Part shown: positions 1-37,057 of the stretch, piece after piece
Numbering within the stretch: position 1 is the first letter of the stretch
Layout: each line of letters begins with the position of its first letter
Origin: Pseudomonadales bacterium
GTDB lineage: Bacteria; Pseudomonadota; Gammaproteobacteria; Pseudomonadales; Azotimanducaceae
Assembly (NCBI GenBank): GCA_021295875.1
Contig: JAGWBN010000003.1
Span: 6,914 to 43,970 of the forward strand
DNA length: 37,057 nt
Reading direction: 5' to 3'
The notes under the pieces: generated by a model
What the model saw: the letters and a program-made list of their open reading frames with translations, nothing else
The model's database searches: none
What the model was told of the DNA's origin: nothing
Made by a program: the position numbers and the translations under genes

Positions 1-2129
1 GTGGAAAGAATGTGTGCACCGACGTCGCGATAGCGCTCCAGCACCGTTGGGTTGGGATGCCCGAATCGATTCTCGAAACCAGCGCCGACAACCGCGTAGC
101 GTGGCCGCGTGGCGGCGACGAAGTCGGTCGTCGACGACGTCGCGCTGCCGTGATGGGGCACGAGCAGGACATCGACCGGGGGAAGGACGAGGCGCCGCTC
201 CACGGCACTCTCGATGTCGCCGGCGAGCAGGACGCGCGTCGTGGCCGTCTCGATAAGCAGCACGCAGGAGGCGTTGTTGCCACTCCAGCCGTGACCCGGC
301 CAGGGACTGATCACCGCGAAGTCCACCCCGTCCCACCTCCAGTTCAAACCCACACTGCACGGTTGGGCGTCGATTCCGGGCACCGGTTCACCGGCCAGCA
401 CGTCTCCCACGCGGGCACCGCGGAGCACGGCTGTCGCGCCGCCGACATGGTCGAGGTCGGCGTGGCTCAGCACCAGGCGATCGACGAAGCCCAGGCCACG
501 ACCGCGGAGCGCCGGCAGCACCACGCTCGTGCCGCTGTCCCCGCCCGACAGGAAGGCCGGCCCGGTGTCGTAGACCAGCGTGTGGCGCGCGGTGCCCACC
601 AGGACGGCAGTGCCCTGACCCACGTCGAGCACCGTCACCTCCACGTGCCCAGGGGCCAGGCCGGCACGCGGCAGGAACAGCAGCACGGCGATGGCCGACG
701 CGCAGGCGAGGACCGCGGTACGCGAGAGCGGTAGCAGGCAGACGGCAGCACACGCCAGCAGCCCGGGGAGCCGAAGCCCGGGGTCGGCGACATAGAGGGG
801 CGCAAGCTGGTCGGCAAACGCCAACACCTGGCCGACGACCGATACGCAGAAGTCGGCCGCCGTGAGCAACCAGGGACCCACGGGCGTGGCGATCAGCACC
901 ACGCCGGACAAGGCCAGGGGTACGACCAAGAGGGTCACGGCGGGCACGGCGACCAAGTTGACGCCGATGCTCAAGGGATGGATGAGTCCCGTGATGCCGA
1001 CCGTCGACGGCACGAACACGGCCGCGATGGCCAACTGGGCGACGACCGCGGAAACGAGCCAGGAGCGCGGACGCCGACGCGGCGCGAAGAACGCGAGCAA
1101 CACCGCAACGGCCCCGAAGGACAACCAGAACCCCACGGACAGGGGCGCCATCGGGTCCATGGCCAGGACGACGGCGAGGGCATAGGCGAATACCGACGCC
1201 GGGGCCGCCCGGCGTCCGGCCAACAGCGCGACCATGCACGATGCAGCCATGGTGAACGCCCGCAACAAGGGCAAGCCGGCGCCGGCGAGGTAGACGTAAC
1301 CCGCCGCGGCGGCGAGCGCCACCGCCGCACCGATGGATCGCGGCGAGACGCCCGAGAGCATGCCGATGCCCCGGCCGAGCAGGAATCCGAACGCGGTGAC
1401 GACGCCGACATGCATGCCCGAGATGACCAGCAGGTGCATGGTCCCGGTTCGCCGGTAGAGGTCCACGTCGTCCCGCGGAATCGCTGCCGCGTCGCCGATG
1501 GTGAGGGCCGCGACGACGCCGTGGTTGGCCAGCCCCAGTTGACCGAGACGGTCCCGTATCCGCTCCCGAACCACGACGGGCAGGAGGCGGCCGAAGCCCT
1601 TGGGGGTGGCGATCCGGGTTCCCGCAACCACGTACCCAGTGGCCGCCACCCGGTTGCGAACGAACCATCGGTCGATGTCGAATCCATGCGCGTTGGCCGA
1701 ACCCCGGGGTACCCGGAGCCGCACGAACAGCCGCCAGCGCTCGCCTCCCCTGACCTCCGGTCCGTCGTACCAGGTCAGCCGCACAGGGCCATCGATGGCG
1801 CAGGTCGCGGTTCGCGGCAGGATCACGAACCGGCGCGCTCGGGGTGTCTCGGGTGAGACCGCCTCGGACCAGGCCGGCAGGTCGACAACGCGACCGGTGA
1901 CCGCGGCCTCGGAACACGAACGGTCGATGCGTGCGTCGACGGCATCCACCGCGTGCAGTGTGCCCCACCCCAAGCCAACCAGCGCCGCGGCCAGGATCCT
2001 CGCCCGACGTGGCACCAGGAGGGCAAGCCCGAGCGCGAGCCAACAGGGCCACAACGGATGGGCCGTCGGCGTCCAATGGGCTGCGACCACGCCCAGCGAA
2101 AACGCCAAAGCGCCGTTTCGCATGCCCAT
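1..2129 (-). CDS. comEC: ComEC/Rec2-family DNA uptake channel (3' end off window)
   Basis: Inner-membrane channel that moves single-stranded DNA into the cytoplasm during natural transformation. The frame is absent from the ORF track because its stop lies beyond position 1; I translated it from the reverse complement. About 709 residues are visible. The N-terminal third is hydrophobic and soluble segments follow; the central Competence domain contains the stretch MHLLVISGMHVG, diagnostic of ComEC. The C-terminal metallo-beta-lactamase-like domain shows LDVGQG, then SHADLDHVGG and LLVPHHGS, the expected metal-binding motifs. The gene is intact as far as seen and lacks only a short C-terminus. 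ATG at 2129 is chosen (a second ATG lies two codons in); an in-frame GTG further upstream is possible. Divergent from the DUF2062 gene, an arrangement close to that in pseudomonads, where exbB, exbD and lpxK usually follow comEC; they would lie left of the window. Confidence 0.95.
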   Translation of the reverse strand, partial: MGMRNGALAFSLGVVAAHWTPTAHPLWPCWLALGLALLVPRRARILAAALVGLGWGTLHAVDAVDARIDRSCSEAAVTGRVVDLPAWSEAVSPETPRARRFVILPRTATCAIDGPVRLTWYDGPEVRGGERWRLFVRLRVPRGSANAHGFDIDRWFVRNRVAATGYVVAGTRIATPKGFGRLLPVVVRERIRDRLGQLGLANHGVVAALTIGDAAAIPRDDVDLYRRTGTMHLLVISGMHVGVVTAFGFLLGRGIGMLSGVSPRSIGAAVALAAAAGYVYLAGAGLPLLRAFTMAASCMVALLAGRRAAPASVFAYALAVVLAMDPMAPLSVGFWLSFGAVAVLLAFFAPRRRPRSWLVSAVVAQLAIAAVFVPSTVGITGLIHPLSIGVNLVAVPAVTLLVVPLALSGVVLIATPVGPWLLTAADFCVSVVGQVLAFADQLAPLYVADPGLRLPGLLACAAVCLLPLSRTAVLACASAIAVLLFLPRAGLAPGHVEVTVLDVGQGTAVLVGTARHTLVYDTGPAFLSGGDSGTSVVLPALRGRGLGFVDRLVLSHADLDHVGGATAVLRGARVGDVLAGEPVPGIDAQPCSVGLNWRWDGVDFAVISPWPGHGWSGNNASCVLLIETATTRVLLAGDIESAVERRLVLPPVDVLLVPHHGSATSSTTDFVAATRPRYAVVGAGFENRFGHPNPTVLERYRDVGAHILS

Positions 2130-2187
2130 CCGCCCGGCCTCGGCTGCATAATGCGCCGGTTCGTCCTGCACCCGCACGCGCCCCGCA

Positions 2188-2781
2188 ATGAGAAGACCCT
2201 GGATCAGGAAATATCTGCCCTCGCGGGACGCGATTCGTGAGCACAAAGCCCTTCAGCCCGTGCGACATCTGCTACTCGAGCCCGAACTGTGGCACCTGCA
2301 CCGGCGTTCCTTGGGCGGAGCGTTCTTCATCGGCCTGTTCTGCGCCTTCATGCCGGTGCCCTTCCAGATGCTGCTGGCGGCGCTGCTCGCCATATTCGCC
2401 CGCTGCAACCTGCCGATCGCCGTGGCGCTGGTGTGGATCACCAACCCGCTGACCATCGGACCGATGTTCTTCTTCGCCTACAAGCTGGGCGCCTGGCTCG
2501 TGGACGCGGAACTGACGGAAAGCCGTTGGGAGTGGTCCTGGCAGTGGCTCGGCACGCGTTTCGCCGCCATCTGGTGGCCGTTCCTGCTCGGCTGCCTGGT
2601 GTGCGGCTGGGTGGCCGGCCTCACGGGCACCGTGGTGTCGCGCCTGCTGTGGCGCCTGCACGTCATCCGCCGCTGGCAGATGCGCCGTGAGAAGCGTCGC
2701 GCTCGACCGCGGCCGCGCTCGACCCGGGGAGCCGCCCTTGTCGTGCCGGCGGGCGGCATCGAACAGGACGGTACTAGGTAA
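2188..2781 (+). CDS. DUF2062 family inner-membrane protein
   Basis: Small membrane protein of 197 residues matching the DUF2062 family. The diagnostic part runs from about residue 40 to 155: RRSLGGAFFIGLFCAFMPVP, then a hydrophobic helix, then VWITNPLTIGPMFFFAYKLG, where the NP-T-GP pattern is typical of the family. A second hydrophobic pair follows around residues 125-150 and the tail is very basic (RRWQMRREKRRARPRPR). Function is unknown in the literature I recall; in many gammaproteobacteria it sits between comEC and the lol genes, as here, so the neighbourhood is conserved rather than informative. The start ATG has only a weak ribosome site. It converges on lolE, with a hairpin cluster between them. 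Confidence 0.85.
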   Translation: MRRPWIRKYLPSRDAIREHKALQPVRHLLLEPELWHLHRRSLGGAFFIGLFCAFMPVPFQMLLAALLAIFARCNLPIAVALVWITNPLTIGPMFFFAYKLGAWLVDAELTESRWEWSWQWLGTRFAAIWWPFLLGCLVCGWVAGLTGTVVSRLLWRLHVIRRWQMRREKRRARPRPRSTRGAALVVPAGGIEQDGTR

Positions 2782-2784
2782 CCT

Positions 2785-2876
2785 CTGATCAAGCCCGTCC
2801 ATGGTCTTGATCAGGAGCAAAACAAAAGCGTGGTTTTGTTTTGCTCACAAATTCAGTGGCTTGCGCCACCGAATTT
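2785..2876. repeat. Cluster of three consecutive hairpins between convergent genes
   Basis: Three inverted repeats lie end to end in the gap between DUF2062 and lolE. The first has 9-bp arms (CTGATCAAG / CTTGATCAG, 2785-2793 and 2806-2814). The second has perfect 13-bp arms (GAGCAAAACAAAA / TTTTGTTTTGCTC, 2815-2827 and 2834-2846) with a 6-nt loop. The third has 12-bp arms with one mismatch (2849-2860 and 2865-2876) around a TTGC loop. The A/T-rich second stem could act as a bidirectional terminator for the convergent genes. The compact, multi-palindrome design and locally lower GC also resemble a REP-type extragenic element. I did not find another copy in this window. Confidence 0.7.
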
Positions 2877-2967
2877 GGCGGCACTCTTGTTCAGAGTTTC
2901 CCTAGCAGACCCTTGGAGGTTTCTCTGCAGCCCGCAGCAACGCCTTCGCCGGGAACGACGCTCGCTG

Positions 2968-4206
2968 CTAAGCCGAGTGCAAGGCCTCCGCCGGATTCTC
3001 CGCCGTCGCCTTGAAAGCGGGCCGCAGGACGGCGACGACACCGAGACCCAACGACATCGCGCTGATCGCGACCAGGTCCGAAATGAGGACTCGCGACGGA
3101 ATCTCGCCGAACCAGGTGCCGTCGATCAGGCTTGCACCGAAATAGCCTTCGAACACCGCCGCCACCGCGTCGACATGCAGGGCGACCAGGATGCCTGCGG
3201 CCAAGCCCACCGCGACACCCATCAGGGCGATGGAGAAGCCCTGCAGGAAGAACACGCCGACCAGCAGTCGGCGCGAGGCCCCCATCGTCGCCAGCATGGC
3301 GATGTCGCCGCGCTTGTTGTTGACCAGCAGGGCTTGGCCGGAAACGATGTTCAGCGATGCGATGGCGACGATCAGCGCCAGCAGGACGAACATGATGGCC
3401 TTCTCGATCTTGACGGCGCGGAACAACTCGCCGTAGTCGTCCATCCAGAAGTTCACCCTGGCATCCGCGCCCAGCGCATCGCGTATCGCGTCGGCCAAGG
3501 CAGGCGCCTCGAAGGGGTCGTCGAAGTGGATACGCCAACCGTCCAGTCCGGCGTCTGTCAGCCCCAGGCGGACGATGTCGGCGTGGTGGACAACCGCCAG
3601 GCTCGCGTCCGGATCCGCACCGAGTTCGAAAGTCCCTGCCAAGCGGAAGCGGACGATGCGGGATCGCACCCCGCCACCGGCGGGCAAGGCCGCCATGACG
3701 GTGACCGGACCGCCGCGTTCGACACCAACGACATCCGCCAAGACCGCGCCGAGGATGATGCCGTCGGATTGGCTGAGCAGGCGTTCGCGGTCTTCCGGAC
3801 GGACCAGTTCCGGCAACCGCCGGGCCCCCTCGTCGTCGAGGCCTGCGAGCACCACGAAACCCACGCCCCCGGCGTGGTGGACCATCGCCTCGCCTTGAAA
3901 GAAGCGGCTCACACCGGCGATGCCGTCGAGGCCGAGAAGTTCGTCCGGCGGCGGGCCGCCGTCATACTCGAACACCGCATGGGGTATCGCGCTCAGGATG
4001 CGGCTGGTGATCTCCCGATCAAAGCCGTTCATGACGCTTAGCACCACGGTGAGAATCATCACGCCGAGGGCGAGGCCGACGAACGACACCCAGTTGATGA
4101 ACGTCGCATAGCCGTGGATGCGGGCGAAGAGGTAGCGACGGGCGATCCACAACGAGATACGGACATCCGCCGTCGAACGCGGCTCCGGGGCCTGCTCAGC
4201 GCGCAT
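2968..4206 (-). CDS. lolE: Lipoprotein-releasing ABC transporter, permease LolE/LolC type (third gene)
   Basis: Permease of the LolCDE complex, which extracts outer-membrane-destined lipoproteins from the inner membrane and hands them to LolA. It has 412 residues from the chosen ATG, the usual family length. The N-terminal helix region reads FINWVSFVGLALGVMILTVV followed by LSVMNGFDREI, typical of LolC/E. A large periplasmic region (about residues 60-270) precedes a three-helix FtsX-type C-terminus with the family stretch NNKRGDIAMLATMGAS. The track ORF starts 37 codons further upstream inside lolD. I prefer ATG 4206, which overlaps the lolD stop by 11 bp and directly precedes SLWIARRYLFAR, the conserved N-terminus. 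By gene order it corresponds to lolE; sequence alone does not separate LolC from LolE with certainty. Confidence 0.9.
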   Translation of the reverse strand: MRAEQAPEPRSTADVRISLWIARRYLFARIHGYATFINWVSFVGLALGVMILTVVLSVMNGFDREITSRILSAIPHAVFEYDGGPPPDELLGLDGIAGVSRFFQGEAMVHHAGGVGFVVLAGLDDEGARRLPELVRPEDRERLLSQSDGIILGAVLADVVGVERGGPVTVMAALPAGGGVRSRIVRFRLAGTFELGADPDASLAVVHHADIVRLGLTDAGLDGWRIHFDDPFEAPALADAIRDALGADARVNFWMDDYGELFRAVKIEKAIMFVLLALIVAIASLNIVSGQALLVNNKRGDIAMLATMGASRRLLVGVFFLQGFSIALMGVAVGLAAGILVALHVDAVAAVFEGYFGASLIDGTWFGEIPSRVLISDLVAISAMSLGLGVVAVLRPAFKATAENPAEALHSA

Positions 4207-4897
4207 TGCTCGTGTCCTCCAGGACGCCGTCGACCAGGGCGAACGTCTTCTCGCCCCGGGAGGCGATGTCCAGATCATGGGTGACGACGACGAACGACGT
4301 TCCGGTATTGCGTGCAAGGCGGGCCATCACCTCGACCACTCCCTCCGCGCTCTCGCGGTCGAGGTTGCCCGTGGGTTCGTCGGCAAGCACCACCGCCGGC
4401 GACCCGGCGAGCGCCCGGGCCACGGCCACTCGCTGGCGTTCGCCGCCGGAGAGCTGGTGTGGCCGATGATCGAACCGACCTTCGAGGCCGACGTCGGTAA
4501 GCAGCCGCCGCGCCTTGGTCGCCGCGGAGGCGAACCGCGAACCGCCGAGAAGCAACGGCAATGCGACGTTCTCGAGGGCCGAGAACTCGGGCAGCAGATG
4601 ATGGAACTGGTAGACGAAGCCCATGCCGGCATTCCGGATGCGGGCGCGGCGCGCGGGGCTCGCGCCACTGAGTCGCTGTCCCTTGACGACGACCGAACCG
4701 TCATCGGGATCGCTCAGTCCGGCGAGGATGTGAAGCAACGTGCTCTTGCCAGCGCCGGACCGGCCGACGATGCCGACCCACTCGCCGGTCCCAACCGCGA
4801 GGTCGACCCGGCGCAATACCGTGAGCCGCTGTTCGCCTTGCAGGAACGACTTGCTCAAGCCCTCGGCACGGAGAACGCTGCCGTCGCTCTCACTCAT
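4196..4897 (-). CDS. lolD: Lipoprotein-releasing ABC transporter, ATPase LolD
   Basis: ATPase that powers the LolCDE lipoprotein export complex on the cytoplasmic face of the inner membrane. At 233 residues it has the normal family size. Visible motifs are Walker A GRSGAGKST, the signature LSGGERQRV, Walker B VVLADEPTGNLD and the switch histidine in VVTHD. The Q-loop region GFVYQFHHLLPEFSALENV, with its FHHLLPEF core, is characteristic of LolD rather than of other MacB-like ATPases. The start overlaps the end of lolC by 8 bp (ATGAGTGA) and its end overlaps lolE by 11 bp, so the three genes are translationally coupled. Confidence 0.95.
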   Translation of the reverse strand: MSESDGSVLRAEGLSKSFLQGEQRLTVLRRVDLAVGTGEWVGIVGRSGAGKSTLLHILAGLSDPDDGSVVVKGQRLSGASPARRARIRNAGMGFVYQFHHLLPEFSALENVALPLLLGGSRFASAATKARRLLTDVGLEGRFDHRPHQLSGGERQRVAVARALAGSPAVVLADEPTGNLDRESAEGVVEVMARLARNTGTSFVVVTHDLDIASRGEKTFALVDGVLEDTSNAR

Positions 4898-6143
4898 GCT
4901 GCAACACCTCCGCCGGCCTCAAACGGGCAGCACGCCAGGCGGGCACGAGGGTCGCCGCCACGCCCAGCGCCAGCGCCGTCCCGGCGACACGGGCGACGTC
5001 CGCCAAGGCGAAGTCCACCGGCAAGGCCGTGATCAGGTATTCGCCCATGAGCTTGGTCCCGAGCAACTGCTCGAGCCAGGGGAATCCAGCCTCGGCAATG
5101 ATCCCGAGGCCGAGGCCGACGGCGATGCCGAGGCCGACCCCGACCACCGCGATGACGATGCCGACGACCGCGAACACCCCGACCACCAGGACCGAGTGGC
5201 TGCCCATGGTCCGCAGGATGGCGATGTCGCCGCGGCGCTCGTTGACGATCATCACCAGGCTCGAGACCAGGTTGAAGGCGGCCACCGCGACGAGCAGCGA
5301 CAACAACAGGAAGAGCATGTTCTTGGTGGTCTGGATGGCCTTATGGAGGTTTCCAAACGTTCCAATCCAGGAGCTGTCCCAAAGAGCGGGCAGGCCAAGC
5401 GCGTGCCAGTCGTCGATCAGCGCGCGGCGGATGCGGGCACGAACGGCTTGGGCCTCAAGCGGTCGTTCCACCGCCACCTCGAAGCCGTGGACGCCGGCGC
5501 CCAAGCGGAACAGACGCGCGGCGTCCGTCCGATGCAGGTAGGCCGAACTCCGATCCAGCATCGAGTGGGTGTCGAGGATCCCGGACACGCGGAGCTTCTT
5601 CTGCCGGGCGAACACCCCCAGCGGCGTCACCACCGTCGCGGGCAGCATCACCGAGATCTCGTCGCCAACGACCACCCCAAGGCGCTCGGCGATCCCGACG
5701 CCGAGGATCACGTGAAATCCTCCCGCCGGGAGATCCACCCCGTCCCCGCCCTGCACGAACTCGAATACCCGTGACACCGCAGGGTACGAACCGGGATCGA
5801 CCCCCGTAAGCCTAACCCCCGTCAAGCGTTCGCCGTGCTTCAGCAGGCCAGCGCCCTGGACCACGGCGCTGACGCCGACGACGCCTTCGACGCCACGGAT
5901 GCGCTCGACGACACCGGCATAGTCGAGCACCGGCGCGTCCCCCGCGAGCGTCACGTGGGGAACCATGGCCAGCACCCGCTCATTCATCTCGCGCTCGAAC
6001 CCCGCCACCACGGCCTGGACGAAAACCAGCACCGCCACCGACAGCGCGAGGCCCGCCAGGGACAAGCCGGTTACGAAGGAGATGAAGCTGCGCCGCGAAC
6101 GGGCGTAGCGCAAACCGATGTTGACGGCGAGAGGACGAAACAT
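4890..6143 (-). CDS. lolC: Lipoprotein-releasing ABC transporter, permease LolC type (first gene)
   Basis: First gene of the lolCDE operon, 417 residues. The N-terminus GLRYARSRRSFISFVTGLSL is the standard LolC/E opening, followed by a membrane helix and VVAGFEREMNERVLAMVPHV. A periplasmic domain occupies roughly residues 50-270. Three C-terminal helices include FLLLSLLVAVAAFNLVSSLV and the loop NERRGDIAILRTMGS, conserved in this family. The protein ends RAARLRPAEVLQHE, also typical. Together with LolD and the second permease it forms the heterodimeric transmembrane core. The window encodes several predicted outer-membrane lipoproteins that this complex would sort. Confidence 0.92.
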   Translation of the reverse strand: MFRPLAVNIGLRYARSRRSFISFVTGLSLAGLALSVAVLVFVQAVVAGFEREMNERVLAMVPHVTLAGDAPVLDYAGVVERIRGVEGVVGVSAVVQGAGLLKHGERLTGVRLTGVDPGSYPAVSRVFEFVQGGDGVDLPAGGFHVILGVGIAERLGVVVGDEISVMLPATVVTPLGVFARQKKLRVSGILDTHSMLDRSSAYLHRTDAARLFRLGAGVHGFEVAVERPLEAQAVRARIRRALIDDWHALGLPALWDSSWIGTFGNLHKAIQTTKNMLFLLLSLLVAVAAFNLVSSLVMIVNERRGDIAILRTMGSHSVLVVGVFAVVGIVIAVVGVGLGIAVGLGLGIIAEAGFPWLEQLLGTKLMGEYLITALPVDFALADVARVAGTALALGVAATLVPAWRAARLRPAEVLQHE

Positions 6144-6241
6144 GGGCGACCGAGGCCGACAGATGGCCGAGAGTTTACGGTAGTCGGGGAACGAACCGGG
6201 CTCGCATCGGTGCGGCCCCGAGGACCAGTCCGCCTCCTCGG

Positions 6242-7222
6242 TCAGCGCAGATACTCGCGCATCGGCGACGAGTCCACGACCTCGAACTCCTGCCCGCGGC
6301 GCACGATGAACAGCGCAGCCAGCCCGTTGTCCTCCGCGAAACGCCGTCCCTCGTCCTCCCCCATCACCAGCAGCGCCGTGGCGTAGGCGTCGGCGTACAT
6401 GGCCTGCTCGTGCACCACGGTGACGGATGCGAGATCGTGGCGGATCGGATGGCCGGTGCGCGGGTCGACGACGTGGGACAGCCGGACGCCGTGCTGTTCG
6501 CGGTACTGGCGATAGTCCCCGGAGGTCGCGAGGCCGCCACTGGCCAGAACGATGGTCGACACGAGACCCGTTCCCGTTGGCGCATCTACGCCGATTCGCC
6601 AGGCACCGCCCCCGGGCGCCGTTCCCGTGGCGCGAATCTCACCACCGAGTTCGACAAGGTAGGCATGACAGCCGGACTCGTCCAACACCTCGGCCAGGCG
6701 GTCGACGGCGTAGCCCTTGGCAATGGCCGACAGGTCGAGGGTGACCGGTGCCAGTTTGCGCAAGGTCGGTGGCGCGGTCCGGTGCTCGACGCGACGATAA
6801 TCCACGGTCTCGACCGCGGCGCGCCGTTCGACCTCGGCTGGCGGGTGATCGGCGGCGTCCGCGCCGAATCCCCACAACGCCACCAGCGGCGCCACGGTCG
6901 GGTCGAACGCGCCCGCGGTCTGTTCGGCCACCCGTCGTGCCGCCGCCACCACCTCGACCGTCTCCGGCGACACGGCCATGGCCTCCCCCACGGGATGGCG
7001 GTTGAACTCGGACAGCTCGGAATCGGGGTCGTAGGTCGACATGAGCCGGTTGACGCGGTCCAGAACCTGTTCGACGCGCGCTGCCGGAATCCCGTGCGGG
7101 CATTCGGCCTCGATCGTGTAGGTCGTGCCCATGGACTGCCCGGTGACCCGGGCATGGCAACCGGCGAGAAGCAGGACGGCCAGCAGCGTTGGCAGAATAG
7201 GAGCAAGATGCGTTTTCGACAT
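6242..7222 (-). CDS. apbE: FAD:protein FMN transferase (ApbE), lipoprotein
   Basis: Transfers FMN from FAD onto threonine residues of target flavoproteins in the periplasm. The start chosen, ATG 7222, gives 326 residues with a clean lipoprotein signal: LLAVLLLAGC with Cys22. The track start at 7741 would bury this signal and overlap the neighbouring hydratase. Family motifs appear in order: SMGTTYTIEA, AFDPTVAPLVALWGFG, LDLSAIAKGYAVD, LVELGGEIRATG, SHVVDPRTGHPI and the metal/FAD site ADAYATALLVMG. Nothing essential is missing. No partner with an obvious flavinylation motif was identified nearby. The gene is 98 bp upstream of lolC on the same strand; a 7-bp inverted repeat (CCGAGGA/TCCTCGG, 6218-6241) sits just past its stop but has no T-tract. 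Confidence 0.93.
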   Translation of the reverse strand: MSKTHLAPILPTLLAVLLLAGCHARVTGQSMGTTYTIEAECPHGIPAARVEQVLDRVNRLMSTYDPDSELSEFNRHPVGEAMAVSPETVEVVAAARRVAEQTAGAFDPTVAPLVALWGFGADAADHPPAEVERRAAVETVDYRRVEHRTAPPTLRKLAPVTLDLSAIAKGYAVDRLAEVLDESGCHAYLVELGGEIRATGTAPGGGAWRIGVDAPTGTGLVSTIVLASGGLATSGDYRQYREQHGVRLSHVVDPRTGHPIRHDLASVTVVHEQAMYADAYATALLVMGEDEGRRFAEDNGLAALFIVRRGQEFEVVDSSPMREYLR

Positions 7223-7376
7223 GGGCACCTCGGCTGAGGCCACCATGGTTGCGCGTCCGATCCTTGACGGCAATCCGACGCTGTGGACACACTTGCCGTT
7301 TCCGGTAGCCGCAAAGGCGCCGGCCTGGTGTCCGCTGGGCACCAGGATACCCATCATCAGCGAGAGGAAGGTCCCG
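7223..7376. promoter_or_regulatory. Divergent intergenic region, apbE / hydratase
   Basis: 154 bp between two divergent starts. It must hold the promoters of apbE and of the plus-strand run, unless apbE is expressed otherwise. I see no convincing sigma-70 pair or operator. A good ribosome site (GAGAGGAAG) stands just before the hydratase ATG at 7377. Confidence 0.4.
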
Positions 7377-8147
7377 ATGCCCGAATTCTGCAAGGTCGAG
7401 AAGTCCGACCACATCATGACCGTCACCATCAACCGTCCGGAGCGTCTCAATGCCCTGCACCCGCCGGCGAACGCGGAACTCGGCGAGGTGTTCGACGACT
7501 TCGCGGCCGACGACGACCTGTGGGTGGCGATCATCACCGGCGAGGGCCGCGGCTTCAGCGCCGGCAACGACCTCCGCCACCAGGCCGAGGGCGGCGAGCG
7601 GGTACCGACGCCGCGCGGCTTCGGCGGCCTCACGTCCCGCTTCGACCTCGCCAAGCCCGTGTACGCCGCGGTCAACGGCGTCGCCATGGGTGGCGGCTTC
7701 GAAATCGCGTTGGCCTGCGACATCATCATCGCCTCGGACAAGGCCGTGTTCGCACTGCCCGAACCGAAGGTCGGTCTCGCGGCGCTGGCCGGCGGCCTGC
7801 AGCGATTGCCGCGGCAGATCGGCTCGAAACGGGCACTCGGGATGATCCTGACCGGCCGCCACGTGACGGCTCAGGAAGGCTACGAGCTCGGCTTCGTCAA
7901 CGCCGTGGTGCCCGCCGACGACCTGATGGAGGAGACCCACCGCTGGGTGCAGATGACGCTGGAGTGCGCGCCGCTGTCGATTCGGGCCAGCAAGGACGTC
8001 GTCTACCGCAGCCTGAGCATGGGTTCGTTGGAGGAGTCCATGGCGGTGCGCTACGAGTCCGTCGCCAAGCTGTCGGGCAGCCAGGACTTCATCGAGGGTC
8101 CCCGGGCATTCGCGGAGAAGCGCCCGCCCAACTGGCAAGGGAAGTAG
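7377..8147 (+). CDS. Enoyl-CoA hydratase/isomerase (crotonase) family protein
   Basis: Crotonase-fold enzyme of 256 residues that probably hydrates or isomerises an acyl-CoA. The start is ATG 7377, preceded by GAGAGGAAG at proper spacing; the track start at 7125 would run back across the divergent apbE start. Conserved parts: VTINRPERLNALHP at the N-terminus, the oxyanion-hole segments GFSAGNDL and NGVAMGGGFEIALACD, and ALPEPKVGLAALAGG. Both glutamates that act as general acid/base in enoyl-CoA hydratases (in GGGFEIA and LPEPKVG) are present, which favours a hydratase over isomerase-only members. The true acyl-CoA substrate cannot be read from sequence. It stands alone, without thiolase or dehydrogenase genes, so it does not mark a complete beta-oxidation operon. 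Confidence 0.9.
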   Translation: MPEFCKVEKSDHIMTVTINRPERLNALHPPANAELGEVFDDFAADDDLWVAIITGEGRGFSAGNDLRHQAEGGERVPTPRGFGGLTSRFDLAKPVYAAVNGVAMGGGFEIALACDIIIASDKAVFALPEPKVGLAALAGGLQRLPRQIGSKRALGMILTGRHVTAQEGYELGFVNAVVPADDLMEETHRWVQMTLECAPLSIRASKDVVYRSLSMGSLEESMAVRYESVAKLSGSQDFIEGPRAFAEKRPPNWQGK

Positions 8148-8174
8148 CGGGCGCCCCTTGGCGGAGACTATCGC

Positions 8175-8807
8175 CTGCAGACCCGCCTGATCAGGTCGCT
8201 CCTGGTCCACTGCCTCGCCTTCTGGGGCGGTTTCTCCATCATGTCCCTCGAACTGCTCGGGGGGCGGATTCTTGCCCCCTGGTTCGGCAGCAGCATCTAC
8301 GTTTGGGGCAGCATCATCACGGTGTTCATGTTGTCGCTGTCCGCCGGCTACCTGATCGGCGGCCGGCTCAGCCTGCGCGCGCCGACGCTCGCCAAGTTCG
8401 GCTGGATCTTCGTGCTCGCGGCGCTGGTCCTGGCGCCCGTGGTCTACCTGGCGGAACCGGCCATGGCCTGGGTCTTCGAACGGATCGAGGATCCCCGCTA
8501 CGGTAGCCTGGCGGCATCCCTGGTGCTGTTCGTCGTACCCACCGTGGTGCTCGGTGCGATTTCACCGTACGCCGTGCGCCTCCTGGTGCGCTTCCGCGAA
8601 GAGTCCGGCAATGTGGCGGGCACGCTCTATTTCGTGTCCACCATGGGCAGCGCCCTCGGCACCCTGGCGACGAGCTTCTACTTCGTGCTGTGGTTCGAAA
8701 TGGACACCATAGTGGTCACCCTGGCCGGTGTTCTGCTGGTTCTCGGCGCGGCGGGCGTCGGCGCACGCCGTTTGGACCACGACGGGAACGATCATGCCGA
8801 TGCTTGA
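8175..8807 (+). CDS. Polytopic membrane half of a spermidine-synthase-like pair
   Basis: Membrane protein resembling the N-terminal membrane region of fused membrane/SpeE-like proteins. Hydrophobic segments lie around VYVWGSIITVFMLSLSAGYL, IFVLAALVLAPVVYLAE, LAASLVLFVVPTVVLGAISP and DTIVVTLAGVLLVLGAAG. The track begins at ATG 8241, but the conserved text (LAFWGGFSIMSLELLGGR) starts upstream. The frame is open back to the previous stop and has no ATG, GTG or TTG there. A CTG at 8175 has GGAG eight bases ahead, so I propose a CTG start (210 residues) that restores the first helix. The 3' end overlaps the SpeE-like gene by 14 bp, so the two are surely co-translated. Role unknown: it may anchor or partner the next protein. 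If CTG is wrong, start is 8241. Confidence 0.72.
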   Translation: MQTRLIRSLLVHCLAFWGGFSIMSLELLGGRILAPWFGSSIYVWGSIITVFMLSLSAGYLIGGRLSLRAPTLAKFGWIFVLAALVLAPVVYLAEPAMAWVFERIEDPRYGSLAASLVLFVVPTVVLGAISPYAVRLLVRFREESGNVAGTLYFVSTMGSALGTLATSFYFVLWFEMDTIVVTLAGVLLVLGAAGVGARRLDHDGNDHADA

Positions 8808-9714
8808 ACGACCGCCACGCCGACGAAGACGAGCCACCGCAACCTGGGCCCTGCTCGCGTTGGCCTGCTGCACGGCGGGTGCCGACGAGGAGGTCGTGCA
8901 TCGCGAACGCTCCCTCTACCAGACCATTCTCATCACCCAGGAACCCTCGCGCCTGTGCATGAAGTTCACGATCCGGGATCGCGAGCGCAACCAGTCGTGC
9001 ACGGACCCGCGCTCACCGAAGCGCATGGTGTTCACCTACACCCGCATGATGATGGCTTCCCTGCTCCTGACGCCCGACCCCGGAAGCGTGCTCGTTGCGG
9101 GCTTGGGCGGCGGCACCCTGCCCACCGCCCTGGCCGACCTGCTGCCCGGGGCGCGGATCGAGATCGCCGAAATCGACCCGGCCGTGGTGCAGGCGGCGCG
9201 GACCTACTTCGGGTTCGAGACCGACGACCGTCTGCGGGTGCATGTGAGCGACGCGCGGGTGTTTGTCAAACGCGCGCTCGCCCGGGGCGAACACTACGAT
9301 CTCGTGCTCCTCGACGCCTACAGCGGCGACTACATTCCAGAGCACTTGATGACCGTGGAGTTCCTCGCCGAGGTCCGCGCCCTGCTCGCACCCGGGGGCG
9401 TCGTCGCCGCCAACACCTTCGCCACTTCGATTCTCTACGACCATGAATCAGAGACTTACCGCGCAGTGTTTGGAGAATTCTTCAATCTGCGTCTGCCGGA
9501 TAGCAACAACCGGGTGATCCTCGCGAGCAACAGCCCCCTGCCCACCAGGGCGACGTTGCGCGACAACGCCCGCTCCTGGCACCGACGCCTGCGTGCCTAC
9601 GACGTGCCCATCGCGAGCTATCCGTCGCGCCTGTCGCGCAAGGTCGACTGGGACGACACCAAGCGGGCGCTGACCGACCAGTACTCGCCGGCGAACCTGC
9701 TCCGCGCTCGGTAG
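8794..9714 (+). CDS. Exported spermidine-synthase-like protein (class I methyltransferase fold)
   Basis: 306 residues from ATG 8794, which overlaps the preceding gene by 14 bp. The first 30 residues are a basic stretch (RPPRRRRRATATW) then LLALACCTAGA, which reads as a signal peptide. The rest is a SpeE-like Rossmann fold: VLVAGLGGGTLPTAL (nucleotide-binding loop), IEIAEIDPAVV, VHVSDARVFVKRAL, and LVLLDAYSGDYIPEHL. The canonical spermidine synthase gate motif DSTDP is not seen; DAYSGDYIPEH replaces it. I infer a non-polyamine function, possibly extracytoplasmic, where SAM or decarboxylated SAM is not normally available. The family with this layout is common in gammaproteobacteria and is annotated only as spermidine synthase by homology. 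Confidence 0.8.
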   Translation: MPMLERPPRRRRRATATWALLALACCTAGADEEVVHRERSLYQTILITQEPSRLCMKFTIRDRERNQSCTDPRSPKRMVFTYTRMMMASLLLTPDPGSVLVAGLGGGTLPTALADLLPGARIEIAEIDPAVVQAARTYFGFETDDRLRVHVSDARVFVKRALARGEHYDLVLLDAYSGDYIPEHLMTVEFLAEVRALLAPGGVVAANTFATSILYDHESETYRAVFGEFFNLRLPDSNNRVILASNSPLPTRATLRDNARSWHRRLRAYDVPIASYPSRLSRKVDWDDTKRALTDQYSPANLLRAR

Positions 9715-9754
9715 CTCCCTATACTCGCGACTCCGCCCAACAACCCGGTGCACC

Positions 9755-11338
9755 GTGTTCGACTGGTCTTTCCCGCATCCGTCCCGACGCGCCCCGGTGC
9801 TCGCGCGCAACGTCGTGGCGACCTCCCAGCCACTGGCGGCGGCGGCGGGCGTGGACATCCTGCGCCGGGGCGGCAATGCCGTCGACGCCGCGGTCGCCAC
9901 CGCCATCACGTTGACCGTCGTGGAGCCGTGCAGCAACGGCGTCGGCAGCGACGCCTTCGCCATCGTCTGGGACGGTGACCGGCTGACGGGCCTGAACGCC
10001 TCGGGACGCTCGCCCGCGGGATGGACGGCGGACCGCTTCGCCCGCCACACGACGATGCCGGTCACCGGCTGGGACAGCGTCACGGTACCCGGCGCGGTGA
10101 GCGCCTGGGTCGCGCTGTCGCAGCGCTTCGGCGCGCTACCCTTCGGCGAACTGTTCGACGCCGCCATTCGCTACGCCCGCGAGGGCTTCCACGTCGGTCA
10201 CGAGACCGCCGTGATGTGGTCTCGGGCGGCTGAAACCTACGCGGCCTTTCCACACTTCCTGACGCACTTCCTGCCGGACGGTCGACCACCCGCCCCCGGC
10301 GAGGTGTTCGTCAACGCCGATCTCGCCGGGACGCTGACGCTGATCGCGGACACCGAGGGAGAGGCCTTCTACCACGGTGTCCTGGCCGAGCGCATGGAAG
10401 CCGCGGCCCGCGACGCCGGCGGTGCGCTAGGGGCGGAAGACCTGGCGAACCATCGAGTCGACTGGGTGGACCCCATCGTCCAGGAATACCGCGACGTGGA
10501 GTTGGCCGAGATTCCGCCGAACGGCCAGGGACTGGCCGCGCAGATCGCCCTGGCCATCCTCGCGCACTTCGATGCAGGCGAGCATGCCCCCGGCTCCGCC
10601 GATTGGACGCATCTGCAGATCGAGGCGATGAAGATCGCCATCCGGGCGGCGTTCGACCACTTCGCCGATCCCCGGGCCATGCACGTGCCGCCTGAAGCCC
10701 TGCTGGAACCCGGTTCGATCCGCCGCGCCGCGAACGGCATCGGGCGTAGCGCGGCACAGCCGCCGCCCGCCGCGTTGCCGGTCAGCCGCGACACCGTGTA
10801 CCTGACCGCGGCCGACGCCGACGGTCGGATGGTGTCGATGATCCAATCGAACTACATGGGATTCGGTTCGGGCGTGGTGATTCCCGGTACCGGCATCGCC
10901 ATGCAGAACCGGGGCGCCGGCTTCGTCCTCGACGCCGACCACGTCAATGCCGTCGGCCCCGACAAGCGCCCCTACCACACCATCATTCCAGGCTTCGTCA
11001 CCGCCAAGGGCGCGCCGCTGATGGCCTTCGGCGTCATGGGCGGCCACATGCAGCATCAGGGTCACGTGCAGATGGTGACCCGCATCTTCGACCACGGCGA
11101 GAATCCCCAGGCCGCCTCCGATGCGCCCCGCTGGCAGGTCACGCCCGAATACCGGGTTCTGCTCGAGCCGGGCTACTCCCCAACGACGGCGCGGGAACTC
11201 GCCCGCCGGGGTCACGCCGTGGAAGTCGCCGGCAGCCACAGGCCCTTCGGCGGCGCGCAGCTGATCTACGCGCTACCCGGCGGCGGCTACTTCGCCGCCT
11301 CGGACCATCGCAAGGAGGGCGCGGCCGTCGGATTCTGA
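9755..11338 (+). CDS. Gamma-glutamyltransferase family protein, apparently cytoplasmic
   Basis: Ntn-hydrolase of the gamma-glutamyltranspeptidase family, 527 residues, GTG start. These proteins are made as one chain that cleaves itself before a threonine, which becomes the nucleophile. The predicted cleavage site here is the threonine of DTVYLTAADADG (about Thr347). The large subunit opens with VVATSQPLAAAAGVDILRRG and GGNAVDAAVATAITLTVVEP; the small subunit contains GFGSGVVIPGTGIAMQNRGA and FGVMGGHMQHQGHVQMV. There is no N-terminal signal peptide, unlike secreted Ggt, which suggests a cytoplasmic YwrD-like member with a substrate other than periplasmic glutathione. It follows the SpeE-like gene by 40 bp and probably shares its transcript. 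Confidence 0.88.
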   Translation: MFDWSFPHPSRRAPVLARNVVATSQPLAAAAGVDILRRGGNAVDAAVATAITLTVVEPCSNGVGSDAFAIVWDGDRLTGLNASGRSPAGWTADRFARHTTMPVTGWDSVTVPGAVSAWVALSQRFGALPFGELFDAAIRYAREGFHVGHETAVMWSRAAETYAAFPHFLTHFLPDGRPPAPGEVFVNADLAGTLTLIADTEGEAFYHGVLAERMEAAARDAGGALGAEDLANHRVDWVDPIVQEYRDVELAEIPPNGQGLAAQIALAILAHFDAGEHAPGSADWTHLQIEAMKIAIRAAFDHFADPRAMHVPPEALLEPGSIRRAANGIGRSAAQPPPAALPVSRDTVYLTAADADGRMVSMIQSNYMGFGSGVVIPGTGIAMQNRGAGFVLDADHVNAVGPDKRPYHTIIPGFVTAKGAPLMAFGVMGGHMQHQGHVQMVTRIFDHGENPQAASDAPRWQVTPEYRVLLEPGYSPTTARELARRGHAVEVAGSHRPFGGAQLIYALPGGGYFAASDHRKEGAAVGF

Positions 11339-11393
11339 CCCGGTCGGCGCACGCGCCCGTCAGGGCCCCCGTTCCAATCGACCAACTCGTGGG

Positions 11394-11831
11394 CTATTCC
11401 CCGGCATCGAGGGCCAGCGAGGCGGAGTTCAAGCAGAATCTCATGCCGGTCGGTGCCGGACCGTCGGGGAACACGTGGCCGAGATGGGCGTCGCAGCGGG
11501 CGCAGAGCACCTCGGTGCGGACCATGAACCAGGACCGGTCCTGCTTCGTGGCGACGGCATCGGCGTTCACCGGCTCGGTGAAGCTCGGCCAACCCGTGCC
11601 GGAGTCGTACTTGGTCTCCGAACCGAACAACGGCGTGCCGCAGCACCGGCAGTTGTACATGCCCTTGGTCTTGGTGTCCCAATACTCACCGGTGAACGCC
11701 CGTTCCGTCCCCGCACGGCGCGCCACGCGGTATTGTTCGGGCGTCAATTCCGCGCGCCACTCGTCATCCGACTTGACGACCTTGTCGCCGGTGCCGGGAA
11801 CCTCGGCCCGCTGCGCCTTGTCCATAGCCAT
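11394..11831 (-). CDS. msrB: Peptide-methionine (R)-S-oxide reductase MsrB
   Basis: Repairs the R epimer of oxidised methionine in proteins. At 145 residues it is a stand-alone MsrB domain. The zinc site is complete with Cys61/Cys64 in [11 protein letters not shown] and Cys110/Cys113 in [12 protein letters not shown]. The selenocysteine-equivalent catalytic Cys133 lies in [10 protein letters not shown]. The stretch [10 protein letters not shown] is also diagnostic. It is divergent from alaA with only 57 bp between, an arrangement I recall from pseudomonads. In the minus-strand leader TAGAAT lies about 33 nt before the start and could be a -10 box, but I see no good -35. Confidence 0.96.
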
Positions 11832-11888
11832 TGCTGTACCATTCGCGCCCTTGATTCCGGAGCGATTCTACACGTTGAGCCGAACATC

Positions 11889-13148
11889 ATGAGTACCGAA
11901 CCTGCCCAGGTGGCGCCGTTCGCGCCGCGCCGACGACCCCACATCGTCAAGTCCACCAAGCTCGCGGACGTGTGCTACGAGATCCGCGGTCCGGTGCTTG
12001 CCGAGGCCAATCGCCTGGAGGAGGAAGGACACCGCATCCTCAAGCTCAATATCGGCAACCCCGCCCCGTTCGGCTTCCACGCACCCGAGGAACTACTGCG
12101 AGACGTGATCCACAACGTGCCGGCGTCCCAGGGATACTGTGAATCCAAGGGCCTCTATTCGGCCCGCAAGGCCGTCATGCAGGACTGCCAGCGCCAAGGG
12201 ATCGCCAACGTCGACGTCGACGACATAACCATCGGCAACGGTGTCAGCGAACTCATCGCCATGAGCATGCAGGCGCTGCTCAACGACGGCGACGAAATGC
12301 TCCTGCCGGCCCCGGACTATCCACTGTGGACAGCCGTGGTGAAACTCTCCGGCGGCGTTCCGGTTCACTACCGCTGCGACGAGGCCGATGGCTGGGCGCC
12401 CGATCTCGACGACATCCGCGCCAAGACTACGAACCGTACCCGGGGCATCGTCGTCATCAACCCCAACAACCCCACCGGTGCCGTCTACAGCCGCGCGACA
12501 CTCGAAAGCATCACGGCCTGGGCCCGGCAAAGGGACCTCGTCCAGTTCGCCGACGAAATCTACGCCCGAATCGTCTACGACGACGCCGTGCACCATCCGC
12601 TGGCGTCGCTGTCCAGCGATGTCCTCACCGTCACCTTCAACGGCCTCTCCAAGGCCTACCGGGTGGCCGGCTTCCGCACGGGATGGATGGTCGTCAGCGG
12701 ACCCAAGGAACGGGCCCGGGACTACATGGAGGGTCTCGACATCCTGGCATCCATGCGTCTTTGCGCCAACGTGCCGACCCAGCATGCCATCCAAGGGGCA
12801 TTGGGTGGCCACCAGAGCATCGAGGACCACACCGCGCCCGGCGGCAGCCTTTACGAGCAACGGCGCATCGCCCACTCCATGCTGAACCAGATCGAAGGCG
12901 TCAGTTGCGTCGAGCCCGGTGGCGCCCTGTACGCCTTTCCAAGGCTCGACCGGGAGCGGTTCGGCATCGTCGACGACGAACGTTTCGTCCTCGACCTGCT
13001 GCGCAAGGAGAAGATCCTCGTGGTCCAGGGAAGCGCCTTCAACATCGACGCGCCGGACCACTTTCGGCTGGTGTTCCTGCCCCGGGCCGACGAGCTAACC
13101 AACGCCATCGCCCGCATCGGCGACTTCCTCGCCACCTACCGTCAGTAG
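11889..13148 (+). CDS. alaA: AlaA-type pyridoxal-phosphate aminotransferase (alanine transaminase)
   Basis: Class I/II aminotransferase, 419 residues from ATG 11889 (the track start at 11475 lies inside msrB on the other strand). The N-terminus KSTKLADVCYEIRGPVLAEA and the piece LKLNIGNPAPFGFHAPEE are characteristic of AlaA of E. coli, which interconverts pyruvate and alanine with glutamate/2-oxoglutarate. PLP-binding residues are visible in INPNNPTGAVYS (Asn), FADEIYARIVYDD (Asp, Tyr) and the Schiff-base lysine in FNGLSKAYRVAGFRTGWM, which also carries the phosphate-binding arginine. Full length with no defects. Divergent from msrB. Confidence 0.93.
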   Translation: MSTEPAQVAPFAPRRRPHIVKSTKLADVCYEIRGPVLAEANRLEEEGHRILKLNIGNPAPFGFHAPEELLRDVIHNVPASQGYCESKGLYSARKAVMQDCQRQGIANVDVDDITIGNGVSELIAMSMQALLNDGDEMLLPAPDYPLWTAVVKLSGGVPVHYRCDEADGWAPDLDDIRAKTTNRTRGIVVINPNNPTGAVYSRATLESITAWARQRDLVQFADEIYARIVYDDAVHHPLASLSSDVLTVTFNGLSKAYRVAGFRTGWMVVSGPKERARDYMEGLDILASMRLCANVPTQHAIQGALGGHQSIEDHTAPGGSLYEQRRIAHSMLNQIEGVSCVEPGGALYAFPRLDRERFGIVDDERFVLDLLRKEKILVVQGSAFNIDAPDHFRLVFLPRADELTNAIARIGDFLATYRQ

Positions 13149-13216
13149 GTGTGCCGCGGGGCGCGGCGCGTTGGCGTCTCGCTGGGCGGAACTCGGTGCC
13201 CGGTTGGCCAGTACGG

Positions 13217-14296
13217 TCAGGCGACCAGTTCCGCGACGCGCTCGGCGATCGCCAATGACGCAGTGAGTCCCGGCGACTCGATGCCCAACAGGTTGACGAG
13301 GCCCGGGACGCCGTTCTCGGCCGGTCCCTCGATCACGAAGTCCGATGGCGGCGCGCCGGCGGGCGCGAGTTTGGGACGGATGCCCGTGTAGCCCGCGTGC
13401 AGGCGCGACTCGTCGAGGTCGGGATAGTAGCGGCGGATCGCCGCGACGAAGCGTTCGAAGTCGACGCCGTCGAAGCCGTAGTCCTCGTCCTCCTGCCAGA
13501 CCACGTCGGGCCCGAAACGCGCCTGTCCGCCGAGGTCGAGGGTGACGTGTACGCCCAGTCCGCCAGCTTCCGCCACCGGGTACACCAGGTGCGAAAACGG
13601 CGATTTGCCGGACAGTGTGTAGTAGTGCCCCTTGGCGTAGTAGCCGCGGTGTGCGGCACCTAGGCGTGCGGCGATGGCCGGCCCGGCAAGGCCGGCGGCA
13701 TTGACCACGATCCGGGCATCGAGGGCGAAGTCGCCGCAATGAACGCGCACGCTCCCGTCTCGCCGCTCGAGATCGGTGACTTCCGTCAGGAACGCGATCG
13801 TTCCCCCGCCGGACTCGACATCGCCGACCAGGCTCAGCATGAACGCGTGGCTGTCGATGATTCCCGTGGATTCCGAGTACACGCCCGCCAAGGCGTCCAC
13901 CTTGGGCTCCAGTGCAAGCATCTCGGTCCGGGTCATCCAGGGGAGTTCGCCGACACCGTTCGCCCGTGCCTGGCGCTGGTAGCTCTGGAGAGTGTCGAAC
14001 TGGTCCGCCGACGTCGCCACGATGATCTTGCCGAGCCGCCGATACGGCACGTTGTAGGCCTCGCAGTACTCGTAGAGCAACGCCTTGCCACGCACGCAGG
14101 TGTCCGCCTTGAGCGAACCGGTCGGATAGTAGATGCCGGCGTGGATTACCTCCGAATTGCGGCTCGAGATCTCCGAGCCGATCAATTCGTGGCGCTCCAG
14201 CACAAGAACCTCCCGACCGAGCCGGGCGAGCGTGCGAGCGACCGCGAGGCCGACCACGCCGGCGCCGACGACCACGGCGTCGCAACGTTCAGCCAC
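13217..14296 (-). CDS. FAD-dependent oxidoreductase, L-2-hydroxyglutarate oxidase-like
   Basis: DAO/GlpO-fold flavoenzyme of 359 residues. The N-terminal dinucleotide site is VVVGAGVVGLAVARTLARLG, followed by an acidic end of strand two (VLVLERH). The segment SSRNSEVIHAGIYYPTGSLK is strongly conserved in L-2-hydroxyglutarate dehydrogenase/oxidase relatives (LhgO/LhgD), as is GIIDSHAFMLSL. The C-terminus PGLVNLLGIESPGLTASLAI carries the second FAD contact. Likely reaction: oxidation of a 2-hydroxy acid to the keto acid with electrons passed to a quinone or oxygen. Canonical LhgO is somewhat longer (about 400 residues), so a related substrate is possible and I give no symbol. It lies 29 bp downstream of tusA on the same strand, so the two may share a transcript. 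Confidence 0.83.
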   Translation of the reverse strand: MAERCDAVVVGAGVVGLAVARTLARLGREVLVLERHELIGSEISSRNSEVIHAGIYYPTGSLKADTCVRGKALLYEYCEAYNVPYRRLGKIIVATSADQFDTLQSYQRQARANGVGELPWMTRTEMLALEPKVDALAGVYSESTGIIDSHAFMLSLVGDVESGGGTIAFLTEVTDLERRDGSVRVHCGDFALDARIVVNAAGLAGPAIAARLGAAHRGYYAKGHYYTLSGKSPFSHLVYPVAEAGGLGVHVTLDLGGQARFGPDVVWQEDEDYGFDGVDFERFVAAIRRYYPDLDESRLHAGYTGIRPKLAPAGAPPSDFVIEGPAENGVPGLVNLLGIESPGLTASLAIAERVAELVA

Positions 14297-14325
14297 GGGG
14301 GACGGCGGCCTCGAGACGGCGGCCC

Positions 14326-14559
14326 CTACGCACCCTTGCGGATAACAAACAAGTAACGCTCACCTTCCCTTTCCGACGTCACGAGTTCGTGGCCCATGAA
14401 CCGGCAGAAATTGGCAAGATCCCGCACCGTCGAGGGATCGGTGGCGACGACGGACACCGTCTCGCCAGGCGACATCTCGCGAACCTTGTTGCGGACGATC
14501 ATCAGGGGTTCGGGACACTCAAGCCCCACGGCGTCGATGGCGTGGTGCATTCCGCTCAT
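14326..14559 (-). CDS. tusA: TusA-family sulfurtransferase
   Basis: Small sulfur-carrier protein, 77 residues. The active-site cysteine is in the family motif GLECPEPLMIVRNKVREM (Cys15), and DPSTVRDLANFCRFMGHEL is the typical second half. TusA receives persulfide sulfur from IscS and passes it on for tRNA 2-thiouridine or other sulfur transfer. The TusBCDE partners are not in the window. The start could be the first or the fourth codon (both Met). The upstream side is a 221-bp divergent region shared with the large operon. Confidence 0.93.
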   Translation of the reverse strand: MSGMHHAIDAVGLECPEPLMIVRNKVREMSPGETVSVVATDPSTVRDLANFCRFMGHELVTSEREGERYLFVIRKGA

Positions 14560-14780
14560 GGTGCAACCGCGGAGCCCGGAAAGCCGGCAATCTTATCCAA
14601 TCGACGAAACCCCCGCACGGCGGCGGGGACGCCGACAGGCGTCGAGAAAACACCTTGACTGCGCCACCGAGCGCGCGGACACTCGAAATTGGAACTCGCT
14701 CGCGTGGCGACTGTCAAAGTTGGCGACATGATCTCGCCTCGGGCGGCGATAGTCGATGGCCACGCCCTGAGGGTAGGCTC
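14560..14780. promoter_or_regulatory. Divergent region upstream of the 15-kb envelope operon
   Basis: 221 bp between tusA (minus) and the first operon gene (plus). A TTGACT at 14655-14660 is followed after 17 bp by GACACT, a good -35 with a poor -10, so only a weak promoter candidate. A strong ribosome site, GAGGG at 14769-14773, sits seven bases before the GTG at 14781 and decides that start. I see no clear operator palindrome. Confidence 0.4.
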
Positions 14781-16157
14781 GTGCATAGACGGCGGAACAA
14801 AACGGTAACGAGCATCGCGCTGGCGGCGTTGGCGCTGGCCGCCGCAACGGCGGCGCAGACGCCGCTCACCGATGCGGAACCGGCGAGGCCACGGGTCGCC
14901 GAAGAACTGCGGATCGGCGACGCCATGGTCGGCAACGAGGTGGATGAGGCCGCCGACAAGGTAACGTTGGGCGAGTACCTCGAGGCGGTCAACATCGTTG
15001 AACTCGTAATCGACAAGATCGAGCGGCGCTCGAGCCGCTACGACATCGAGTTGGCCAAGCCGCTGGTGGTCCTCGGCGATGCGCTCGTCGGTGTCGGCGA
15101 CCACCCCGGCGCATTCGGCGCATACGACCGAGCCCTGCACATCACCCGGGTCAACCAGGGACTGCATGATCCCAGCCAGGTGGACATCGTCTACCGCGAA
15201 GCCGCGCTGCATGCGGCCAATGGCGACGCCGAGCGGGCCAACAAACGCCATGAATACGCCTACAATCTCCTATTGCGAGCTTTCGGGAGCAACGACCCGG
15301 CCCTGCTCCCCGGGCTCTTTGCGCTCGCGGACTGGTACCTCACGAACTACAACATCTTCTCCGCGCGGGCCCTGTATCGACATGCGGTGTACGTCGCCAA
15401 CAAGTCGGACAACGACGACGAGGTGGCCACGATCCGCGCCTTGCGCGGTATCGCCGCAAGCTATCTCAGCGAGCGCTTTCCCCCCTACCACGAACCGCAG
15501 ACACAGTCCTCCGCGTCCAGCGGACCCTACACCAGCCGAACCCGTACCATCGGCTCGATCAACAGCTTCTCCCGGGGCGAGCGGGCCCTCATCGAAGTCG
15601 TCAGAGTCGTCAACGCACAGGCGGACGCCACCAACGAGGACCGGGCCGCCGCCATTCTGGAACTGGGCGACTGGTTCCTGATGTTCGAAAAGCACGAGCG
15701 GGCAATGACGCTCTATCGCCGGACGTGGGAACTGTTGAGCGCGAACGAGCCTTTGCTTGCCGAGACATTCCAATCACCCACGCCGCTGTACCTGCCGTTG
15801 CCGCCGGGTCCAGAAAAGTCCCGCAAAGCCACCGGCGGGCCCAGGAATGGCGTCATCGAACTGTCCTTACGGATCGATGAGCAAGGTGCCGTCAGCGAAA
15901 TCGACATGCTGCGTTCGGTTCCCAAGGACCTCATGGACACCGAAGTGCGTCGCGCCGTGCGCCGCGCACGGTATCGGCCCGCCTTCGACGGTCAGGTTCC
16001 GCGCGCGACCGAGGGTGTTCTCGTCAGCCACCCCTTCATCTATTTCGCGACCGACGAAACTGCGGACCCCGACGGGGCCGTGGCCGAAGGCCGCGACCAA
16101 GCCAATGCCAACCGAACACCGGTCGATGCCATCGCCCAGGCGCGAGGTCACCCATGA
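14781..16157 (+). CDS. Secreted TPR protein with TonB-type C-terminal domain
   Basis: First gene of the large operon, 458 residues. GTG 14781 is chosen because GAGGG precedes it and the resulting N-terminus (basic RRRNK, then SIALAALALAAATAAQ) is a signal peptide; the track start is 42 codons upstream and gives no signal. Residues about 40-360 are helical with TPR-like repeats (for example ALVGVGDHPGAFGAYDRALH and ILELGDWFLMFEKHERAMTL). Residues about 365-430 match the TonB C-terminal domain: GVIELSLRIDEQGAVSEIDM, then MDTEVRRAVRRARYRPAFDG. It lacks the TonB N-terminal membrane anchor and Pro-rich spacer, so it would be free in the periplasm or attached to another component. Stop overlaps the next ATG (ATGA). 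Confidence 0.8.
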   Translation: MHRRRNKTVTSIALAALALAAATAAQTPLTDAEPARPRVAEELRIGDAMVGNEVDEAADKVTLGEYLEAVNIVELVIDKIERRSSRYDIELAKPLVVLGDALVGVGDHPGAFGAYDRALHITRVNQGLHDPSQVDIVYREAALHAANGDAERANKRHEYAYNLLLRAFGSNDPALLPGLFALADWYLTNYNIFSARALYRHAVYVANKSDNDDEVATIRALRGIAASYLSERFPPYHEPQTQSSASSGPYTSRTRTIGSINSFSRGERALIEVVRVVNAQADATNEDRAAAILELGDWFLMFEKHERAMTLYRRTWELLSANEPLLAETFQSPTPLYLPLPPGPEKSRKATGGPRNGVIELSLRIDEQGAVSEIDMLRSVPKDLMDTEVRRAVRRARYRPAFDGQVPRATEGVLVSHPFIYFATDETADPDGAVAEGRDQANANRTPVDAIAQARGHP

Positions 16158-17119
16158 CTGCTCACTGCCGTTCGCATCCACAACGTCCATGCACCGCCGC
16201 GGTCGGTACCGCGACCGTGGCGCTCATCGCCGCCTGCGGCTTGTTCCTGTCGGGATGCTACGTGCCACTGCCCGGAGGTTCGGGGGGCATTCCTCGATCG
16301 ATTCCGCCCATCGGGATACCTTCGCCATCACCGTCGCTGCCATCACCCTCGCCACCATCCTCGGGTGGCGGCGCTTCGGGTGGGGGCGGGTCCCCAGGAG
16401 AACCGAGCCTGCTACCGCCCACCTCATCCGGACCACCCGGTGGATCGGGCGGCGGCGCGGGATTTCCCCGCGACGGGTCCAACGGCGGCGGATCGAGTTC
16501 CGGCGGAGGATCCCAAGGGGGACAGGGTCCGGACGGTGATGGCGGCGCCTCCGGTGGTGGAGGCTCCGAGGACGGCATGGGCGAGGACGGTGGTTCCACG
16601 GGCGAGGGTTCCGGCGACCAGAGCGCCGGCGGCTCCGGTGGTGGTGCCGGCGCATCGGGTGGCGACCCCGCCGACCAGGGTTGGGTATTGAGCAACGAGC
16701 TTCCGAACGCAACCGATGCCGGGCCCGGGGGCGAAGGGGACGGCGGCGGGGATGGCGCGGAGACGGACACGGACGCCGGCGGTGGTGGGACCGAGGACGA
16801 TGCCTTGGCCGAGGCACTCGAGGATCTCGACGGTGAGATCCTGGAACAGCAGGTTTCCACCCGCAAAAGTGACCAGGGTCTGGCCGGCGGGACCACGCGC
16901 GGCGGCGGCGATCCCGAAGACGAAGGAACCGCACCTCCAGCGCCGCCGGACCAGCCACCCGTGGCTCGAATACCCGAGCCCGTTCCGCCGGATCGTCCCG
17001 ATGCACGCGACGACGACGTCGTCGCGCGCCAGCTCCGCGAGGCTGCCATGGCCGAGAATGACCCGGATCTTCGCGAGAGCCTTTGGGAAGAGTACCAGCG
17101 CTACAAATCCGGTCTGTAG
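16154..17119 (+). CDS. Gly/Ser/Pro-rich predicted outer-membrane lipoprotein
   Basis: 321 residues, unrecognised. A long signal sequence ends in a lipobox LFLSGC (Cys35), with Tyr at +2, so outer-membrane sorting is expected by the E. coli rule. Residues about 37-70 are Pro/Ser-rich (SPSPSLPSPSPP); 70-220 are Gly/Ser/Asp-rich and low in complexity (GGASGGGGS, GGSGGGAGASGG); the last 80 residues contain PPAPPDQPP then a charged helix ending SLWEEYQRYKSGL. The middle looks like an extended, flexible tether across the periplasm. The open frame, unusual composition with codon bias matching its neighbours, and the ATGA overlap with the first gene all support a real gene despite the low complexity. 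Confidence 0.72.
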   Translation: MTAHCRSHPQRPCTAAVGTATVALIAACGLFLSGCYVPLPGGSGGIPRSIPPIGIPSPSPSLPSPSPPSSGGGASGGGGSPGEPSLLPPTSSGPPGGSGGGAGFPRDGSNGGGSSSGGGSQGGQGPDGDGGASGGGGSEDGMGEDGGSTGEGSGDQSAGGSGGGAGASGGDPADQGWVLSNELPNATDAGPGGEGDGGGDGAETDTDAGGGGTEDDALAEALEDLDGEILEQQVSTRKSDQGLAGGTTRGGGDPEDEGTAPPAPPDQPPVARIPEPVPPDRPDARDDDVVARQLREAAMAENDPDLRESLWEEYQRYKSGL

Positions 17120-17124
17120 TTCCT

Positions 17125-18459
17125 ATGCACCACCTCGAGTTTTTTTCCTCGTCTGCGGTTCGATGCCGCGTTGCGGTTGTGGCCGCCGGCTTCGCCGTCC
17201 TCCTCGGCGCCTGCTCATCGCACACGGTCCGCATGGTGGACACGACGCAGCCGAAGCAGCTCGACGACATCAGCGAGGACATGCTTCTCGACGTGGGCAT
17301 AGCGGTCTTCAACGCCAACGTCCCCGTGGCCTTCGACGATCAAGTCGCGCAGAACATCTCACCCGACGTGCGCCGCGCGGAAGCCAACTACATGGCCTTC
17401 TACACAAAGGACCTGTTGCAGTCGACGGGGAACTGGGGCGCCGTACGGGTCGTGCCGCGTCCCACCCACGCGGTGGACGTCATGGTCGGCGGCACCATCG
17501 TCCACTCGGACGGCGAACGCATGATCCTCGCCACCGAGGTGCGTGACGCCCGAGGGGTCGCCTGGTTCGCGAACACCTACGAAGCGCTGGCCAGCAAATA
17601 CGCCTACGGCGACACCGTGCCGCCCGGGACCGACCCCTTCCAGTCGATCTATCGCCGTCTGGCCGACGATATGGTGACCCACCTGCAGACCCTCGAGCCC
17701 AGCGAGGTGAGCGCCATCCGCCGAACGGCGGAGATGAAGTTCGCATCGGACCTGTCACCGGAGGCGTTCCAGTCGTACGTCGTCCAGACCGAACCCGGGG
17801 TTTTCGAAATCCGCCGGCTACCGGCCGAGGATGATCCAATGCTGCAGCGCATCCGCAAGGTGCGCGAACGCGAGTACATCTTCATCGACACCTTGGACAC
17901 GTACTACGACGACTTCCATCTGCGCATGTACCCCGCATACCAGGGATGGCGGGGCGCGACCTACGACGAGGCCATCGCCTACCGCAATCAGCGCGAGAAG
18001 GTCCGCCGCCAGGCATTGGCCGGCGTCATCGCGATCACGGCCGGTTCCGCCGCCCAGATGGGGGATCGAACCTTGACCCGCTACGCCGGCGCCGTGTCGA
18101 TCATCGGCGGCGCAAGGACGGCCATCAAGGCCATCGAGAGCCTCGACCGCGCCAAGGCCCATGCCGGCATGCTACGCGAACTCGGCATGTCCGCGGAGGC
18201 CGCGATCACACCGCACACCATCGAACTCGAGAACCGCACCCACCGCCTTGACGGTACGGTCACCGCGCAGTACGACGAACTGCGCCAGGTGCTACGGCGG
18301 ATCTACTACCAGGAACTGGGCTTGCCGCCGCCGGCGGACGATTCGTCCGCGGACGACCTCGAGAATGCGGTAGCCGAGGCCGCAGCCGCCAGCGAGGAAC
18401 TGGCCGCCGTCGTCGAAGCAACCGCGAATCCGGGCGCGCTGGCCGAGGGAGCGAAGTGA
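17125..18459 (+). CDS. Predicted outer-membrane lipoprotein of unknown function
   Basis: 444 residues from ATG 17125, five bases after the previous stop; the track start lies inside that gene. The signal peptide ends in AVLLGACSS (lipobox, Cys30, Ser at +2). The next 170 residues look like a mixed alpha/beta domain with the pattern VDVMVGGTIVHSDGERMILATEVRDARG, reminiscent of lipoproteins with a CsgG-like or LpoB-like fold, but I cannot confirm this. A central part has DTYYDDFHLRMYPAYQGWR, then helices (REKVRRQALAGVIAITAGSA), and an Ala/Glu-rich tail. No enzyme motif is visible. It sits between another lipoprotein and membrane-anchored TPR/PEGA proteins, which suggests a structural envelope role. 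Confidence 0.78.
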   Translation: MHHLEFFSSSAVRCRVAVVAAGFAVLLGACSSHTVRMVDTTQPKQLDDISEDMLLDVGIAVFNANVPVAFDDQVAQNISPDVRRAEANYMAFYTKDLLQSTGNWGAVRVVPRPTHAVDVMVGGTIVHSDGERMILATEVRDARGVAWFANTYEALASKYAYGDTVPPGTDPFQSIYRRLADDMVTHLQTLEPSEVSAIRRTAEMKFASDLSPEAFQSYVVQTEPGVFEIRRLPAEDDPMLQRIRKVREREYIFIDTLDTYYDDFHLRMYPAYQGWRGATYDEAIAYRNQREKVRRQALAGVIAITAGSAAQMGDRTLTRYAGAVSIIGGARTAIKAIESLDRAKAHAGMLRELGMSAEAAITPHTIELENRTHRLDGTVTAQYDELRQVLRRIYYQELGLPPPADDSSADDLENAVAEAAAASEELAAVVEATANPGALAEGAK

Positions 18460-18490
18460 CCGGGCGCGCATCCGCGGGCACCCCGGCAAC

Positions 18491-20005
18491 ATGACTGCAG
18501 AGCCCGTACACATCGAACCCGTTGCGCCGCCCCTGTCCGGGCGCGGGCGCGACTCCCGGTGGCACCGTCCTCGAGACCCACGGCGCTCGACATGGCGGGT
18601 ATTCGCGTTCGCCACCGCGCTCACCGTCCTCGCCGGTGCGCTGGTGTTTGTCGCGGCCTATCTCCCGGAACGCATCGACCGACCTCGATCATCGCTGGAC
18701 GCGGCAGCACCCAACCCGGCAAGCCCTCCCCGGAGTCGGCCCGATGAGGAGATCGTGCCACCCTTCGAGGCCGCCGAGTTGGCCCAGGCGCGTCAACAGG
18801 CGGAGGCACAGCTCGCGGAATTCGTCGCCGTGCAGATCCGACTCGACAACGAACTCAATGTTGCGGCTTGGGGCGAGGCCGAGCTTGCCGCGATCAAGGA
18901 TCGGGCGAACGCCGCCGACGAGCTGTTCGTCGCCGGGCGATTCCACGAGGCCCTGGACGAGTACGCCGGGGCCACGGACGAACTCAAGGCGCTCGTCGAC
19001 CGGGGCAACGAACTGTTCGCGGCCGCCCTTGCCGAGGGCGAGGCGGCGATCGCCGCGCTCGACCACCCTGCCGCGGTCGCCAGGTTCGAACAGGCTGCGA
19101 CGATCCGCGCTGACGATCCCCGCGTCGCCGCCGGGTCCGTCCGCACCGCAAGGCTCCCCGAGGTCATCGGCCTGCTGCGCGAGAGCGACCGCGCGGTGCT
19201 GCGTGGCGAGTATCCGCTGGCGGAGGAGTTTCTCGGTCAGGTGAAGGCCATCGATCCGGGAACCACCGGGCTTGACGCGCGCTTTGCCGCCATCGCCGCG
19301 AACATTGCCGACGAACGTCGGCGGAAGACGCTGTCTGAAGGCTTCGGGGCCTTGGAAAGGGGCGAACACGGCGCGGCCATCGATGCGTTCGAGCGAGTGC
19401 TCGCCGGGACCCCGCAGGATCCGGACGCGCTCGCGGGGCGGCAGCAGGCCCGACAGGCGCGAACCTTGGCTGAAATCGATCGGCTGCGCGGCGTGGCGGA
19501 GAAAGCGGAGCGTCAAGCCAAGTGGGAATCGGCCTTGGCAGCCTACGACGCGGCGCTGGCGATCGATCCCACCCTCAAGTTCGCCATCGCTGGCAAACAG
19601 CGAATCGCCGGTCGGGTGGCGCTGATGCAGGCCATGACCAGGTTCAACGAGGATCCCGCAGTGCTGTCCGGCGACGACGAGTTCGCCCGCGCCCGCGAGG
19701 TGCTCGCGAGGGCCGTGGCGGAGGTCGATCCCGGCGAACCCTTCACCGCCGCGATCGCCAAGCTCGGCGCCATCATCACGCAAAGCACGGCACCCGTGCC
19801 GTTGGTGCTGGTCTCGGACAACGCCACCGAAGTGATCATTCACAAGGTCGGCACCCTGGGCATGTTCACGCGCAATGAACTCCTGCTGCGACCGGGCCGC
19901 TACACCATCGTCGGCAGCCGGGACGGGTGCCGGGACGTGCGCAAGGAGATCATCCTGGCGGCCGACATGGAACCGGTCGACATCCGCTGCGTCGAAAACA
20001 TCTAA
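18491..20005 (+). CDS. Membrane-anchored TPR protein with PEGA-like C-terminus
   Basis: 504 residues. A basic cytoplasmic N-tail (HRPRDPRRSTWR) leads into one membrane helix at about residues 37-59 (VFAFATALTVLAGALVFVAA), so the rest is periplasmic. Residues about 95-420 are helical, with TPR-like units such as GFGALERGEHGAAIDAFERV and AERQAKWESALAAYDAALAI. The last 70 residues are beta-rich: VPLVLVSDNATEVIIHKVG, then LLLRPGRYTIVGSRDGCRDV, which resembles a PEGA domain. The next protein also combines one anchor helix with PEGA units, so the two may form a shared periplasmic assembly. It starts 31 bp after the previous gene, without a strong ribosome site. Confidence 0.78.
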   Translation: MTAEPVHIEPVAPPLSGRGRDSRWHRPRDPRRSTWRVFAFATALTVLAGALVFVAAYLPERIDRPRSSLDAAAPNPASPPRSRPDEEIVPPFEAAELAQARQQAEAQLAEFVAVQIRLDNELNVAAWGEAELAAIKDRANAADELFVAGRFHEALDEYAGATDELKALVDRGNELFAAALAEGEAAIAALDHPAAVARFEQAATIRADDPRVAAGSVRTARLPEVIGLLRESDRAVLRGEYPLAEEFLGQVKAIDPGTTGLDARFAAIAANIADERRRKTLSEGFGALERGEHGAAIDAFERVLAGTPQDPDALAGRQQARQARTLAEIDRLRGVAEKAERQAKWESALAAYDAALAIDPTLKFAIAGKQRIAGRVALMQAMTRFNEDPAVLSGDDEFARAREVLARAVAEVDPGEPFTAAIAKLGAIITQSTAPVPLVLVSDNATEVIIHKVGTLGMFTRNELLLRPGRYTIVGSRDGCRDVRKEIILAADMEPVDIRCVENI

Positions 20006-20012
20006 CCGCCCC

Positions 20013-20087
20013 ATGAGACAGACGTTCCGAATGTTGACGACGGATCGGCACCCACTCGCTACCGCCGGCTGCGGGGCGTTCGCATGA
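20013..20087 (+). CDS. Possible 24-residue ORF before the PEGA-SUMF1 gene
   Basis: The 78-bp gap before the next gene holds a short frame starting at ATG 20013 (MRQTFRMLTTD...) and ending at TGA 20085-20087, which overlaps the ATG of the next gene as ATGA. It could be a coupling leader peptide that delivers ribosomes to the next start, or simply chance. No hydrophobic or regulatory pattern is visible. Confidence 0.2.
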   Translation: MRQTFRMLTTDRHPLATAGCGAFA

Positions 20088-22153
20088 GCGACCCGCAAGC
20101 ACCTGCACAGGGCGCCGACGGCGGCCGCATCGAAGCCGTTCAGTTCCGGCCCACCGCCACAACCGCCGGTCGGCGTTCACACTTCATCAGCGTGCGCCGC
20201 ATCCTTTTGGTCGGCGGCTGCACCGTCGCGCTGTCGGTTCTGTGGTTCATCTTCACCGCCAAGTCCGTGCGGCTGGACGTCGACCCGGCCGACGCGAGCA
20301 TCGCCATCGACGGTGGATTCGCGTTTCGTCTGGGCGAGATCCATCTGCTGCGCCAAGGCTCCTACGACCTCGTGGCCGAAGCACTCGGCTACGAGACACT
20401 TCGCCGCTCGATCGAGGTCGGCGCGGAGCGCAATCAGGCGATCGCCGTGGACCTACGCGCTCTCCCGGGATGGGTGACGTTCGCCATCGACCCGGAGGGT
20501 GCCCGGGTCGCGGTGGTCGGCAGCGACGGACTCCACGGCATCTCGCCGGTGGAGCTCCACGTGCCGGCCGGGCCTCAAACCGCCACCGTGAGCCATCCGC
20601 GCTATCAGGAAGCCACCGTTGCCTTCGAGGTCGAGGGGCGCGAGCAGCGCCAGACCGTTACCACATCGCTCGTACCCGACTGGGCCGACGTGACCATTCC
20701 CACCACGCCGACGGGTGCCGAGGTACGCATCGACGGTGAGCTGTCCGGCGTCGCAACGCCCGGACCGGTTCCGGTTCCCGCAGGCGAACGGCGCGTCTCG
20801 GTGAGCCTGCCCGGCTACGGCACCTGGACCGACCTCCTCTACGTCGAGGCGCAGCAGGTGATCGCATTGGACCCCATCACACTCCGCGAGGCCGACGGCC
20901 AGATCCGGGTGGCGTCGAAGCCGCCCGGCGCGAGCGTGACCGTCGACGGCGACTACCGAGGTGTCACCCCCGTGGTACTCGATGTCGCATCGGGCCGCCG
21001 CCACGCGATCCGCGCGTTCAAGGTCGGCTACGCACCGAAGAACGTGTCGGTGACCGTACCCTCCGCTGAACGCAAGAACCTCTCGTTCACCCTCGAGGCC
21101 CTTGAAGGCGTTCTGGCCATCGAGACGCGACCGGAGGATGCCGAACTGTGGATAGACCGCGAACGCCGCCGCCCGGAAGGGGGTACCCTTACCCTGTCGG
21201 CCGTACCCCACGAACTCGAGGTCAAGAAGACCGGCTACGCCAGTTATCGGGTGACGATCGTGCCCCAACCCGGATTGACGCAGGAACTGAAGGTCAAGTT
21301 GCTGACATTGGAGGAAGCGCGTCTCGAGGCCCTCAAACAGGTACGGACCACCGGTCAGGGCCAGGAACTCGTGCTTTTGAGTCCGGGTGCCATACGCATG
21401 GGCGCATCACGGCGGGAACCCGGTCGGCGGGCCAACGAGGTGCTGCGCGACGTCGAACTGACGCGGCTCTTCTATCTCGGACGCCACGAAGTGACCAACG
21501 CACAGTTCCGCGCGTTCGCCTCCGGCCACGACTCCGACGGCTTCGAGGGTCTCGACCTGAACCGCCCGGACCAACCCGTGGTGAGGGTCTCCTGGCAGGA
21601 CGCCGCCCTCTACTGCAACTGGCTGTCCGCGCAGGACGATCTCGAGCCGTTCTACCGCGAGGAGCTGCGCAAGGTCGTGGGGTTCAATCCCACGGCGCTC
21701 GGCTACCGACTGCCCACCGAAGCGGAATGGGCTTGGACCGCACGCCACGTGGAGGGCGCGGACCCGTTGCGCTTCCCCTGGGGCGACCGGCTGCCGCCGC
21801 CGGAACGCCACGGCAACTACGCCGACATCTCGGCGGCGCACACGGTGGCGCGCATCATCTTTGGCTACGCCGACAATCACATCGTCACCGCGCCGGTGGC
21901 TTCGTTCGAGGCCAACGCCAAGGGCATCCACGACCTAGGCGGCAACGTCGCGGAGTGGGTGCACGACTACTACGGCATACCCGCCGCTGCGCCGGCGGTC
22001 GATCCGCTGGGCCCGAATCAGGGCGAGTACCACGTGATCCGCGGCGCCAGCTGGATGCACGGCACGGTCAGTGACCTGCGGCTCTCGTACCGGGACTACG
22101 GCACCGACGGCCGACCCGACGTCGGCTTCCGCATCGCGAGATTCGCGGAGTGA
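20084..22153 (+). CDS. Membrane-anchored PEGA-repeat protein with SUMF1/FGE-fold domain
   Basis: 689 residues. One membrane helix at about 38-59 (RILLVGGCTVALSVLWFIF) is followed by about five consecutive PEGA-like beta units (roughly residues 60-425; for example IRVASKPPGASVTVDGDYRG and VAIPAGERR-type turns), then a SUMF1/formylglycine-generating-enzyme fold from about 435 to the end. FGE-fold signatures include FYLGRHEVTNAQFRAF, YRLPTEAEWAWTARH, GIHDLGGNVAEWVHDYYG, VIRGASWMHG and DVGFRIARF. The two cysteines that bind copper in true aerobic FGE are not present near the C-terminus, so sulfatase activation is unlikely; a binding or PvdO/EgtB-like role is possible. The domain would face the periplasm. 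Stop overlaps the next GTG. Confidence 0.85.
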   Translation: MSDPQAPAQGADGGRIEAVQFRPTATTAGRRSHFISVRRILLVGGCTVALSVLWFIFTAKSVRLDVDPADASIAIDGGFAFRLGEIHLLRQGSYDLVAEALGYETLRRSIEVGAERNQAIAVDLRALPGWVTFAIDPEGARVAVVGSDGLHGISPVELHVPAGPQTATVSHPRYQEATVAFEVEGREQRQTVTTSLVPDWADVTIPTTPTGAEVRIDGELSGVATPGPVPVPAGERRVSVSLPGYGTWTDLLYVEAQQVIALDPITLREADGQIRVASKPPGASVTVDGDYRGVTPVVLDVASGRRHAIRAFKVGYAPKNVSVTVPSAERKNLSFTLEALEGVLAIETRPEDAELWIDRERRRPEGGTLTLSAVPHELEVKKTGYASYRVTIVPQPGLTQELKVKLLTLEEARLEALKQVRTTGQGQELVLLSPGAIRMGASRREPGRRANEVLRDVELTRLFYLGRHEVTNAQFRAFASGHDSDGFEGLDLNRPDQPVVRVSWQDAALYCNWLSAQDDLEPFYREELRKVVGFNPTALGYRLPTEAEWAWTARHVEGADPLRFPWGDRLPPPERHGNYADISAAHTVARIIFGYADNHIVTAPVASFEANAKGIHDLGGNVAEWVHDYYGIPAAAPAVDPLGPNQGEYHVIRGASWMHGTVSDLRLSYRDYGTDGRPDVGFRIARFAE

Positions 22154-22542
22154 ACATCCGCCTTTCGCCCCGGGGCCGACCCTACGCCGTCCTCGCGGTG
22201 TGCATCGCCCTGGCATGCTGTGCCGCCCCCGGCCAACATGCACAGGCGGCGCAGGCGAGCGAAGAGTCCGCGGCGGAGGAATTCGAACCCGTAGAGGTGC
22301 CGGTCTCCGATCCGTCTCCGACCGACGGCGAGGACGCAGCGGAACCGGCGCACGCGAGCCCCGCGGCCGACGGCGAGGACGAGGCTGCGCCCGCCGACGC
22401 GAGCCCGGCGGACGCCGACACCGACACCGACGCCGATACCGACACCGAGCCGCCGCCGACCGAGGACCAAGCCGCCGAGGTATTCGTTCCGAGCGAGAAC
22501 ATTTCCGAAGACATCTCCGTGCCGTTCCCAGTGGACATCTGA
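22150..22542 (+). CDS. Exported acidic, Ala/Asp/Glu/Pro-rich small protein
   Basis: 130 residues, unrecognised. GTG start overlapping the previous stop (GTGA). Residues 1-33 form a signal peptide (YAVLAVCIALACCAAPGQHA); the AxxCC region could be read as a poor lipobox but lacks the usual spacing. The remainder is highly acidic and probably disordered, with a short tandem repeat DADTDTDADTDTEP encoded by repeating gac-acc/gac-gcc codons (about 22411-22450). It ends in ENISEDISVPFPVDI. Such a protein may be a periplasmic spacer or an ion-binding partner. The four-base overlap and its place between the SUMF1-fold gene and the channel gene support it as a real member of the operon. Confidence 0.65.
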   Translation: MNIRLSPRGRPYAVLAVCIALACCAAPGQHAQAAQASEESAAEEFEPVEVPVSDPSPTDGEDAAEPAHASPAADGEDEAAPADASPADADTDTDADTDTEPPPTEDQAAEVFVPSENISEDISVPFPVDI

Positions 22543-22545
22543 ACA

Positions 22546-23343
22546 ATGAAGAAGACCCTGCCGTTCGAGTTCGTCTACCAGGTGATCGCGCTCATCGTCG
22601 CCATCATCATCGTGCATCTGACCTACGTGACGGTCGTGCGCCCGAACGCGGACGCCATCCTCGAGGCCCAGGCCAACCGCGCCCAGACGGGCGAGGCGTT
22701 CGTCCCCGACCGCTCCCTCTATGTGGTGCTGCGGGACTACGAGCAGGAGTCCTGCTTCATTTTGATGATCTGGGCGATGTCCATCATGGGGCTGAAGGCC
22801 AGGAACTCGCTGCGTGAACGCAGGATGCTGCAGGAGTCCTTCATCGAGGTGACCGAAGGCATCAGCGTACTGCCCGAGGACACCCGCGAGTACGCCCGGC
22901 CGCTGCAGGCCCTACCCGAGTCGACGCGCAGCAACCTGCTGCCCCGTGCGTTGCTCGCCGCACTGCAGCGTTTCGCATCCACCAGCAACGTCCAGGATGT
23001 GTCCAACGCCGTGCGCGCGGTCTGCGAAACGGAGTCCGATCGCCTGGACAGCGAGCTGGCGATGGTCCGCTACATCGCCTGGGCCATCCCGTCGATCGGT
23101 TTCATCGGTACCGTGCGCGGCATCGGCGACGCCCTGGGGCAGGCGTACCGGGCCGTGGAAGGCGACATCGCCGGCGTGACCGCGAGCCTGGGGGTGGCAT
23201 TCAACTCGACCTTCGTTGCCCTGGTGATCAGCATCGTCGTGATGTTCCTGATGCACCAACTGCAACTCATCCAGGAGCGCCTGGTGCTCGATACGCAGCA
23301 CTACTGCGACGACTACCTGATCCGTCACATGCAGGTGCGCTGA
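22546..23343 (+). CDS. MotA/TolQ/ExbB-family proton-channel subunit
   Basis: 265 residues. Four hydrophobic segments are visible: about 11-31 (QVIALIVAIIIVHLTYVTVV), 69-84 (SCFILMIWAMSIMGL), 172-195 and 212-238. The last pair carries the family signature: AWAIPSIGFIGTVRGIGDAL and LGVAFNSTFVALVISIVVMF, equivalent to the LLGLLGTVxGI and TxxGLxVAIP regions of TolQ/ExbB. The 85-residue stretch between helices 2 and 3 is cytoplasmic. The four-helix layout is nearer to MotA than to three-helix ExbB. In known systems such a subunit forms a pentamer around a dimer of ExbD/TolR/MotB. No such gene is in this operon; the downstream vWA proteins have the corresponding helix motif. Confidence 0.88.
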   Translation: MKKTLPFEFVYQVIALIVAIIIVHLTYVTVVRPNADAILEAQANRAQTGEAFVPDRSLYVVLRDYEQESCFILMIWAMSIMGLKARNSLRERRMLQESFIEVTEGISVLPEDTREYARPLQALPESTRSNLLPRALLAALQRFASTSNVQDVSNAVRAVCETESDRLDSELAMVRYIAWAIPSIGFIGTVRGIGDALGQAYRAVEGDIAGVTASLGVAFNSTFVALVISIVVMFLMHQLQLIQERLVLDTQHYCDDYLIRHMQVR

Positions 23344-23345
23344 CC

Positions 23346-24644
23346 GTGATCGTGCTGGACATCAACGACGTCGAAACCACCCTCTACCGGGACGGTGAGA
23401 TCGTCTACCGCGAGCCGGGCTTCGCCTTCGTCGACAACGACGGCGCGGTGTTCGGCCGCGAAGCGCTGTCCCGGTCGCGTCTCCATCCCCGGCAGTCCCA
23501 CAACGAATTCTGGCAGCGCCTCAACGGGGACCCGGTGTCGCCGCCCGGCCAGGGCGTGGCGAACCAGGCCGATCTCGTCTACCTGCAGTTGCTCGCCATG
23601 CGCGAGGCCCTCGGCCTGGGACCGACCGATGCCGACCGGCCAGCCCTGGTCGTCGCCGCGCCTAGCACGGTCACCTCCGAACAGTTCGCCGTGCTGCTCG
23701 GAATCGCCGGCGAAGCCGGGTTCGAGGTGCGCACCATCGTCGATGCCGCGGTGGCCGCGGCCTGCCTGCTGCCGCTTTCCGGATCCTGCCGGCTACTCGA
23801 CCTGTCGCTACACCGTGGGCACGTCACCCACTTGGACGTCGACCCCGGGCAAGCCACGGTGCGCCGAACATCCGTTGACGAGATCCCCGCCATCGGGCTT
23901 GCCTCGCTGATCGAAGGCTGGGTGGACGTGGTTGCCGACCGTTTCGTCGACGGTACGCGCTTCGATCCGCTGCGTATCGCCGAGACGGAACAACGGGTTT
24001 TCGAGCAAGTGGTCGCCGGGATCGAGGCCGGGGATGCCGAACTCACCATCGAGGTCGTCCATGACGAGGTGGCGCGGCGGGTCACGGTGGCAAGGCACGC
24101 GCTCGGGGAGAAGTCTCGGCAGCGCTACGAACTCCTGGCGCGGTCCATCGGCGACCCCGGCACCCTCGTGATGAGCCATCGAATGCGCCGACTTCCGGGT
24201 CTCGCTGGCTTTCTTCAGGACGCCGGCCACGAGCTGCTGCCACTTGCTCCGGACGCCGTGGTCGCCGGCATCGCGGAGAATCCCGACCACATCCAACCGG
24301 ATGGCGCACGGGCCGGCGCAAGACTGGTCACCAGCCTGCCCAGCCGCAGCGAGAGCCAAGGCGCGATGTTGCGCGAACCGCCCACGCACCTATTGTGCGC
24401 GGCCGTCGCGATACCGCTCGCCGAAGACACCAACGCACGCGATCATCCCGGCTGCAAGGGTAGCCCGGGGTTCCGCGTGCTGCGCGCCGACCGCAGTTTC
24501 TCGGTGGCCCCCGCCGACGGCGCGGATGTCGCCCTGAACGGCAGTCACATCGACTTCGAACATCCCGCCGAGGCGGGCGACCACATCGTCGCCGGCGGCC
24601 AGGAGTTCCAATTGATCAGCGTTTCCGACCAACAGGACGGGTAA
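23346..24644 (+). CDS. Hsp70/actin-like ATPase-fold protein with FHA-like C-terminus
   Basis: 432 residues, GTG start three bases after the previous gene. The N-terminal 330 residues look like an actin/Hsp70-type nucleotide-binding fold without a chaperone substrate domain: VLDINDVETTLYRDG (phosphate-1-like), LVVAAPSTVTSEQFAVLLGI, then GFEVRTIVDAAVAAACLLPL and LLDLSLHRGHVTHLDVD. The usual DxGxxT phosphate loop is altered to DINDVE and DLSLHRG, so ATP hydrolysis is uncertain. The last 55 residues (RVLRADRSFSVAP, ALNGSHIDFEHPAEAG, EFQLISV) are beta-rich and resemble an FHA-like sandwich. No signal or helix is present, so it is cytoplasmic and could bind the channel's cytoplasmic loop. Confidence 0.72.
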   Translation: MIVLDINDVETTLYRDGEIVYREPGFAFVDNDGAVFGREALSRSRLHPRQSHNEFWQRLNGDPVSPPGQGVANQADLVYLQLLAMREALGLGPTDADRPALVVAAPSTVTSEQFAVLLGIAGEAGFEVRTIVDAAVAAACLLPLSGSCRLLDLSLHRGHVTHLDVDPGQATVRRTSVDEIPAIGLASLIEGWVDVVADRFVDGTRFDPLRIAETEQRVFEQVVAGIEAGDAELTIEVVHDEVARRVTVARHALGEKSRQRYELLARSIGDPGTLVMSHRMRRLPGLAGFLQDAGHELLPLAPDAVVAGIAENPDHIQPDGARAGARLVTSLPSRSESQGAMLREPPTHLLCAAVAIPLAEDTNARDHPGCKGSPGFRVLRADRSFSVAPADGADVALNGSHIDFEHPAEAGDHIVAGGQEFQLISVSDQQDG

Positions 24645-25733
24645 GTGGCCAAGCGCGGCGGCCGCCGGTTCAACGTCTTCTCCCTGTCGTTTCTCGACGT
24701 CATGTCCTGCGGCTTCGGCGCCGTCGTGCTGGTCTTCCTCATCATCAACCACCGCATCGAGGACACCACCAGGGACATCGACCGCGACCTGCTCTCGGAG
24801 TCGCGCAAGCTCGACTTCCAGATCGAGGAGGGTGAGAAGAACCTGGTCGATCTGCAGGAACGGCTGCAGGACACGAAGAAGCGCGTCGGCGATGCCAGCA
24901 ACCAGCTCGTCGCCCTGATCGAGGACCGGGACGCGCGCCGCGAAGAGCTGGAGGAACTCGACGCCAAGTCGGCGGCGGAGCGCGACAGCGTCGAGCAACT
25001 GCAGTCCGACGTCGAGACCCGCGAAAAGGACGTCAAGCAACTGCAGGACGAGGAAGAGGCCCTGTCCGGTACCCGGGTTCGCCAGGTCAAGGGCGAAGGG
25101 GATCGACAGTATCTCACGGGTCTGTATGTCGGCGGTCGGCACGTGCTGATCGCCCTCGACGTGTCGGCGAGCATGCTCGACGAGACCATCGTGCAGGTCA
25201 TCCGGCGGCGCAACATGCCTCGCGAGCGCCAGCTCGCATCACCCAAGTGGCAGCGAGCGCTGGCAACCGTGGATTGGCTCTCTGCGCAGATCCCGTTGGA
25301 CAGCAATCTCCAGATACTGCTCTACAGCGACGAGGCCAGAACGCTCCTGCCTAGCGACGCGTGGTATCCGGTCAGCGACGCGGCGATCGTCAACGCGGCC
25401 TTGGACGACTTGGCCGAGATGGTCCCGAGCGGCGGCACCAATCTCGAAGGGTTGATCGAGGCCCTGGCGCAGTTGCGGCCGTTGCCGGACAACGTGTACC
25501 TGATCACCGACGGTCTGCCGACCCGATCCAATCGCCAACCCCGCTCCGCCGCGGTGAGCGGACGCGACCGCGTCCGATTCATGGAAGACGCCGAAAAACG
25601 GATGCCACGGGACGTAACCGTGAACGTCATCATGTTCCCCATGGAAGGTGACCCCAACGCATCCGCCGCCTATTGGATCCTGGCCGGCCGCAGCGGCGGC
25701 ACGTACATGTCGCCGTCCAGGGACTGGCCATGA
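24645..25733 (+). CDS. Membrane-anchored vWA protein 1, ExbD-like transmembrane motif
   Basis: 362 residues, GTG start abutting the previous stop (TAAGTG). Residues 12-34 form one membrane helix, FSLSFLDVMSCGFGAVVLVF, with Asp18 near its start. Residues about 36-140 are a charged coiled coil (SESRKLDFQIEEGEKNLVDL and on). Residues about 165-345 are a vWA domain with a complete MIDAS-type start DVSAS (172-176), a threonine in SGGTNLEGLIEAL and an aspartate in VYLITDGLPTRS, so metal-dependent ligand binding is plausible. With a short cytoplasmic N-tail the vWA domain would be periplasmic. The FLDVM core matches ExbD (PFIDVM) and TolR (PLLDVL). It ends with a four-base overlap (ATGA) with vWA2. 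Confidence 0.85.
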   Translation: MAKRGGRRFNVFSLSFLDVMSCGFGAVVLVFLIINHRIEDTTRDIDRDLLSESRKLDFQIEEGEKNLVDLQERLQDTKKRVGDASNQLVALIEDRDARREELEELDAKSAAERDSVEQLQSDVETREKDVKQLQDEEEALSGTRVRQVKGEGDRQYLTGLYVGGRHVLIALDVSASMLDETIVQVIRRRNMPRERQLASPKWQRALATVDWLSAQIPLDSNLQILLYSDEARTLLPSDAWYPVSDAAIVNAALDDLAEMVPSGGTNLEGLIEALAQLRPLPDNVYLITDGLPTRSNRQPRSAAVSGRDRVRFMEDAEKRMPRDVTVNVIMFPMEGDPNASAAYWILAGRSGGTYMSPSRDWP

Positions 25734-26696
25734 TCCCGCGACGCGGATTGGAAGAGATCGGCCTGTCGTTCCTCGACGTCATCTGCTGTGGATTCGGCGC
25801 CATCATCCTGCTGCTGATGATCGTCAAGACCGTGGAACCGATCCTCCTCGAGGAGCCGGTGGTCAATCTCGAGGGCCTCGTAACCGAGAAACGGGACTCG
25901 CTCAACGAAATCATCGGCCGCACGCGGATCCTGACGCGGCAGCTCAGCGACGAGGAGCGGCAACTGGCCCGCGACCTGGCCGAGCTGGCTCGGCTGGAAC
26001 GCGACCTTAACGACATCCTCGCCCGCTACCACGCCACTAGTGAACAAGCCGAATTTCAGACCAACCAGCGTCTGCGGCTCGCCCGGGCCAAGCAGTCGCT
26101 GACCGAGGAGATGGAGCGTCTGCTGGGCCTCGACTTCGTGCGCAGCACCATCGACAGCGAGTACATCATCTTCGTCATCGACACCTCGGGCAGCATGCGC
26201 CAGTGGGCTTGGCCGATCGTCCAAAGGAAGGTCCAGGAAACGCTGCAGATCTATCCCCGCGTCAAGGGCATCCAGGTCATGAACGACATGGGCGACTACA
26301 TGTTTCCGCAGTTCGCCGGCCGCTGGATTCCCGACTCCGAACGCCGCCGGCGCGACATCGTGCGGCTTCTTGCGACCTGGAGCGCGCAGTCGAATTCCAG
26401 TCCGGTCGAGGGGATTCGGGCGGCCATCACGACGTTCTACGCCACCGACCGCAAGATCAGCATCTACGTCTTCGGCGACGACTTCTCCGGCCGGTCCATC
26501 GAGGACGTCGTCGACACCGTCGATCAGCTCAACCGCATCGCCGAGGACGGAAGCCGACGCGTGCGCATTCACGCCGTGGGCTTCCCCGTGGTGGTGGGTG
26601 CCCCCTCCGGCAACCGGTTCGCCGCACTCATGCGCGAGTTGACCTACCGGAACAACGGAACCTTTGTCGCCCTGCCACGATTGGAGTAGGCTTCAA
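25536..26696 (+). repeat. Direct repeat, copy A (vWA1 tail plus vWA2)
   Basis: First copy of a tandem duplication. It runs from CAACCCCGCTCCGCC in the vWA1 tail, through all of vWA2, to TAGGCTTCAA just after the vWA2 stop. Copy B is 1415 bp further on. The copies differ at many third codon positions, so the duplication is not recent. Confidence 0.9.
25730..26689 (+). CDS. Membrane-anchored vWA protein 2, ExbD-like transmembrane motif
   Basis: 319 residues from ATG 25730 (the track start lies 19 codons upstream inside vWA1). Layout repeats that of vWA1: short N-tail, one membrane helix at about 11-33 (GLSFLDVICCGFGAIILLLM, Asp16), a heptad-like coiled coil (about 50-135, NEIIGRTRILTRQLSDEERQ and on) and a vWA domain from 144. 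The MIDAS start is DTSGS (151-155). The loop SNSSPVEGIRAAITTFY and the strand ISIYVFGDDFSGRS are the expected later elements. Sequence similarity to vWA1 is strong only in the helix and in the vWA core, so they are distant paralogues that may work as a heterodimer. An intact copy; a frameshifted copy follows. Confidence 0.87.
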   Translation: MIPRRGLEEIGLSFLDVICCGFGAIILLLMIVKTVEPILLEEPVVNLEGLVTEKRDSLNEIIGRTRILTRQLSDEERQLARDLAELARLERDLNDILARYHATSEQAEFQTNQRLRLARAKQSLTEEMERLLGLDFVRSTIDSEYIIFVIDTSGSMRQWAWPIVQRKVQETLQIYPRVKGIQVMNDMGDYMFPQFAGRWIPDSERRRRDIVRLLATWSAQSNSSPVEGIRAAITTFYATDRKISIYVFGDDFSGRSIEDVVDTVDQLNRIAEDGSRRVRIHAVGFPVVVGAPSGNRFAALMRELTYRNNGTFVALPRLE

Positions 26697-26732
26697 CCAA
26701 GCGCTCGCCACGCCGACGCAGCAGGTCGGACG

Positions 26733-26972
26733 ATGACCACCGGACGACTTGCCCCACGCGGCGCCGCGGCCGGCCTGATCGTCCTCTCGGCCGCGTGGCT
26801 CGCCGGCGGCTGTGTCCAGACCACGGTCCAGGGCGTGCGCCAGGCGGAAACCGACCTCGGCGCGAGCGAATCCGTCGTGGTCCTGTCGAGGAAACACGAG
26901 ACCCAGGGCGAGACCGAAGACGACTTCGTCTCATGCGTCAGCGACCAGATCAACCCCGCTCCGCCACGGTGA
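26733..26972 (+). pseudogene. Truncated copy of the terminal operon lipoprotein
   Basis: ATG 26733 opens a 79-residue frame. Its first 71 residues closely match the start of the lipoprotein gene at 29077 (signal ending LAGGC, then VQTTVQGVRQAETDLGASES). After CVSD at 26945 the match stops and the frame reads QINPAPPR then TGA, because the DNA switches to a copy of the vWA1 tail. It lacks about 70% of the parent. The 32 bases before its ATG also match the end of the preceding lipoprotein gene (28259-29080). It could still produce a short lipopeptide but is best read as a duplication remnant. Confidence 0.85.
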
Positions 26973-27148
26973 GCGGGCGAGACCGCACCCGATTCATGGA
27001 GAGCGCCGCAGAACTATTGCCAAGGGGCGTCGTGTTGAACGTCATCCTGCTTCCAATGGAAGGCGACCCCGGCGCGTCCGCCGCCTATTGGATGCTGGCG
27101 GGCCGCATCGGCGGCACGTACACTTCGCCGTTCAGGGACTGGCCATGA
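26951..27148 (+). pseudogene. Remnant of the vWA1 C-terminus
   Basis: About 65 codons that match the last 65 residues of vWA1: VSGRDRTRFMESAAELLPRG, GDPGASAAYWMLAGRIGGTY, ending SPFRDWP. No start or vWA core is present. It ends with the same ATGA overlap into the next vWA2-like frame as the intact gene does. The track ORF 26795-27148 extends it only through an out-of-frame part of the truncated lipoprotein. Non-functional by itself. Confidence 0.88.
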
Positions 27149-28106
27149 ACCCGCGACGTGGATTGGAAGAGATCGGCCTGTCGTTCCTCGACGTCATCTG
27201 CTGTGGATTCGGGGCCATCATTCTGCTGCTGATGATCGTCAAGACGGTGGAACCGATCCTGCTCGAGGAGCCGGTGATCAACCTTGAGGGGCTCGTGATC
27301 GAGAAGCGGGATTCGCTCAACGAGATCATCGGCCGCACCCGGATCCTGACCCGGCAGCTCAGCGACGAGGAGCGGCAACTGGCCCGCGATCTGGCTGAAC
27401 TGGCCCGGCTGGAACGGGACCTCAACGACATCCTCGCCCGCTACCACGCCACCGCCGAGGAAGCCGAGCACCAGAACACCGAGCGGCTGCGGCTCGCCCG
27501 GGCCAAGCAGTCGCTGACCGAGGAGATGGAGCGTCTGCTGGGCCTCGACTTCGTGCGCAGCACCAGGTCGACAGCGAGTACATCATCTTCGTCATCGACA
27601 CCTCGGGCACCATGCAGCGGGGGGCGTGGCCGATAGTCCAAAGGAAAGTCCAGGAAACGCTGCAGATCTATCCCCGCGTCAAAGGCATCCAGATCATGAA
27701 CGACATGGGCGGCTACATGTTTCCGCAGTTCGCCGGCCGCTGGATTCCGGACTCCGAACGCCGCCGGCGGGACATCGTGCAGATTCTCGCGACTTGGAGC
27801 CCAATGTCGAATTCCAGCCCCGTCGAGGGTATCCGCGCGGCCATCACCACCTTCTACAGCACCGACCACAAAGTCAGCATCTACGTCTTCGGCGACGACT
27901 TCTCGGGCAGGTCCATCGAATATGTCGTGGACACCGTCGATGAGCTCAACCGTATCGCCGAGGACGGCAGCCGGCGCATGCGCATTCACGCGGTGGGCTT
28001 TCCCGTGAGGGTGGGGAGCCCGTCCGGCAATCGGTTCGCCGCGCTCATGCGCGAACTCACCTACCGGAACAACGGAACCTTTGTCGCCCTGCCGCGATTG
28101 GAGTAG
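27145..28106 (+). pseudogene. Second copy of vWA2, interrupted by a 2-nt insertion
   Basis: Near-identical in layout to vWA2 (roughly 90% of residues by eye). ATG 27145 leads into the same membrane helix GLSFLDVICCGFGAIILLLM and coiled coil. After RST (codon 140) two extra bases, GG at 27566-27567, shift the frame, and the original frame ends at 27636. The vWA half continues intact in another frame to 28106. In this copy the MIDAS reads DTSGT instead of DTSGS. Substitutions are mostly silent or conservative on both sides of the shift, so the gene was under selection until recently; sequencing error or very recent decay would explain it. No slippery heptamer is visible. The N-terminal product would be helix plus coiled coil only, 163 residues. 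Confidence 0.85.
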
Positions 28107-28258
28107 GCTTCAATTGACCCGTTCGGAGCGCCACTCGCATGGCACTCACTCGCATTGCACTGGGGCTGGCTCGTTGCCCGGCGTCGGCGGCGACGCTTCT
28201 CGCCGGAACAATTCGCGTGGCGAATTCTCGGCACGGCCGTGAGGCGGTGGCGTTTGGC

Positions 28259-29080
28259 GTGCATCGCAATCGACGGAGTCCCTACGGTGCGCTGGCTACC
28301 GCGTTGGTCGCCGGCTGGCTACTCGGCGGCTGCAGCAGTGGCGCATCCATCACCGTGGATGTCGACGTGCCCCGTCCGCTGGTCGAACCGATCAACGCCG
28401 CGGTCGGCATCTACTACAACGACGAACTGAGGAACTACGTCCACGAGGAAGAACTCGTCGACCACGGCAAGTACCGGATCGACATAGGTGCCTCCCATGC
28501 ACCGGTGTTCGCCCAGGTCTTCGATGCGATGTTCGAGACCGTCGTGCCCATGGCCCTCGTCCCTGGCGACGAGGCACCGGCCGACGAGCCACCCGCGGAC
28601 GAGACACCCGCCGACGACGAGGCCGGTGCGGGGGATGCCGACCTCGAAGAAACGGACGCCGCGACCGACAGCGATGCCGCGGGTGCGCCACCGGTCAGGT
28701 TCACCCGCCCGGACGGCAGCAAGCCCGCCGTCGCCGGCATCATCGCGCCGAGCATCGAAGAGGTCCAATTCGCGATTCCGAGACAGACGGGCGGCGAGTT
28801 CTACGAGGTCTGGATCCGCTACCGACTGGATCTCTACGACACCAACGGCAACCGCTTGGGCGAATACCCCGTGATCGGCTACGGCAAAGCCAACAAAGCC
28901 AACTTCGGTGGCCTTGGGCAGGCTTCACCCGCGCTCAACGAGGCGACCATGTGGGCGCTGCGCGACGCAGCCGCAATGCTCTCGTTCCAGTTCCGCGACC
29001 AATCGGAGTCCAAAGACTGGCTCGCCATGATCGCCACCCGCAACGCCTACGCCACGCCGCCGCACGCGGTCGGACAATGA
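28259..29080 (+). CDS. Predicted outer-membrane lipoprotein of unknown function
   Basis: 273 residues from GTG 28259. The track start (ATG 28139) would place the lipobox at residue 65; the GTG puts it at residue 25 (GALATALVAGWLLGGC, Ser at +2), and GGCGGTGG lies 8 bases upstream. The exact start is still uncertain. The first domain (about 28-105) contains VGIYYNDELRNYVHEE and VFAQVFDAMFETVVPM, a pattern I associate with conserved envelope lipoproteins of unknown role. An acidic linker (PADEPPADETPADDEAG) separates it from a second domain with FYEVWIRYRLDLYDTNG and a helical tail. The last codons overlap the next gene as ATGA, and a relic of its end is also present at 26701-26732. Confidence 0.75.
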   Translation: MHRNRRSPYGALATALVAGWLLGGCSSGASITVDVDVPRPLVEPINAAVGIYYNDELRNYVHEEELVDHGKYRIDIGASHAPVFAQVFDAMFETVVPMALVPGDEAPADEPPADETPADDEAGAGDADLEETDAATDSDAAGAPPVRFTRPDGSKPAVAGIIAPSIEEVQFAIPRQTGGEFYEVWIRYRLDLYDTNGNRLGEYPVIGYGKANKANFGGLGQASPALNEATMWALRDAAAMLSFQFRDQSESKDWLAMIATRNAYATPPHAVGQ

Positions 29081-29781
29081 CTACCGGACGGCTTCCGCCA
29101 CGCGGCATCGCTGTCGGCCTACTCGTCCTCGCGGCCGCGTGGCTTGCCGGCGGTTGCGTGCAGACCACGGTCCAGGGTGTGCGCCAGGCGGAAACCGACC
29201 TCGGCGCGAGCGAGTCCGTGGTGATCCTGTCGAGGAAACACAAGACCCAGGGCGAGACCGAAGACGACTTCGTCGCCTGCGTCAGCGACTATGTCAAAAG
29301 CGGCAGCGACGCCGTGCCCATCCTCACCGAACGCGAGTTCGTCGATGCCACCTTCCCCTGGTTCGAGCCGCGCACGGCGCCGCTCAACATGGACGATCTC
29401 ACCCAGGTCATCAACCGGCCCCTCATCGCTGAACGAATCGACGAGATCGGCGTCCGCTACCTCGTCTGGATCGAGGGCCAGACGCGACGATCCGATCAGA
29501 CCGGCAGCCTCCAGTGCACCATGATGACCGGCGGCGTACCCGGTTGTCTGGGGTTCCTGTCGTGGGAGCGGGGGTCGAACTACGAGGCCTCGGTGTGGGA
29601 CGTCCGTCGCAAGATGACCGTCGGCACGTTGAGTTCCGAGGCCGCCGGCACGAGTTTCGTCATCGCCGTGGTGGTTCCCGTGCCCGTCATCGCCCGGGTC
29701 CAGGAGGAGGCGTGCGCCAACCTGTCGCAGGAGATCAAGAACTTCCTCGGCCCGCAGGACTCGTCGACCGCCGACGCGTAG
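29077..29781 (+). CDS. Predicted lipoprotein, last gene of the envelope operon
   Basis: 234 residues from ATG 29077, overlapping the previous stop. Lipoprotein signal LLVLAAAWLAGGC (Cys27, Val at +2). The mature part has DDFVACVSDYVKSGSDAVPI, then TEREFVDATFPWFEPRTAPL and VRYLVWIEGQTRRSDQTG, followed by a short Cys-containing loop (LQCTMMTGGVPGCLGFLSWE) and beta-strand pattern YEASVWDVRRKMTVGTLSSE. The ending VIAVVVPVPVIARVQEEACA then a helix is consistent with a CsgG/LpoB-like alpha/beta domain, but I cannot assign a family. Four cysteines could form disulfides in the periplasm. A truncated duplicate lies at 26733. Confidence 0.78.
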   Translation: MTTGRLPPRGIAVGLLVLAAAWLAGGCVQTTVQGVRQAETDLGASESVVILSRKHKTQGETEDDFVACVSDYVKSGSDAVPILTEREFVDATFPWFEPRTAPLNMDDLTQVINRPLIAERIDEIGVRYLVWIEGQTRRSDQTGSLQCTMMTGGVPGCLGFLSWERGSNYEASVWDVRRKMTVGTLSSEAAGTSFVIAVVVPVPVIARVQEEACANLSQEIKNFLGPQDSSTADA

Positions 29782-29813
29782 GACGTTCCCTCGCATGGAA
29801 GCCCCACGGTGCG

Positions 29814-30443
29814 CTACGGCCTCACTTCAAGGATTTCCCCCGTGGTGCGCGACGGTTCGACGGCGTACCACTCCCTGAGCGTCACCCGCCAGTTCTGCTT
29901 CTGGCAGCGATCAGCGAGTTCGTAGAACGTCGGTCGGCCCGGGTCGGCGATCACGAACCGCTTGGCGCCACCTTCCAGCGCCCGCTCAACCACGTCGAAC
30001 AGCGGCTTGATCATGCTGTCCCAGAAGCAGATGTCGGAACCGATCAACAGGTGTTCGCGGCCCAGACACTGGGCGCTTAGGTTGTTGAAGTTGCTCTCCA
30101 GCGGCGCGACCTTGACGTCGTTCAGCGCCGAAATCACCTCGAGGTAGGGGAAGACGTTGCCGTCGAGGTCCACGGCCGTCACCCGTGCCTTGAAACGGCG
30201 CGCGCAGAACACGGCACCCGGTCCCCAACCGCAACCGAGTTCCATCACCCGTACTCCGCGCTGCGGCGGGTTGTGCAGGAGGTAGTCCATCAGCAGGAAA
30301 CTCGAGCGCCACGCCTTGTTGCCGTGGATGGAAGGCTCGTAGAGGCGTTTCAGGCGTCGAATCAGCCGGTGCTGCGACGTCAGCAGATAGATCCCGTAGG
30401 CGCGGTAGATGTGCTCCTCGGGAATGCGCTCGAGTTCAGGCAT
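29814..30443 (-). CDS. Class I SAM-dependent methyltransferase
   Basis: 209 residues with a Rossmann methyltransferase core. Motif I is VRVMELGCGWGPGAVFCARR, the acidic end of strand two is VTAVDLDGNVFPYLE, and GSDICFWDSMIKPLFDVVER corresponds to motif IV. The N-terminal 55 residues (YGIYLLTSQHRLIRRLKRLY) form a helical cap. GSDICFWDSM resembles the lysine-methyltransferase-like (Nnt1/METTL20) group where this loop faces the substrate, but the substrate cannot be named. It starts four bases after the CPBP protease gene on the same strand and converges with the envelope operon, separated by 32 bp in which no clear terminator is seen. Confidence 0.85.
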   Translation of the reverse strand: MPELERIPEEHIYRAYGIYLLTSQHRLIRRLKRLYEPSIHGNKAWRSSFLLMDYLLHNPPQRGVRVMELGCGWGPGAVFCARRFKARVTAVDLDGNVFPYLEVISALNDVKVAPLESNFNNLSAQCLGREHLLIGSDICFWDSMIKPLFDVVERALEGGAKRFVIADPGRPTFYELADRCQKQNWRVTLREWYAVEPSRTTGEILEVRP

Positions 30444-30446
30444 CGG

Positions 30447-31211
30447 TCAGCTATAGACCATCTGCATGTGCGCGCCGAGGTTGATCGTGGCGTGCATCGC
30501 CAAGGGCACGGCCAGCGTCCCGGTATGGGCCCTGGCGGCCCCCAGCACGATGCCCAGCAGGAAGATCTGCGCGATCTCGTAGATTCCGTATTGGATGTGC
30601 ATGAGCGCCCACACGAACGAGGTGAGCAGGATCGTCCCCGAGACGCCCAGCCTCGATCGCGACCAACCGGCGAACAGGAATCCCCGGAAGAACGCCTCCT
30701 CGAACAGCGGCGCGCCGACGCCGATTCCGATGGCGAGGAGAAGCGGCAGTCGGACGTTGGCGTACAGATCGACCACGAACTCGGGCGTGTCGCGACCGAG
30801 GAGCACCGTGGCGGCCTGCAGCAGCGCGACGGCAGCGACGGTGACCGCAAGCCACAGCACGAGCGCCCTGCCCTTGGGGGTGTACAACGCCATGTAGTCC
30901 CGCACCGGGATGTCTCGGCGCAGCCAGGCGCACAACCACACGACAAGCGTGCCGAGCGTCCCCGTCGCGAGCAGCGCCGCAGCGATGTATTCGCTGTTCG
31001 CATTCAGCGTCCGCGCCACGTCCGCCGTCGACATGCCGGGGTTCTCGACCATGATGGCGATGCCGAACGGGATGCCGACCACGGTCTGGATCACCAGGAA
31101 CGCGACGAAGACCGCTACCCCCAGTCCGGCCGTCGCCCAAAATCCCCACGGGGTCGGTACGGAGGCACCGGACGGATCGCCTCCGGACACTGCCGGTTCG
31201 CTATCGTTCAT
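30447..31211 (-). CDS. CPBP-family intramembrane metalloprotease
   Basis: 254-residue polytopic protein of the CPBP (CaaX protease/bacteriocin-processing, Abi) family. The three catalytic motifs are complete: EEAFFRG (EExxxR), the FVWALMH segment (FxxxH) and PLAMHATINLG (HxxxN/D). Several hydrophobic helices surround them, the first around VAVFVAFLVIQTVVGIPFGI. Known members cleave prenylated proteins or act in bacteriocin self-immunity; the target here is unknown. It is transcribed with the methyltransferase and diverges from the ABC exporter pair across 81 bp. Confidence 0.9.
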   Translation of the reverse strand: MNDSEPAVSGGDPSGASVPTPWGFWATAGLGVAVFVAFLVIQTVVGIPFGIAIMVENPGMSTADVARTLNANSEYIAAALLATGTLGTLVVWLCAWLRRDIPVRDYMALYTPKGRALVLWLAVTVAAVALLQAATVLLGRDTPEFVVDLYANVRLPLLLAIGIGVGAPLFEEAFFRGFLFAGWSRSRLGVSGTILLTSFVWALMHIQYGIYEIAQIFLLGIVLGAARAHTGTLAVPLAMHATINLGAHMQMVYS

Positions 31212-31292
31212 GGGTCCCTCCTTCTCCTACTCCCGCCGACGACTCGTCGGTGGTCCGACGAGCCCACGACAAACGGGTAGACTTGCTCTCCC

Positions 31293-32114
31293 ATGGTCCC
31301 CGCACCCGAGTTCGCCGTCGAGACCTCCCGGCTGTGCCGCCGGTTCGGCGAACTGCGCGCCGTGGACGATCTCGATCTACGGATTGAACGGGGAACCCTA
31401 TACGGCTTTCTGGGTCGCAACGGTGCCGGAAAGTCTACCACCCTCAAGATGCTGACCGGCCTTCTGGCCCCGACCGCAGGTACGATCAAGCTGCTCGGCA
31501 AGAACCCCCTCGACCCGGCCGCGGCCGTCGAGGTGAAGCGCCGAATCGGCGTCGTCCCGGAAGACTTGGCGTTGTACGACCTGTTGACCGGTCGCGAGAA
31601 CCTGACCTTCGTCGGACGGATGTACCGCATCCCCAAGGAACTCGCCCAGGAGCGGATCGACGAGTTGTTCGCGCTGCTGGAACTCGGCCGCGACGCGGAC
31701 GAAGAGAAACGCCTGGTCATCGACTACTCCCACGGCATGAAGAAGAAGCTCGCGCTGGCCGCCGCCCTGCTCGCCAACCCCGTATTGCTGTTTCTCGACG
31801 AGCCGTTCGAAGGCGTCGACGCGGTCACGTCCCGCGTCATCCGCAACCTGCTGACCCGGGCAGCCGACCAGGGTGCCACGATCTTCATCACCTCCCACGT
31901 GCTGGAGATCGTGGAACGTCTGTGCACCCACGTCGGCATCATCGACCGGGGCCGGCTGGTCGTCCAGGCACCGCTTGCCGAACTCCGTCAGTCGGCGAGC
32001 CTCGAAGAGACATTCCTCGCCAAGGTCGGTTCGACGGAGGACGTCCACGCCCACTTGAGCTGGCTGGACGAACGCGACGAACCCCTAGCCGACGGTGGCG
32101 ATAGCCCAGAGTGA
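31293..32114 (+). CDS. ABC transporter ATP-binding protein (exporter type)
   Basis: 273 residues. Walker A is GRNGAGKST, the signature is YSHGMKKKLALAAALLA, Walker B is VLLFLDEPFEGVD and the switch histidine is in FITSHVLEIVERL. The arrangement with early TLKMLTGLLAPTAGTIKLLG and the YSHGMKKK signature is typical of CcmA/DrrA-like ATPases that drive ABC-2 type exporters. The C-terminal extra domain (about 215-273) is of the usual type. Substrate unknown. The stop overlaps the permease start (GTGA), so the two form one unit. Confidence 0.9.
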   Translation: MVPAPEFAVETSRLCRRFGELRAVDDLDLRIERGTLYGFLGRNGAGKSTTLKMLTGLLAPTAGTIKLLGKNPLDPAAAVEVKRRIGVVPEDLALYDLLTGRENLTFVGRMYRIPKELAQERIDELFALLELGRDADEEKRLVIDYSHGMKKKLALAAALLANPVLLFLDEPFEGVDAVTSRVIRNLLTRAADQGATIFITSHVLEIVERLCTHVGIIDRGRLVVQAPLAELRQSASLEETFLAKVGSTEDVHAHLSWLDERDEPLADGGDSPE

Positions 32115-33883
32115 TCGGGATCGACCGCAGTCAGTTCGCAGCGATCCTCCGGCTCGGCTGGACCCTTTCACACCGACGCTGGGAGCGCCAGAGTCCCCTC
32201 CTCGCGGGTTTCATGGTCCTGCTCACGGTTGTCGGCGCCGCTTCGGCGGTCAGCGCACTGTTCATCGGCTACTACGTCGGCGTCGTCTACCTGCCGGACT
32301 TGAGGCCGCTGTTCGTGCTGTTCATCTGGGACTGCATCGTCGTGGCCTTCCTGGTCTGGTGGCTAGCCGGTCTGCTGGTGCACCTTCAACTCGGCGGCGA
32401 ACGGTTCTCGCTGACCAAGCTGATGCACATGCCGGTGTCGCCGCAAGGGGCGTTCCTGCTGAACTTCCTGAGTTCGCAGATGCGCGTCTCCCTCGGCTTC
32501 TTCTTCGCGCTGATGCTGGGCCTCTGCATCGCGCACGGCACGGTCCACGGCGTCGGCGGCGGCACCGTGCTCGCCTTGCTGGTCTTCGCCTCGATGGCCA
32601 TGGTCGCCGCCCTCACCTACCAGTTCCAAAGCTGGCTGGGGCGGCTGATGGCCAACAAGCGGCGCCGGGGAACGGTGATCGCCGTGGCCGTCATCGTCAC
32701 CGTGCTGATCGCCAACCTGCCCGCGCTCTATACGCGGACCCTGGACTTCGACGGGCCGGCGACGGACGGCGATGCTCCTGGCGAGACCGCTGCAGAGGAA
32801 TCGCCACTCATCGACAACCTCGCGGCGACGGTCGTCGCTGCCAACGTGGCGTTGCCCCCCGGGTGGCTCCCCGTCGGCGCCTGGACCGTCAACCGCGGCC
32901 AATACTGGCCGTCGGCGTTGTGCTTCGCCGGCATGCTCGCCATCGCCGCCCTGAGCCTGCGCCGTTCCTACCGCAGGACGCTTAGATCCCTCACCGGCGG
33001 CGACAGCGGCGGGCGTCGCGATGCACGCCGCGAGCCGCGCACCGCTGCCCCGCGCCCGACAGCGCCCATTGGCCGGGCGGCGTCGTCCGGCGGCGGCTGG
33101 CGGACCCTTGTCGACAGGCTGCTCAGCCGGCTGCCGGAACACGCTCGTGCCGTGGCCTGGTCGTCCATGCTGCTGTGGCGGCGGGCACCCCAGGGCAAGA
33201 TGGTGATGCTGAGTCCGATCCTGCTCATCCTGCTCTACATCGTCGTGTTCTCCGGCTTCGGTTCGGGCGACCTGGCCGCGCGCTTCTCGGCCCTGGCGTT
33301 CCTCGCCCTGGTGCTCATGATGTGCCTGACGCTGCTCGCCAACCAATTCGGCCAGGACGGCGGTGGGTTCCGCACCATGATTTTCGCCGGGGCCAGTCCA
33401 AAAGACATCCTCCTCGGCAAGAACCTGTCCCTGGCGCCGTTCGCCATCCCCATCGGCGTCTCGGCACTTGTCGTTCTGCAGATCACGAACCCGGTCTCCG
33501 CGGCCCACTTCGCGGCCCACGTCGTCCACTTGGTGGCGCTCTACCTCGTCGGCTGCCTAGTGGGCAACACGTTCTCGGTCAGAACCCCGAGGGCCATGTC
33601 CCCGAGTTCGATGAGCGTGCCCAACTCGACGGCGAAGATGACCCTCGCCACGTTGCTGGCCATGGTCCTGTTCCTCCTCATGACCTTGCCGCTCATCCTG
33701 GCTCTGTTGATCGAGCGAGGCGCCGAAGCAGCCGGCTGGCCGGTACCCGTGTTCCTGATCTTCGCGATCCTGGAGCTGGTGATCGTCGTCGCCGTATACC
33801 GCAGGATGCTCGCCGCGCAGGCCCGGCTGCTGGCCGAGCGAATCGAGGTTGTCCTTGATCGGGTGACCGAGCCGGTGGAATAA
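32111..33883 (+). CDS. ABC exporter permease, large polytopic protein
   Basis: 590 residues, GTG start. About a dozen hydrophobic helices in two blocks (roughly residues 30-290 and 355-580) flank a charged, Arg/Pro-rich cytoplasmic segment (GRRDARREPRTAAPRPTAPI). The first block starts FMVLLTVVGAASAVSALFIG; the second contains MVMLSPILLILLYIVVF and FGQDGGGFRTMIFAGASPKD, a pattern seen in large ABC-2-like permeases of the YtrC/YhaP-unlike, unnamed group. With the preceding ATPase it should form a complete exporter, possibly a homodimer of permeases. Its substrate is unknown. The stop codon lies within the IscR-type site of the next operon. Confidence 0.82.
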   Translation: MIGIDRSQFAAILRLGWTLSHRRWERQSPLLAGFMVLLTVVGAASAVSALFIGYYVGVVYLPDLRPLFVLFIWDCIVVAFLVWWLAGLLVHLQLGGERFSLTKLMHMPVSPQGAFLLNFLSSQMRVSLGFFFALMLGLCIAHGTVHGVGGGTVLALLVFASMAMVAALTYQFQSWLGRLMANKRRRGTVIAVAVIVTVLIANLPALYTRTLDFDGPATDGDAPGETAAEESPLIDNLAATVVAANVALPPGWLPVGAWTVNRGQYWPSALCFAGMLAIAALSLRRSYRRTLRSLTGGDSGGRRDARREPRTAAPRPTAPIGRAASSGGGWRTLVDRLLSRLPEHARAVAWSSMLLWRRAPQGKMVMLSPILLILLYIVVFSGFGSGDLAARFSALAFLALVLMMCLTLLANQFGQDGGGFRTMIFAGASPKDILLGKNLSLAPFAIPIGVSALVVLQITNPVSAAHFAAHVVHLVALYLVGCLVGNTFSVRTPRAMSPSSMSVPNSTAKMTLATLLAMVLFLLMTLPLILALLIERGAEAAGWPVPVFLIFAILELVIVVAVYRRMLAAQARLLAERIEVVLDRVTEPVE

Positions 33884-33904
33884 CCGAGTATTTTAGTCGG
33901 CTAT
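33880..33904 (+). promoter_or_regulatory. IscR type-1-like operator of the suf operon
   Basis: A 25-bp near-palindrome matches the published IscR type-1 consensus (ATASYYGACTRWWWYAGTCRRSTAT) at 23 of 25 positions. The right half TAGTCGGCTAT is perfect; the left half ATAACCGAGTATTT has two mismatches. It overlaps the stop of the upstream permease gene and lies about 40 bp before sufB. IscR or an Rrf2-type relative bound there would tie suf expression to Fe-S status. No iscR gene is in the window. Confidence 0.75.
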
Positions 33905-33908
33905 TCGC

Positions 33909-33914
33909 TACAAT
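33909..33914 (+). promoter_or_regulatory. Candidate -10 box of sufB
   Basis: TACAAT, a good -10 hexamer, 30 bases before the sufB start. The -35 region falls inside the IscR-type site and shows no TTGACA-like sequence, as expected for a regulator-dependent promoter. Confidence 0.5.
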
Positions 33915-33944
33915 CCGCCAACCGAGACCATCGGGGCTGTTCCG

Positions 33945-36149
<2,205 letters not shown>

Positions 36150-36169
<20 letters not shown>

Positions 36170-37057
36170 ACCGCACGCCGTCGCCAGGCGGCTGTTGGAC
36201 ACGGGACCGAGCGACTACGCACCCTGGTTCGACCGCGACGCCTGCGCCGCCGTCATCGCGAACCACGGATTGCCGATCATCCGTTCCGAGGCCTGGCAGC
36301 ACACCAACGTCGGTCGCTGGTACGAGACGGTGCTGGACGCACCCCGCCCCACCCATGGGGATGCGGTGTGGGAGTCCCCGGACGAGGTCGTCGTGCGGGA
36401 CTTCGCCGATGCGCGCACGGCCAACCTCTTTGGTCCCCGGCAGACGTTCGATCTGGAGCGCTACCCCTTGGCTGCGGTCAACGGCCTATTGCTCGGCGGC
36501 GGCTTGGCGATCCGGGTGCCCGCCGGCTGCCAGGCATCGGGTCCGGTGCGGATTTCGCGTCTTCCCTCCGCGTACCAGCACTGCCTGGTCAGCGTCGAGG
36601 CCGGCGCCACGCTGGAGCTCATCGAAGAGCCCTCGCCCCATACCCACCGCATCGTCGAGGCCGTCGTTCACGAAGGCGCGGTGCTGCGCCACCATCGCCG
36701 GCAGGCCGCGGCGGCGTCCCGCGAGTGCACGCTGGTCGGGGTCAACGTCGCCGCCGGCGGCCGCTACGAACTGTCGCAACTGTCCCTCGGGGCCGACTTG
36801 AGGCGCAACGACATCCTGGTGACGCTCGCAGGTGCCGGTGCCGAGACCGTCCTGCGGAGTGCCTGGCGGGTCGACGGGCGCGGGCATCTCGACAACCAGG
36901 TGGCCGTCGAACACGCCCTGCCGGGCGGGACGAGCCGCCAGACCTACCGAGGCGTCGCCGCGGGACGGGCGCGGACGGTCCTGAACGGACGCATTCACAT
37001 CGCCCCGGGCGCGCAGCACAGCGATGCCACCCTGTCCACCAAGAACCTGCTCGCGGA
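36150..37057 (+). CDS. sufD: Fe-S assembly protein SufD (3' end off window)
   Basis: Partner of SufB in the SufBC2D complex. Not in the ORF track because the stop lies beyond the right edge; I translated about 302 residues from ATG 36150, which overlaps the end of sufC by 20 bp. The N-terminal helical domain carries SEAWQHTNVGRWYE, close to the usual EAWKYT-like motif. The beta-helix core is followed by the SufD signature GRIHIAPGAQHSDATLSTKN, including the conserved histidine. The remaining 100 or so residues are missing. Downstream sufS and sufE/U or sufT genes would be expected beyond the window. Confidence 0.95.

Follow-up and report, generated by a model that had tools for sequence, protein, structure and literature searches.

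A conserved gammaproteobacterial operon that may encode an ion-driven trans-envelope machine with paired vWA motor subunits

The operon described here probably encodes an ion-driven machine that spans the cell envelope, and its likely job is to provide an energised link from the outer membrane to the cell wall in envelope maintenance; that job is our best guess, made by analogy with known ion motors. Its gene content and order, the aspartate-bearing helices, the channel residues, the predicted folds and the linkage of the genes are read from the sequence. The window, a 37,057-nucleotide stretch from a Pseudomonadales bacterium, is part of contig C67 of a 3.14 Mb draft genome that is 81% complete. 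Open reading frame and Pfam annotation placed a co-directional operon at 14781-29781 on the + strand, with genes labelled A to L, and all coordinates below refer to this strand, with start codons assigned mechanically. The original prediction had described co-directional, often overlapping genes carrying a set of named domains, and every named element was found there. The A/B, E/F, I/J and K/L junctions overlap, and four proteins (B, C, K and L) carry lipoprotein signals, assigned by a simple pattern match. Promoter and terminator scans of the operon gave scores not above those of shuffled sequences. Searches of NCBIfam left B, C, D, H and J without a name, and the matches to I were coiled-coil matches.

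The evidence for a motor comes from G, I and J. G (22546..23343) is a channel subunit of the MotA/TolQ/ExbB family (MotA_ExbB, PF01618, E = 1.5e-14) with one extra N-terminal transmembrane segment, and its sole match in the PDB was TolQ (E 0.044). The segments IP..GF.GTVRGIG and AFNST are invariant in 27/27 aligned sequences, as are threonines T189 and T222, which by analogy would line the pore. I (24645..25733; vWA1, VWA_2 2.9e-07) consists of one transmembrane helix, a coiled coil and a vWA domain. J (25730..26689; vWA2) is its full-length paralog by alignment and profile-profile comparison (E 5e-26); the two occur as a pair, and their sequences identify them as ancient paralogs. Each begins with a short cytoplasmic tail followed by a single helix of the form SFLDV..CGFGA. 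The Asp of the FLD motif (Asp18 in I) is present in 92/92 homologs of I and 86/86 of J. It aligns with the Asp of five ExbD proteins of the same genome, in their LTPMLDVV motif (LTPMLDVVFIMLIFF against SLSFLDVMSCGFGAVVL), and with the position of the proton-carrying Asp of ExbD/TolR; the GFGA segment has no counterpart in ExbD. The MIDAS residues are intact in all sequences of both proteins, with DxSxS in 69/69 homologs of I. No ExbD was found in Pfam scans of the window operon or on contig C67, and six ExbD genes lie elsewhere in the genome. Given the channel residues, the Asp-bearing helices and the lack of ExbD on the contig, the natural reading is that G and an I-J heterodimer would form a 5:2 ion motor in which the two vWA proteins supply the axle. 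The proposal that casts the vWA proteins as stator partners of the channel is thus well supported by the invariant transmembrane Asp in both, the absence of ExbD, TolR and MotB from the locus, and the strict linkage of the genes.

Downstream of J lies J' (26951..28113), a decayed tandem copy of the 3' end of I plus J (89% identity over 1166 nt), to which the vWA-like open reading frames at 26812-28106 belong. It carries a frameshift near the MIDAS, which reflects either true decay or an assembly problem. J itself also has a gap at the position of the J' frameshift: 7 residues present in its relatives are missing just in front of the vWA domain. J' was not found in the nearest relative (L036/L072), and it stands outside the conserved machine.

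Two bitopic proteins are candidate partners of the vWA domains. D (18491..20005) is a TPR protein with a short cytoplasmic N-terminus and a transmembrane segment at 37-55, and E (20084..22153) carries five PEGA repeats (2.9e-39) followed by an FGE/SUMF1-fold domain (FGE-sulfatase, 1.6e-43). The predicted SUMF1 fold is therefore present, but the cysteine pair of FGE is not: none of 69/69 homologs has a Cys in the last 60 aa. This rules out E as a functional FGE, and its SUMF1 domain is probably structural. A 'FTAKSV' motif in the transmembrane segment of E was considered as a docking site and rejected, as it fades in distant loci. B (16154..17119) is a Gly/Pro-rich disordered lipoprotein that has no Pfam match and belongs to the core gene order; about 30 aligned homologs share a conserved C-terminal helix, DDDVVARQLREAAMAE.DPELRE.LWEEYRRYK. 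F (22150..22542), an exported disordered protein of 130 aa that most loci place between E and G, similarly ends in an aligned motif, (V)F.PSE.ISED..V.FPVDI. Conserved ends after long disordered stretches are as expected of tethers, and B and F are candidates for that role.

The remaining envelope-side proteins are A, C, K and L. A (14781..16157) is an exported TPR protein (TPR_12, 2e-11) with a C-terminal TonB_C domain (1.2e-07); it has a signal peptide and no further transmembrane segment predicted by hydropathy, and it is accessory: many distant loci lack it or carry it elsewhere. C (17125..18459) is a lipoprotein predicted to combine an alpha/beta domain with a long coiled coil (AF2 pLDDT 85). 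In Foldseek its model matched LptE (E 3.6e-4) and TolB (probability 1.0, E 2.4e-3) with TM-scores <0.2 by query length, so that the predicted alpha/beta domain resembles TolB-N/LptE weakly. K (28139..29080) and L (29077..29781) are predicted accessory lipoproteins, identified by lipobox pattern and synteny. The lipobox is kept in 57/63 homologs of C, 47/58 of K and 52/61 of L, and the common cases have no Asp at position +2. Under the general Lol rules a lipoprotein without Asp at +2 goes to the outer membrane, which suggests that location for C, K and L. An M48 metallopeptidase gene often follows L (L102:15998-17608 and relatives, ~30 loci); it is possibly merely a common neighbour.

H (23346..24644) is the cytosolic member of the set. 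Its AF2 model (pLDDT 94) matches Hsp70s (Ssz1/DnaK) in Foldseek at E ~1e-17, and its C-terminal tail matches FHA domains. The prediction of an Hsp70/actin-like protein with an FHA-like tail holds for fold and tail, but the phosphate and adenosine motif columns are degenerate by eye, and 'Hsp70/actin-like' should accordingly be taken to describe a fold, not an ATPase activity. Apparent links to Ser/Thr phosphorylation were found around D. The window's own D has no kinase match in a Pfam scan (PF00069); in homologs of ~700-820 aa the N-terminus forms a Hanks-type Ser/Thr kinase domain, canonical in L226 and L231 (PF00069 E 1e-29 to 1e-30) and in L239 (home-made profile), and degenerate in about 11 (L053, L058, L059, L104, L129, L130, L133, L137, L138, L139 and L142). 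In a tree built on the concatenated G, I, J and E sequences, kinase-bearing D was confined to one clade, sister to that of the window, so the kinase was rejected as an ancestral part of D, and a clade-specific fusion is the simpler reading. A separate Ser/Thr kinase and PP2C phosphatase adjoin the operon at L231:169-2339, L104:16607-18903 and L122:15608-18086. Of the two kinases in the window's genome, neither lies at the operon. Together, the FHA-like domain of H, the kinase-bearing D and the neighbouring kinase/PP2C genes suggest that at least one lineage controls the system by phosphorylation. A possible FHA domain in E of L233 reached a Pfam E of only 0.098.

We asked how widely the gene set is kept together. 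In the profile annotation of ~135 loci, those whose flanking sequence reached far enough showed the order B-C-D-E-G-I-J in 26/27, 53/54 and 11/13 cases, where the sets of 27 and 54 overlap in some genomes. Across ~90 loci this conservation holds down to low identity and is well beyond chance; the gene sets are not scattered among relatives. Among 98 related genomes, G matched at E <= 1e-66 in 55/60 of the same family and in 4/37 from the order's other families. An even sample of the class (276 genomes) contained 16 with a full-strength match to J and three more whose I/J match lay close to the end of a contig; G was present in all 19 and on the same contig in 18/19. The only clear unlinking is in G284 (L234 and L235), where I, J, H, E and D share one contig and G is on another. 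Outside the class, seven genomes from one genus of another class, also within the Pseudomonadota, gave matches, and the 3/3 that were read fully have B-C-D-E-G-I-J. Of the named relatives, the nearest is a gammaproteobacterial MAG (L072, 96% in G); Pseudomonadales MAGs, Microbulbifer, Exilibacterium, Marinibactrum, Porticoccus and Kineobactrum are also among them. The neighbouring DAO and SufB genes are often conserved as well. A plasmid or mobile origin was rejected, since a tblastn search of 72,556 plasmids with G gave only three partial matches at ~31-33% identity. Two departures from the common layout were seen. In four loci (L065, L066, L067 and L068) there is a second, diverged C-D-E-G-I-J set that lacks H, beside the main version in 3/4 of these genomes, so that two types can coexist; in L062 the operon is rearranged, with H, K and L between E and G.

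The motor core itself is not new. PMC12204202 (Mol Biol Evol 2025, Fig. 4c,d), starting from Idiomarina loihiensis as query, used AF3 to predict motors of Proteobacteria in which a TolQ-like pentamer surrounds heterologous pairs of vWA proteins with Asp-bearing helices and tolR/exbD is absent. The operon resembles the motors of that figure in the tight linkage of a tolQ-like gene to vWA genes, in the lack of tolR, exbD and motB in the window operon and on contig C67, in the heterologous vWA pairs, whose TolR/ExbD-like helix has a conserved Asp, and in the conserved channel Thr of G, pore-lining by analogy. Beyond the motor and vWA genes, that paper's motor section mentions a TPR gene with another vWA family, but none of the lipoproteins, the PEGA-SUMF1 protein, the Hsp70-FHA protein or the kinase/phosphatase links described here. 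A literature search on the full composition, whose scope left out preprints and most subscription papers, returned only PMC12204202 and an unrelated eLife 2020 paper; we could not find the lipoproteins, E, D, F or H described as additions to the core. The suggestion that the system was undescribed thus stands in that we found no experimentally characterised system of the same composition, but fails for the core, which the motor section of PMC12204202 had predicted.

Better-known machines share parts of this composition. Like Tol-Pal, the operon would join inner to outer membrane through a 5:2 ion motor, and C has a weak TolB-N-like domain; unlike Tol-Pal, it lacks TolR, TolA, the TolB propeller and Pal, and vWA proteins would serve as the B subunits. 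The genome's own TolB is encoded separately, on contig C242, so the operon is additional to the Tol-Pal system that this genome also appears to encode. ExbBD-TonB shares the channel family, the Asp-carrying helix and the TonB_C-type domain seen in A, whereas the operon has neither ExbD nor receptor genes, and A has no membrane anchor beyond its signal peptide. The channel family and a partner helix with Asp are likewise common to MotAB and to Zorya ZorAB, but a vWA domain replaces the OmpA-type peptidoglycan-binding domain of the MotAB partner, and ZorB and ZorC/D are missing. The type 9 secretion proteins GldKLMN also combine an ion motor with an FGE-fold protein; in contrast, no GldM or GldN is present here, and the operon's FGE protein is anchored in the inner membrane and carries PEGA repeats.

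In the machine we propose, a pentamer of G would enclose an axle formed by the transmembrane helices of I and J, each contributing one ion-carrying Asp, and ion flow driven by a proton- or sodium-motive force would turn or rock this axle by the 5:2 mechanism known from ExbBD, TolQR and MotAB. The periplasmic, MIDAS-bearing vWA domains would cyclically bind partners, namely the inner-membrane proteins E (PEGA-SUMF1) and D (TPR). Through E/D, or through the tethers B and F, they would reach the lipoproteins B, C, K and L, probably in the outer membrane, and force would then arrive at the outer membrane or the cell wall. Cytosolic H may gate or assemble the motor, and in the related clade the kinase domain on D could give a phosphorylation input. 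We infer assembly into one complex, rotation, the type of ion, the outer-membrane location and the regulation, and the conserved proteins may not all belong to one complex.

The main rival to envelope maintenance is surface motility, adhesion or secretion. The machine could power gliding, adhesion or protein secretion, in the manner of GldLM-driven type 9 secretion or Agl-Glt, with E forming a GldK-like ring and the vWA domains serving as adhesive arms. The intact MIDAS fits such arms, vWA adhesins have been tied to Myxococcus gliding (work cited in PMC12204202), and no flagellin was found in the 81% complete genome. The SUMF1 domain of E also scores on the GldK model (2.2e-25), but its 89.8 bits are far under the cut-off of 350 and reflect general FGE-domain similarity. 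Moreover, E is anchored in the inner membrane and is not a lipoprotein, and the operon shows no recognisable GldM/N, secretin, adhesin or outer-membrane barrel. We therefore regard a surface process as rather unlikely, while keeping it as the foremost competitor.

A static role for G, I and J, as scaffold or gated channel with a structural Asp and no energised motor, seems improbable to us. The motor reading draws on sequence, with ion flux and motion inferred, and the GFGA segment sets the helix apart from ExbD; against this, neither the Asp nor the Thr residues opposite it vary, the signature of working 5:2 motors, and the AF3 models in PMC12204202 place the Asp pair within the Thr ring. Still far less probable is anti-phage defence related to Zorya, a link that the original prediction had raised and that is not favoured here. 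Zorya has a MotA-like channel too, and ZorA was the sole PADLOC match of G, but at a negligible E of 0.017 and with no ZorB, C or D in the operon. An operon found in 55/60 genomes of the family, often with its housekeeping DAO and SufB neighbours kept, is unlike mobile defence loci, and the defence role was rejected on PADLOC results, distribution and context. An energised envelope link remains our preferred reading.

For ion-driven envelope machines, what was a sketch of a motor becomes a full list of parts with conserved architecture, and many marine gammaproteobacteria carry the same dozen-gene block. Because it occurs in cultured genera such as Microbulbifer and Exilibacterium, its function is directly testable. 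The heterodimeric axle and the link to Ser/Thr phosphorylation would, if true, both be unusual in this class of motors. Tentatively, and as a possibility that we hold with less than even confidence, the operon may add to Ton and Tol a third energised system that crosses the envelope and is core in a large family of marine gammaproteobacteria. In it, a 5:2 motor whose axle is a vWA heterodimer would act through a periplasmic PEGA/TPR/SUMF1 frame on outer-membrane lipoproteins, gated from the cytosolic side by H and, in some lineages, by a Ser/Thr kinase and phosphatase.

Follow-up and report, generated by a model that had tools for sequence, protein, structure and literature searches.

A secreted TPR protein with a TonB C-terminal domain heads a conserved operon of a predicted TolQ-like/vWA motor

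A TPR-TonB protein, here called A, occurs together with a vWA motor; the paper that predicted this motor class (PMC12204202) did so without describing A. The A-headed operon, found in the window (i.e. the whole analysed stretch of 37,057 nucleotides), is widely conserved, its gene arrangement being the same in members of the order Pseudomonadales and outside it. The predicted vWA motor class thereby gains a defined operon and a likely output side, and the split of this operon into a core and an accessory block (A, L and M) makes it directly testable, in marine gammaproteobacteria that can be cultured, what vWA motors push or pull on.

Domain architecture of protein A

The open reading frame of A is intact, with a GTG start at 14781 and a TGA stop ending at 16157, and runs without interruption. 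The following features were assigned:

14781..16157, plus strand: A, secreted TPR-TonB_C protein of 458 amino acids, gene 1 of the operon (Pfam, NCBIfam and PDB profile matches, AlphaFold, conserved synteny)
14781..14855, plus strand: signal peptide of A, approximate (hydrophobic N-terminus with TAA|Q, SHLS absent)
14916..15776, plus strand: TPR superhelix of A, residues 46-332 (TPR_12, AlphaFold helices, Foldseek match to kinesin light chain TPR)
15840..16046, plus strand: TonB C-terminal domain (TonB-CTD) of A, residues 354-422 (PF03544, TIGR01352, PDB TonB structures, beta-beta-alpha-beta)

The first-pass annotation had placed a TonB C-terminal domain near residues 365-430 of A and had named a TonB_C profile search and a structure prediction as ways to examine it. 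The domain itself was confirmed by both, while its position had to be corrected to approximately residues 354-422. In Pfam, TonB_C (PF03544) matched residues 355-411 at E=1.2e-7, its 32.5 bits exceeding the cut-off of 24.6, and TPR_12 was found with E=2e-11. In NCBIfam, the tonB_Cterm model TIGR01352 scored above its family cut-off. A profile of the A family retrieved the TonB structures 2k9k (5.8e-12), 6i97 (2.5e-10) and 6fip (3.1e-10) from the PDB, with matches spanning profile positions of about 330-419, and 26 of the 28 family members matched TonB_C individually. Judged from these profiles, the TonB-CTD match in A lies well beyond chance.

The AlphaFold model places TPR helices at residues 46-332, followed by strands at 354-365 and 370-380, a helix at 387-395 and a last strand at 410-422. 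Rather than lacking the TonB-CTD fold, the predicted C-terminal domain has its strand-strand-helix-strand succession, i.e. the element order of TonB minus the first helix. The model was built on an alignment of only 3 sequences and has a pLDDT of about 54-78 in the TonB-CTD, hence it supports the topology of the domain but not its detail. The alignment was that shallow because the single-sequence search of genome contigs gave two relatives, both from gammaproteobacterial MAGs, of which one carries the label Pseudomonadales. The loss of the first helix fits the Pfam match, which starts at profile position 14 of 79. In the alignment of the A family, the 'YPxxA' start of TonB is exchanged for 'LYLPLPxxP', and the last strand of the TonB-CTD is retained.

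The N-terminus of A consists of a single hydrophobic stretch with cleavage-type residues resembling a signal peptide, and a hydropathy scan gave no further segment with a mean hydropathy above 1.4, i.e. no other transmembrane (TM) segment. The SxHxL/SHLS motif is absent in a sequence scan, and in place of a proline-rich linker A contains the TPR superhelix. Hence, the view that A is a secreted protein in which TPR repeats precede a TonB domain without the TonB anchor was correct. Compared with the TonB-ExbB-ExbD system, in which TonB serves iron uptake, the C-terminal domain of A is homologous to that of TonB and the channel protein G to ExbB/TolQ, but A lacks a TM anchor, SHLS and a Pro-rich linker, and the operon lacks a member of the ExbD family. 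Among the features of a TonB transducer, A thus has the C-terminal domain, whereas the uncleaved SHLS TM helix, the Pro-rich linker and the ExbD partner are missing. With three defining features missing, A should not be classified as TonB, even though an automatic annotation would probably name it after that protein.

The TPR-TonB_C architecture by itself is neither new nor unique to the operon. At least four further secreted proteins of the TPR-TonB_C type are encoded in the source genome away from the operon, which together with many orthologues rules out that A is a unique one-off fusion. They include three tandem genes of about 360 amino acids each (L003, L006 and L008; G000:C74), in which the 'YP' start of the first TonB helix is present. 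A stand-alone paralogue of A (G000:C135:4174-5259; L013/L094) is kept within the genus, with housekeeping genes as neighbours, and matches TonB_C below the cut-off. The paralogues were also considered as a second system and rejected as such; their neighbours are housekeeping genes that are mostly not common between the loci. With such solitary paralogues present in the genus, the architecture is not tied to a motor.

Gene content of the operon

A heads an operon of approximately 15 kb (14781-29781) in which all listed genes lie tightly packed on the plus strand. Overlaps of a few bases occur at A/B, E/F, I/J and L/M, those of A/B and L/M being formed by ATGA. Downstream of A it comprises:

16154..17119, plus strand: B, putative lipoprotein rich in Gly and Pro (ATGA overlap of its start with the stop of A; conserved position)
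17125..18459, plus strand: C, putative lipoprotein with 53% mean column identity in its family (alignment A7, synteny)
18491..20005, plus strand: D, single-TM TPR protein (Pfam TPR_11, synteny)
20084..22153, plus strand: E, single-TM protein with PEGA repeats and an FGE-sulfatase-like domain (PF08308, PF03781)
22150..22542, plus strand: F, small acidic secreted protein (ORF and position)
22546..23343, plus strand: G, ExbB/TolQ-like channel with invariant Thr189 and Thr222 (PF01618, 1.5e-14; alignment)
23346..24644, plus strand: H, cytoplasmic-looking protein with a weakly FHA-like C-terminus (PDB profile matches to FHA-type domains, E=0.013 only)
24645..25733, plus strand: I, TM-vWA protein with an ExbD/TolR-like transpore helix carrying the FLD motif (VWA_2, 2.9e-7; invariant D18)
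25730..26689, plus strand: J, second TM-vWA protein with the FLD motif (alignment A3)
27018..28106, plus strand: K, additional J copy, 89% identical, whose frame is broken near 27567 (sequence junction)
28139..29080, plus strand: L, putative lipoprotein of A-containing clusters (synteny of the relatives' clusters)
29077..29781, plus strand: M, putative lipoprotein co-occurring with A (presence/absence pattern; low-confidence model with LpoB/CsgG-like topology)

For C, H, L and M, Pfam scans gave no convincing family. The single-sequence model of M has a mean pLDDT of 42.5, and its Foldseek matches to HpaA/CsgG/LpoB-like proteins are only a lead. The N-terminal half of H looks actin/Hsp70-like by eye. 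The K region (27018-28113) is 89% identical at the DNA level to the J region (25603-26698), and the relatives inspected have only one J and no K in the operon; K is either a decaying J duplicate or an assembly error. The source genome is 81% complete and consists of 267 contigs.

The predicted motor core

A TolQ-like channel in the operon of A, as the first-pass annotation had stated, was found in G. In the alignment of G, T189 and T222 are kept in all sequences having those columns. Both I and J open with 'SFLDVMSCGFGAVVLIFLI'-type helices, and the aspartate of the FLD motif is present in 97 of the 97 I/J reading frames inspected. I passes the VWA_2 cut-off, while J shows a sub-threshold VWA match with a DTSGS motif. 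No ExbD (PF02472) is encoded in the operon, the six ExbD matches of the genome being located on other contigs; canonical ExbB/ExbD/TonB genes are found elsewhere in the genome. Membership of I and J in the ExbD family by sequence was rejected, as no PF02472 match was obtained even at E=10, so that their likeness to ExbD is one of motif and topology only. The two TM-vWA proteins appear to fill the ExbD role.

A TolQ-like gene combined with heterologous pairs of TM-vWA genes, with a transpore helix and without tolR, was predicted in 2025 to form a motor class (PMC12204202), which makes the G/I/J core a member of a described class, i.e. a predicted proton-driven motor of a known, so far predicted type. 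The TPH-vWA/TolQ-like motors described there (section 8, Fig. 4c-d) agree with the present one in combining a TolQ-like gene with heterologous pairs of TM-vWA genes without tolR/exbD, in the conserved aspartate of the transpore helix and in the threonine ring of the channel. The class is also predicted to assemble at 5:2, its helix lying within the pentamer. However, for this second (TPH-vWA) family the text describes no TonB-CTD protein, PEGA, FGE or lipoproteins, and it ties a TPR gene to the first (SHLS-vWA) family, unlike the situation here. In the literature on the domain combination of the operon, only PMC12204202 was found, and no TPR-TonB protein appears in its text.

A second, divergent motor cluster, made up of C-D-E-G-I-J only, exists in two genomes (G022 and G190; L117 and L118) without A, H, L and M.

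Conservation and co-occurrence of A

The order A-B-C-D-E-(F)-G-H-I-J-L-M is kept, with the exception of K, in more than 20 genomes, which belong to the same genus, to its family or to further families within the order. Among 195 genomes drawn evenly from the order, the motor (represented by J) was present in 44 and A in 43; both occurred together in 43 and A alone in none. Put differently, A was found in 43 of the 44 motor-positive genomes versus 0 of the 151 motor-negative ones. A and J share 32 contigs, and on each of them A lies upstream of J by 7.9-11.0 kb, with both on one strand. The raw p-value of this linkage is inflated by relatedness, yet the pattern spans many families.

A sample of 274 genomes of the class contained 18 motor-positive genomes outside the order, and full-length A-like matches occurred in motor-positive genomes only, apart from one weak TPR-only match. 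A and M were found together in 6 of these 18 and neither in 12 (Fisher p=5e-5, uncorrected for relatedness); hence, outside the order A tracks the lipoprotein M (6/6 vs 0/12) and not the motor, although the few independent lineages with A and M (G368 and G480 belong to the same genus) mean that this link could reflect common inheritance of an accessory block.

Where A is missing from a cluster, L and M are in most cases missing from its vicinity too, and in some cases so is H. Three of the six A-bearing genomes outside the order (G242, G459 and G481) have A at the cluster end opposite to its usual place, where it adjoins M-L in G459 and G481 and L in G242, while in G017 L-M-A-A is found on a contig separate from the motor. 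This neighbourhood, combined with the shared presence and absence, groups A with L and M into an accessory block, and the presence/absence pattern sets it against a core of B-C-D-E-G-I-J, often with H. Two or three tandem A genes stand beside the motor operon in several genomes (L119, L120, L121, L134, L135 and L136). In some of the genomes with tandem A genes, L-M is inserted in reverse orientation.

Proposed function of A

The first-pass annotation had seen all three roles of a Ton-like system in altered form. Such an altered set does exist, given that I and J, the two TM-vWA proteins with their invariant FLD motif, seem to take the place of ExbD, but the assignment of A to the TonB role is not supported: A has no known element for engaging the motor, canonical ExbB/ExbD/TonB are encoded elsewhere, and outside the order A follows M instead of the motor. 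We tentatively prefer another reading, which we regard as quite possible though still short of probable, namely that A, soluble in the periplasm, serves as an adaptor linking the vWA motor to outer-membrane lipoproteins and is not a TonB-type energy transducer. The contacts that we infer would be as follows. Proton flow through a pentamer of G would move the vWA pair I/J, the TPR superhelix of A would grip a periplasmic part of the machine (vWA, PEGA or D), and the TonB-CTD would bind, by beta-strand addition, a strand from one of the outer-membrane lipoproteins, for which L and M are the best candidates. A would then link the motor and the outer membrane loosely, acting as an adaptor and not as a membrane-anchored transducer. 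The TonB and TolA domains bind their partners via beta-strand addition (PMC12204202), and the last strand is retained in A. In a broader and rather doubtful generalization, TonB-type domains would have been freed of their anchor and taken over, as soluble couplers carried on TPR repeats, by a rotary vWA motor, whose force would reach outer-membrane lipoproteins via an exchangeable adaptor. If true, this would represent a third coupling mode beside the side-attachment of TolA/TonB and direct vWA rotation.

Other roles of A have to be weighed against this adaptor. Soluble TPR proteins frequently act in assembly, and A might be a factor for assembly or quality control that builds the machine or delivers the lipoproteins L/M without transmitting force. 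Its place as the first gene of the operon, its co-occurrence with L/M and its tandem duplication in several genomes would suit such a function, and nothing specific speaks against it except that the TonB fold is, to our knowledge, no known chaperone fold; we consider it rather unlikely, to about the same degree as the generalization above. The several secreted TonB_C proteins that are encoded in the genome without a motor nearby could also indicate that the TonB-CTD of A is solely a module for peptidoglycan binding or dimerisation, and that A serves as a scaffold in the periplasm by which the machine is held to the cell wall. However, the last strand, which is the partner-binding strand in TonB, is retained in the A family and A co-occurs with a lipoprotein, and we therefore regard the scaffold as quite improbable. 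The same retained strand, along with the genuine TonB-CTD homology, would be expected if A were an unanchored TonB variant still serving TonB-dependent receptors with motion borrowed from the operon's channel. This we hold to be very unlikely, given that A lacks a TM helix, the SHLS motif and a Pro-rich linker, that the operon contains no receptor gene, that canonical TonB/ExbB/ExbD are present elsewhere in the genome, and that the presence of A tracks the lipoprotein M.

Relation to other known systems

Several known machineries were compared with the operon and rejected as its identity. TonB-dependent uptake as its role was dismissed for want of a receptor gene in the operon and because of the canonical Ton genes elsewhere. 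Tol-Pal was discarded, as no TolB propeller or Pal match in Pfam was found among the operon proteins, and anti-phage defence, of the Zorya type (ZorAB) or another, was excluded, as PADLOC gave no ZorA/ZorB match but weak matches only, mostly to the coiled coil of I. The FGE-sulfatase-like domain of E matches the model of GldK/PorK from the type IX secretion ring with 2.2e-25, which is far below the GldK family cut-off, and no match to GldL/M/N was obtained among the operon proteins scanned.

By its parts list, the Agl-Glt gliding machine of Myxococcus is the nearest functional parallel. It combines a TolQ-like motor with the TonB_C-like GltG/GltJ and the secreted TPR proteins GltC, GltD and GltE (PMC3169522, PMC9389320), which resembles the set of parts found here. 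However, AglQ/AglS belong to the ExbD family, and GltG spans the membrane and combines FHA with TonB_C, whereas here TonB_C resides on the secreted TPR protein A. Identity of the operon with Agl-Glt was ruled out, since no PF02472 is present in the operon and A is secreted. As a side observation, GltG contains an FHA domain, and the C-terminus of H is weakly FHA-like.
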